Assembly: GCA_000827325.1 (NCBI GenBank)
Contig: KN832877.1
Location: 1,054,001 to 1,118,000, forward strand
Reading direction: 5' to 3'
DNA length: 64,000 nt
Origin: Oidiodendron maius Zn
Lineage: Eukaryota; Ascomycota; Leotiomycetes; Myxotrichaceae
Part shown: in pieces, positions 1-64,000 of the stretch
Position numbering within the stretch: position 1 is the stretch's first letter
How the letters are laid out: each line of letters opens with the position of its first letter
The notes under the pieces: generated by a model
Database searches by the model: none
Told to the model about the DNA's origin: nothing
Seen by the model: the letters and a program-made list of their open reading frames with translations, nothing else
Position numbers and translations under genes: made by a program

Positions 1-1
1 A

Positions 2-3000
2 AAAGAAGCCTTAGACCTTCCACCCAGTCAGCATACTGCACTTGCTGCCATTCTTGAGGAGGTGCAAGACTTCAAATCTGTTTGGGCTGCCTTGTCTACA
101 ATCTGGAAGAGCTTGAATGAGCTTCGGGAGACGCTCTGGAATAGTGTACAACCACGCAAACTGAGATCAGCAATCGATGGTCTTATTAAGATGACGAAGG
201 AGATGCCCAGCCGAATGCGGCAATATGCAGCCTTTGAACATATTCAGAATGTTCTCCGACAGCTCTTAAAAGTCAACCCAATTCTCGCAGACTTGAAGTC
301 TGAAGCCGTTCGTGACCGACACTGGAACAAGATCTTCAAAGCTTTAAAACCAGGAAAGCGCTACTCACCTATCTCTATGACACTCGGAGAAGTTTGGGAC
401 CTGAATCTTGTGTCTAGTGAAGTCGTTATCCGCGACATCATCGCACAGGCACAAGGAGAGATGGCCCTGGAAGAATTCTTAAAACAGGTACGGGAAACTT
501 GGACAAGTTACTCTCTCGACCTCGTCAACTATCAGAACAAGTGCCGATTGATAAGAGGCTGGGACGAGTTGTTTGCAAAGTGTAGTGAAAATCTCAATTC
601 TTTGCAAGCAATGAGACATTCTCCCTATTACAAAGAATTTGAGGAAGAAGCTTCCTCCTGGGAGGACAAGCTGAATCGTGTTCACGTGCTTTTTGACGTC
701 TGGATTGACGTCCAGCGTCAATGGGTCTACCTTGAAGGTGTCTTCACTGGCAATGCAGACATTAAACATTTGCTACCCATCGAATCGTCAAGGTTCCAAA
801 ACATCAACTCCGAGTTCTTTGCAGTTATGAAGAAAGTATACAAGCAGCCATTTGTCTTAGATGTCTTGAACATATCTGGCGTGCAGAAGTCACTCGAGCG
901 ACTGGCAGAACTGCTGAACAAGATCCAAAAGGCACTTGGTGAATACCTCGAGAGAGAACGTGTATCCTTCCCTCGGTTCTACTTCGTCGGCGACGAAGAT
1001 CTTCTTGAGATCATTGGTAATAGCAACGATACTTTGCGAATCGCTAAGCACTTCAAGAAGATGTTTGCCGGCTTGTCAGGTCTCATCATGGATGAGGATC
1101 ACATCATATCCGGTTTTACCTCGAAAGAGGGCGAAGAGGTTCGACTGAAGAAGGAGATCTCTCTCATTAAAACCCCCAAGATCAACGATTGGTTGGCATT
1201 GCTTGAAAATAGCATGAAGGCAACCCTTGCCGAGTTGCTTGCCGAAGCAATTGAGCAATATAGCCCATTATTCACGGCTGACGTTATAGATCAGTCAGCT
1301 CTAAATGAGTACATAGCTGCCTTCCCTAGTCAAATTGTGGTCCTGGCTACCCAGGCTGTGTGGACGTCGTCTGTGGAGAAGGCCCTTGAAGTTGGCGGCT
1401 CTACCTTACAAAGCCTTTACAATCAAGAGGTCAAAGTGCTCCGCCTCCTCGCCGCTACAGTACTTGGAAATCTTGAACCCATTCAACGAAAGAGATGCGA
1501 GCATCTTATCACGGAATGTGTTCATCAACGAGACGTTATCGAGAAGCTTATGAAATTAAACGCGAACACGCCCAGCCACTACATGTGGCTTCTACAGATG
1601 AGATATGTTTACAAGCCTGATGGCGACTATCTGCAGCGACTCCATATTAGAATGGCAAATGCCAAACTCAACTATGGCTTTGAATATCTTGGAGTTGCAG
1701 AGCGTCTCGTTCGAACACCTTTGACCGATCGTTGCTTCTTGACTCTGACACAAGCACTGTGCCAGCGACTTGGTGGTTCTCCCTATGGTCCTGCTGGAAC
1801 TGGTAAGACGGAATCTGTGAAAGCATTGGGTGTGCAGCTTGGTAGATTCACTCTTGTGTTCTGTTGTGACGACACCTTCGATTTCCAAGCCATGGGTCGT
1901 ATTTTCCTAGGAATCTGTCAAGTTGGAGCTTGGGGTTGTTTTGACGAGTTTAATCGTCTTGAGGAGCGAATTTTGTCTGCAGTGTCACAGCAGGTCCAGA
2001 ACATCCAGCTGGGTTTGAAACAAGGCGCGGAAGACGAAAAATCTCAAATCGAACTTGTCGGCCGTCAGTTACGAGTGAATGCCAATACCGGAATCTTCAT
2101 TACTATGAATCCTGGATATGCCGGTCGTTCCAACCTCCCCGATAACTTAAAGAAGCTCTTCCGAAGCGTTGCAATGTCGAAACCTGATAAAGAGCTCATT
2201 GCCGAAGTGATGCTGTACTCACAAGGCTTCAACCAGGCCAAGCAATTGTCCAAGCAGACAGTGCCATTTTTCGACCGATGTTCTGCCAGACTGTCAAAGC
2301 AAGCCCATTATGACTTTGGACTTCGTGCTTTAAAGAGTGTTCTAGTCAGCTCTGGAGGTCTGAAACGTGCTCGACTGACCGATACTGGCGGGGCCCTTGG
2401 TCCAGAAGAGGAGGTAGAGCCTCAGATCATTGTCCAGAGCATTCGAGAGACTATCGCACCGAAACTGATCAAGACCGATGTGGACATTATGAAATCTATC
2501 GAGGCCGAATCTTTCCCTGGTGTTGAGTATGTGCCTGCCAGCCTCGAGAAGCTGCAAGAGAGTATTCGTAGCATTGCCAAGGAGAGAAGTCTTGTTATCA
2601 ATGACACCTGGATGACAAAGATTCTTCAGCTGTTCCAAATTCAGACTATCCACCACGGTGTGATGATGGTAGGAAATTCAGGGTCTGGAAAATCTGTAGC
2701 TTGGAAACTTCTGCTGCAAGCTTTACAGCAGGTCGAAGGCATTGAAGGAGTTTGTCACATTATCGACTCGAAAGTGATGTCGAAGGAAGCCCTATACGGA
2801 AACCTAGATTCCACTACCAGAGAGTGGACAGATGGTCTCTTCACAAGCATTCTGCGAAAGATTGTTGACAATCTCCGTGGCGAAGAGACTAAACGACACT
2901 GGATTGTGTTTGATGGTGACGTGGATCCTGAATGGGTCGAGAACCTGAACAGTGTGCTTGATGACAACAAACTCTTGACTCTACCGAATGGAGAGCGTCT

Positions 3001-6000
3001 CAACCTACCCCCCAATGTCCGAATCATGTTTGAGGTTGAGACATTGAAGTACGCCACCCTTGCCACAGTCAGCCGTTGCGGCATGGTCTGGTTCAGCGAG
3101 GATACGGTAACACCATCCATGATGGTGTCGAACTACTTGGATAACTTGAGAGCGGTAGCATTTGAGGACCTCGATGAAGATGCTGTCGCGACAGGACAGA
3201 GTGCTGCCAAGGCACTCTCTATCCAGGCTCAAGTTGCAGATCTACTTCAAGCCTTCCTTACCACCGACGATTTTATTTTGAATGCCTTAGAGCGTGCAGA
3301 GGGCTTCAATCATATCATGGAATTTACGGTTGCACGAGTTCTGACTACACTGTTTTCTCTATTAAACAAATCTGTTCGAGATATCATCGAATACAACGCC
3401 CAGCATGTGGACTTCCCTCTTGACCCAGAACAAATTGAATCTTATATTGCGAAGAAACTCCTTCTGGCTTTGGTGTGGTCATTGACTGGAGATTGTCCTC
3501 TATCAGATCGGAAACGGTTTGGCGACGCCCTTGCAGGATTGGCCACTTTCGGAAATCCTCTCTTAGGAGACAATTCCTCGCTCATCGATTTCGATGTCAC
3601 TCTACCAAAAGCCGAGTGGTCATCATGGCAGACCCAGGTGCCCACTATCGAAGTCAACACGCACTCTATCACGCAGACAGACGTCGTCATTCCGACGCTT
3701 GATACTGTGCGCCATGAGGACATTCTCTACTCGTGGCTCGCCGAGCATAAGCCATTACTTCTGTGTGGTCCTCCTGGCTCCGGAAAGACCATGACACTGT
3801 TCAGCGCGCTTCGTAAGCTGCCCAATATGGAGGTTGTAGGCCTCAATTTCTCTAGCGCCACTACCCCAGACTTGCTTATCAAAACCTTCGAGCAATATTG
3901 CGAATACAAGAAGACATTGAACGGTGTTATCCTTTCTCCCACTCAAATCGGGAGATGGCTTGTGCTCTTCTGTGACGAGATAAATCTGCCAGCACCAGAC
4001 AAGTATGGCACGCAAAGGGCAATCTCTTTCCTGCGACAACTCGTTGAACAAAATGGATTCTGGCGCACTTCTGATAAGACTTGGGTCACCCTTGACCGTA
4101 TTCAATTTGTAGGAGCATGCAATCCTCCAACAGATGCTGGCCGAACACCAATGGGAGCACGATTCTTGCGGCATGCACCACTTATCATGGTAGATTACCC
4201 CGGGGAACTCTCGCTTCATCAAATCTATGGCACATTCAATAGTGCGGTTCTCAAGATTATTCCCTCACTGAGAGGCTACTCCGAGGCCCTTACAAAGGCC
4301 ATGGTGCAATTTTATCTAGAATCTCAACAGCGCTTTACTCCTAAGATCCAGCCTCATTATGTCTACAGTCCTCGTGAACTGACAAGATGGGTGCGGGGTA
4401 TCTACGAGGCTATCCGACCCCTCGAGACGCTGTCCATCGAGGGCCTTGTACGTATATGGGCACATGAGGCACTGAGATTATTCCAAGATAGACTTGTCGC
4501 CGAGGAAGAGCGAAACTGGACTAACGAAGCTGTTAACCGCATAGCGCTCGATTTCTTCCCTACGATCGAGCAAGATAAAGCTCTTGGTGGACCAATTCTC
4601 TTCTCCAACTGGCTTTCCAAGAACTATGTTCCTGTTGACCGAGAACAACTACGCGACTTCGTCAAGGCCAGATTGAAGACGTTCTGCGAAGAAGAAGTCG
4701 ACGTCCCACTGATTCTTTTCAATGATGTCTTGGAGCATGTGCTACGTATTGATCGTGTCTTCAGACAGCCTCAAGGTCATTTGATTCTAATTGGCGTCAG
4801 TGGTAGTGGAAAGACCACATTGTCAAGGTTCGTCGCCTGGATGAACGGTCTAAAAGTCTTCCAGATTAAGGTTCACGGCAAATACTCTGCTGAAGATTTC
4901 GACGATGATTTGCGGGACGTTCTTCGACGCAGTGGATGCAAGGGAGAGAAGATTTGTTTCATTATGGACGAGTCTAATGTTCTCGATTCGGGTTTCCTCG
5001 AGAGAATGAACACATTGCTGGCCAACGCCGAGGTACCAGGTCTTTTCGAAGGTGATGAGTTAGCCTCGTTGATGACGGCTTGCAAAGAAGGTGCTCAACG
5101 ACAAGGTCTTCTCCTGGACTCGCAGGAAGAGCTCTACAAGTGGTTCACGCAACAAATTGTTAAGAACCTCCACGTCGTGTTCACAATGAATCCTCCTGAA
5201 GATGGACTATCATCCAAAGCAGCGACTTCTCCCGCTCTCTTCAATAGATGTGTTCTCAACTGGTTCGGCGACTGGTCCGATCAGGCACTCTTCCAAGTCG
5301 GCACGGAGTTGACACAATCCGTCGATCTTGATAGACCCAACTTCACTGCCCCTGATAGCATCCCTGTCGCATATCGAGACCTTAGTCTTCCAGCGACTCA
5401 CCGCGCTGCTGTCATAAATTCCATGGTCTATATTCATTACTCACTTCAGCGTTTCAACGTAAAGCTCCTCAAGCAACAAGGACGAGTGACATTCCTCACT
5501 CCCCGACACTTCCTTGACTTCGTTGCGCAATATGTTAAACTGTATAATGAGAAGCGTGAAGATCTCGAGGAACAACAGCGACATTTGAATGTTGGTCTTG
5601 AAAAACTTAGAGATACTGTCGACAAGGTTCGGGATCTGCGAGCTAGCCTTGCTGAGAAGAAAGGCCAACTAGAACGCAAAGATGCGGAAGCAAACGAGAA
5701 ACTCCAGCGCATGGTTGCGGACCAACGAGAAGCTGAACAACGGAAGACGACTTCGCTCGAGATACAGTCTGCCTTAGAAAAACAAGAGGCTGAAGTCGCC
5801 GAGCGCAGAGAGTTGGTGCTGAGTGACCTAGCCAACGCGGAACCGGCAGTCATAGAAGCGCAGAAGAGTGTTAGCAATATCAAGAGGCAACATCTCACCG
5901 AAGTTCGATCTATGGGCAACCCCCCACAGGGTGTTAAACTTGCACTTGACTCTGTGTGCACGCTCCTTGGCCATAGAGTTGATAGCTGGAAAACTGTTCA

Positions 6001-9000
6001 GGCAATCGTTCGTAAGGATGATTTCATTGCCAGTATTGTCAACTACGATAATGAAAGGCAAATGACCAAAGCCTTGCGACTCAAGATGCGCAATGAGTAC
6101 TTGTCGAATGAAGATTTCACCTATGAGAAAGTCAATCGCGCAAGTAAGGCTTGTGGCCCCCTTGTTCAGTGGGTCCAAGCTCAGGTCAACTACTCTGAGA
6201 TTCTTGATCGTGTTGGCCCGCTCAGGGAAGAAGTCAACATGCTCGAGGAGCAGGCTCTCCAGACTAAGGCTGAAGCTCAAGCCGTTGAGAACACTATCAA
6301 TAATCTGGAGCAGAGCATAGCCACGTACAAAACGGAGTATGCTGCGTTGATCAGCGAGACGCAAGCCATTAAGACCGAAATGTCTCGAGTGCAATTCAAA
6401 GTTGATCGCAGTGTTCGCCTGCTCGACAGTCTTTCCTCCGAGCGAGTTCGTTGGGAGGAGGGTAGTAAGTCGTTTGAGACTCAAATTAACACCCTCGTTG
6501 GGGATGTTCTTGTCGCAGCTGCTTTCCTGGCTTACAGTGGCCTCTATGACCAGCAATTCCGTAAGAACATGATGGACGACTGGTTGCATCAACTTGAGCT
6601 TTCAGGTATCAGCTACAAGCAACATAACCCTGTCACAGAGTATCTCTCTACGGCAGACGAACGTCTTGGCTGGCAACAAAACACCCTTCCTGTCGATGAT
6701 CTTTGCACAGAGAATGCAATTATATTGAAACGCTTCAATCGATACCCGTTGATCATAGATCCATCTGGCAGAGTGACAGAGTTCCTACAGAAGGAATGTA
6801 AAGAGAGACGCCTTACAATCACAAGCTTCTTAGATGACTCGTTCACAAAGCAACTAGAGAGCTCCCTTCGTTTCGGAAATCCAATCCTTATCCAGGACGC
6901 CGAATACCTTGACCCTGTCCTGAATCATGTCCTCAATAAAGAATACCAGAAGACCGGTGGACGTGTTCTCATACAGCTGGGCAAGCAGGAAATTGATTTC
7001 TCCCCGGCTTTCAAGATCTATTTATCTACCAGAGACCCTTCTGCAACATTTGCTCCCGATATCTGTAGTCGAACAACCTTCGTCAACTTTACCGTTACGC
7101 AGAGCAGTTTGCAAACACAGTCTTTGAACGATGTCCTGAAATCTGAGCGTCCAGACGTGGATGAGCGAAGATCTAACCTCATCAAGCTTCAAGGCGAGTT
7201 CAAGATTCATTTGAGACAATTAGAGAAGCGACTGCTTCAAGCATTGAACGAATCGCGTGGCAACATTCTCGATGATGATAATGTTATTGAGACACTTGAG
7301 ACACTGAAAAAGGAAGCCGCAGAAATTTCGACAAAGATGAGCAGCACGGAGGGCGTTATGGCAGAGGTTGACGAAATCACTCACCAGTACAGCGTCATTG
7401 CTCGGTCATGCAGTGCAGTCTTTGCTGTTCTGGAGCAGCTACACTACCTCAATCACTTCTACCAATTCTCACTCCAATACTTCCTAGACATATTCCACTT
7501 TGTCTTGCATGGAAACAAGCGCCTGTCGAGCGAGACCAACCACAACGTTCGTCGGGATATTATCATCGAGGACTTGTTTGTGACAGCTTACCAACGTACG
7601 TCGCTCGGTCTGCTCCAAAAGGATAGAGTGACATTGGCAATGCTTCTTGCGCAGGCTGCACCATACAAGATGGATAAGAGTCTCATTGAGATCATACTCG
7701 ATGAGAGCATTGATGGTGTTGACGTTTCCACAGAACCTACAAGGAAGGATGAGGTTTTGGCACAAGCATCAAAGATTCCAGCACTCAAGGGTAAACTCGA
7801 AAGAATCTCAGTCTCTACTTGGGATCGATTCCTGTCTGAGGAAATAGGAGAGAATTATGTACCGCAAATCTGGGACGCAGGCATTGAGAAGCGTGATCAA
7901 GAACTCATCTCCCTGTTATTGATCAAACTCTTCCGTCTCGATCGGTTTGTTCCCGCGGCAGAACGATTTGTTACCACTATCTTTGGTGCTGGTCTACTTG
8001 ACATCACGGACGACCTCAAGCAAACTGTTGACCAGGTGTCTGCAAGCAGCCCGATTGCTCTCTGCTCAAGTCCTGGTTTCGATGCAAGTTACAAGGTAGA
8101 CAATCTGGTTGAGAGGTGTCATGCTAAATGTACCAATATTGCTATGGGGTCTAATGAGGGTCTGGCTAGTGCCGACAAAGCCATCAGCAATGCAGCAGCC
8201 AACGGATCTTGGGTCCTTGTCAAGAATGTCCACCTCGCTCCGACTTGGCTCCAGAGTCTCGAGAAGAGGATGGACTCGCTCAAGCCACACGAGAACTTCA
8301 GACTCTTCTTGTCAATGGAGTCCAGCCCAAAAATTCCTGTCAATCTTTTGCGTGCATCTCGCGTGTTGATGTATGAGCAGCCGGCTGGTGTCAGGGCTAA
8401 TATGAAAGACTCAATGACATCGCTCTCAATCAGAGCCACCAAGACTCCCGTTGAAAGGACAAGACTTTATCTGCTAGTATCTTTCTTGCATGCTGTAGTC
8501 CAGGAGAGATTGCGCTATGCTCCGAATCTGGGATGGAAGGGTTTCTGGGAGTTTAACGATAGTGATGTAAGTCATATTATTACCTTCAAGAGATTTCTAC
8601 TGACGCTCTATAGTATGAATGCTCTGCATTTATCATCGATACTTGGGTCGAGACTGTGGGACAGGGTCGAACAAATGTTGCACCGCAGAATCTTCCTTGG
8701 GACATGATCCGTACTCTAATCATTGAAACTTACGGTGGGAAGATTGATGATGAGGGTGATTTCTCCCGCCTCTCGCAGCTGGTTAACACCTTCCTCACAC
8801 CGTCGGCGTATGATATTGGGCATAAACTCGTTGATGGCGTTTCTGGGGGTAACCTTGATGACGCAGTGCTGGTTGTGCCAGGTGGAACGTCACTAAAAGA
8901 ATTCATGGAATGGATCCAGAGGCTACCAGAGCGCGAACCACCAACTTACCTTGGCCTCCCTGCCAATGCGGAGAAACTCCTCTTGGTTGGCCAGGGCCGC

Positions 9001-9072
9001 AGCATGATCCAGAACCTGGGGAAGATTACGGAACTGCTGGACGAGAGCGAGCAGATCATGGCAGCAGCATAA
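2..9072 (+). CDS. nudA: Cytoplasmic dynein 1 heavy chain, C-terminal part (5' end outside window)
   Basis: This is the minus-end-directed microtubule motor that drives nuclear and vesicle transport in hyphae. Exons are 2-8566 and 8614-9072, joined across a 47-nt intron (gtaagt...tatag) in phase 0. The reading frame is open from base 2, so the tail and part of the linker lie to the left of the window. About 3,007 of the usual roughly 4,300 residues are present. Walker A motifs are visible for AAA1 (GPAGTGKT, 1787-1810), AAA2 (GNSGSGKS, near 2671), AAA3 (GPPGSGKT, near 3767) and AAA4 (GVSGSGKT, near 4793). The heptad-rich stalk coils lie near 5550-5930 and 6180-6480 and flank the microtubule-binding domain. 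AAA5, AAA6 and the C-terminal domain follow. All four P-loops look intact, and AAA1 is followed by a conserved CFDEFNR Walker B region. The stop is TAA at 9070-9072. The cytoplasmic rather than axonemal assignment rests on the overall match and on filamentous fungi lacking flagella. Confidence 0.97.
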
Positions 9073-9524
9073 GATGTTTTATTTTGTACAAGGCAGATTA
9101 TACCTACTTCTCTTTCTCTGGTTTAGATATTAGGGGTGCATGCTCAGGCGTACAATTGTACTGGAGACTGACATTCGGATGGGCTATGCTGGTCGTTATT
9201 ATACCCTGCCGCACTTCATTGTGTATTCTTACAGAGACTATTTTCCTTTGTCCTTTTTGTAGCATAACAAATTGAGCAATATCACTGCATATAGCTTTAA
9301 TCCTTGACAAATGCGATGGCATGAGAAGCCTATCCCTTCCAACTGCAGCATAATATTGCGATTGTTTCACGCATCGCGACGCAAGTCATAGTCCATTCAT
9401 TTTTATATCAGCACTATAAAATATGAAAGGAAATTTTTAGTCGTTATGCCTCGGTAAATGCAATAGGATGAGCATCGTACAGATCTTTCGCAAAGGTCAT
9501 TCGATATGTTAGGAATACGATGTA
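9073..9524. other. Convergent 3' intergenic region
   Basis: This 452-nt space lies between the dynein stop and the stop of the reductase on the opposite strand. It is moderately AT-rich, with short stop-broken frames only. It presumably holds both 3' UTRs. No gene or repeat was seen in it. Confidence 0.7.
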
Positions 9525-10937
9525 CTATGGACGTCTCGTGTTCGAATGTCTCAACGCCAATGCATACGCTACGGCAGGCACTTCCTCATCCTCCCTCAAA
9601 ATCGGTGGCTCTGGGCCTACGGGCGTGATGCTAAATTTGTTGATCTACGACATCAGCATTTCCAACCAATAGAAGTTGCAAATTCCACCTTACCTGAGTG
9701 TGGCTCTTGGTATAATGGTTCTTGATATGCGTGAATTCTGTGGTCTCCTTGAACGCGGGAACGTTCCAGTACAGATTTCGCAGCCATTTATGGATGCGAG
9801 GGTATCCGCTGCGGATGTCTCTGACGTTGGTCTGCGAGATAACTAAGTAGCTGTTCTAGTCGATACTGAAGCAATGGAAGACGAACCTTGAAGTGCTGGA
9901 CGTAGACGACGTCGAACCGCACAATGGTAGTGTAGAGTCTGACATCAGCTTCGGTGATGTTGCGGCCAAAGTAGTATGGTCCGTCCTTGACCTCAGACAG
10001 ATGCTTCTCCACCCGATCAAGGGATTTAAATAGCTGTACGACAGCTTTCTCATATGCTTCCTGGCTGGTGGCGAAGCCTGACCGGTATACACCGTTGTTG
10101 ATATCGCTGTACGTCCACTCATTCGTCTCCTCAATCTCCTTCCTCAAGTCCGCGGGAAAGAGATCAACATTCTTGTATTTCTCTGGGAGGAGGTCGTCAA
10201 ACTATAATATCGTCAGCTTCATCCCTCACCGTAAAGTAAAATCAACAAAGGCGTATACCTCGCTATAAAACATCCTAATAATCTCACTACTCTCGTTGCT
10301 TACAATCTGGCCCGTTTTCGTATCGTACAGCGTCGGAACAGTAAAGCGTCCCGTATAGTCCGGGTCAGCGCTGAAATAAATATCTCGCAAATGAGTAAAC
10401 TTCTCATGTCCTTTGAGTGGGTCCTTCTCGACGTTCTCTCCCGGAACATCTCTGTCCTCAGGTGTAGCGAAGCGCCATCCGAGCTCTTGCATGTGCCAGT
10501 GCACGCTGGTGAAGGGAATTATGTCTTCGAGACCTTTCAGACGGCGCACTATGAGTGTGCGGTGGGCCCAGGGGCAGGCGTAGGAGACCTATGTCCAGTA
10601 AGTAGGAGCAAGCGGATGCGCGCGCGGCAGGTAGATGGATGCCCTCACATAGAGATGGTAGCGGTCTTTCTCTGGCGGGAATTGGCCCCCCTTCTTGATA
10701 AAGTTGCGGAATTGAGACTGGCCTCTCTTGAATTCTCCTGACTTGTCGTTGGGCGCGACCCAGTCCGTGATCTTTGTTGCCTGTGAATGACTCGTTAGCT
10801 CCAGCAGCTGACCCCTCATCCACATCGCGGGGTAGGGAGCGTACCATTTTGGTCGAGCTGGTCGAGAAGAGTCGAAAGACGGATGGGAGTGAGGTTATTC
10901 TGTATCGTACGGACAGTGGTCTAATTTGAAGTACCAT
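9525..10937 (-). CDS. ecm4: Glutathionyl-hydroquinone reductase / omega-class GST (ECM4 family), with possible mitochondrial presequence
   Basis: The enzyme is expected to reduce S-glutathionyl-hydroquinones and act in thiol and oxidative-stress metabolism. Six exons join in phase: 10845-10937, 10649-10780, 10259-10588, 9887-10201, 9694-9831 and 9525-9644, giving 375 residues. The CPWA active-site motif has its catalytic cysteine at about residue 80 (SYACPWAHRT). It is followed by the thioredoxin-fold stretch with a VPTLYD segment and then the helical GST C-terminal domain (GRNITEADVRLYTTIVRFD). These are family hallmarks. The first 30 residues are rich in Arg, Ser and Leu without acids (ending RLFSTSSTKM) and look like a mitochondrial targeting peptide. 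The last codon of exon 1 is a second in-frame ATG that gives the usual cytosolic start (M-ATKITDWV). The gene is convergent with dynein. Confidence 0.93.
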
Positions 10938-11325
10938 GTATGGTCGCAATGAGTGATTGCGGTGGTTGTCCACCTGTTTTATACCAAAAAGCAGAGCATC
11001 AGGTTGGGTGTCCAAACTGCCACTTACATAAGGTATCTGCATGATGTTGCGAGATAGCCGGTGGTTGCTAATCATGACGACATTATAGGCGATAAACAGT
11101 CCAATTACACGTCGATACACTACGCCCTGTAACTTAATCAGAGGTTGGTAAGGGACCGATAAGCATTAAAAGCTTCTAGGAAATCTAGCTTCTTAAATGC
11201 ATTGATTAAGAATAGGAATAGCGAGAACAAGCGTACTTATTAAGTAAAATTATATAAGTTAACTATATAATTAACGATGTTGAACGTAGTTGACCAGCTT
11301 ACTAAATATGTAGTGATGGTGCACT
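10938..11325. other. Intergenic region with AT-rich tract
   Basis: This is the upstream region of the reductase and the 3' side of the beta-lactamase-like gene. About 11150-11310 is strongly AT-rich and includes a segment (11280-11298) resembling one near 23188-23206. It looks like a decayed repeat. The reductase frame stays open upstream to 11120, but that extension has no family likeness and is probably 5' UTR. Confidence 0.55.
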
Positions 11326-13159
11326 TTACGCCTTCGCTTCCCTTGCAAGAACCACCCTTAAGGCCCTTGGGTTGATAGAAACGGCCTTGCCCGTCGCCTC
11401 ATCGACCTCAATTACAAAGTCCCCAAGCGCCACCTCTCCATACCCTACAGAGCCAGCAGTGAACCATGTACCGCAGTTTACAGAGAACACCTTCCCGGCT
11501 ATCGGCTGCGGCAACACTTCAAAGAGTGCGCGGAAAGCGATTTGATTTCCCTCTTGCAACCCCACTGGATATAGACGAGCACTAACGGCTTGCTCTGCCG
11601 TGGCGCCCACAGTTGGGATCTCGCCGTAGGCCTTCAGCATATCTGTGCCATTGCTTATCCATGACTCGATCCCTAGACCCGGCCGATCGTCCGAGAGACC
11701 TATTTCGATGGAAGAATTGAGCTGCGGATCAGCTGAAGAGTACGCACCGGCGTAATCCGTCTGCGCTTGTTCCCGTGCAGCGGCCTCAAAAGCTGGGATC
11801 CACGTCGCTGTGATCAAGTCGGCCAGAATGCTCGATTGGACAGGAGAAGAGGCGCCTGCGGCGTAGACAGCGAAGCCGATGTCGTGGTCGGGGGAGAGGA
11901 CCATATAACCGCCATAAGCGCCAATGTCTCCTGATTTAGTGTACAGATCGACCACACGTGTGACTTTGCAGTTGTCTGTGAGAGGAAGCTCCATCCGCTG
12001 AATCTCCCATGGCATGCCGATTGAGGCATAGAGAGAAGAGGTATGTGCTTGAGGCTTCATCCATTTACGGGTCAAAGCTGGATCGAGAAGGGAGGAGCGA
12101 AGGATAGAGCGGCCGATGATTGCTAAGTCGGTCATGGTGGAGTACATTCCTCCAGCTCTGACAAGTGTCAGTTAAACATGTGTGGAAGAGATATTTTACC
12201 AAAATAACTTACGGGCTCTCATCTCCTATGTCAAAGCCCCAAAGGCTGGTCAACTCGTTTCCGGGGATGATAGCGTCAATGTTATTTGGAGGGCTATTTA
12301 GAAACGTCCGAGAGAGGTTAAGAGGCTGCACAAGGGCTGAGTTGAATGAGTCCGCGAAAGATTTATTCGTCATGCCCTCTAACGCATACGATAGAATTTG
12401 AAACGCGGCATTGGAGTACAAGGGAGTATTGAACGTCGATGCGAAAGGATCAGGGGCAGCAATGCCGTGCAAGAATTCTGTTCAAGTAAGTATATGTTCA
12501 CTACTCCCGACGGAAGAAATTAAAGACGAATTCGGACACACCTTTTCTTGAACAGAGTGGAGTTTCCAAAGACTCGCCACACGTTGGAATCTCGGAGACG
12601 TTTAACGGTGGAAGACCCAAGTTTGAAACAGGCACACCCAGATCCGCAACGTCCTCCACATTATCTAAACCATTGTCAATCAATTGGCTTATATGCGTAG
12701 CATAGGCAGCTCACAATCACGCGGAATGCCGCTCAAATGGCTCCCAAGCGCCCGAATCGTAATATCATCCCACCTGATGTTGTGCAGCTCATTCTTCCCA
12801 TCTTCTGCGGCGGCAGCAGCAAGCTCCGGGACATACTTCGTTACTGGGTCATCCAGATTCTCATTCCCAACTTCCGCAAGGAGTGTATACACTGTGAGTA
12901 ATTTCGAGAGACTGCCTATTCTATACATAGTATCATCATCGAGCTTACCAGACGTCAGCGAGCCATTTAAGCCCGGTGCTGCATAGTGATAGGAAAATAG
13001 CGATGTGTCATCGTGAGCGGAGAAGATGTTAATTGAGAAAGAAGTGGTCTGCGTGTCGAGGGTTCCGTATTCTGTGACTCCTGTGCGTAGAAGAGAGTTC
13101 AGATAGGAGGGGAAGGAGGATTGGGCTTTGCGGACGGCGGTGGATGATATTAGCTCAAT
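11326..13159 (-). CDS. Beta-lactamase-like serine hydrolase (class C / PBP-like), 5' end missing
   Basis: Four exons join in phase: open frame from 13159 to 12715, then 12542-12664, 12213-12477 and 11326-12157, giving about 554 residues. The beta-lactamase/transpeptidase fold is indicated by the SxxK nucleophile motif (MYRIGSLSKLL), the YxN motif (TPLYSNAAF) and a Gly-rich strand (GAYGGYMVLS). Fungal relatives are secreted proteins of about 580-600 residues that start with a signal peptide. Here an in-frame TGA at 13160-13162 lies just before the first recognisable family residues. No ATG or signal-peptide exon is apparent between there and the chitin synthase stop at 13270. The first in-frame ATG (12928) would begin two residues before the core and discard some 77 conserved residues. 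Either the 5' exon is unrecognised and overlaps the neighbour, or the gene is truncated and non-functional. The substrate is unknown; such fungal proteins are often hydrolases of esters or lactones rather than antibiotic-resistance enzymes. Confidence 0.8.
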
Positions 13160-13269
13160 TCAAGAACACAGATAATAAGCTCCAACATTTATCCCGGATT
13201 CATATCCATTATTTCCGTATCCCACCCCTACACCCGCCCTTTCAAATACCAACTCAAAATTTACAAACT

Positions 13270-16200
13270 TTAACTCCTCCCACTACCTCCCCAACTACTT
13301 CCTCCCCAGCTCCCTATCTTCTCCCCCACGCCGCCCAACCATTTCGGCCATCCCTTCCCAACCCTCATCCGCAACCGCCCTTCCACAATCGCCTCCACGC
13401 CATTAATAACTCCAAACGTACCGCTCCCGATCGCCCGGAACAGCGCCAGGCCGGCCACGCTCCAGAGGATAAATCTCAGGTAGAAATTATCCCCTACGGC
13501 AGTGGCGCCGTATGCTTCGCTTACCGCCATCGCGAGGATTGCATTTGCGATCATCCATGAGAGGACCATGTACGTGCGGACGTTCTTGTAGTAGTCTTCC
13601 TGTTGCTGGGATTCTGAGACGGGCGGGGCCGGCACCTCGACTCGGTCGCGGAGGTTGCGTAGGGCTTCGTCGTAGCCGGAATCGATGTCTAGCTGCTCAG
13701 AGGGCATTTCCAGCTCGACAGTGCCTCCTCCTTTCCCATGGCCGCGTGCGACACCGAGGTCGGTGTGGATGACGTTGTCGCCCTTAGTGCCCCAGGTGAC
13801 ATCGTGGGTGTTGCAGAAGGCGTACACTTGGAGCGTGCAGATGTATGAGGGTAGAAGTAAGAAGTATTGCCCTGCCGAGGTGAACATGTGCCAGGGGTCT
13901 AGGTAGAGGAAGGACATGAGGAAGTAGAGACCGATCGTGGATGATATGGAGACGATGAGGTTGGTGAAGATGTTGTTCCCCAGAGCGATGCTGGAGTGGG
14001 TTGTGAGTTGCCGGACGATAATGTAGATGCATGCGAAGGTGTTGTACGCCATGATGATGCCGTAGATGACCATGGAAGCCATGTACAGCTTCTTTGCGCC
14101 CTGTGGCCGGTTGCCCATGGACAGGATGAACTGCGTGCAGATGAGGAGAATGCAGGTGTACCGCAGGATCACGAAGATATACAGGCCGATATGATGACCG
14201 AACGGGTCAACTGTGGGATCGGACAACGAGCCGGCGACGAAGTAGAAGGTGAGATAGAAGTTGGCCAGGGAGAAGAACGTGAATAGCAGATTGACGAATT
14301 GGTATACAAACTCAATATGGAGGAGGATCTTGCGGGTCATGGTGTGGTCAGTCTGCCAGACCTGGCGGAAATGTACAAGAGAATAGACTGCCGCAAAGAA
14401 CGCCCCGTTGAGCCATCTCCTGCGCTGGGACACGAATTCCGGGACGGCATCTAACCAGTCAATAAAACTCAAGTAAAATCATAAATTTAAAGGGGGGGTT
14501 TTAACATAAAAAATAAGTATGACTTACCTGGCACATCAGTCTCTCCCGTACAACTCTTGACATACTTCAGAACCCATCTCTCATCTCTCTTCGCAATCAA
14601 CTCCCAGCAAAGAATCCTGTCCTCCGCAAGGTACATATTCGCCGTGAATACATCCGCATTCTGGCCATGCAGCTGCTCCCCCTTAAAATACTGACTCAAC
14701 GGCCCATGGCCGGTATGGTCATTCTGCAGTGCATGATATCTGTACGCGCTCAATGCGCCGGGAAGCACGGTGATGTAGCCGAACACACTCTCCAGCGGCT
14801 TGTCCAGGATGTTGGACATCTTGTACTCAAAGTTCTGGGAGGCGACAAGAGGGTTGAGAAGGCCCGTGCCGTACTTGCCCTTCATGGCTTTGATCTCTCC
14901 GCACGCGCCCGCAACATTGGAGTCCGTGTCGAAGGCCTTCCACAAATGATACAGCGAAGTAGAGCCCGGCTTCGTCCCGACATCCAGCAGGATGCAGATG
15001 TTTGGTGTGAGAGCTCGTCCAAAAGCGTTGAAGAACCACCTATGGGAGTTCAGCTTCTTGGCATTTTTTTCCTTTAGACAGAAGATCATCTGGCATGGTA
15101 CGATGCCCTTCTCCGCGCCCTTGAACTTGAGATCCGAGTCGAGGGAGACCTGCGTCGTGTACTCGTAAACATGCGCTTGCACCTCCTTCTGATTAACGAG
15201 ATTCTTAGCTATGCCGTCTTGATAGACTCCCATAGCCGCCAGGGCATCTAGAGTCCTAGGGTGGACTTTTTGCCGTCCATCAGACACGATACAGACCACG
15301 ATCTTTTGCCACCCATTCTCGCCCCAGGTGCGGGATTTTGATCGTGAGCAAAAATGTGAGATGTTCTTCATGACCGCGTGCATCGTCCTTGTGAAGTCGA
15401 TCTCGTTCTCATTGTACATGGTCACGCAGATAAACAGCTCTGTATCTCTTGCAGTGGCTCCAATATTCTGGCGCAGCTTATACCCCTTTGAAACAAAATC
15501 ATCTGGATCGCACGTAACCGCCGTGTATCGCATATGTGTGAACTCAACCTCATCTCTCCTGGGAAGGAAACTATACAGAATCGTAGGGATCTTGCACTCG
15601 AGGATCAGCTCGCCATTAATTAGCCGCACCTCCTTCTTCGCCATCTGCGCCTGTCTCGCGCCTCTCCTCTCCTGTCGCCCATCTGGCGCGGGCCCAATAT
15701 GCTGGACGAACTCCTTCGGCTCATCAAGATTCACATCCTCCGTCAGCGTCTCGCTAGACATGTATGACTCTCTGGCGCGAAGGCTGTGCTTGAAATCCTT
15801 TTCCGAAAAGTTATCCGGTGCGAAAACATCATCGCCGTCAGCAATGTCTCCACCGAGGGGAATATGTACTGTCGCATCATCCCCAAATGCCGATCCATGA
15901 GCCGATGTCCGCGGCCCGGAGAACAGTGGCGCGGGAGGCAGTGGTCGCCGTGGGCTTCCCCCGTACTGACTGGATGGCGTGCCCGGTCTCGGAGAGCCGT
16001 TCAGGTCTGCAGGCTCGAACTGCGCATTTGCTGGAGGAGGGCGTCCATAATCCACGGAGGCTCTGGAAGGAGACCACGACCTGGTCGGCGAAATGCGGCC
16101 GCTCTGAGAATAGGGGATGTATGTGGTGTCTGCCACTAGCGGCGGGGCGGAATCAACAATCGACGGGGCGCGAGAATGCGAGGACCGCACGCTGGGCTGG

Positions 16201-16672
16201 TAGGAGCGGCGCGGGATGGAGTGACTGGAAGTTTGTAAGCACTTGTTATTGCTACTACTCAACTGACACTCTGTATAAGAAGGAGGAGATAGAGATTTGA
16301 CAGGGCCGGTGCTGCGGAGTGGCTTCTGCGCGACGGCCCGTCTAGGAGTGTCGGCAGCAACTCGACCATATTAGCTGGATCTGCTGCTGGTGCCTTGCAC
16401 AGCTGGCAGGATGAGCCGGCCTCCTCCTCTTCCTTGAGAGAGGAGAGGTGCTCGGGAGTGGAGACGTCCTGGCGTCTAGGTCGGAGCAGCACTGCGAGAG
16501 GGCGCGGGACAAAATGCTCTGGTACGTACGGGTGGCCGCTAGGCTCGTCCATGGAGGTCAGAAGTCTAATCCTCGAGCCATTGACCTCATCGGGGGTGGA
16601 GGCATGATCTTCTGTGTAGGAGGGTGGCTCTGAGTAGAGCGGTGCTCGAGAAGGTGTGTTTGGGCGATCCAT
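13270..16672 (-). CDS. chsB: Chitin synthase, class III type
   Basis: This plasma-membrane glycosyltransferase (GT2) polymerises UDP-GlcNAc into wall chitin. Confident exons are 14528-16224 and 13270-14450, joined over a 77-nt intron inside the GETDVPD motif. The catalytic core shows [19 protein letters not shown] and the product-binding [13 protein letters not shown]. Several membrane segments follow, then the hydrophilic [20 protein letters not shown] tail typical of class III enzymes (Aspergillus nidulans ChsB, A. fumigatus ChsG). The N-terminus is a Pro/Ser-rich disordered region ([17 protein letters not shown]). A likely first exon starts at ATG 16672 ([19 protein letters not shown]). 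It can splice in phase from 16530 to 16224 over an unusually long 305-nt intron, giving about 1,006 residues. An additional small exon inside that interval is possible. Class assignment is from sequence likeness. The gene symbol follows A. nidulans, and paralogues exist in many species. Confidence 0.93.
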
Positions 16673-17518
16673 TTTAAATAACGGCGGACCTTCACCAGGT
16701 GCCCGTCTGCAGCGTCAAAAAAAGAAAGTTAATTCAGCATGGGAAGGTCGACCTCATGCAAAAGGATATATTGTAGATATGCACTGCAGATGTAGTGTTG
16801 ATATGAAGAATGTGAAGCTCGGGTCGGCGATTGTCGTGCGTTGACCCCAGCAATATTGTCTCAGTGTGGAGTTTGTGGTTTCCACGGCAACGACATCACA
16901 TCAAACTTGGCCCGGGTACCTGGCGCTAAACAGCTCGGGAGATCCAGGCAATCGCAAGGGCCGTTCCGGACGACGTTAAAAATAATATCAGGTTTGCGGA
17001 GGCTGGCGGCTAGACATACACTTGCCTGTGGAGTACGCGCACAAAGATACAGAGTTGTTTCACCTTTCCTTCGCAGGAGGTACAGTACACGATTGAGTAG
17101 ACTTCAGGATTATGGTGAGATTTCATTTAATTTCCGCTACATTACTGCCTCCCCGCGGCCGGGATGGCAGGGCTTTTAATGAGAAAATCTTTGTATCGCT
17201 CGATCATGACAATCACGGCAATCACGAGGCATTACTCCTGCCTCCTATCCTCCGCAAATCCCGCTTCCGCTCCAAGAGAAATGTAAGCCTCTGATCGGGC
17301 TGCCCACCAGAAACAGTGGCGGGGGCCTTCTATCGATTCACGAGGGGGTATGGTGGCGGTACCCAACGCCGAGATGAAGTGCTGTATGAAAGGAAAGGTT
17401 TATGTGGCGGCAAGGGATCGCCGTAGCGCTTTAGGGTGTGGTATCGTACAGGTGAGACAGGTGGGGGGATATTGCTTTTTCGCGGGCAGATTTCGCAGAT
17501 TACATCACGTCAACGAGA
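16673..17518. other. Intergenic region upstream of chitin synthase
   Basis: This 846-nt space lies between the chitin synthase start and the MSB2 stop, both on the minus strand, so it should hold the chitin synthase promoter and the MSB2 3' UTR. Only short incoherent ORFs are present. No clear TATA box or repeat was recognised. Confidence 0.6.
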
Positions 17519-19564
17519 TCAGTTCCAGCCAAGAGAGTTCTCTGCCATCATTGGTCCCGAGATCTGTTGTGTGCGGGCCGAGTGGCTGCCGCTGGTTCCA
17601 CTGCCCCGGCTGTTCCTATCGCGGCTTGACTCTCCTGGTGTGGTGCGGCCACCCGACATGAGTGCGTTAGCACCGCCCAGGAGGGCTGGGCTCCCCGACT
17701 GCATCATCTCTGGTCCACCGAAAGTAGAGCTTGAGCGGCGATGTTCCTGTCTGCGCTTCTTGTACCGACGAGCAATGAAGAACATGGCTGCACCATAGGC
17801 GGCGGCACCTCCAACGGCAGCGGCAGCGATGCCGACAGTCGACTTCATAGCTGACGAGGTCTGCTTTTGCTGAGCCCCGGCACCGAAGGGGCCCGAACCT
17901 TCAGATTCTGGGGTGGGCGTAGTGGAGCCGGTGTTGGTCGATACTCCGCCTGGTAGGCCGGTGCCTGGGGTTAGAGGGATGGACGGATCAATAAAATTCA
18001 TGAGCTGGTTGACGCTTTGATCAGGGTCGTTGTACAGCGGGGAGGTGGGGATGTGCAGATCCAGGGAGAGCGTGTTAAGTTCGCTGGTCGGGATGAAAGC
18101 CATGGCTAGAGTTGTAATATAGCCTAGGCGTTGCGTGGTGTCAAGCGGAACGAGGCTCTGCATCACTATCTGCTCTGCTTGTAATCCTAGGCCGTACGCA
18201 AGCCCCATGGGGAGCCACTGGAATATCTGGGCGGACGTGATCGGGTGGGCAACGACAAACGCGTAGTTCAGCGGGAAGAGGAAACCAATCTGGATCAGAG
18301 TCGTGCCGGTAGGTGTGCTAGAGGGGGATCCATTAGGAGGTGAGATGACCTTGGGGATGCTAGACGGGACGCCCGTTGGGGCCGCAGCGGTTCCAGTTCC
18401 AGCGCTAACGGACGAGGCCACAATGATCGAACCCGGCAGCCACGATGTGGCCGTGTTGGTCCCTGTAGGCACGATAGACTGGGGAGCCGGAGTCGTAGGT
18501 GTCACCGTGACCAGGCTGATCGAGGCTGTAGTCGAGAGTGTGGGAAGGGAGGTAGGCTTGGAGAGGGAGACCGTACCATTGGAAGATGCCGTGAAGCTGG
18601 TCGTAGCGAATGAGGTCGGGCTCGTCACAGTGGCATTCGAAGAGACGGTAGCCGGGCCAGTCGAGTTAATTGATGTGATCGTCGTGGGCAAGGCAGTTGC
18701 CGTGGTATTGGTAGAGGTTGTGATCGGGGTAGTGGTAGTATCCGTGCCCAAGATACTGGAGAGGATGCTACCCAGACCAGTCGAGGACGCGGACGCGGAC
18801 GAGGACGACACCGTGGGGATGATTCCGCCCAGAATCGAGGAGAGCAAATTTCCACCACCGCTGCTCGATGAGGTGATAGTAGGGTCAGACGAAGATGAGG
18901 TAGTCGATCCCGTGGGGAGCACAGTCGGGAGGGTTAAGGTTGGAAGGGTCAAGCTTAGTCCCAGCAGGCCACCGCCGCTCGAAGACGAGGTGGTGATCGT
19001 GGCGTCGTTCGCGCTGGTGGTGGTAGTAGTGGTCGTCGTCGCCGATGCACCTGAAGACGTCCCTGGGCCAAACAACCCGCTCAAGAGATCACTCAGAAGG
19101 TTATCGTCGCTCGAGGTGGTCGGCGTGGGCGTCGTGGGCGTCGTGGTCGTCGTGGTAGTCGTGTCCGAAGTGACCACGCCCCCCGGGAGAAAGGTGATGG
19201 CAGAGCTTTGGCCAGCGCTGGCTGTCGATTTCGAGCTGGACTTGGTGGTCGAGTGCTTCTTGGAGCTCGTCTTGGAACTTGTCGTGGACGGTGTCGGCTG
19301 GACGATGACGGGCGGGATGATAGCGCCCGTCCCTGTAGGGTTGAGTAGATCGGACAGGACGTCCGTCCCACCGAATGGCAACCCGAACAAGCCGCTCAAT
19401 CCATCACGGGCGCGATTAGGGGAGACAGGACTCGCAGGTGTCGCATTGCTGACCACGCGCTTTATCTGGCGGGGGAAATAGTATCGTGGGCGCTCGACTT
19501 CAGCCTCAGCGCTGGCGACAGTCACGACGGCCAGTGAGGCGGCCAGGACCATAGGGGCGCGCAT
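17519..19564 (-). CDS. msb2: Msb2-type signalling mucin
   Basis: This is a transmembrane mucin sensor that, in filamentous fungi, feeds Cdc42 and the Fus3/Kss1-type MAP kinase pathway for surface sensing and invasive growth. The 681-residue single-exon protein starts with a hydrophobic signal peptide (MRAPMVLAASLAVVTVASA). It continues as a long Ser/Thr-rich mucin region (about residues 45-410, with runs of T and S that should be heavily O-glycosylated). Then comes the conserved Msb2 extracellular domain (about 425-534, containing GFLFPLNYAFVV and DTTQRLGYITTLAMAFIP). A single membrane helix (about 575-598) precedes a basic 83-residue cytoplasmic tail starting RRYKKRRQEHRR. The architecture and conserved domain match Msb2 rather than Hkr1 or a generic GPI mannoprotein. 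The antisense strand carries a long spurious ORF caused by the T/S codon bias. Confidence 0.9.
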   Translation of the reverse strand: MRAPMVLAASLAVVTVASAEAEVERPRYYFPRQIKRVVSNATPASPVSPNRARDGLSGLFGLPFGGTDVLSDLLNPTGTGAIIPPVIVQPTPSTTSSKTSSKKHSTTKSSSKSTASAGQSSAITFLPGGVVTSDTTTTTTTTPTTPTPTTSSDDNLLSDLLSGLFGPGTSSGASATTTTTTTTSANDATITTSSSSGGGLLGLSLTLPTLTLPTVLPTGSTTSSSSDPTITSSSSGGGNLLSSILGGIIPTVSSSSASASSTGLGSILSSILGTDTTTTPITTSTNTTATALPTTITSINSTGPATVSSNATVTSPTSFATTSFTASSNGTVSLSKPTSLPTLSTTASISLVTVTPTTPAPQSIVPTGTNTATSWLPGSIIVASSVSAGTGTAAAPTGVPSSIPKVISPPNGSPSSTPTGTTLIQIGFLFPLNYAFVVAHPITSAQIFQWLPMGLAYGLGLQAEQIVMQSLVPLDTTQRLGYITTLAMAFIPTSELNTLSLDLHIPTSPLYNDPDQSVNQLMNFIDPSIPLTPGTGLPGGVSTNTGSTTPTPESEGSGPFGAGAQQKQTSSAMKSTVGIAAAAVGGAAAYGAAMFFIARRYKKRRQEHRRSSSTFGGPEMMQSGSPALLGGANALMSGGRTTPGESSRDRNSRGSGTSGSHSARTQQISGPMMAENSLGWN

Positions 19565-22500
19565 CTTTCCCGTTTTGCGTCTGGTCTTCGAGGAGATCGG
19601 GGCCAGGACAGTTCTATATGAGGAGGGCCTTGCGGGGAGAGGGAACGATCGTCGGACTGTCCGAGGTCAGTGGAGGGGGAGGAGGATCGCGGCGCGGAGG
19701 AACCGACTTGTATCAGTGGCGATTGAGGAACGAATGGACTTGACAAATTGTCAAAACGAGCGAGACTGCGCGAGGGAGGAGTTAGCGGGCGTGTTCATCT
19801 GAAAAGGACCGGATCGGAGGCATGGTGATGGTGTTGTAGTGATTGTGCGACGGCTGAGAGCAGCAGCACGGCCCAGGCCAGCTCAGCTTCCCCCAAATAA
19901 ATTCACTCTTGGAAGATTTCCCCAATCTCTGCGTTTCTCGATATGGACGAAAGAAATTCAATAACCCACACACCTTGCAGATTACTACAGCACGAGCAGG
20001 TGCGAACAGAGGCAGGCGAGAATTCCAAAGGAGTGTAGTGACGAAAAGTCGTCGGGGGGCGGCGATCGCGCGCGGGAGGCCTATGCAGTCGATGCGATGG
20101 GGGGAATTATCGGGCGAACAGCATTATCTTGGAGGCCTCCGGAGGCACTCAGGAGAAGTGAAGAGGAGGAGGAAGAGGTCAGACGTGGGCAGGAGAGAGG
20201 GATAGCGAGAGAAGTCTGTCGTCCTGGAAGAGAAGGAGGGAGAGGGAGGAGAGGGAGATGAGAAACAAAAGGGCGGGAGGACGGGGGAAATTGCGGTTGT
20301 GGAAATGGGTGCCTGAGGCTTGCGGGGTGATAATTATAACGGGAGGGCGGCGGTACAGGAGCAAGTCGGTCATACTGGGCATGGTATGGGTGTGGACGTG
20401 GGACGGTTGTAGTGTACCAGGTCTCGAGGTACAGTACACACTGACCCCCAGGCACGGTAAAAACGGTAATAGCAGAGAGAGACGGAGGTATCACACACCC
20501 GGAGTCAGAGAGCGATGAACAACAGACACCCAGCTGCGCCCCCTTTGCGCCCTGGACACCATTTCCTGCATTTGGGGCCACGTAGGGTCCCTCGAGAGTT
20601 GGGTATATTGGCATGGCTCTGCCTGCATTCCATTGTCCATCATGGATCTATTCCTCCCTCTTCTCTTTCCTCCTGTCTTTCTCTCTTCTTTTCCTTCTTT
20701 CTCTCCTCGTCTCCTCCACCATCTCCTCATTTAGCTCCATCCAGGCACCGTCCAGGGTGTGCCCGCGCGCCATGTAACCGGCCGGCCCTTCGCCCCCGCC
20801 CTGATTGGCCCATCACCCGGCGCCGTGTGGGTATTATTATCCTTCTTTAATCTACTTTCATTTCATCCACCCAATCACCCCCCCTCTCCATCTCCACCGC
20901 GTATTCGCGCTCTCGCTCGTCCTGCGCCCATCAGCATCAGCACCAGCATCAGCCAAAGCCACCACCGCGGCTAGCACGGTACTGTACTGTACACTACAAC
21001 CTGTTTTTCTAGTCCTTCGTACTCGTGTGGTATGGTATGTATTCCCCTCTCGTGTCTATCTCGCCATTGTATATCCGTCTCCACAAATCAAACACCACTG
21101 GTAAGATCCCTTCTCCCTTCACAGACCCCCTTTCTGCCTCTTCATCATCTTCTTCTTCTTCCTCCTCCTCCGCCTCCTCGCCTCCTCGTTTCACCCACGC
21201 CCCCGTTTTGGCCCCTCTCCTCCCAACCCCCGTCCCCGTCAATTCGTCGCCAAGCTGTCCATCTTTCCTTCTCCCTTACCTCGGAAATTAAATCACGTGG
21301 TATTGTGGACATGGCCTTCAGTCTCGGTCCTGACCAGCCCGAGCGACACCTTCCACTCGCCCACGCGCCTGCCGCCTGCATAAAACCCCATTCCACCGTC
21401 CTTCCAATCCATTGCGGAAGAGGGCGAAAGGAGGAAATATGCGGAGTGGTTTCTGGCTGTGCTGGCAGGCGGGTGTTTTCCGACGCATGAAATCTTGAAA
21501 TTTTCGCACCTCGGCGACACCATTGTAGAATCGCATACCTACCTCAACTAGGTAAAGACCAAGTTGCTGTGCCTAAACACTGCTCTTCCTCCTGCTCAAT
21601 CCTTCGGCACGAGAAAATCTTTTTATCTACCACTCACCATGTGGTGCACATAGCAAACACCGGCCATGATTCACCTCGCACAACATCGCGCTCCTACATT
21701 CCATCCCAAATTCTGCCGAGCCCCACCGAGACTAACAAGACCGCACTGAACAGTGGTGTCGTCGATCCCCGATGGCCCTTCTTCGCATATCCACCAGCTT
21801 CTAAAATCACGTGGGGATCGACCATGCCTGTGTGATGACCTTGGCTCGGCGTGCATATACTAATGCCTAGGTCTAAAAGGATGTGGCTCTGGATGCGCGC
21901 TCGTAATATGGTTGAAAGAAAAGCTCAATTTGTCTTGGATCTAGTCGGGTTTCGTACGCGGAGAGATGGAAGGCCGTTGGGGAATGTGGTGAGTAGTGAG
22001 TGTGCCTGGCGAATTAGTACCTGCGTGATGTGCGCGATATATTGTGCATGTCAAATACCTCTTCGGCCGAAAACTTGAGAGGTGCAGAAGAGGATATCAA
22101 CCTTAACATTTACTTGCGCCTTATCCCATCACCATTCATCTAACTTACACCATTCATGTCAATGGGATTTTCCCGTAATATGCCATCGACTACTTTCGTC
22201 CTACCTCGACGCAAGCAGCAATCCCAGCCATCCCTTACCTCCCCACCCTGCCCAAAAGTCACCTAATCAAGCCCGCCCAGCTCTGCTTCCTAACCTCCCA
22301 CCCTCAGTCAGACGGTACGGAGTACTAGATAGGGAACGTCCCTGCCCAGTTCCCGTTCCGCTCAAGCCGCTCCAACCTACAATTCACCAAGCCATTTCCC
22401 GCGCGTCCTGTCCCACGATTACAGTACACCCGCCACAAGCCATCCCTTACCCAACTTCCACTTCCACCCAGCCAGCGCAACACCTCATGCATCAACCATA

Positions 22501-24655
22501 TGAGTATTGGTTCGCGAGACTTTGGTTCGTTTGATTTGGGATGTTTGGAGTTACCATGAACTGAGAGTTTGCGACATGCTGTACCGTGCAGTGTTTTGAT
22601 CGGCCCTGAAGCGACGTGATCTCCGCGGTAGTCGATCCAGACTGATCGAGACCCGGGGATCAGCAACGATTTACATCGACCTAGTCAAGAGCACGTTCAG
22701 CCCGTCTCATCGGCGTTTCATGCTGTGCGCTGAGAGGCCAAGATAGCTTTTACGGAGTACTGTTTTATCTACACGTGGACGACGCGAGAAGAGGAGCGGC
22801 TGCAGGGCTGTGTAACTGGGATCGTAAGGCAGCATAAAATGGCACGTCAAGTAATTGGTGCAACTTTCTCAACGATCTCAATGCCAAATCGTCATCCCGA
22901 GGTCAGCCTTATTGATACTTAGGGTTTCAAATTTCCGTCTTTCAGATTTATATGCTACTTTAACGAACACCTAAACTTAGAGGTGACGGATCAGTCTGCA
23001 GCATAATCGCTATAAACGATACTGCTGGGATTTCAGTGCAATATCCCACCGGGCTGACTAATACAAGCTGATGTCAACCGGTCAAGAATCGATTACCCCT
23101 TCTCTAATAGGGGAAGCCTAGTTTAAAATACAATAGGACTGTGTAGGTCTATTAACCTCTGAGCTGCCCAGGGTGACAGCTAAGTAAGTTGACGTAGTTG
23201 ATCAGTAAGCTGGTCTGCTAATTTTACCGCAAAAAATTCATGAATTTTAAATTATAATAACTCAGTCATTTTTTAATATTCTTGAACAAATTTCAATTCA
23301 GCAATTTATTTATATATAAAAAAGATTTGAGCTTAACTTAACTATCTATTAAGTAGTTATTAAGTTCTAAGCTCTCTTTGCTCACAATGTGTTATCTTTC
23401 CCTTCCTGTTCAGTCTAGATATTCTCAGGTTGTCGTTTTGTGCCGTCTTCGTGTACTAACATCTCGAACTTGGCTTGAAATAAAATGAGAAAGAGAAGTC
23501 TAAAGTTCTACGATTGCTTGGCAATATAACAAGAGAAATGTGACGTAACACGATCTTGCCATAGTTTCCACATCAATCTCAAAGCATCAATTCTAACCGC
23601 CGTTGGCTGTCTCCCATTTCTCTACATCACAACGACTCACTCTGCAATCCACCTTCGATGCATGACTTTCTAATATGTTATATCACATATGTCAGATAGA
23701 CATGCCGAGAAACCCCGCGGCAGCGATACTGCGTCAGTAGCCCTCGGTATCCGCAAGTCATGCAGCCTGGGCCACACGTTCGGCATCTTCCCCGAAGCGT
23801 GCCTTTTCAACATGCCTTGGCACTTTTCACTATCGATGATGAGACCAGTGAATGGGGTTCCAAATACCATACACTGGGTTGGTTATACTCTCCGGCTTAC
23901 GCACCACTAGGTTTGTTGTCGGCTAGAGAATTCTCGTGTGTGGGTGGATATGGCACCTCTGCACACATTTCAGAATATGCGATCATCTCTGAAGCAGTGC
24001 CAGATGCCGGAAATGATTTAGCAACCGCATAACTTGCAACAGTAGCAGCAACACGCTCAATCTCCTTTATGCCTTGATCTGGAGAATAGATCCGTCATAT
24101 CTTTACGTAGGACAAGAAAAAGTTGAATGATAATTAAAGCCGGCATTATCTAGATCTCCTGCACGCCGGAGTACTCAAGAGCATCAGACTCTAGTCGTCA
24201 AGCGTCCTTCTCACGTGAAAAGGGCCATGAAACTGGCACCTGGGGCAGTAGGGCACACTGCGCAATGCACTGCAACAAAATATTGGTGTCACGACCAACC
24301 ATGTGGTGCTCATGATGCAATCGCTACTCGGTCGGGGAAGAACGACATCGAAGTGCCAAGAGACAATGCACGCCGCTAGAGAACCCAGTGCGTCTGGTAT
24401 TGCGATTCGACGAGGCCTGGGCAAGCCAGAGCGGTGACGTCCCACGTTGTTCGGGTCCGACCCAACTTGGGGGGGTAATATACGCTTACACCGGGTTGCG
24501 CCAGCAAAAGCAAGCAAGGAGTGGAGCAAGAGGGAAGAGGGAGGACCCGCCTGCTGTGTGAAGCGACGACATAAGACAGATGCCCCTCGCTCCGCCTCAG
24601 CTCCTCTACCTTAGGTCTTATTTTATCAGAACCATCCCGCTCTCGATATTTTTAT
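19565..24655. other. Long divergent intergenic region (MSB2 / FKBP)
   Basis: These 5.1 kb separate the divergently transcribed MSB2 and FKBP genes. Positions 19565-20520 should hold the MSB2 promoter and leader. About 20640-20730 and 21100-21190 are nearly pure pyrimidine on the plus strand. About 22890-23380 is AT-rich with a short sequence (23041-23070) that recurs near 31131. Many short ORFs exist on both strands, but none has family likeness, coherent splicing or codon structure that I could defend. A long 5' leader or a non-coding RNA is possible; I see no proof. Confidence 0.55.
22890..23390. repeat. AT-rich tract, probable decayed (RIP-like) repeat
   Basis: The tract is markedly AT-rich against GC-richer flanks (homopolymer A/T runs around 23220-23360) and has no coding frame. 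Two short segments recur elsewhere in the window: 23041-23070 resembles 31131-31160 (24 of 30 bases identical), and 23188-23206 resembles 11280-11298. This is the look of an old transposon remnant mutated by RIP. The element family was not identified. Confidence 0.45.
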
Positions 24656-25452
24656 ATGCTTCCCCTAGCCAATTCTCTCAGAGCCACCACCAGAAATCTC
24701 GCAACTACATCTCAACGCTACTTCTCTAGTACCGCAGCTGCAATGGGTGTTACTAAGACTATCTCGAAGGAAGGTTCTGGCGCTTCCCCTGTGAAAGGCA
24801 ACAAGGTTACCATTGAATACACTGGCTACCTGAAGGACACGACCAAGCCCGACAACAAGGGTAAACAGTATGCTCATCCTTTCGCCTCTTTGGGGCTCAG
24901 CAGATCAATTCCCGCGACTGACAATGCGCTCTCCTAGATTCGATAGCTCTGTCGGGCGGGGTGCTTTTGAATGTAAGATCGGCGTCGGTCAGGTCATCAA
25001 AGGTACCCCTCCGATCAGGCCCTTGACACATGCTCCGGAGCAAGTAGTTAACTGTAGACAACAGGTTGGGACGAGGGCGTCACCACCATGAAGGTCGGCG
25101 AGAAGGCTACCTTGGACATCACTAGGTAAAGCTTCCCCGCTTCAGGTGGTTCTCATACGAATAAGAACTGACAGCATGCTTCTAGTGACTACGGATACGG
25201 CGACCGGTAAGATAGCAACTCCAAGTCTGAAAATCGAGAGACGAAAGGCGAAGAAGCTTTGCATTCCTCCATAATTCTCGGATATTGTACTTGGCGGTCA
25301 AAGGGCTAAAACTGACACATCTGCAGTGGATACCCCGGTGCCATCCCCCCAAAGGCTGACCTCATCTTGTAAGCCTCCCATTGAATCCACGTCCATTTGA
25401 ATAGTTGCAGCTAACACCTCCCAGCGATGTTGAGCTCCAACGGATCGACTAG
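24656..25452 (+). CDS. fpr1: FKBP12-type peptidyl-prolyl cis-trans isomerase with optional mitochondrial presequence
   Basis: This is a small prolyl isomerase and the FK506/rapamycin receptor of the FKBP12 family. Six exons join in phase: 24656-24867, 24938-25002, 25065-25125, 25186-25206, 25327-25368 and 25425-25452 (142 residues). The core shows the FKBP signature VTIEYTGYL, QFDSSVGRGAFECKIG, GQVIKGWDEGV, SDYGYGDRGYPGAIPP and a C-terminal LIFDVELQRID. This includes the aromatic pocket residues and the Trp expected at the pocket floor. The canonical start is the internal ATG at 24743 (MGVTKTISKEG). The 29 residues in front of it (MLPLANSLRATTRNLATT...) are basic and hydroxylated, like a mitochondrial presequence. 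The upstream ATG has a weak context (T at -3) and the internal one a better context (G at -3), so leaky scanning could give both forms. Five introns in such a short gene is dense but regular. Confidence 0.94.
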
Positions 25453-26528
25453 ATGCTCCGTCCTCTTTTCCCATAGACGTCGCTTCAGGAATATGTTCCC
25501 CCAGGGTAGATCTGGGACCTGGGGATAGCGATCCAATACAAAGGCTCTAGTGCCAGCTACCTATGCTGATGGTGTCCAAGTGGTGATCCTCTGCACGAAC
25601 CGTATACCTCTCCTTTGACTGTCAAGCCAGAAGCGCCAAAGTGATTACCAGCATTCTTTAGCAGATACGCTGCAGAACAATGCCGCTTGTAGTATATTGA
25701 AGATCCAGGAGCTGTCCATCCGCGTTGATTACAGCCTCTACGCTTAAATCTGGATTTGACATCTTGGATCCTTTAAGGAAATTTCTGTTCTCTGAAGATT
25801 TCGGGGGTGCCGATAATTACCCGGAAAGGAGGGGTCTGTGGTCACCGCCATTTGACCCCTCCTACACGCCATGAGGATGCAGAGATTCATGTATAGTACA
25901 TACCTTCCATAGTAGTATGTTCGCGGAGTGTGGTGGGTAATATAGTGTAATCAAGTCGAGAGTAATCAATTTCGAGTTACGACGTCATTTTTGTCGTCTC
26001 TTTGGCTACAGTAAGCTGGCGTGGTTGGCGGCAAGATGGATTTCAAATTACTCACGTGACCATACCTTTGCCTGCCTGCTGAGTTTCGGTTCCTGATTCA
26101 CCTATGTGATGCTTGGCTGTGGCCTTCTCTCACCTTCGACTTCTTACCTTCAGATAAACATTCGTTCTCTCCTCACATTTTCACAGCAAACTTAACACTC
26201 CCCCATCCTATCCCATAGATTGCGACGCAGCTTACCCTCGTCTAAAACACACAGACCAAGAGAGCCAAGGTGGGGTCGAGGTCAGATATCACAGTATCAA
26301 CCTGATCAACCCATCTCCTGGAACGCCCTACAAACGTCACCATTCCAGCTCAGGTGGTCTCCGACGGAGAAGGCCAGTTGGGGAAGCGCAAGTTTTCCGA
26401 CACAGGCTTTCCTCAGCGAGAGAGGACCAAGACGGTGAGTCCACAGAGCTTCAAGCTCCTCTATCATGATAACCGACTCATCTACACAACACTAACACCT
26501 CCCTTCATAGGCCGCTAAGTCCGTCGGT
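25453..26528. other. FKBP 3' region and UBA1 promoter/leader
   Basis: About 1.08 kb lies between the FKBP stop and the assigned UBA1 start, both on the plus strand. Positions 25453-25950 have no gene. CT-rich sequence precedes the UBA1 leader at about 26120-26220. A clear intron (gtgagt at 26435 to cttcatag ending 26510) lies in the leader or in an N-terminal extension. Confidence 0.65.
26435..26510 (+). other. Intron just upstream of the UBA1 start
   Basis: The donor is gtgagt, the acceptor cttcatag, and the length 76 nt. Splicing joins 26434 to 26511, eighteen nt before the assigned ATG. The flanking exon is open in the UBA1 frame and encodes a basic stretch (GQLGKRKFSDTGFPQRERTK), but no in-frame ATG lies between it and an upstream TGA. 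Confidence 0.65.
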
Positions 26529-29500
26529 ATGGAGACCAAAATGCAAGTTGACGAGCCTGCCGCAGGCAACCACGAGATCGATGAGTCCCTCTATAGTCGT
26601 CAGCTCTACGTTTTAGGACACGATGCCATGAAGCGTATGAGTGCTTCAAATGTGCTCATTGTTGGACTGAAAGGTCTGGGTGTGGAGATCGCCAAGAACG
26701 TAGCTCTTGCCGGTGTCAAGAGTCTCACTCTCTACGACCCCGCCCCTGCCCAGCTCGCCGACCTCTCCTCACAGTTCTTCCTGCATACGGAAGATGTTGG
26801 CAAGCCCAGAGCAGCAGCGACTGCGCCCCGGGTCGCCGAACTGAATGCATATACGCCTGTTTCAATCCATGAGTCATCAAGGTAAGCAATGCATCAGGTT
26901 GCAATATCGCGGGGACTGACTTTCCTAGCCTCACTACTGATCTCTCCCAATTTGACAAATACCAGGTTGTCGTCCTCACGAATACTCCTCTCAAGGATCA
27001 ACTTATAATTGGTGACTATCTGCACAAGAAGGGGATATATATCATTGTAGCGGATACGTTCGGCCTGTTTGGATCCATATTCTGCGACTTTGGAAAACAG
27101 TTCACAGTTGTTGACCCTACCGGAGAAGCGCCAGTCAGTGGCATTGTCGCTGGTATTGATGAGGAAGGGCTGGTATCTGCCTTAGACGAGACAAGACATG
27201 GCCTGGAGGATGGAGACTATGTTACGTTCACCGAAATCAAGGGCATGGAGGCGCTGAACTCGGCGGAGCCTCGGAAGGTAACGGTAAAAGGCCCATACAC
27301 ATTCTCTATTGGAGATGTCAATAGCCTGGGAACATATACCGGGGGTGGAATATATACCCAGGTTAAGATGCCAAAGTTCATTGATTTCAAGACCATCTCC
27401 GCTGCGCTGAAAGAACCCGAATTTCTCATCTCCGACTACGCCAAGTTCGATCGCCCTCAGCAGCTCCACGTCGGATTCCAGACTCTGCATGCGTTTGCTG
27501 AGCAGCACGGTCGTCTTCCGCGGCCACATAATGAGGAGGATTACTTGGTCGTGAGCGGTGCGGCAAAGGCTTTCATCAAGCAGGAGGGGCTTGATATTGA
27601 TCTTGACGAGAAACTGATCCGAGAAGTCAGCTACCAGGCGCAGGGAGACCTAAGCCCCATGTCAGCTTTCTTTGGTGGACTCGCCGCGCAAGAAGTCCTC
27701 AAAGCCGTCTCTGGAAAATTCACCCCTATCAACCAGTGGATGTATTTTGACTCTCTCGAATCCCTCCCAACCAACTACAAGAGATCTGAGGAGCTCTGTG
27801 CCCCTACTGGCTCGAGATACGATGGTCAGATTGCCGTCTTTGGCCGAGAATTCCAGGAAAAGATTGCCAATACCAAGGAATTCTTGGTTGGTGCCGGTGC
27901 CATTGGGTGTGAAATGTTGAAGAACTGGGCTATGATTGGCCTTGCTACTGGTCCCAATGGCAGGATAAGCGTTACGGATATGGATTCAATAGAGAAGAGT
28001 AATCTCAATCGCCAATTCCTCTTCAGACCAAAGGATGTTGGGAATCTTAAGAGCGAGGCTGCTGCCGCTGCCGTCCAGGCGATGAATCCCGCTCTCAATG
28101 GCCACATCATTACCCTGCGTGATAGAGTGGGAGCGGACACGGAGCATATCTTTAACGAGGATTTCTGGAACTCCTTGGATGGTGTCACAAATGCTCTCGA
28201 TAATGTTGATGCCCGAACGTACATCGATCGCCGTTGTGTCTTTTTTCATAAACCCTTATTGGAGAGCGGTACGTTGGGAACGAAAGGAAACACCCAAGTC
28301 GTGCTACCTTACATCACCGAGTCGTATTCCAGCTCTCAAGATCCGCCAGAGCAATCTTTCCCTATGTGCACGCTGCGCAGTTTCCCAAACAAAATTGAGC
28401 ACACTATCGCGTGGGCCCGAGAGCTTTTCGAGTCATATTTTGTTAAGCCCGCTGAGACCGTAAATTTGTACCTGAGCCAGCCTAACTATATCGAGACCAC
28501 TTTGAAGCAAGGTGGCAATGAAAAGGCTACTCTCGAGACTATTCGGGATTATTTGGGTGAAGATAAACCCCTAAGTGTTGAAGACTGTATCAAATGGGCT
28601 CGCGTCCAGTTTGAGAGCCAGTTCAACAATGCCATTCAACAACTATTGTATAACTTCCCGAAAGATTCCACCACCTCAACTGGTACACCCTTCTGGTCCG
28701 GACCTAAGCGTGCACCTGATCCATTAAAATTCGATGCTGATAATAAATATCACTGGGGGTTTATCGTCGCCGGTGCCAACCTCCATGCCTTCAACTACAA
28801 TATTAACACCAAGGATATGGACGAGACGTTGATCCGAAAAGTATTGGAAAATATGATCATTCCAGACTTCACACCCAGCTCTTCCGTCAAGATTCAGGCC
28901 GACGACAGTGAGCCTGTAAGTTTATTCTATACTCACTTGAGAGGATGTTACTGATCATGTTAGGATCCAAATGCCAATGCCTCTGGCTTTGAGGACAGTA
29001 ATGAGCTCCAAAGGATTACCGACAAGCTTCCTGCACCTAAGACGCTGGCAGGCTTCAAGCTTCAACCTGTTGAATTCGAGAAAGATGACGATACCAACCA
29101 TCACATTGATTTCATCACTGCGGCAAGCAACTTAAGAGCCGAAAACTATAAGATCGAGCTTGCAGACAGACACAAGATTAAGTTCATTGCAGGCAAGATA
29201 ATTCCTGCCATTGCCACCACGACTGCTCTCGTGACTGGGTTAGTAATACTTGAACTTTACAAAGTCTTGGACAGCAAGAAAGACATCGAGCAATACAAAA
29301 ATGGCTTCATCAATTTGGCACTGCCATTCTTTGGATTCAGCGAGCCGATCGCAAGTCCGAAGACTGTGTACAAGAGTCATAGCGGCGATGTTACTCTCGA
29401 CAAGCTATGGGATCGATTCGAAGTCTCAGACATGACACTGCGGGAGCTTATTGATGACTTTGAGAAGAGAGGCCTCTCAATCACCATGCTGAGCTCCGGA

Positions 29501-29698
29501 GTTAGCTTGCTGTACGCCAGCTTTTTCGCTCCGTCCAAGCTCGCGGATCGGTACGGCCAGAAATTGAGCGAGCTCGTCGCTTCCGTCTCGAAGAAAGCTA
29601 TTCCCGAGCACCAGAAGAATGTCATTTTTGAGATAGTGGCGGAGGACACATCAGGAGAGGACGTGGAGGTGCCTTACATCATGGTGAAGCTGGCATAG
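26529..29698 (+). CDS. uba1: Ubiquitin-activating enzyme E1
   Basis: E1 adenylates ubiquitin with ATP, binds it as a thioester, and hands it to E2 enzymes in cytosol and nucleus. Exons are 26529-26881, 26929-28915 and 28964-29698, all in phase, giving 1,024 residues, the normal size. Features in order: the N-terminal inactive adenylation domain ([20 protein letters not shown] with [13 protein letters not shown]), the active adenylation domain ([18 protein letters not shown], then [17 protein letters not shown]), the catalytic cysteine in PMCTLRSFP at about residue 598 (codon 28367-28369), and the C-terminal ubiquitin-fold domain ending VPYIMVKLA. The start is the first ATG downstream of the leader intron, and a second Met lies three codons on. 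It is the conserved essential E1, not a Uba2/Uba3-type paralogue, as shown by its full two-half architecture. Confidence 0.97.
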
Positions 29699-30238
29699 AC
29701 ACGACCGCTCTCAGTTAGTATGTGGATCGGAATGTTTTTGTGGGCTTGAGAAATTAGACCGCAATACTTTACAAAAAGGATTGGGTTTGGTATGAAAATA
29801 GTAAAATAGGACAGACTGCAGAGTAACACCCTTACCTCATGACGGAACAGTGTGATTTGATTGATTGATTGACTGATTCTTCTACCTATACATGACTATT
29901 AAATTCACATGAGGTGTCTACTATAGGTTAAATAGATAAGGTAAAGCAGAAAACCCCTATCCCCTCAAGCAAGCAATTACATGTATCTTATATTTTATTT
30001 TAAAGACAACTTAATGCCAGGGGTCTATTCGTACAGAGTTAGATGGACGACTAGTCGGTGGGTATACAGCAGGAGGTTAGTTAAACTCCTTGGATTGTCT
30101 ACTCTTAATTTATATGCATTTGAGGCAGTGTTCTTTAAAAAGTGGGGTTGCCAAAATTGTTGTGACTGGAAAGTGTGATTTACCTTCCTTCTAAATGTGT
30201 CTGCCTAGTCGATGTTTAATAATTTGGTTTCTGTATAT
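29699..30238. other. Convergent 3' intergenic region
   Basis: This 540-nt space lies between the UBA1 stop and the stop of the minus-strand DTGS protein gene. It is AT-rich from about 29820, with short direct repeats (ttgattgattgattgactgatt near 29857). No ORF with support was found. Confidence 0.6.
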
Positions 30239-31029
30239 TTAGAGTAAAGACGTTAAGCCGCCTTTAGTGCTGCTAACAGCTAAGAGATGATTGCCCGGTG
30301 CAGTACCAAAATATAACACCTCTCTGATTTCAGCTCCTGATAACCGTATCACATTAGGACTAGGTTGCCTGACTATAGCAGTCTCATCAATCCAGTCACT
30401 CCACGGGGTATTGTCATCTCTCACTAACTGAACTTGTACAAGAATTCTTTGAAAGAGAGTAATCGAACCGTTTGCATCTATAATAGCAACCGGCCCATGC
30501 CAGCCAAGATATCCCGCATTGTTTCCCAGGTTCGGTATATCAGTAGTAAAGAGTGATAATATATCTGAGCCAGTGTCATTCATAGCGATTATACCGTATT
30601 CTGTTCCGTCACCTCCAAGTTCAGGTGTTAGTCGAAGTAGCATACGAATCTGAAAGAAAGAAATTTAAACCCCCATCTTAAAAAAAATTGGCTGATACTT
30701 ACTTCATGATAGTTGCGACCAAAAGGCCCATGGCTATATGCATGCTTTTGGGCATACTGATGGCAAATTCCTTCTGTCCAGGAGCAAGAGGGTCCTTTAA
30801 ATATCTTCTCTTTAGGCACTACCTCACCATCCATTATATGTACATGCCCTTCTCCATTAATTTTTCCGTCCTCGTAGAGCTTAATAACAGCTTTGATGTT
30901 GACGTTCTGTCGTTCGTCATAGAAAGGGTTACCTGGATCTAGGAAGCTGTGTAGCTCTTTAATCCGCTTCTGAACATCAAAGGGTACAGGAAATGGAATC
31001 GCTGGTGAGAATTTGATGGTTTCCGCCAT
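30239..31029 (-). CDS. Unknown protein with aspartic-protease-like DTGS motif
   Basis: Two exons (30703-31029 and 30239-30649) splice over a 53-nt intron (gtaagt...tttcag) to give 245 residues. The N-terminal half has no recognised domain (PVPFDVQKRIKELHSFLDPG, KLYEDGKINGEGHVHIMDGE). The C-terminal half contains YGIIAMNDTGSDILSLF, which has the D-T-G-S core of aspartic proteases of the retropepsin type. It ends with a Gly-rich stretch, EVLYFGTAPGNHLLAVS. I recall similar uncharacterised proteins in other moulds but can name no function. It is lower in GC than its neighbours and is bordered on its upstream side (31131-31160) by a sequence that recurs in the AT-rich tract near 23041, so it may be a transferred or repeat-associated gene. 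Protease activity is only inference: the second catalytic half is not visible, so a dimer would be required. Confidence 0.7.
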
Positions 31030-31182
31030 TTGATTTAGAAATTTCCGCTTGTGATGGTGCTGGTTAAAATGACATTATATTCTGAGAAGCTTGTTGTATT
31101 TAGGTAGGATTTCGGTGGGACATAAATAGTTAATCCCACTGGGCTGACTAATAAGAGCTACCAAGCGAAGCGCGTGACACTT

Positions 31183-33803
31183 CTATAGCGTCAACAAATC
31201 CCCATTAGCCGCCCCAGGCGAGTACACCTGCTGCGGCGCGTGCTGGTTCACAACGTACTGCATCTCACCTCTCCCTGCTACAGGACTTGCAAACGCGTCC
31301 TCCGCGCCCAATCCCGTCATCCGCAGGTTCGCCATTTGCTGGCTACCTACGCCTGCGAAGAACTGATCAGCCGCGTCTACTGCCGCTGCCAGATTTCCAT
31401 TTCCATTGGTGGAGAGCGGCGGAGGACGGATGGCTGCCTGCCCGCCCATGCCTAGAGTAGACAGCGATTTCTGCGCGTCTGGCTCGCCGGCAGTGGGGAG
31501 GAGGTGCTTTTGCAGCGCGGGACTATCGATTAGTTTTCTAGGTCGTGCGGAGCGGAAGACCTGCTGCACGGGCTTGAGGTAGACAGTAGCTAGGGTGCCG
31601 ACGTTGAGGCACATCTCTTCTAGGGTTGTTGGGTCCAGTTTCTCAGACTCGGCAGTGATGGCAGGTTTCTCGCCCATCACGATCGCCTTCGCGGTGGCCA
31701 TGTCCGATGATAGGAGTCGCCAGTACATATACCCACGATCTCTCAGGTCCGGATTATCGGTGTCCTCGGTTGCCCATTTGAGCACCTTCGGGACGAGTTC
31801 TTGGCCCTTGGTCGGGCGTTGGATGAATAGCTTCACTGTAGCCGTGAGCAGGGCGAGCTGGACCTCGACAGGCTCGTCAGCAAACGAGTAGAGGAAGTCT
31901 TCTAGTAGAGCATCCGAGTTCTCAATGCGCGATGCGTACTGTCCAATGACCCATATCATAGCCGCCTTGGCCTCAGGTTCGTCGAGAGAATCCAGATTCT
32001 CGCAGAGGGTAGAGATAATGGATTCATATTGGTTAGGGTATTTGCGGAAGATGTTACTGATGACGACCGTCGCCTCCTGCACGATATACGTGACCTTGGT
32101 AGCTACTAAATCTAGGAGCGTGCTGATGCAGAGTCTGGCAGCTGGCTCGATCTTGATCGCCAGCTTGCCTATGGCGCGTACAGACTTGCGGACGAAGTGA
32201 ACATCGATCTCGGTGGCATACTCCCTCAATTCTGTGAGGACCTCTTGGATGTTCTTCTCAGTTGCCAGCATGAAGATCAGCTCCAGCTTAGTCACCTTCA
32301 CGTAGATTGGGTCGTTATACTTGCAGAAGAAGACCCGGATGTCGTTCCGTAGAACCTCCGGCCGCCTCTGCAGGATCAGCAAAGCGTTCCGTAGCGCCAG
32401 ATACTGCACTTCTGGACCTTTTGCCAGCAGTGTCACCAATGGAGGCGACAACTTTCGACATAACACAGAGATCTGCTTCTGGTCCGCGATGTAGTTCATA
32501 AGATATAGGATGACCCGTATACAAGTCAGGACCACGGCCGAGTTCGAATGTGACAGCCTTGGCGCTATCCGCTCTGCCAGGAGCATAGCCTCAGCGGAAT
32601 CCTGGGGGACGTAAGACATTAATGCCTCAAGGATGTATGTTTGGCCCCATCTGTATATATTAGCACAGCAATCACACCAGCATATTATAACAGTACATAC
32701 TCCGAGCAATCCGGCAAGATCTGTACCATCTTAGAGGCATTGCCGTAGTCAATCGTAAGTTTAATAGCCTCGCTTCGCTCCCATATATCCATTAGACTCG
32801 CTAGCGCACTAGCTACCACTGTTGGCACATCATCTCTCAGCATCGCGTTAAGCCTGTCAATCAGATCCGACTGCTCTACGAGGTTCCGGTCGTGGTCGTA
32901 GAGTTTCGCCACACAGAAGGTCGCCGTCTTGCGGACGTATGGGTCCGGGTCTCGCAGGAGCCTCTTTGTGGGCGGGACGCTGGCCTCGACGAATTCTCGG
33001 ACGTGGATGTATGACATTGTTCGTAGGGCAAGAGCGCGGACGAGGGGATTCGAGTCGTTCATATCCTGAGATGTTAGCTTCGCCATGCAAAAAAAAAAGG
33101 CAATACACACCTCCTCCAGCGTCGGCAATGCCTTCAGCGCAACGTCGGGCTTCATGCGCGCATAATTAACCAGGAATAAAAAGCACCTATATCATCAGCA
33201 TATCCCTTATATATGTCACATTCCATCTACTCACATCTTCTTAATCTCCAGGCTCGAGATCTGCATGCATGCAACAACATCTGGGAATAACCCCACCATG
33301 TCGTTGTTGCTCATGGTCATGTTGGCCACGATCTTCTTGAGGGCGATCTTCTTGGCAGCATGGTTCTTGTCCTTCTTGCCGCCACTGTTCAGCTCGAGTC
33401 GCAGCTCGGCGACCTTGCCCTGGATCGTACGTGAGCGAACAGCGTAGGAAGGAGGTACGTAGTGTGGGAGGAACATGGTGACACAATCAGGGCGGGTTTG
33501 GGAGGAGGGAGCTCATGCTGGTGGGAGGAGAGCAAGTTCATGCCATGCGTTGTGTGAAGGCGCATAGCACAACAGGCCTGGTCCGCAGTAGATATGATAG
33601 TTCAAGGGTGAGAGAGCCAAGTAGAGATAGAGTACGATAGTTCAAGGATGAGATAGCCAAGCAGAGATGGAGGGATGGATAGATATGACGCAGTTGAGGG
33701 GGATGCAGAAGTGAACGTGATTATCAACATGAACATGGCATAGCTTGGGAAAGGTATCGATACGTACTCTTGCAAACAGTTTTGCATCGCCGCCGGCGCT
33801 CAT
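31183..33803 (-). CDS. apl2: AP-1 clathrin adaptor complex, beta subunit
   Basis: This is the large beta-adaptin of the AP-1 complex, which sorts cargo into clathrin vesicles at the trans-Golgi and endosomes. Five exons join in phase: 33768-33803, 33235-33419, 33111-33186, 32701-33065 and 31183-32650, giving 709 residues. The first exon encodes only MSAGGDAKLFAR. It is separated by a 348-nt intron from GKVAELRLELNSGGKKDKNH, the conserved adaptin N-terminus. The trunk of Armadillo-like helices follows (NMTMSNNDMVGLFPDV, DPDPYVRKTATFCVAKLY, WGQTYILEALMSYVPQDSAE). The protein ends after a low-complexity hinge with a short tail and lacks the full C-terminal ear seen in animal beta subunits, as usual in fungi. 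Likeness to AP-1 rather than AP-2 is judged from the trunk. The gene is divergent from EMC4. Confidence 0.94.
33596..33675. repeat. 40-bp tandem duplication in the first intron of AP-1 beta
   Basis: Two adjacent copies with a 40-bp period (33596-33635 and 33636-33675) both begin gatagttcaagg and differ at a few bases. They lie inside the unusually long 348-nt first intron and lengthen it. Confidence 0.75.
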
Positions 33804-34371
33804 GATTGTCACTCGCCCCTCGTTGGTCGTAGTGGTTGCAGTGCAGTGCGGTTAGGTGCGCGCGTGCCCTCTTGTCTGTCTTCCCTTTCCCCTTTGTCCT
33901 CGCAAACCCCTCTTTCTATCAAGGGGGCGGCTCAACCAATCTGCTGTATCGTTCGGGTAAGATGAGGTTTGCCCACGGGGGTTGTGATCCGTCGAGTCAG
34001 TCACCGGCCGCGGGGGGTGTGTGCCGAGAAACTGCACCCATCTGCTGTTCTGGGCGTCGATTGCTGGTGATGGTGCGTGGTTTGTGCTGGTTCGTATCTG
34101 CTTTTCGTGTTTCTCGTGGGTTACCTAAGGTTGTACAGGAGAGGTCACTAGTGGTGGCCAATGCTCTTGCAACACCGGAGCTTTATTAGCCACGTATTAC
34201 TTTACAAAGCAACATAAAATTTATGCGGTCTACTGAGTTTTAACTGGAGTACTCGAAATCCTTATCTCCGATGAACCACGCTTAGGTGTCTGTCGCTCTC
34301 CGTAGCAGACCTCAACCTCACCACATGTAGCGTATCTTCTTCTCCTCTCTCCCATCCGCACAACATTGATA
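33804..34371. promoter_or_regulatory. Divergent promoter region, AP-1 beta / EMC4
   Basis: These 568 nt lie between the two divergent starts and must carry both promoters. GC-rich near the AP-1 side (33930-34030), AT-richer near 34190-34230. CT-rich sequence (34310-34350) directly precedes EMC4. No TATA box was clear. Confidence 0.6.
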
Positions 34372-34848
34372 ATGGCTGCTCTACCGCCGCTACCGCCCTC
34401 ATGGGCACTGGACCTCTCCACTCAGCCCCCTCGTCCCGCCAAATCTTCCTCCATCCCCGACCCTCCAGGCTTCTCCGCAGCCTCGTCCTCGAAATCCAAA
34501 TCTACCCAATCCTCCACCACGTCGGCCAAACCGAATCCCCGCGACCCCCAGATGCTGGTCAAGAAGGCCTACGAGGTTGCCCTCGCACCAGCAAAACAGC
34601 TCCCCATGACCTTCATTATGATGTACATGTCAGGTAGCACCCTGCAAATCTTCACGATAATGACCGTCTTCATGGCATTCAAGAATCCACTGGTTGGGTT
34701 GCTGTCCACCTTCTCTGCATTTGAGAGGTTTGAGACGGAAGAGACAAGAGGGAAATTGGTGTTGGTGAGGGCGTTGTATGTGCTGATGCAGCTGGTGGGA
34801 TTGGGATTAGGCGTTTGGAAGGTTAATCAGATGGGACTGTTGCCGTAG
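34372..34848 (+). CDS. emc4: ER membrane protein complex subunit 4 (EMC4/TMEM85)
   Basis: This is a subunit of the EMC insertase that places membrane proteins in the ER. The single-exon ORF gives 158 residues. The first ATG is at 34372 (MAALPPLPPSWALDL). A Pro/Ser-rich cytosolic N-terminus of about 60 residues is followed by the family core: KKAYEVALAPAKQLPMTF, then MMYMSGSTLQIFTIM, FMAFKNPLVGLLSTFSAFE, and a final membrane segment (VRALYVLMQLVGLGLGVWKV). The length is close to that of the family (about 160-190). Confidence 0.93.
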   Translation: MAALPPLPPSWALDLSTQPPRPAKSSSIPDPPGFSAASSSKSKSTQSSTTSAKPNPRDPQMLVKKAYEVALAPAKQLPMTFIMMYMSGSTLQIFTIMTVFMAFKNPLVGLLSTFSAFERFETEETRGKLVLVRALYVLMQLVGLGLGVWKVNQMGLLP

Positions 34849-35097
34849 GTTTAATTTCTTTCCGTGTCATATTCTTTGCACCGTTCAGCGTTTTATGCCC
34901 GTTTTGAAATTTCTGCTGGCTTTCGGCGTCAATTACTTGATTGCAAAATTTCCTTGCTAATATGTACCCATATAGTACAACAAGGTCAGACTGGCTAGCA
35001 TGGGAGACGGCCCGTACTCCTCTAGAGCGAGCAATACCCGCTTTTTAGCGGCTTTCCGCGTTTTTCTTGTCGCTATTATCATCCTCTCCAGACGGAT

Positions 35098-35337
35098 TTA
35101 GACCATGACATGTGTAGTACTTCTAGATTTCTGTAGGAACAACGATGATAATAGATACAAGTCTAAATTGATGCGTTTTAGATAACTTGGCGACATGTTA
35201 ATACAGGTGGTTTTTTTACCTCGTGCAATATTAGTATACTTAATACAATACTTATGAGTAGCGACTACTCGACTCCTAGAATTAGGGGAGACCTCGTATA
35301 GAGGTGGTCTAGGTGTATTTGGTGGTCGAGGCATGGT
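35098..35337 (-). pseudogene. Possible Tc1/mariner-type transposase N-terminal fragment
   Basis: A short minus-strand frame begins MPRPPNTPRPPLYEVSPNSR and continues SRVVATHKYCIKYTNIARGK before losing sense. The pattern (Pro/Arg lead, S-P-x-x-R-x-R-[IV], a short helix pair, then I-A-R) resembles the N-terminal helix-turn-helix of fungal Tc1/mariner transposases. There is no DDE catalytic domain, the flanks are AT-rich, and the frame closes quickly, so this would be a decayed, RIP-mutated relic. The likeness is from memory of the family and is weak. Confidence 0.35.
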
Positions 35338-36230
35338 TGAGCTAAAAGGTAGTTGGGTAAAACGCAAAAAATCACGGTTTTGGCGACATGCTGTAAAAGT
35401 ACTTTAATTGATTAATTTGATTGAAGTGCTCGTGCACTGAGTCGACCAGCGTAAGCGAATCAGCCGACAATTAATAGCTAAATAACTAGGAATTTTTTAA
35501 TTTTATATTAAAATATTAAGAAATAGCTAGAGTTATTGTAGTTTTGAAATCAAGATTTTTGGCGCTTCTCACAATAATTCCCCCGGAAACGGCACGTTTG
35601 GCGCTAGGATCGCAACGAGATACCTATCTGAAGTTGCATAGGGCAGTGCCGTCGAACAGCGTTATCGCCAAGAAGCTTACTCCAGGCTTACTGTATCCAC
35701 GGCACTGTGCCTAGTCGACAGTTTATCCCCCACCATCCCCATCTAAACGGGCGTACCTTACCGGGGATGCCGCGCGGCGTGGGTGCTTTACCTCCCTTGC
35801 CGTGTTTTCACTTGGCCGGGGGACAGTCCAGTATCGGTCGCTCATCTGGTCGATCCTGGATGGTACATACCTGACAGCAGACAGGGCCCTGCCTGACCTG
35901 CCTCCGATTGCCTCCGTGCGGATTACGCCGCCCGACTCCACCCGACTTTGTTCGTGCGTTGCATATCTCTCTCTCCATAGGTGTAGTACACGATCTTCAC
36001 CACCGGGAGATCTCGTCTGAGAAGAGAGCTAGAAGTGATCTAGAAGGATAAAGGACTGCATGGAATCGGGAGAACCCGTGGGTTCCTGCGCTGATGTTTC
36101 GTTGATCGACCAATAGTAGATCTTTGTTTATCTTTCCTTTTTCAAACGTGCCTGATCTATGTTAGTTAGTTTTGAAGCAGTTGTTAGCATTGGGTTGTGC
36201 CTCTCTGCCTCGAGGATTAAGGAGATGTGG

Positions 36231-36276
36231 ACCTTCCCCAGTTCTCCCCTCTCACCTTCCCCAGTTCTCCCCTCTC
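36231..36276. promoter_or_regulatory. 23-bp tandem duplication with CreA-type sites upstream of the Jen gene
   Basis: There are two perfect 23-bp copies (36231-36253 and 36254-36276). Each contains CCCCAG (36236-36241 and 36259-36264), whose complement CTGGGG fits the CreA/Mig1 consensus SYGGRG. Further matches lie at about 36437 (GCGGGG on the minus strand) and 36466 (GTGGGG). Carbon repression of Jen-type transporters is known in yeast. Its operation here is inferred. Confidence 0.55.
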
Positions 36277-36611
36277 ACCCGCAAATCGCCGAGCGGTATC
36301 CCCAAGGAAGAATGGCAAATTGACCAGAGGACTACACAAGGCTAACCCCAGTATTTACGCACTAAGTCTAAGTCCAAGCCCAAGCCCACGACGGAGAGCC
36401 AAACGGAACACCGGCCAAGCGACAAATATGGAAGTTACCCCGCACGCAGACTCTGTACCGATTTTGTGGGGACGGGCGGGATTGTCTTACTGTAGGTCTT
36501 TCGTCGGAGAGCATGGATGGTGGTTGGAGAGGAGGGTGAGAAAACAAGAAGAGCTGTGGTCGCTGCCCCTGCCCCGAACGGGGGTTTATAAACTCCCTAA
36601 GCTAAGTTATC

Positions 36612-36618
36612 TATATAA
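36612..36618 (+). promoter_or_regulatory. TATA-like box of the Jen gene
   Basis: TATATAA lies about 120 nt before the ATG at 36739. A second candidate, TTTATAAA, lies at 36585-36592. A pyrimidine run follows at 36620-36630. Confidence 0.5.
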
Positions 36619-36738
36619 GCTCCCCCCCCACTGCTGCAGAATTGCGATCTGCTTTTCTCTTGTCAAGTTCTACAACTGCGAGATAATTTATATGCTCAGT
36701 ATACATACACTCCAGAGAGAATATACTGAGTAGAGATC

Positions 36739-38467
36739 ATGGCGGAAATACCAGCATTTGCTCGTGTCGAGGAGCAGAAGGCCATTTCCCCCGACAATGG
36801 TGTTCCCGAGTCCCCGCCGCCACACCAGATGACCGTGAAGGAGTACTGCCTCACGCGCTTCTCCACGCTCAAGCCGCCCATGAATCATGCGCCGAATCCC
36901 ATCCGCCTGCTGATGCTGCTCAATGGGAGGCAGTGGCTGTTCTTTCTGGTTGCGTTTTTTGCCTGGGTAAGTTTGTGTTTTCGGTTGTTTTGTTTGTATC
37001 CATTTCCGGGCAAATAGATGCTCTCGCATAGACGAAAGATTATACACTAACATTCATGATATACACACAGTCTTGGGACGCGTTTGACTTCTTCACCGTG
37101 TCCCTGACCGTCAGTGACCTGGCCTTGACCTTCAACAAGACCAACACCCAGATCACTTGGGGCATCACGCTGGTGCTTATGTTTCGTTCCGTCGGCTCAA
37201 TCCTCTTCGGTATCGCCGCCGACCGCTACGGCCGGCGCTGGCCTTTCGTAGTCAACAACATCCTCTTCATTGTGCTTGAGCTCGGCACGGGCTTCTGCCA
37301 GACCTACAAGCAGTTCTTGGCCTGCCGTGCCCTCTTCGGTATCGCCATGGGCGGCTTATACGGCAACGCCGCAGCTACGGCGCTGGAGGACTGCCCGGAG
37401 GAGGCAAGAGGACTGATTTCAGGCATGCTCCAGCAGGGCTACGCGTTTGGATATCTCCTGGCTGCCGCATTCGCGCGTGGTTTGGTGAACACAACGTCTC
37501 ATGGCTGGCGGCCGCTGTACTGGTTCGGCGCGTGCCCTCCGGTCTTGCTGATTGTCTTCAGATTGTGCCTTCCGGAGACGGATAAGTATATCGAGAGAGA
37601 ATTGGTAAGGACCGAGAGGGGGAATGTCGGCGCCACATTCATTCAAGAGGGGAAAGTCGCCCTGAAGAGACATTGGCTACTGCTGATCTACCTTGTGCTC
37701 TTGATGGCTGGGTTTAACTTCATGGTATGTCCTGAATCGGCCGCTTTTGCTTCCCTTTTCCCTCTATATAGACCTCTCAAACTGACTTACCACAGTCTCA
37801 TGGCTCGCAAGATCTCTACCCTACGCTGCTCTCCAACCAATACAACTTCTCCGCCAATGCCGTCACTGTCACGCAGGTCGTCGCCAACCTTGGCGCAATG
37901 ACCGGCGGCACCGTGATTGGGTACTGCTCACAGATCTTCGGCCGGCGCTTCAGCATCATCTTCATCTGCGTCATCGGCGGCGCCCTGCTGTACCCATACA
38001 CCTTCACCTCTTCAAAGGCCCTCATGGCGGCGGCCTTCTTCGAGCAATTCTGCGTCCAGGGCGCGTGGGGAGTTATCCCTATCCACCTGATGGAACTGAG
38101 CCCTGGATCGTTCCGCACCTTTGTCGTTGGTACTTCGTATCAGCTCGGCAATCTCGCCTCCTCTGCTTCTTCTACCATTGAGTCCACCATCGGCAGTCGC
38201 TTCCCGCTTCCACCGAAGGGGAAAGTCTCGAGATATAAGTACGGATTGGTCATGTGTATCTTCATGGGATGTGTTTATTTGTATGTCATTGTGCTCACTT
38301 TCGTTGGGCCGGAGTATCTCAAGCGCAGCTTCGATGTGCAGGAGGATGAGGATTTGAGCGAAGCCGCGGGCCACGAGACCATTGAGGCGGCGCTGCACAG
38401 GGCGAGGGGAGAGGTACCGGAGGATAGTGCCGGGGCCGAAAAGGCTACTTTCGCTCAGGAGCCTTAG
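36739..38467 (+). CDS. jen1: Jen1-type monocarboxylate/dicarboxylate proton symporter (MFS)
   Basis: This plasma-membrane MFS carrier is expected to import lactate, pyruvate or dicarboxylates with protons. Exons are 36739-36966, 37071-37724 and 37796-38467, all in phase 0, giving 517 residues. The Jen-family signature NxxSHxxQDxxxT is present as NFMSHGSQDLYPT, formed exactly across the second intron. Other family stretches are WDAFDFFTVSL, FGIAADRYGRRWPF (the MFS motif A position) and GAWGVIPIHLMELSPGSFR. About twelve membrane helices are expected. The start is a good-context ATG (atcATGG) after a TATA-like box. The upstream repeat with CreA-type motifs suggests glucose repression. The N-terminal and C-terminal tails are hydrophilic and acidic. 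Confidence 0.93.
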
Positions 38468-39816
38468 TTCTGATTTGCCATAATGCACGTAGGGCTTTGG
38501 GCTGCGGGATGCTCTCTTATCGGAGCGGCATGCCCTGCCATGTGGGATGAGATGGTTAACGAAATGAGATGATATGTATCTATCTCTTTAAGAGATTCTG
38601 ATGATGGATTGGGTGGGTTGCCTCCTAGGGGGCTTAAGTTTTACTCTTAAGCATCCCTAGATTGGATACTATGAACTCAATGAGATCCCGCTCATTCAGC
38701 CTAAATTAAGCACTCGCTGTGTGAGTTTTGCCTTGAAGGAAGAAAGCTCTATTACCATCCGTTACGCTCTCTATCCTCTTCGTCTTCAGCACCTCGGTCG
38801 GAAGTCGTTTGGTGTTCGGTAAAATCATTGGGTGGTCGGCAATTAGGCAGACTCCGGCAATTAGTGCTCGGTTTCGGTAAATTATGGTCGGTCCGGATTG
38901 GGCATTTCTCCGTGGTGGCGGGCTTTGACGGCTATTGGGCTACGGGCCATTTTGGTCTCCTTTCAGTCGAACTCCATCTCAACATTCTCCACCAGCCGAT
39001 CTACTTAACTCGTGCGGAGTCTCGATTGTTTCCGATACACAGGCTGCTGCAGTTACTCCCAAAAAGGGTGCCACCCGTCCTACGGACACTCGATTTCGGT
39101 CTCAATTTACAAGTTTGCTTGTCCCATAGGTGTGCAAGATGCCACAACAGCTCGAAGGCAGATGGATATGTAACTCAGCTGACACGGTAAGTTCTGAGCG
39201 TGCACTTTGCTTTAGATTCTCTTATGCCTAGTTGCCGATCGAGCCATTCTACCCGGCTGCTTGGCTTTCGGATCCCTGTTTTCTCTTCGAGTGTCCGCCC
39301 ATTGTTGCCACGATGCTGGTGGAGTACAAGGCAGATGTTCGTTGCAGGAGATCCTACCAGTTACCAATCAAGTGCTCAGTACCTGAGAACTCTCCTCAAT
39401 CTCCTTGGTTATCCTTACTATTTCTGGGCGGTTTTTCATCCCTTCCGGCTGAGATCTGCCGGAGAGAACACACCGCAAAGGTCCACTTCTGCCTGTAAAG
39501 ACGGAGGAGACACAGACTGTTGAGCTGCAATATTTTTCTGACTGACGTAATTCACTTCCAAAAATGGATTTCGCAAGTGAACTGGTCAGAAAGCCGCACC
39601 GGTTGGCTGCATTTGGCCCTGAGCAGGCTTTCACCGCAAATGTTGAACAGACTGCTGCCTATAGCCGCTCCATTTCACAGACTTGTGAGACTATGAGTGC
39701 ACCGCTACTGCCAGCATGTTGGCCTTACATTTTCGGTCTCGGAAATATATATAGGTGGCGAAAGCTTGAGATTTGTTGTCGGCGTCTACCAAAGAAAATC
39801 TTTCCAACCCACAGAA
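38468..39816. other. Intergenic region
   Basis: About 1.35 kb follow the transporter. Short ORFs on both strands show no family likeness. A TATA-like run (aaatatatatagg, near 39743-39755) lies about 65 nt before the next candidate start. Otherwise nothing was recognised. Confidence 0.55.
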
Positions 39817-40554
39817 ATGTCTTATCAACGAGGAAGAAACCATGGACACCGCCATGCGAATCATATCACTGATGGCGGGTCGCTGGTCAAACGAATTGAC
39901 AATGCTGCTCGCACCCCAATATATCTCACCAACCAAAATGGGAGATTTTCAATCTCGCAATCACAGCTGAAATCCTTATGGCCCGGAGCCATGGACCTGG
40001 CTCGACAGCAGGGGAATCAAATCATGTACGCGAAGGATCTGATCAATCGACCTTATCGCTCAGTTGAAGAGCGAGATAGTTGCAATCTTGCGATAGATTT
40101 CTTGAGATCTTGCTCTGTGAGCATGTCAGCGCCCACTAGCCACGGTTTGCTACATATGAGTATATTTGACGGCCTTGCCAAGAATGCGCTAGATTCTTAT
40201 CGACGTAATGATGCACCGCTGCTCCAGAAGGATCTCAAAAACCTCATGGACTTTTTTCTTTGTTTGACCAGACTTTTTGACCCTGAACACGGAATCGGCC
40301 GAGCAGTGTATAACGAAGTGATAGACATGGGGCTGTGCGCTGCACCGCTCATTGCAATTATTCCGCCATCAATGTACGAACTTACGCATCATATGTGGAC
40401 TATGACTAGTTATGATTCCGATATCATCGTTCGAATGGTGAAAGCAATCCCGCCGCCGGACCAGAAAGACTTAGGGGAAGTTGCAAAGGCTGTTATAGCG
40501 GCAGGAGGGGATGCTACGTTTGCTCCGAAGGTAGTGGTAGCCGTCTTCTATTAA
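39817..40554 (+). CDS. Hypothetical protein, unrecognised
   Basis: The single-exon frame gives 245 residues from ATG 39817 (MSYQRGRNHGHRHANHITDG). The upstream in-frame ATG at 39697 would add 40 unconvincing residues, whereas 39817 has an A at -3 and a TATA-like run about 65 nt upstream. The protein looks soluble and mostly helical: RSVEERDSCNLAIDFLRSC, LQKDLKNLMDFFLCLTRLFD, GEVAKAVIAAGGDATFAPKV. There is no signal peptide, membrane helix or known motif. The surrounding DNA is lower in GC than the gene-dense parts. It could be a lineage-specific gene or a chance ORF; at this length I favour a real gene. Confidence 0.5.
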   Translation: MSYQRGRNHGHRHANHITDGGSLVKRIDNAARTPIYLTNQNGRFSISQSQLKSLWPGAMDLARQQGNQIMYAKDLINRPYRSVEERDSCNLAIDFLRSCSVSMSAPTSHGLLHMSIFDGLAKNALDSYRRNDAPLLQKDLKNLMDFFLCLTRLFDPEHGIGRAVYNEVIDMGLCAAPLIAIIPPSMYELTHHMWTMTSYDSDIIVRMVKAIPPPDQKDLGEVAKAVIAAGGDATFAPKVVVAVFY

Positions 40555-41759
40555 TTAATGCATAGTTGAGCGAATTGTTCCCAACAGTAGAAATTAATAC
40601 CCTTGCGAGTTCCATGCCTTGCGGCATTCCCAAATATGCTAATAGATACTTCGATTTCGCGCATGGCGATCTTAAATGACGTCGGTTAGTTGTATTCAAT
40701 TTACTGCATAACAGGTTCTACGCAATAAGTTACGATGATATCTTTAACTACCTTGGCTCGGATATCTCGTTGATACTTAATCGGCTTGAAGCATGAGTAA
40801 AAGGGGCAATAGTCTTGATGCTACCAAAGGGTCTGGGTCTTGCATAAGTTTCTTTGCGTGGAATTTCTTCGTCATTTAATTCCTAAGACTCACCTTATCA
40901 TGCTGATCTGTCCATTTTCATTTCATATGGATGGAAGAATCTCTCTTCTCAGTAACTTAACTTAGCTTGATTGTCGTCGAAAGCAAAGGGTCTAAGCATA
41001 TATTGATCTCTTGTCCGGCATGAATCCTATTTTTTTTTACAGCAATAAAATATATTCAGTTAACATTTCACCCCGTTATCAAGCTGTAACAGTGATTAGA
41101 TGCAAAGTTGTATATTTTTCATCTCCTTTTAGCCAATATTACTCTTGCTCATTAAATTACACTGACAATATAATTCCATATATTTTACTCTATTCCATAT
41201 GCATCTAATTCGGTACCATGCTCACCACCTAGGTCTGCTCGCTTGGCTACTCAGAATGAAACCTACCATCTAGACCGAAGAAAACTGTCTTTCCACCACC
41301 AGAAGTTCTGTATTCTCGAATCTAACAGTTAAATATTTATGCTGTAATGAATTCTATAATAATAAAATTTCTCACTAGAACTTAAAAAGGCCGCTATTCT
41401 CCTAAACCCCGTTTCCAGACATTAGTAGTCTTTCTTTCTAAGATTACTTTGCAGCAGCCGCTGAAAACATCATTGAGGGTATAGGATTGAGTTCGCCAGG
41501 GTCGCTAGTGTGACATTCTCTCATGGCCACAACGAAGAGATGTTTGGGACTAGGTAGGCGGTCATAATTGTCGACGTGGAATATAGGAATGGAAGTGGTT
41601 ACTTGACTTTCAGATATTCGTTGGCAAGCGAAAGCTTTCCAAAGGCATACTTCTTGATTTCGGCAAGAGTAGTCTGCTCTAGGAAAGGCTGCTAGCAAAA
41701 GGATTTTAAATAGATGCCTGGGAATCATTTCCCTTGTTTCCGAAGTATCCGTGCCAAAT

Positions 41760-42082
41760 CACTTGTCGACAAAAGTTGAAGCGATAAACCCCCAGAAATT
41801 CCTGCTATATTGAGTTGAAGGCAACTCTGTAGCATTGTGTAGAGTCATCTGAGCCTACCATGTAAGAAACATTTAAGTAATAGTATCCATGCGGAACAAG
41901 TGGTTTGTTACATGCAATAAATATGCACGCGGAACAAGATCTTACCATAATTAGATGCATTTTAGCTGTGTCCTGATCAAGTTGTATTTCGCAGAATTTT
42001 GTTATAAGTGTCAAACAAATTTGTTCTGACGCAGCGTCTCCAACCAATACATATCTGATTATCTTTATCATCCTGAATGTCA
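41760..42082 (-). pseudogene. Possible decayed small-GTPase-like fragment
   Basis: The minus-strand frame from 42082 reads MTFRMIKIIRYVLVGDAASE and then QICLTLITKFCEIQLDQD, up to a gtaaga donor after ATG. It can splice to an acceptor (atggtag) about 90 nt on and runs another 33 codons to a TGA. The spacing KxxVLVGDxxxxxxCLxxxITxKF resembles the start of Rho-type GTPases. However, the P-loop GK[ST] is replaced by EQI, and no G3/G4 motif follows. It may be a degenerate paralogue or chance. Confidence 0.25.
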
Positions 42083-45000
42083 CTCTTTATTGTATTTAAG
42101 GGTATTTTAAATCAGGTGCAGGCCGAGAGAAACAGGAGTAAGTGGTTGAAGCAGAGAAATGAAATAAACCTTGCTCAAATTCCTGGGAGCACCCAAGGAT
42201 GAGTGAGCCTGTATAGAGTCTGGCAAGATTTGGAGATTGGGAGAACGGAGACAAGAGAGAAGAAAACAAGGATTGAGGAGCCGATAATCGAAGCACAACA
42301 GTGTGTATATATGTTATATTAAAGGAGGATAGTGGAATGCACGGAAGGTCCTTTGTATTCCTTCATAGCGCTTGGCTCATTCCTTGGAATCGAAGCAATA
42401 TCTTAGGAAGTAGGTAATAGATAAGCCATCCGATTTTCACGCCCTGGAGTATATACTACATCAAACTTTCACGTACCAAAGAAAAGAGTATGCTAAAGCA
42501 GGCGCATTATGCATTCTTTGCTTGGCTTACCATGTTGTGCCGCTGTCAAGCCAAACGTGATGTTGATCTCTGGACTTTGTTGTCTCGGGAAATTTTGCCC
42601 CTCCCCCTCCCGCTCCCGCTCCATCCTAGCTATGTGGTTGCAATGCTACTTGCATCTCCATTCCACCTAATACTCCAAGGGTTTAGAATATTCTCGGGAA
42701 GTAAAAGCCCATTCTTGGCATTCACGGACCAGCCGGCATAGAAGCACACCGTCACTTGACTACTAATCCGCGCATCCGAGAAAGGTTACACAAAACACTG
42801 CGTCAAAGAGTGCGGTATTTCACTTCACATACTGTCTGTGCATATCCAACACGTGTGGTTCTACCAGCCCCTCGCCTCTAGGGAGGTTTCTCGGGTCTGT
42901 GAACGAATGTGGCAATATGCTCCGGCGCGTGATGAAGTGCTTCTAGAGGGGGTAGGGAACAAGACGGAACTTATGATACTTGTATGTGAAGAAGACAGAC
43001 TTATACGCCGTCCTCTAAAACACAGTGCAATTACAGTTCCGACACTCAGGTACCAATCGGGCTACTGCAGGACTCGAGGCGTTCCAGCACCATGGCTAAC
43101 GATGTGAGTGAGGCAGGAGAGCAACATTGTCAAAGAAGTGGCCAAACGAGACGGAGTAAGCATACGATAGACACAAATGGAAATAAAAAATGCGTGCTTT
43201 CGCCAAGGAACGACATCCAAACAAATACGGCGTATACTGTGTCATTCTCTTGAGATACAGGGATGCGGGAGGTAAGCTGAGGACGAAGCTCGCTTGAACT
43301 TCACACACTCCGACTTACATCCTCCTCGATATCAAAGAACCCTCCTATAGTTTCCAAACTCGGACTGTGCCGAGGGCTGTGCGAGGTCATGTGTTTGACC
43401 GCAGAGCTCATGCAGGCTGCCCTGCTCCTGATCAAATGAGAGGGATCCCGGCTCCGCACCCTTCAATTGACGGAGATTGCGCAGCAGTGCTGGTACTGGG
43501 ATACGACAACGGAGATGATATAATGGTTTTTTTTGGGACGGCCTCCAGGCTGCCAGTTGCTTCGTCAACGAAAAGAAAACCTAAGCAAGTCCGCCACTCT
43601 AGCCCAGGTAGTTAGAAAATCTTGATGGAAAATAAAAGCCAATGACGCGCCGCGTTTGCAAGACGCGTCCTTTGATTGCTCTGGTCGGGGGGCATTGACG
43701 CCATGAGTGTTGAAACCCCCGCCGGGCTTATTGCGGTAATCGGCTACGAATGCCTCAAAGCCCTGGCCGATGTTCGGTGATTATCGATCGGACGATCACA
43801 ACTTTAATTCGCAGAACTATTTGCTGTGGCGATCGATGTTTCCGATATCAATTTGTGTTCGCCTCTGGAGGCTGCGTGCGCGCTCGCCGTGAATAGCATT
43901 ATTGAGTCGCACTTGTCTTACCCCAGCCGGCAGCCTCCGTAGAGCCCGTCGAGAACGCGATGGGGCATGATACCGTAATGTGCGTACGGGGCCAGTAGCT
44001 GATATGATAGGTATGGTCGATGGGAGATCAAACATATGCAATGTATAGAGCGCTCCGTACAGGCCTTCCATCCATCTTTTTTCTTGGCCGTAGAGATGGA
44101 GCCACTGCAGCGCAGCGGAGCACAGAAAAAAGCAATTTTTCGCCGTTTTTTTGCCATTCGTGAGATACAGCCTTGCATGGATCATGGTCGTTCGTCCAGC
44201 CTGGGGTGAGTGATGTGGAATCCATGAATTTCAGCTGACAGGCGCAACCAGGCTGGGCTGTGGAGATGGGAGAGATGCTCCGCCCTGAGACGACGGCTGA
44301 TTCAGACGCTCGCATGACGAACAGGAGAGATCTCGTGGCGTGGCGCTGCGCGAAGGTACGTGGAAGCGTACGAGGCCTTCTGCCTCTCGCATCAAGAGTC
44401 TACGTGTGCTCGACTTTGTCGAGGGAAGGCGGACCGCCAAGAAAGGGGCAGAACGTCCAATACCTCAGGCTGCAAGGTATCCACAATGTAACGTCGCGTT
44501 ATGTCACCCTACGTATACGTGCGGACAGCGTATTATTGTGAGCAGCGCTGGCCCATTCTGAGGAAGCATTGGGGCCCTCCACGCCGGCAACGACGAATAC
44601 GGTCTCCCCTCCATGCCACTGGTCTGCACACCTATGGCCCGATTGCACGCCGAGAGTGAAATTCGGGTCGTGGCTATCCCTGGCCTGGGAGCCGTACTAG
44701 ATGGTGCAGGACGGATCTCGGCCGCTGCTCTACCATCGCCCTCTGCTTATGGTGCCAGTGCAAAAGCGTTGCTGATCGCTCGCTGGTGGGAACCACTACA
44801 TTCGTGCCGCCTCCTCTGTCATGCAGTTGAAAATGGAGAACTGTCCAACGGACCTGTCGGGAGACTGGCCGAAGAGGCCTGTCGACGTGGCTGCAGCGTC
44901 CAGCATCCAGCATCCAGCACCAGCAATCCAGTCTCGCCCAGTCCCATCTGTGAGGTTAACCTGTGCCGGCGATCCATAGATAACCTGACACACCCGCAGT

Positions 45001-46218
45001 GACGATCCAGGTGTCGATCCTCGCTGCCGCTTGTCTCTGCCTCGGGCAGCAGGTCGGCCACCGCAGTGCCGCTCGCCCGCCCGCGGGTCGCCCTCGTAGC
45101 CATGTTGGCTTCCAGGCGCGCGATCCTCCACCGGCGAGCATATGCAGCGCGCGAGGATGCACGAGCAGGATATTTCCCCCCTTTGTGTCGAGCCCGGCTT
45201 TTGCGAATATTGGCATTGGAGATCGGCGGCGCCAGCAGCCTTGGACTGGGCAGGTCGGGCAGTTTGGTGGCGATCGCGATCAGCGCAGCACTGACCCGGA
45301 CGGGAGAGTGGACAAGGCAGCTGCTCGGAGTTGGGGTGTTGGGGCGCCGAGAGCCCGATACGATGGCATTATTGGAGCACTATTAGGAGGCGATTTGAGG
45401 GGAGAGGATTAGGGCCGGCATGAGGAGAGAATCGCCGAGAGGAAGGATTTTGCGACAGAAAGGAAAGAACCAGACTGGACGACGCTCGCCCGGGACGGGA
45501 TCAGCGGTTTGGGGGCCAAGGCGGCAGTGAGTTTGCAGGAGGCACAGTCGTAGGCGAGAGAAAGCAGAAGGTCGAGGACGCCAGACGGCAGGAGAGTGTT
45601 ACTCTACGAGGGCTGTCGTGGAGTACCTCCGACGCTTCCAGGACGGCAAATTCTCTCCATCGTCTGTGCGTGCCTCTCGCAGCAACCAAGGACTGGCTGC
45701 ATTCCTGTCGTGCAGGTTGGCACGCTTGCCGTGGTCGTAGGATCACCAGGATGGCGCTGGAGATAGTCCGTAGCGCGCTCCGAGCGAGGGAACCAGAGCA
45801 CTGGGCGCGTCCTGGATCAGTATGTGCGAGGTACAGTAGTCAGTACGCCAGAGATGCGGTCTGTACTGTACACTGCAACACCTAGTTCCCGCGACGTTTT
45901 GCTAGCATCGTCAGGGGGGAGGCTCGTGAGCTTGTCCATGTCCATGTGCAAGTTAACGCCGGCAACACAGGATAGTCTGGAGGTCTGTACGGCACAGGAT
46001 GTCGTGTATGGATCGCGCCGTACATAGTGTTGAAGTGCCGGTGCCGTGTTGTCCTTCCTGCCGGCAGCGGTGAGGATCGACAGCAAGGCCTGTACAATGC
46101 AGCGCAAGCCCGACGCACTGCGTCTGCGCTGGGCAGAGGGGAGCGGTTTGCTGGGTCATATTGCCCCTCCGGATCGGTATTTGGGTTGGATGTATGTACG
46201 GCAGTGGGCATGGTACTG

Positions 46219-46237
46219 GTATGTATGTATGTATGTA
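46219..46237. repeat. GTAT microsatellite
   Basis: Four and three-quarter GTAT units form a simple repeat in a non-coding region. Confidence 0.8.
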
Positions 46238-46615
46238 CCTCGAAAAGGATGATGTATAGTGTACTCACTCTGCCCGGAAAGGCAGAGGCGAGCGCGCCTG
46301 GCCGCGCCGCGACTGCGGTGCCATATACGGTACGAGCGCGACCGCAATAGCACGCGATCACCGGCCGGCGACTCTATGCGTGTGGCCTGCACTGGCCGTA
46401 CTCTGCGTACCTGTGGGTGGTCTCTCTCCCGCGTACAGACGATGGTACGGTACTTTCGATCCGATGCAAATGATTCCTGCGCAGCATACCATCCCACCGC
46501 ATGCCGTTTCCAGCGTGCGCGCGCACCTCGATGTCAGCCCGGCGCCCCCCAACAGACCAGACCAGACAGACCACCAGACAGACCAGACCGACCGGTACAG
46601 CCTTCAAGCCCCCCC

Positions 46616-46892
46616 NNNNNNNNNNNNNNNNNNNNNNNNNNNNNNNNNNNNNNNNNNNNNNNNNNNNNNNNNNNNNNNNNNNNNNNNNNNNNNNNNNNNN
46701 NNNNNNNNNNNNNNNNNNNNNNNNNNNNNNNNNNNNNNNNNNNNNNNNNNNNNNNNNNNNNNNNNNNNNNNNNNNNNNNNNNNNNNNNNNNNNNNNNNNN
46801 NNNNNNNNNNNNNNNNNNNNNNNNNNNNNNNNNNNNNNNNNNNNNNNNNNNNNNNNNNNNNNNNNNNNNNNNNNNNNNNNNNNNNNNNNNNN
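46616..46892. other. Assembly gap (277 N)
   Basis: A run of N is bordered by C homopolymers on both sides (CCCCCC before, CCCCCCCC after). Just before it lies a CAGACC-type imperfect tandem repeat (46551-46594). The gap probably hides poly-C or low-complexity sequence that assembly could not cross. ORFs crossing it are artefacts. Confidence 0.98.
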
Positions 46893-47040
46893 CCCCCCCC
46901 TTCCCCTCCCCTGGACCAGCCGCTGGGGTGCCCGCTGGAGATCCGTCCATGCCCCACTGCGATCCGCTGCGCCGTTGCCCGACTCAGGCTCCCTGTCGCG
47001 CGGCAGGGGAGCCCAGCTGAGAGCGAGATGCTGGGCAGCT

Positions 47041-47064
47041 CAGCAGCAGCAGCAGCAGCAGCAG
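47041..47064. repeat. (CAG)8 trinucleotide repeat
   Basis: Eight perfect CAG units lie about 150 nt after the gap, in non-coding sequence. Confidence 0.9.
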
Positions 47065-48059
47065 TCGAATAATACTGACAAGTGAGCGATGTGGCTTGGG
47101 CCATCCACCGCACCGTATGTGCTCCATACCCGTACACCGTCAGGACTGCTCGCTGGTGCTATGCTGGACTGAGTATGGCCAAGAGGCGCTGCCCAGCTTT
47201 TTTCTCCGGGTCCCAAGCAGGAGACATCACCAGCGGGAGCCGTCAATCCCTTCCCCATTGCTGTCTTGACCACTCCCTCTCCACCTCCACACGCCCACGG
47301 CTGCATCCGTTCCTCCCCAGGAGCGGATCTGGGAGATGCACATCTGAGTGCGAGGCGCGAATGAGCAGAGGAAGATGCGCGATGATCGTCCGCCCCGCAC
47401 CGATCCGCCGCTTGACGTCGAAACCTCGCGGCCGTCCAGCCTTCTGGCTCACGACACCCGCCAAGGCAGAGGCCCCCAAAGGACCGAAAGGAGAACGAGA
47501 GTAAGGAACGACCAAAATAGAGAGCGTCCAGAGCCTCACGCGCCCGCAGCCCGCAACCCGCCAGAAAAGGTCCGCGGCCCTGTCCGGAGCCCCTTACCCG
47601 ACGAGGAAAGCCCTCGTCATCGTCCCAGAGGCTGAAGGGAGGCAGAAGAGGAGAAAGACGACTCGTCGTCTTTCTCGTGTGACTTTCCCCAGCAACTAAG
47701 GGCATCCCCGTATACGAGGGGCATTCCGGCATCCAGTGGTCTGTATGCCCGTTTGTGCTGCAGCAACTACGGCTCTCCTACTTCCCTTCCCTTCTCCTAT
47801 AACGTCGACCTTCGACCTGGACCACCTCTCTAGACATTTTCACAATATCCTTACCATCTCTATCTTCCGTCTACCGTGAGTTCAAATCCTCTCTCTCTAA
47901 CCCCCAGGGCTTATTTGTCATTCATCCTCCCTCTGCTGCCCTCGAGCCCGCGAGTCATCTGTCCGATCGCCCCGTCCTTGGCCTAGATCGAGCTTCTCCC
48001 CCCCCGGTCCTCTATCCTGGATGCCAATCCGGCATGCGCACCTCTCCTCCCTGTTTACT

Positions 48060-48081
48060 CCCCCCCCCCCCCCCCCCCCCC
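48060..48081. repeat. C22 homopolymer
   Basis: Twenty-two consecutive C residues are followed by CACCACCAC, upstream of medA. The true length may differ because such runs are error-prone. Confidence 0.85.
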
Positions 48082-48601
48082 ACCACCACTTCCTATCTCC
48101 TCTCGATCCCCAACGACCGTTCTACTTGTCACCGGCACTTTCCAGCATGATCATGATCAATGACAGCATGAACCACCTCTAACTGACTGCCCATGCGAAC
48201 AGGTTCGCTCTTTCGGGTGGCTGCATACCCTCTGGGGACCCGGTCTCTCACGCTCTATAACCTCCCGTCGAACGTCAAAGGCTTCATTGCCTGCCGACCT
48301 TCGTGTCAACTCTTCCCACTTTTTTTGCTTCCCAAGCTCTCTCATCTCAGATCCAAACCCTCTACCCTGACGAGCCGCCCTCCACTCCGTCATCGTTCGC
48401 ACCCGTCCAAACCACCATCGCCTTGTGCGGTCCGGAGCGGATCTGCTCGTCCCTACTAGGGCCCGCCGCTTTTCTTTCTCTCTCCCCTCTAGTTTCAGGT
48501 TCCCGAGACTCGACCCATACTAGAACCCGGCAGCTGGATCGTTAGTTGGATATCTCAAGAGAAACCGCCGCCTGAGATCTCAACCAGACCCTCGTTTATT
48601 T

Positions 48602-48612
48602 ACTCTTATAAA
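48602..48612 (+). promoter_or_regulatory. TATA-like box of medA
   Basis: CTCTTATAAAC lies about 355 nt before the assigned medA ATG. It would place transcription start near 48635-48650 and give a leader of about 320 nt. Confidence 0.35.
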
Positions 48613-48758
48613 CTCCCCCGTCTCAACCCTGAGAGAGCCAACCTGACCGCCTCACATCACTTTGGAACCGCTGCACGAAGGAGACCTCACTTGCCCCTCG
48701 AACATCAAACGAACGTCAAAAGTACTCCTGCCTTGTGTCTCTCCCCTCCCGTCGTTCC

Positions 48759-48791
48759 ATGGACCAAACGACCAAGAGCTCCCCTCACTAA
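48759..48791 (+). other. Possible upstream ORF in the medA leader
   Basis: ATG in the context ttccATGG opens a 10-codon frame (MDQTTKSSPH) that ends at TAA 48789-48791, about 170 nt before the medA start. It matters only if the transcript begins upstream of it. Confidence 0.4.
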
Positions 48792-48960
48792 GGCCAACAC
48801 CAACACCACCACAACTCCACCACCACCACCACCACCACAGCACCCTATTCATTCCTCTCTCAGCCTTCCCGGAAGACCTCTGTGTCCCCGGGTCTCCAAG
48901 GATCTCCTTGAAACCGTCAAGCTGGCATACTCAACGTATCTTCGTTTCGGAGTGAGTAGA

Positions 48961-51493
48961 ATGCCTCTATCCGTCTCCCAGAGCGTTGTTGTTGACCTCG
49001 CTGACAACTGCCAGCCTGAACACCTTCCTTCAAATAGACCCATCATCCTCGACGAGACTTACGAGTCCCCCGAGACTGCGGCTCTACACGAAGAAGGGTA
49101 CGAGGGAGCCCTCGTGGCCCGCTCAGGCTCCCCGTCGTCCCTCATTTCCATGTCTGCCTACGGGAAGCAGCCACTGCCACATCTCCACGGTCAGTTCTGA
49201 AATCGGGAGGTTTGCTCTTCCCTGTGCTGATGAAAATGTAGGCTTTGATGCTGGTCGAACTTTCCCAGATAACTCATTTCCATATCTGTCGGCCAACTAT
49301 GGATCTCAACCACCAGTGCCTTCCTCGGCCGCACCTTCGTTCTCCAATATTCCTATCAACCCGATGGGATATGCGGCTGATCAGCCACGGACGTCGTACG
49401 ACGACCAGACTGGCCCGTATTTGAATGTTGGATCTACGCCCACCCCTGAAGTGGCCTCGTACTCGCCATCTAGGGGCGCATCTGGTACGAAGATTTTCGT
49501 CTACATCACGACTCTTTACGAGTTGATTACTACGAACTCCCCGGCCTTCTTCCTGATGTTCGGGCAGCGAAAATGCTCCGCTTCTATCACCAAAGCGAGC
49601 TCGCAAGGGGGTGGCGTGTGCCAGTACCAGATCACCGCAGAGGCACCCGAGTTCGCCAGCACTGGCTGGTCTTCTGTCCAGGTGCCAGTTTTCATGTTCA
49701 TGGAGTCAGGAGATGGCGACATGATAGCTAAGGTGGACGTAGGCCCCTTCACGTATGTGGATGGAGAACTGCCGGATGACGGTGCAACCACTCAGGACGC
49801 TTCCAGGAAGAGGAAGCTATCTACAGAGTCGGCAGAGCTCATGAGGAGCCCCGTGAAGCGCATCCCTGCGCAGCAGCTACGGGCCAAGGAGGACTACAAC
49901 TCCTTCACCTACGCCACGGCAGACGGGGGTCCCTACTCCCCTTACATGCAGCAGAATGCATATGCCAACCAGCTCTCGCAGTACGGTCGAGCAGCACCTG
50001 GCTACCAATCGTCCAGGCACCTGGCCTTCAGCTACCCGAGCTCTACGGCATCGTCGTCCCCCACGGTCAAGGCACACTCACCGCAGTCGTCGACATGGAA
50101 CCCATCGTACTCTAACCTGGGCTCTGGCATGGCGCGAGGGCCAGGAGAGCCGCCGGGAGGGTCACACCGGGGATCTGTAACATCCCTACCCTCGCCGGCC
50201 ATTCCAGCCAACCCCCCACTCATCCGGACATCGATACTGCAGCAGCCCCCGAGCCCGGCAACGACACCACATGGCGCCCACGCAGGACAGCAGTTCAACG
50301 CATACGCGCTGTACCCGCACAAGGCGAAGCTGGAGCTGCAGGGCGACCTGGATGCGATGGCGCGCAACTGGACGGAGGAGGAGTGGGAGCAGAAGCGACG
50401 GCTCGTGCACTTCAAGCGCTCGCAATCTGGAAGCACAATTACTACGCAATTCCAGCCAGTGACGTTGGAGGACCGGCCACAGGGCAGCATCTGCATCAGC
50501 TGCATCTACTGGGAGGAGCGCAACGAGTGCTTCGTGACCAGCGTGGACACCATCTTTCTGCTGGAGCAGCTGGTGGCGGCGCGGTTCACCGTCGAGGAGA
50601 AAAACCGGATCCGGCGGAACCTGGAGGGCTTTAGGCCGCTGACGGTGTCGAAGGGTAAGGCGGAGAGCGAGGAGTTCTTCAAGGTGATCATGGGCTTCCC
50701 GACGCCCAAGCCGCGCAACATTGAGAAAGATGTCAAGGTCTTTCACTGGAAGGACTTGGCGAGTGCATTGAAGAAGATCATCAGCAAATACGTAAGTCCC
50801 CCCGTTTCCCTCTTTTGGCCTCTGGGCAGGGCGTCACTCGGCCGTCCGTGGACGAATATTCAGCCCGACCTTCAGCTGCCATGCTTCCCACGAACGATTC
50901 AGCCACACTCATTCATGCTCCTCCACACTTGCTAATGCCTTTTCTCTCTATAGTCCGCCAGCCCCTCGTCGACGCTGCCGCCTGCGCCTGCTCTCCTGAC
51001 TCCTGTTAGCTCCACAGGCTATGGGACGGAGGGCTCGTCGGTCGGGATGGGATACGACCACGGCGGGCTCTCGCCCCGCTCGCTATCCGTATCAACGACG
51101 TCGCCGGCGTACGCGGCCAGCCTCCCCGGGCGCGTCCTCTCGCCGCACCTCCAGAAATCTCTGGCGGCACTACAGAGCGGGCCTCCTGATCTGAGAGTCG
51201 CCATCCCGCACCCCCACGACGCCGCGGGGCCATGGGGCGCGGCCGCACATCACATGTCCGCGCAAGCCTCATACCATGCTGGGGCAGGCAGCCAGGCAGC
51301 CGCGCAAAACCACAACCACCACCAGCAACGCGCCGCCTCGTGGGACATGGCGAGCTATCTGGACGCCAGCAGCGCCGCGACTGCCGGCGGTAGTTCGACC
51401 AGCCAGGCCCCGCAGCCGATGCACGGCCAGTACGGGCCCCCAGGTCGACGCATGTCCGCGCAGCAGGTCAGTCAGCCGATGCCACGGTCGTGA
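48961..51493 (+). CDS. medA: MedA (medusa) developmental regulator
   Basis: MedA controls conidiophore development, adherence and virulence traits in Aspergillus; its Magnaporthe counterpart is Acr1. Exons are 48961-49189, 49242-50791 and 50954-51493, all in phase, giving 772 residues. Features in order: a disordered N-terminus; a beta-rich conserved domain starting GTKIFVYITTLYELITTNSP with FGQRKCSASITK and ESGDGDMIAKVDVGPFTY; a basic nuclear-localisation-like patch (SRKRKLSTES, about residue 265); a long Ser/Pro/Tyr/Gln-rich linker; a second conserved block (NWTEEEWEQKRRLVHFKRSQ, CFVTSVDTIFLLEQLV, EEKNRIRRNLEGFRPLTVSK); and a His/Gln/Ala-rich tail. The start is the first ATG giving the family N-terminus, after a CT-rich leader. 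MedA acts in the nucleus and has no classical zinc finger. Confidence 0.9.
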
Positions 51494-53194
51494 GGGAGCG
51501 AAGGGGGGTGACGGTGATTGGGCGGCGGTGGTCGCGGGCGCGGTCAGGATGTCCCGGTGCCAAGGGATCAATATTAAGGCCGACCAGGGTGAAGGAAGAG
51601 GGAGACGAGAAGAGAAGCGTCGATGGGGGATGATAGGGCATGATGGGGGATGATGAGGGAAGAGGGGTGGCAATACCAAATCTCGATGGTGGTATGGTGG
51701 TCAGAATCTCTCTCTTGTTTTCCCTGAGATGGAATCCGGATGGCGGTTGACGGACGTCGCGCTACCCGTCGATCCCATTGGTCACGCGGCCGCAGCTTGT
51801 GCCTCGTATCCGCTCACGTGCGGGCCGCCTTGTCCCGTCGATCGCCCCCGTCGCCAAATCACCTTCCACCATATCCGATCGTCGCCAACGACATCTCTTA
51901 TGCGCAGGGGATTCTATCGAACATGGGAACCTAAGAGATCGGGAAGGCGTCGGAATTCCCTCCTGCCACCCTCTCATCGCCTTATCGCCTATCAATGCCC
52001 TGACCCTATCGAGAAAGACGCGATATTCGTGTCCAGGTACTTTGGGACGGCCCAGCGTACCTCGTCCCTCGCCCCGCGTCCTTACCCTGCACCTCCTAAA
52101 CGGGCCATCCTCTTCTAGACCCCGCGTCGCCTATTCTCACCTCGTCCATCACCATCAGCGTATCATCGCAGGCCATCCTCTCCTCCAAGAGCCTACTCCC
52201 GAACGTCTCATCCGACCACCCACATGTACTTTATCATACGCATACGCATACCTGACCTCACCGTGCCTTAACCTTACTCATCTCCATCTTACCCCCCTCG
52301 CCCCCCGACAGGCATTTTTGCATCGCTTTGCATTTCAGAACGACGGGGTAGAGGGGGGGTGTGCTAGGTTTCCTTCATGCAGCATATACACATTCTTACC
52401 TGCATTCCACACCATCTTCGTCTCTCTACTCTCCACAATTCCTCTTTATTCATTCCTCGGCTGCTCGGGCATCAAATCAGGTTGCTTCTGTCTAGCCTTG
52501 CGCCTGGCCTTTGCATTTGGATGATAAATGTGGTTGCCTCTCTCGTGTCACGGGATGTGGAGGCTGAGTTCTCCACTTCTCGCCTGTTCGGCTTGACGCG
52601 GGCCTGGGTGTGGACTTTCCATTTTTGGGTTCTCGACAATATTTTTACCTTTGGTTACAGTTTAGATTGAATGTGGCTTTTTTTTTCATGTCCGATGGGG
52701 ATTCGATTGGATTGGGGTGATACCATCTGCTTCTTTGTGCTGGGGAGCGTGTGTTTGCGGGCTTGGTTCGGTTCAACGCACACCGCTTGGTTTTCTTATC
52801 GTGGGCGGGGCTGGGGGGGAGTGGGTTCAACATGTTATTTTCATATTCTGACGTGGGGATGACAATTTTTTTATATTTCACTCTTCATGGAGTCATGTGG
52901 ATTGCGGAGGGGTGGTGATACTGGGATGGGAAAGGAAATAGGGCTTTCGGGATTGGCTGGTTGGGAAACATTTTCATATACAGGATGGATATCTATATAT
53001 CTAAGGCATGCATGACGGCCGGTGGGGACGGTGTTTCTTGCGTATACGGCGGTATGTGGATTTAAAGGTAGTTTAATTCTTAATCCATTGATTGATACGT
53101 ATACGATACAGTATCTTGAGACCTTGACATGATACATGAAATGACAGAAACTTGATGCCAAAATTTATAATATTTACATCTCTATCTTCGTAGC
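51494..53194. other. Convergent 3' intergenic region
   Basis: About 1.7 kb lie between the stops of medA and the amidohydrolase. The first 200 nt are purine-rich and the rest includes CT-rich and then AT-richer sequence. A long frame at 51778-52524 has biased, non-globular composition and was rejected. No gene is supported. Confidence 0.6.
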
Positions 53195-56100
53195 TTACTG
53201 ACTCTCAGGCCAACATCTCGCCTCTTTGACCCCTCCCGCCTTATCGAGCACAAGCACCACACTCGCCCCAAACTGCAACGGGTTCCCCTCCCACACCACT
53301 ACATCTTCACTCTTCGGTAATCCCAAAATCTTCTCCAGGTTCACCGATACCAGCGCTAGTGCCGCCTGCCAGGACAACCCCGCGTGCTTCGCCGCCCAGG
53401 AAGCTTCCAGCGGAAGAGAGAACAGCTCAGCGTCGCCAGGGGAACCGAGCGCGAGGAACACGCCTGCGGAGTGAAGGACGGAGGCCGGCGATGGAGTAAG
53501 CGGAGGCCCCGAGAGGACGGAGCGCTTTTCGAATGATTCCGGGGCCGGACGCGGGGTGAGGATTATGGGGATGCGAGAGGAGGAGAGCGCGGATGCGACC
53601 TGGTGGGTTCTTGTTTAGTTGGGAGGGAAGAGAGAGGGGGAGGGTGGAGGGCGAGACTTACGGATGCGGCTTCGGCGGCACCGTAGATTATGAGGTTGAT
53701 TGAGGGGAATGATTCTTTGACTTTGATGAGTTGGAGGATGGCATCCTGGACGGACGGTTAGAATAGAAAGCAGTTATCTAGATAGTGGTATGGGACAAGT
53801 GATGGTAGACGTGAGAGGAAAGGAAAACTGCTAAAAACCCACCTTATTCTCAGCATGAACGACTAATGGGAAACTTCCGTTGCTGGCTCGTCCATAGATA
53901 TTATTCTTGCCGGAATTCTCAGAGAGGATCTTGCGAAGTTGAGCTACTGCTGATGAGATTGTCGGTGTCGATTCGGTGTCTGCAGGGTAAATCAGTTAAA
54001 TGCACCAGTGAGAGATTGGTATCGGAAGATATCATTCAGAACACCCACGTTTTGACCCTTGACCCAATGTGAAATGCAGCGCAACCTCATCCCTAAACAC
54101 GCCCCCATCAAGAATTGTCTTCTCCCCACCCGTCTCCACGCCCACGCTGACGCCGCCCAAGAACCCCGAATTCAGCGGTGCGGATATAACTCTCGTCACG
54201 CCCCCTATCCTAGCCCTCTCGAATGCCCGGCCATCGAGATGCACACCGTACTTCGCATACACCACATTCTCTGGATCTAAGGTATTAAGCTTGGAGTTTA
54301 GCGTGCCGTCACCCGTCTTGGCCTCCATCTCGATCTCGACCATGCCTGCGGTTGTGACAGCGGCGGTGAGACCGGGGAGGACGTGGCCATTCTGCAGAGC
54401 AATGGTAAAGCCACCGGAGGCATGGGAAAGGCAGTTTTCTGCGGTGTCGAAGCAGACTGTCTTACCTTTGTCCAGGACAAGAGTAAGGTTTCCCGAAGAG
54501 GCGGTGTGATCATCCTGGAGATAGGATTCCGTGATTCCTGTAATAATGGTTTTGCCTCCAACTATCTTTTTGCATGTCTCCTCTCGGGCATCAGGATCGA
54601 GCTTTGCGCGCATTTGTGGTTTTGGTTGATCATGGGGCTTCACTGGGACGACTTTCGATAGACTCTCCTTAACCTTTTCGTTGTCTAACGTAGCCCTTCC
54701 ATCAATGAAAACTTGAAGTGGGGTCGCACCAATGGAAAGAGGATGGGAGTCGAAAACTACAATATCCGCATCATATCCGGGCCTCACGTAACCAATCCTG
54801 TGATCCATTCCTAGCGACTTTGCAGGCACGCTGGTCACTGATTGCAGAGCAAGATCTTCAGGGACATGGAATGAGTGTGCAGTAGCAGCTTGGTATCTGC
54901 CTAAATGTTAGTGAAGTTCAACAACATTTGGCGACTATGCTCACAAGAGAAATTGAGCGTTCATTGACTGAGCCGAATGATCCTGCTCAAACTATTAGTA
55001 CCGTAGAGCATAATCAAGTCGGCTACCCACAGATTTATATGCCAAAGGAACTCCATGATCAGAGAGTATCTTCCCAGCCCATAAATTTGCCTCGTAGGCC
55101 TCATGCTTGTAAAGTCCATGAGACGCAAAGGTGGCGATGGTGATGTTCCTATGATGTTGTCAGCGCGCCTCTCAGAGTGATATACCGCAACTCACTCTCC
55201 ACTCTCCTTAATCATTTCCGGGACCTTCCAAGCACTGAGCGCATGGTGGAATGCCTGAATCCTGAAATTGAACTCTTTGCTATGCAGGAGCATGTCTTCG
55301 AAATCCTCCGGCTCATAACAATGAACATTAATCCCCACCTGCCCCCTCAGCATCGCTACAGATGAATCTAACTCCAGTTGCTCCGGCAGTCCGCCTCCCA
55401 TAGTCTTCATGAATTTCAAAATAGCTGTCTCATCCGCCTGCTCATTCGCAACAGCAGCAGCAAGACACCACTCATCCTGCTTCTCCTTGAGTTCCCGCGC
55501 ACGCTCCATATGGTGCCTAAAGACCCAAGCATTCCCCATGCGATTATGCTTATAAACCCTCTTTGGATTCTCTCCGCACGCCATCTTCATATATCGGCGT
55601 CTGTTTTCAGTCGGGATTCCCTGCTCCAGCAGCAGATCCTCGATTCGCTCTTCTCCTGCAGGTCCACTATTTAAGATATTCTTCACCATGAACGCTTCTC
55701 CGCCCATGATGTTCGCTGAGCCAGGGAGGATCAAAGAGGATGTTATACCCCCGGAAGCAATGATTGCAGTTGCAAGATCGTATCCCTTCATCCCGTCCCG
55801 GGAGCGCACGAACGGCGTGAGAGGGCCGAAGTCAGGATGGATCTCGTTGACGTCGTCAATGGGTGGAAGGAGTGGCCATGCCATGCCTAGATGGTGAGAA
55901 TGCATGTCTATAAGTCCCGGGGTGACATATTTTCCTTCCAGGGAGAGGATCGTGGCTTCGTTGGGAGCGGACCGGGTGGAGGATGCGGCCACGGATACCA
56001 CGACGCCCTTTGAGACTTCGATGTCCATGGAGGGAATGAACCGCTCGCCATCGAACAAAGTTGCATTGTGAAGAATAATAGTTCCTTTCTGCCCACTGGT

Positions 56101-56388
56101 GGGATTCCATCGAGGGTTCGCACGTGATGCAGATGGTGGCAGTTCATATTGAACAGGTGGGGTATTGAACTGCGCACATTTCTGGAGGCCTGCATGGAGG
56201 CGCTTGGCCTGGAATTGCGAGAGCTTGACGGCGATGGGGGAGGGTTTAGAGACGAATTGCGGGAGGAGAATAAATTGTGTGTAGACGGCAACTGCAATGA
56301 GGAGGACGATGGAGAGAGGTAGCTTGATACGTAGTTTCCGGCGTGGCAGCTGGTGGGGTTCTGGGCCCGGGAGAGTGGGGGAGCCCAT
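53195..56388 (-). CDS. Membrane-anchored amidohydrolase, uncharacterised fungal family
   Basis: Seven exons join in phase: 55196-56388, 55031-55148, 54945-54982, 54049-54896, 53843-53979, 53662-53745 and 53195-53599, giving 940 residues. A short basic N-terminus (PRRKLRIK) precedes one membrane helix (about residues 23-45), which predicts a type II anchor with the enzyme outside the cytosol. The amidohydrolase fold is shown by the beta-sandwich lead (TIILHNATLFDGERFIPSMD), the HxH metal motif in PGLIDMHSHHLGM (His163 and His165), and the later VTSVPAKSLGMDHRIGYVRPG and GYDADIVVFDSHPLSIG elements that close such TIM barrels. A C-terminal extension of about 300 residues follows, with a Gly-rich beta region and an alpha/beta tail. 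The substrate is unknown; imidazolonepropionase- and deacetylase-like enzymes share these motifs. The gene is divergent from the GNAT pseudogene. Confidence 0.88.
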
Positions 56389-56837
56389 GATGGGTTATGA
56401 ACGGAATTGGATTGCCGTGCCAAGAGATTGGAAACTTAGAATTGAGAACGAGGTAGGAGGAGGGAGGAACAAAAGAAAGACCCTCAAAGAGAGAGCTCCT
56501 GGGATGTTTGATCGTAGACGCCGCAATCGAGGTTCAGGTTCCTAAAATGGGGGACGCGATTGGGTCTACTGTCACACCCGGTGCCGGGCTACACAACATC
56601 AATATCTGCCCCTTTTGGCTTGGCTGACGGACGAACTCTTACCACTATATATATTACCTTTCCCACTCTTGCTATCTGCTTTATCTATGCCCACTTCGAG
56701 CCATACAAAGTAGCCGTTTGCCACATAAGAAATATGTGTTTTTGGGTAAGATAACTACTTCGCTTAAGAAATTCATTCTCATGTAAGAAATCTCTTCCAT
56801 CATCCCACAATTTCTTTCCTCAACCTCTCAATATACC
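56389..56837. promoter_or_regulatory. Divergent upstream region, amidohydrolase / GNAT pseudogene
   Basis: This 449-nt spacer includes an AT-rich TATA-like run (ctatatatattacc, near 56644-56657) and a direct repeat of aagaaat-type segments (56725-56795). It probably carries the amidohydrolase promoter. Confidence 0.5.
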
Positions 56838-57312
56838 TTGAATGCCACCATCCACGTAGTCGCCACTCCCTGGGACCATCCGGATGGACTATCCCTCCCC
56901 AACGCCCAGCGCGCCGAACTTGCTGCCCAGTACTACACCGACAATTCCGAGCCTGGTCCCGATCCCACCACAGACGATATATCCCTCTTCCTAATCGCCT
57001 ACAAGTCCTCTCAACCCGTGGTGTGTGGGGGACTCCGCGCCCTTCATGCCGATCCCGCAACCGGGCGCGCGCCTCTAGGTGATGCCAAGATCAAACGCAT
57101 GTTTGTAGTTCCTAACTTTCGACGGAAGCGTTGCTGGACTGGTTTTGAGGGAGTTAGAGCAGAGTGCGAGGGCGAGGGGCTGGAGAAGATTGGTACTGGA
57201 GACGGTGATGGGCCAGCCTGATGCAATTGCGTTTTATAGGAGAGAGGGGTATGAGGAGATGGAGAGGTTTGGAGGTTATGTGGGTAGTGACCATTCGGTT
57301 TGTTTGGGCTAA
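56838..57312 (+). pseudogene. GNAT N-acetyltransferase, frameshifted
   Basis: Two frames together spell one GNAT protein. From 56838 the first frame reads ATIHVVATPWDHPDG, AQRAELAAQYYTDNSEPG, CGGLRAL and IKRMFVVPNFR. It then drifts out of family (RKRCWTGFEG) and stops at 57221. The continuation is in the frame two bases on: GSVAGLVLRELEQSARARG, then LVLETVMGQPDAIAFYRREG, ending SVCLG at TAA 57310-57312. The break is near 57119-57128, exactly at the acetyl-CoA binding loop that should read R-x-x-G-x-[GA]. The 5' end is also abnormal: the first frame has no in-frame ATG, and the nearest ATG (56841) is one base out of phase. Two lesions argue for a pseudogene over a single sequencing error. Confidence 0.75.
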
Positions 57313-57599
57313 CCCCATACTAATGGCGGGAAATTGTACGAAGGTATTTTATAAGATAGATAGGCAGAACGAGGGTGCAGAGAGCGGTTTGTGACATACT
57401 CGTTTCACAGTCCGTGTGGAAGACGAGATGTGTCCTGATAAATGAGTGAAGACTAAATCAAGTAAGAACGATAAGATGCTCTTGGGAGCATCCCAGTAGG
57501 TATATTTCCAAATTTATCCTCTATGCAGGGACACATGATATAAATCGAAACCTTGAGCTCAGCTCGCCTCGACCTGTCCATCTATTAAGAATTCCCCAA

Positions 57600-59799
57600 C
57601 TAGGAAGTGTCCACGCTCGAAAATCCCGAAGACCCAATGCTCTCTACCCGGATCCCCAGCCTCGTCATCTCCTTCGCATCGATAATGCACCGTCCGTCGA
57701 ACAGCCATTTCGGTTGGCGCATGCCGTGTGCGATGCGCGTCCAGTCGAGCTGTTCTTGGGGCTTATAGATTTTCATCACGGCGACAGGAACACTAGTCGT
57801 CTTCTCGATCTCGCAGTCGGGGCAGTCGGATGCACATACGGGTTCTGGATTAAAATGCTCCTCATCTGGGAAAGATTGCTGCTGTTTCACTTCTGTAGCG
57901 GGGGCTGGGAAGGGCTTGGACTGGGTTGCAGGCGCGGATGGCTTGGTGTTCCTGAACTCATCGAACTCAGTAACCACCAAGACGGCGTTCGAGGCCGCAC
58001 AGGCCTCGTATGCGTTGGTGTACACCTTGACAGCCCCACCGTCATCACCAAGCGCATTTCCAAATCCGCATAACGCACGGATCTCGCCCTTGATGACGAG
58101 GGGGTTACAGCATGGGTCAAAGATGGCGATTTCGCGGGGGTTCTCCTCTAGTAGCGTCTTGACGATCTCTAATGCGGGGGAGTCCCGGGTATCAGAAGTG
58201 TTCTTCTTGAAGGCGTAGCCTAAGATTGTGACCTTTTTATTCACCAGGGTGTTGTTTAGGCACTTGATGACTCTGCAAGTGAAGCGGTTTCTCTGGTACT
58301 CGTTCATGATGACTACCTGTCTCCAGAACTCGCCGACTTCTTTCAAGCCGAGGGACTCCGCAAGGTACACGAGACTGAGGACGTCCTTCTTGAAGCAGCT
58401 TCCTCCAAAGCCAATTCCGGCACGTAGGAATTTCTCGCCAATGCGAGTGTCGGTGCCGATGGAAGTAGCTACTTCTCTGATTTCGGCACCAGTGGCTTCG
58501 CAAATGGCGGAGATACTGTTGATGCTGCTCAGGCGTTGGGCAAGCATCGAATTGGCGACGAGCTTGGCGAGCTCGGACGAAAATAGATTGATGGTCAGAA
58601 TTTTTGATCGGTCGACCCACGCGGCGTAGACCTTGGCTAGGCTTTCCGCTGCGCTGCGTCCTTCAGGGGTAGATGCGGAGCCGATGATAACTCTGTCTGG
58701 GCGCAGGAGGTCTTGTACCGCGGTCCCGGCCGCGAGGAATTCAGGGTTTGACAGGATCTCGAAATGCGCACCTGGACGATGGGTTGCTATCTGTCCATAA
58801 GTTAGAATGAGTGTATGGAACATGGGAGACTAAAACACACCATGTCCTCGACCAATTCAGCAGTTCTGCACGGAACTGTGGACTTCTCCACAATTATGGC
58901 TCCCAATCTGGCATGCTGCACGACTTCAGCAGTAACTGCTTCAAAGGCCGTCATATCGGTTGCACTGCCCGCACCAGCTCCCCTCGATTTCGTAGGCGTG
59001 TTAACCGCAATGATGACAATGTCCGCGTCACTGATGCAGCGCGACACGTCCGTCGAGAAGAACAGGTTGGGCTGCTGAACAGGCTTCTTATCCTGCTTGG
59101 AGGCGGGCAGTCCGTCTCGCGACACACGAACCATCTCTCCCAGACCGGGCTCGTAGATGGGGGGATGTCTCGAGTTCCATCTTCGGATTCGGTTCTGGTC
59201 TTTGTCCACCACCGTGACTTTGATATGTGGATTTTTGAAGGCAATGACTGCGGCAGTCGGCCCTCCTATATCATTGTCAGCATTTTTATCTCCCTACAAT
59301 CTATATAATGGAGAAAGAAGATGCAGCGCGTGGAAATTGAAGGTGCAAGTCTGTCTGTCCACATACCAACATATCCCGCGCCCACGCAACATATATTTCT
59401 AATAGGGCCTGCGCGCAAGGTGCTATCAAGGTCGCTGTCGTTCTCCGACGTGGCGCTGGCGCCGCTGGTCTCCCCATCGGCGCCCGCATGCAGCACCGGG
59501 CTGGAGGACTGGCTTCTTTCAGGCGTCGTGGACATGGTGGAGACGTCCATTGAGGAGTCCCGCTCGGCGTCCGCAGCCGGCTGAGAAATGGAATTGGATT
59601 GGGGATTCATGGTCCCCGCCTCAAGGGAGGTTCTGTTGCATAGCGCGTCTGAGGCTGGGTTGGGGGGAAGGAGGAAGGCAAAGGTAGAAGGAGAGATTGT
59701 GCTTTCGTTTTCGGGCTCGCTGGAGATAGCACGGATCCTCAATAATCGGATCGAATCCCATGTGGCTTTAGCTTGTTGCTGGTCCGAGTTTGTGGCCAC
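57600..59799 (-). CDS. ugd1: UDP-glucose 6-dehydrogenase with long N-terminal extension
   Basis: The enzyme oxidises UDP-glucose to UDP-glucuronate with two NAD+ and supplies the precursor of glucuronate- and xylose-containing glycans. Exons are 59367-59799, 58841-59265 and 57600-58790, all in phase, giving 682 residues. The Rossmann motif is CCVGAGYVGGPTAAVIAF. It is followed by DKDQNRIRRWNS, YEPGLGE and FFSTDVSRCISDADI. The catalytic cysteine is in GIGFGGSCFKKDV (about residue 418). The C-terminal NAD/UDP domain has GYAFKKNTSDTRDSPAL and ends KWLFDGRCIIDAKEM. About 135 Ser/Glu-rich residues precede the first domain. The true start may be a later Met, for example MNPQSNSISQ. A low-complexity insertion of about 65 residues lies before the last helices. 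This gene is not universal in ascomycetes. Next to it are a sugar-nucleotide-type transporter and a glycosyltransferase. Confidence 0.94.
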
Positions 59800-60215
59800 G
59801 GTCCACTCTTTCTCCTGAATGCCAAGATTAGCAAAACAGGGTTGATGGCCGCGTAACCAACCCTACATACGTCAGCGGATCCTGCATCCCTGGGGCTGTA
59901 AATGAATTTTTAGAACTGGCGGAAGAGCTTGGTAAATTGCAATTCAGCTTTGGGGGCCGGAAAGCAGACAAGAATAGGTTTATCCGGCGAGAATAAATTT
60001 TTGTGGGCTGTATTTTCGCGCTGTAGAATGTCCCTTTCCTACCACGGTCATAAGTGATCCTCTCGTTTTACCTAAATGATATCAAACATACAGAAACAAA
60101 CACCTCCGTAGGTGCATTGCCACGTAAACCATAGCTACGGGGAGTTCAAACGCCGAGCCTCCGTCTACTATGTCTATCAATTCCCGCGTCCATACAGGCC
60201 GTTAAATTACTATAA
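59800..60215. other. Intergenic region upstream of UDP-glucose dehydrogenase
   Basis: These 416 nt lie between the transporter stop and the dehydrogenase start, both on the minus strand. No gene or clear promoter element was seen. Confidence 0.6.
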
Positions 60216-61481
60216 TTACTTCTTCCTGCTCTTCGAGTCTAATTCCGCCTTGCTGTACATCACGCAACCCGTCATAGCGAGTAGCATGCCGGCCCCGTTC
60301 CAGATGTCCACGGCGAAGTCGCCAAAGGTAAAGATGCCGAGCACAACGGTGAGGACCTGTTTCAGGTTGCCACAGACTGAGATGGCCAGCGCACCCGCAA
60401 GCTTATTGGTCTGGAAGGAGGAGACGTTGAGGAGGAAAGCCAGCAGGCCATTCCCAAGTAGGAAGATAATAGTAGCGAAGTTGGAGACGTTGCCTTCGCG
60501 GTGGGCCATTTTGTCCGCGAAGGCGGAGAGCTCGCCAGAGAGGATGGCGTAGAGGAGGGCTTGGATCGCTGCCAGGGGGGACATGCGAAGCAGGAGTTCA
60601 ATCGAAGGAAGCGCGAGCGTACCCGTCATGAGGCGGTTCGTGGTTACAGTCTGTAGAGGGAGACATAAGCATGTAGGTCAGAAACAAGGGTCTTGGGCAT
60701 CCTGCATGCTTACCTTTACTGCTGCAAGTACGACTCCTAGACAAGTGACAAGGAGTCCGAAAGTGGAGTATTTGTATTCTCCCATGGTCGTCAGACCGGC
60801 GCCCAGCACGATTGGCAGCAGCGAAATATAGGTGGACGTCGAGTATAACCGGGAGAACCAGATGCGGTAAATGCCCACCGTAAAGAGAGGCACCGTAGTG
60901 CGAATGATTTGAAAGAATGCCAGGCTGACGAGAGATCTATGTGACGTTAGTGAGTGTGCTTATTAGATTCCTCAGATGGAAGGGCGTACAGCGACAGATT
61001 GGACACGGCGATGTTCGCTGTGAATAGGACCGAAAATGCAGCTAGTATCGCATGCTCTTTTCGTCCCAAGTGCGAGAGCTTGAAGTAACCCAGCTTCAGC
61101 AGGACAGCAGTCCCAACTGAGGCGAAGGTCGCGTGCAAACTGGTCAACAGCCATGGAAACTTGAACTATATAGATTGAGGCATTAGTTCCTGATTGTAGA
61201 GCATGTACTCTTCCATGGAAGTCAATTCTCACCGATCCCAGCACCAGCTTGTTGTACAACGTGAGCATCAAGCTGAAGAAGAAGTACGTGCCGAGCCATA
61301 AGAATTTTATCGTGTTAGGCGTCTCGTACTCCAGCTCAATGTTCCGTTTCTCCCCCTGCCCATCTCTCGCCATAATTTCTGGCTCGTTGCCATCATGGTC
61401 GACGCGCTCGCCAGACTCCTCGTGCGGCAGCAGGGCGAAGTGCGATTCCTGGTGGTTGTCGTCATCACCCGGGCGCTTCAT
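60216..61481 (-). CDS. TPT/DMT-family nucleotide-sugar-type transporter
   Basis: Four exons join in phase: 61233-61481, 60990-61165, 60714-60936 and 60216-60650, giving 360 residues. A hydrophilic acidic N-terminus (MKRPGDDDNHQESHF) precedes about ten hydrophobic helices typical of triose-phosphate-translocator-like Golgi carriers: IKFLWLGTYFFFSLMLTLYN, FKFPWLLTSLHATFASVG, FFQIIRTTVPLFTVGIYRIW, GNLKQVLTVVLGIFTFGDF. It ends KSRKK, a basic tail that could act in ER/Golgi retrieval. The substrate cannot be read from sequence. UDP-glucuronate or UDP-xylose is suggested only by the adjacent dehydrogenase. The frame is open upstream to 61697, but the first sensible start is 61481. Confidence 0.88.
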
Positions 61482-62675
61482 CCTCGGGAGCCAATCGAGC
61501 TCGCAGGTCCCTTCTGGGTCGCGATCATGAAGAAGTCGGTGCAATACAAGGTCGGCGAGGCACACACAGCGAGTGGATGCGCGTGATGAGGGTTGTGGCA
61601 GCTGTAGTGAACGGATGCTCGTCTGTCTAGAGCGAGAGGGAAAGAGAGGGTGACACACGAAGATCGATCGGAGTGGAGATAACGAGCAGGAGATCAAGCC
61701 TCAGTGCCCCACGACGGTAAGGCGGATCCAACCCTGCTACGAGTCCCTGTCTATGGCGGGGCCGGCTAGGGAGAGGAGATTCCGGACAGAGGAGACGCGA
61801 TGGCAGAAGGACGTGGCCCTCATTTGCAGTCCTCGCGTTCGGCAATACTGGGCCGCCAAGGATACGACGGCGCCGAAAAAAACAGATGATGTGCACGCGT
61901 GTGGCCAGAATCGGCAGCGGAGGATATGAGCCGGAAGCACAGAAATTAATCGTCAAAGTGGGATTTGACGTCGGTGTCGTGGAATAAGGGGGAATCCAGC
62001 GCCAGAATAGGGGTTCCACATACTTGGCGTCATCACGTGCCCCTGTCGCATTACGCGTCGTCCGCTCTTCCTCCACGAAACTCTCCACTCGCTGGCCACT
62101 TGCTGTGTAGGGTTCGGAAGGCACATCCAATGACCTTATCGCCGGGAAAGAGAAGTGTCCTCTTGCTGCTGCTGTGCTCACGGGAGTGCGGCGCCGCGCA
62201 GGACGAGAGTGGCACGCTGCCAATGCCCAGAATCTTGGCCTCACTGACGATTCGTCTTCTGCTCACGCGAATGGATATTGCCCCCGGCAGGATTGGGGCT
62301 CAAACGAGGGCCGGTCCCTTGGCCGCTTCCTTGGCAGCCTCATTGTGGCACTGGCTACAGCACTATGTAGGACGTAAGTAACTGGGCATGTAACTGGGAG
62401 CGTAACTGGGGCCCGCCTACAACAGGAACCAGGGTGGTGGCGGTCAGCCAGGTTGAAACGGGATACCAGCCGCCCCGTGGCGTCGATCCAGCGTCCATGG
62501 GTATTCGCTTTTATCTGTGTGCCCTGTGCACTGGTCACTGGTAATAGCGCAGTAATAGTGCGTCGGCACCAGAGACAAAAGGCCCTCCAGATACTCCCGA
62601 CACTCTTGACACTCTTTACTCGTCGTGCTCTCTCGTTGCGCGATGCAAAGATAGTCCTCGGGTGTCGAAGGGACC
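61482..62675. promoter_or_regulatory. Divergent upstream region, transporter / glycosyltransferase
   Basis: These 1.2 kb lie between divergent starts and could coordinate the two genes. They contain a three-copy 12-bp tandem repeat (62378-62413). A minus-strand frame at 61627-62244 has no family likeness and overlaps the presumed leader. Confidence 0.55.
62378..62413. repeat. 12-bp tandem repeat, three copies
   Basis: Three head-to-tail units begin GTAACTGGG (62378, 62390 and 62402) and differ only in their last three bases. They lie about 260 nt before the glycosyltransferase start and could be a regulatory array or slippage. Confidence 0.75.
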
Positions 62676-64000
62676 ATGCTGTGGAATCGTCGGCATGTCG
62701 TTATCTTTGCCACGGTCTTCATAATCTCTTTCACCTTCCTGGCGGTCCAGCTGCACTCCCCTGCGACGGTGGTGAGTCTGGTCCTAGCTAGGGATACCAA
62801 AATTCCTTTGCGCGGGGGATCCCTCCTCCCTAGAATCAGGGCTGACCATCTGCAATATTAGACAAACATAATACAAACCGTAGCCAAGAGACGGACCTCC
62901 CAACTGCACCTCCTCATTCCCGCGAGCGCTCCCCATCTGCAGCTATGTCGTGCTGTCCTCTCCTCTCTCCTCTTGGGCTACCCCGTTCCCATCATCAGCG
63001 GGTGGCAGACAAAAGGCGACCTCGATGCGGCCGTCACCCATCTGGCGAAGGTGCGCAACATCATGCGGTACCTGGACGCCCTCCCCCCAGCCGCCGACGA
63101 CCACCTCGTTCTCATCATTGACGGTTACGATGTGGTTATGCACCTCCCGGCAGAGGTCATGATCCAGCGCTACTTTGACGTTACCGAAGCCGCCAATGCC
63201 AAGTTGGCAGAGCGCTTCGGGAAGATATATACAAAGGGCTTTCCAGGCGGCATGCATGAACAGCCTCGACAAACAATCCTTTTCGGCCCCGACAAGATCT
63301 GCTGGCCAGTAGACCAGAGGCGGCCAGCCTGCTGGGCAGTGCCAACAGACACGGGCATCCCCCGTGGGGCATTTGGTATGGACGATGGCGACATGCCTCA
63401 CAACCAACCTCGGTGGCTTAATTCTGGGACAATTATGGGGCCGGTGTCAGATATGAGGCAGTTCATCGCGGCGACGCTGGACCGCATCCGGACCAGCTAC
63501 GACCCGAACTACGAAAATAAGGAGTCCGACCAGATGTACATGGCCGACGTGTGGGGAGTCCAGGAGTACTACCGCTCCGTGAGGGAGATAAAGGCGAAGG
63601 GCCTGGCCCGCTTAGATGGGAAAGAACCTATCCCGAAAGGTGGACCATTCGACAAGTTCATTCCCACGCTCGCGCCACGCCAGAAGACAGAATATCATAT
63701 CACTATGGATTACTTGTCCCAGTTGTTCGGAACTCGGGCTGGTAATGAAGGCTTCCTTGACTTTCTTCGGTACAGCGGGCCTGGATTTTCCACTCTGGTG
63801 AAGCGCAACGTTAGTAGACGTAAGGGATTCATGCCCTATGAGATCAAGCTCCCGAGGGACGTAATAGATTCGCTCACCCGCGTCTTCAAATCTATCTCCA
63901 AGATACAGAAGCTCCCCGCCAAGCCCGCGGACATGATCGCCCGCCTGCGTCTCGGTACGAATCTTGTCACTCGCCAGGTCTACGCACTGTACCACTGCAC
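62676..64000 (+). CDS. Type II membrane glycosyltransferase, PLOD/procollagen-GT-like, cut by right edge
   Basis: Exon 1 (62676-62771) and exon 2 (62862 to the window end) join in phase 0, and the frame is open for over 410 residues. The N-terminus MLWNRRH is followed by one membrane helix (about residues 8-26), giving a Golgi type II topology. The catalytic domain shows LVLIIDGYDVVMHLPAE, an acidic D-x-x-D site after a hydrophobic strand, as in PLOD-like galactosyl/glucosyltransferase domains where it binds metal and sugar nucleotide. RWLNSGTIMGPVSDMRQFI is a typical acceptor/NSG-type motif of these folds, and SDQMYMADVW resembles the following DDQ element. The donor and acceptor are unknown. 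Its neighbours (a UDP-glucuronate-forming enzyme and a transporter) suggest work on a surface glycan. The 3' end lies outside the window. Confidence 0.82.

Follow-up and report, generated by a model that had tools for sequence, protein, structure and literature searches.

A dehydrogenase, a TPT-family carrier and a PLOD-type glycosyltransferase side by side in Oidiodendron maius Zn: a possible glycosylation neighbourhood

Many Eurotiomycetes and Sordariomycetes share a conserved two-gene pair, UGD-GT1, in which a UDP-glucose 6-dehydrogenase gene (UGD) is one partner; the UGD of A. fumigatus is essential for an acidic glycolipid (PMC4059230, cited from excerpts, as are the papers below). The capsule supply chain of Cryptococcus comprises Ugd1, Uut1, Uxs1 and Uxt1/2 (PMC5790919, PMC5773217, PMC6912366), and characterised PLOD-type relatives of the glycosyltransferase (GT) described here use UDP-glucose (PMC11838735). 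In the excerpted part of a kingdom survey, UDP-glucuronate (UDP-GlcA) was predicted in most Ascomycota lineages and in Eurotiomycetes other than Onygenales, but inconsistently in Dothideomycetes and Leotiomycetes, and UDP-xylose (UDP-Xyl) was predicted only sparsely (PMC8092308). The original prediction for the DNA analysed here had called UDP-GlcA metabolism in moulds patchy and poorly described; this holds for Dothideomycetes, Leotiomycetes and UDP-Xyl, but not for most Ascomycota nor for A. fumigatus with its reported glycolipid (PMC8092308, PMC4059230). No paper on a trio of UGD, TPT-family carrier and GT was among the matches listed in searches of the open-licence literature. The glycolipid of A. 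fumigatus UGD1 was reportedly the subject of Fontaine 2009.

The gene trio of the window

The window is a stretch of 64,000 nucleotides (C8:1054001-1118000) from a genome of 45.9 Mb in 58 contigs. A UGD, a TPT-family carrier gene and a GT gene adjoin one another in it; their frames are open and spliceable and all three are intact, with introns set by hand on GT..AG:

57600..59610, minus strand: UDP-glucose 6-dehydrogenase gene (UGD), exons 59610-59367, 59265-58841 and 58790-57600, 619 aa
60216..61481, minus strand: TPT-family carrier gene, probable nucleotide-sugar transporter, exons 61481-61233, 61165-60990, 60936-60714 and 60650-60216, 360 aa
61482..62675, no strand: intergenic region from which carrier and GT genes diverge, 1194 bp
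62676..64000 and on to 64871, plus strand: GT gene, marginally PLOD-type, with N-terminal membrane anchor, exons 62676-62771 and 62862-64871, 701 aa

The clustering claimed in the original prediction was recovered at the same coordinates, and the divergence of carrier and GT over about 1.2 kb was borne out by the measured gap of 1194 bp (61482-62675). The GT stop codon, at 64871, lies beyond the window end, and the sequence seen for the prediction had ended at 64000. CGGn(0-12)CCG sites were not in excess in the gap between carrier and GT (8 against a shuffled mean of 9.4), and with 1 site against a shuffled mean of 1.6 in the second intergenic region no sharing of sites was evident. A small ORF without Pfam match flanks the UGD on the side away from the carrier; at 56838-57310 a small ORF resembles a GNAT acetyltransferase by eye, and 56838-57221 was without Pfam match. 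Undetermined bases at about 46600-47000 are read as runs of X in the ORFs.

The window UGD carries all three dehydrogenase domains, namely the NAD-binding, central and UDP-binding domains (PF03721, PF00984 and PF03720; central domain E 1.8e-29), together with the motifs GAGYVG and GFGGSCFKKD, in which GFGGSCF around the catalytic Cys is intact. Its best PDB relatives were UDP-glucose 6-dehydrogenase chains (E 2.2e-135, query residues 70-503), the best being an entry that we take to be human UGDH. From its sequence the gene clearly encodes a UDP-glucose 6-dehydrogenase, as had been predicted, and one of eukaryote type.

The carrier was matched by PF03151 (TPT) over profile positions 6-291 of 291 (E 1.4e-32), i.e. 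over the full length of the domain, and a single PDB entry, 5y78, a putative hexose phosphate translocator, matched it below E 0.001. GNLKQ of the carrier aligns with NTIKR of 5y78, giving K-Q instead of K-R at a site where the Lys-Arg pair is presumably phosphate-binding; the strongest TPT gene of the genome has K-R there (by eye). Because the carrier is without the Lys-Arg pair of the solved phosphate translocator, it fits a nucleotide-sugar transporter, and its sequence makes it probably more like such a transporter than like a phosphate translocator; the prediction of a TPT-family carrier stood. Nucleotide-sugar transporters of the NST/TPT superfamily have about ten membrane helices, and five separate segments were found in the carrier by crude hydropathy at a strict threshold. 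Its other matches in the genome were weak (C10:633 kb, 29%; C19:342.6 kb, 24%). Further nucleotide-sugar-transporter genes are present, with 7 matches to PF08449 and 4 places for PF03151, and could themselves carry UDP-GlcA. Substrate is poorly predicted by homology among these transporters (PMC5773217, PMC5790919, excerpts), and the TPT domain also occurs in NST1 and NST2 of M. oryzae (excerpt of PMC10013753).

The GT has a hydrophobic segment at its N-terminus, in keeping with the type II membrane glycosyltransferase originally predicted, and a C-terminal tail of 193 aa rich in Pro, Glu and Lys; beyond the window end this tail is highly repetitive (K-P-E-P). Against a cut-off of 27, Pfam GT_PLOD scored 30.9 bits with the in-window frame and 27.0 bits with the whole of exon 2, no single stretch passing alone, so that assignment as PLOD-type is marginal on sequence grounds. 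The motifs DGYD (119), LNSG (218), SDQ (254) and HCTGEK (410) supply the DxxD, LNSG, DQ and His elements and fit, by eye, the sites of the mimiviral enzyme R699, namely D83/D86 for Mn binding and N138, D163/Q164, H216 and K222 for ligand contacts (PMC11838735, excerpt). Searched against PDB up to E 1, the GT gave one match only, to the tail (E 0.2), and a single-sequence model of exon 2, as far as it lies in the window, had a mean pLDDT of 37.5, too low to be of use. Protein search of the genome placed GT paralogues on C10 (65% identity; GT_PLOD 23.1 bits), C3 (29%; 40.2 bits, no match in PDB) and C4 (28%; no GT_PLOD match, and SDQ and His motifs absent in the unspliced frame). Relatives of the GT were not found in the genome-contig and viral-contig collections.

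The three genes may be neighbours by chance, with the UGD supplying a step in the cytosol or in lipid synthesis, the carrier moving another UDP-sugar and the GT acting as a UDP-glucose or UDP-galactose protein glycosyltransferase, an alternative to which we give a sizeable probability somewhat short of even. No UGD or carrier was found near the C10 paralogue (ORFs of at least 120 aa in C10:1495001-1513000, and genome family and protein searches), so the GT family has no need of the trio. The surroundings are also mixed, with dynein heavy chain (by eye), chitin synthase, MFS and amidohydrolase genes upstream and MFS, ABC and Rad60-SLD genes downstream. UDP-glucose donors likewise fit the GT family (PMC11838735, excerpt). 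What counts against chance comes from the other UGDs of the genome, treated below.

Three dehydrogenase loci and the UDP-xylose arm

In a search of the genome, the UGD central domain scored above cut-off in the window, at C8:1199177 and at C38:71309, and these three places were all that the search gave. In the contig and bacterial collections searched, relatives of the UGD were one contig of a viral collection (32% over a short stretch) and 17 bacterial loci. Eukaryote-like UGDs were seen in Nitrospinaceae and Prochlorococcus records, with at most 53% identity to the fungal exon.

C8:1198108-1200199: second UGD on C8, about 85 kb from the window UGD, its 5' neighbour being a GT4-type gene in divergent orientation (C8:1.195 Mb)
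C38:73302-74509, minus strand: UDP-xylose synthase gene (UXS), adjoining the C38 UGD, with a Caps_synth-type GT upstream

The window UGD is 52% identical to the second copy on C8, and both intron positions (compared by eye) are common to the two; the C38 UGD has one intron and is 42% identical to the window UGD. In a small tree of the three fungal UGDs and 10 of the 17 bacterial loci, the two C8 copies paired with weak support (80/58), and the C38 UGD was flagged as a long branch whose place is unsure. On sequence, the GT4-linked UGD is probably sister to the window copy. Another alternative, compatible with chance neighbours and in our view slightly less probable, is that the window UGD merely duplicates the glycolipid UGD, as a spare or for use under particular conditions, and is functionally untied to its neighbours. 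The identity and the common introns speak for such a copy, as does the weak tree pairing, but the two UGDs differ at 48% of aligned positions and yet both keep the catalytic motifs, which indicates an old and maintained duplicate.

The 5' neighbour is glycan-related in all three UGDs found, according to the ORF lists, being the carrier in the window, the GT4 at C8:1.195 Mb and the UXS on C38; this count is a small sample, picked after the fact and unscored, and with that limit it argues against chance neighbours. One such pair, UGD-GT1, has moreover been published as conserved (PMC4059230, excerpt).

The original prediction had read the trio as a surface-glycan locus, with synthesis, transport and assembly steps for a glycan of GlcA and xylose, and gene order and likely membrane topology fit such a path. 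A search for UXS downstream of 64000 had been proposed as a check; none was found there in 18 kb (ORFs of at least 100 aa; 0 of the 27 genome matches to PF16363), and the GT is PLOD-like. The gene sits instead on C38, where UGD, UXS and a Caps_synth-type GT lie in a row, all on the minus strand (C38:70580-76849). The four best PDB matches of this UXS were UDP-glucuronate decarboxylase chains (E 3e-66 to 2e-65), and in tblastn it had high identity to its own copy only, the next best being 28%, with 20 of the 27 PF16363 places covered. The window trio is not the UDP-xylose locus of the fungus, xylose supply being encoded on C38, and a GlcA/xylose locus in the window is accordingly very improbable. 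Of the original interpretation, the identity of the UGD, the NST-like carrier and the anchored GT were retained and the xylose arm was dropped.

Upstream of the row on C38 are a 2OG oxygenase and a Zn-cluster-like ORF (by eye); ABC-transporter-like ORFs (by eye) also lie near it, and ketoacyl-synthase fragments were seen at C38:50.7-51.6 kb, 19 kb away. The region is possibly a glycosylated-metabolite cluster.

Proposed role of the trio

We propose that the trio forms a small neighbourhood of glycosylation genes with a duplicated UDP-glucose dehydrogenase as its basis, and consider the chances of this about evenly balanced. The window UGD would make UDP-glucuronate in the cytosol, as its family and motifs strongly suggest; at the Golgi or ER membrane the TPT-family carrier would most likely act as a UDP-sugar exchanger; and in the lumen the PLOD-type GT may glycosylate a protein that is secreted or goes to the wall. 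Candidate substrates for carrier and GT are UDP-GlcA, or else UDP-glucose or UDP-galactose, and a pathway shared by the three genes is plausible. At C19:339895-343083 a gene resembling 4,6-dehydratases (by eye of the UDP-rhamnose type) was seen with a weak TPT-like match about 2 kb off on the other strand (E 8e-4), and this pair was counted in favour of a glycosylation neighbourhood. A second 4,6-dehydratase-like gene lies at C20:567193-568169 beside a reductase-like ORF (UDP-rhamnose pathway, by eye).

A bolder version would have three separate UDP-glucuronate modules, each UGD with a dedicated partner: the GT4 for glycolipid, the UXS and capsule-type GT on C38, and in the window the carrier with the PLOD-type GT glucuronosylating secreted proteins. 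We consider it unlikely, and know of no PLOD-type enzyme with protein glucuronosylation activity. Until now, UGD in moulds had been connected with a glycolipid; should the three genes form a unit, they would provide, for a mould, both a specific candidate for UDP-GlcA transport and an acceptor enzyme in the lumen. With three UGD loci in one genome, a clean test is offered of whether every duplicate of a nucleotide-sugar enzyme serves its own glycan.

Comparison with known systems

Like the capsule supply chain of Cryptococcus, the window has a UGD and a member of the NST/TPT superfamily; it differs in that neither UXS nor a capsule-type GT was seen at the locus, the UXS that a GlcA/xylose capsule-type cluster would contain not having been seen to 18 kb downstream. 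With PLOD and R699 collagen glucosyltransferases the GT has in common a weak GT_PLOD match and DxxD, LNSG, DQ and H..G.K-like motifs, but it is fungal, has a membrane anchor and a Pro/Glu/Lys tail, and no lysyl hydroxylase domain was found by Pfam. Where the UGD-GT1 cluster has its GT-group-1 gene, the window UGD is accompanied by a TPT carrier and a PLOD-type GT; a UGD beside a GT-group-1 gene is found not there but at C8:1.195-1.200 Mb. This second pair on C8 matches the published UGD-GT1 pair, and we infer orthology from the neighbour gene rather than from a tree. In both loci, as in the published cluster, a glycan gene adjoins a fungal UGD, and C8:1198108-1200199, with its UGD and GT4, has that very arrangement.
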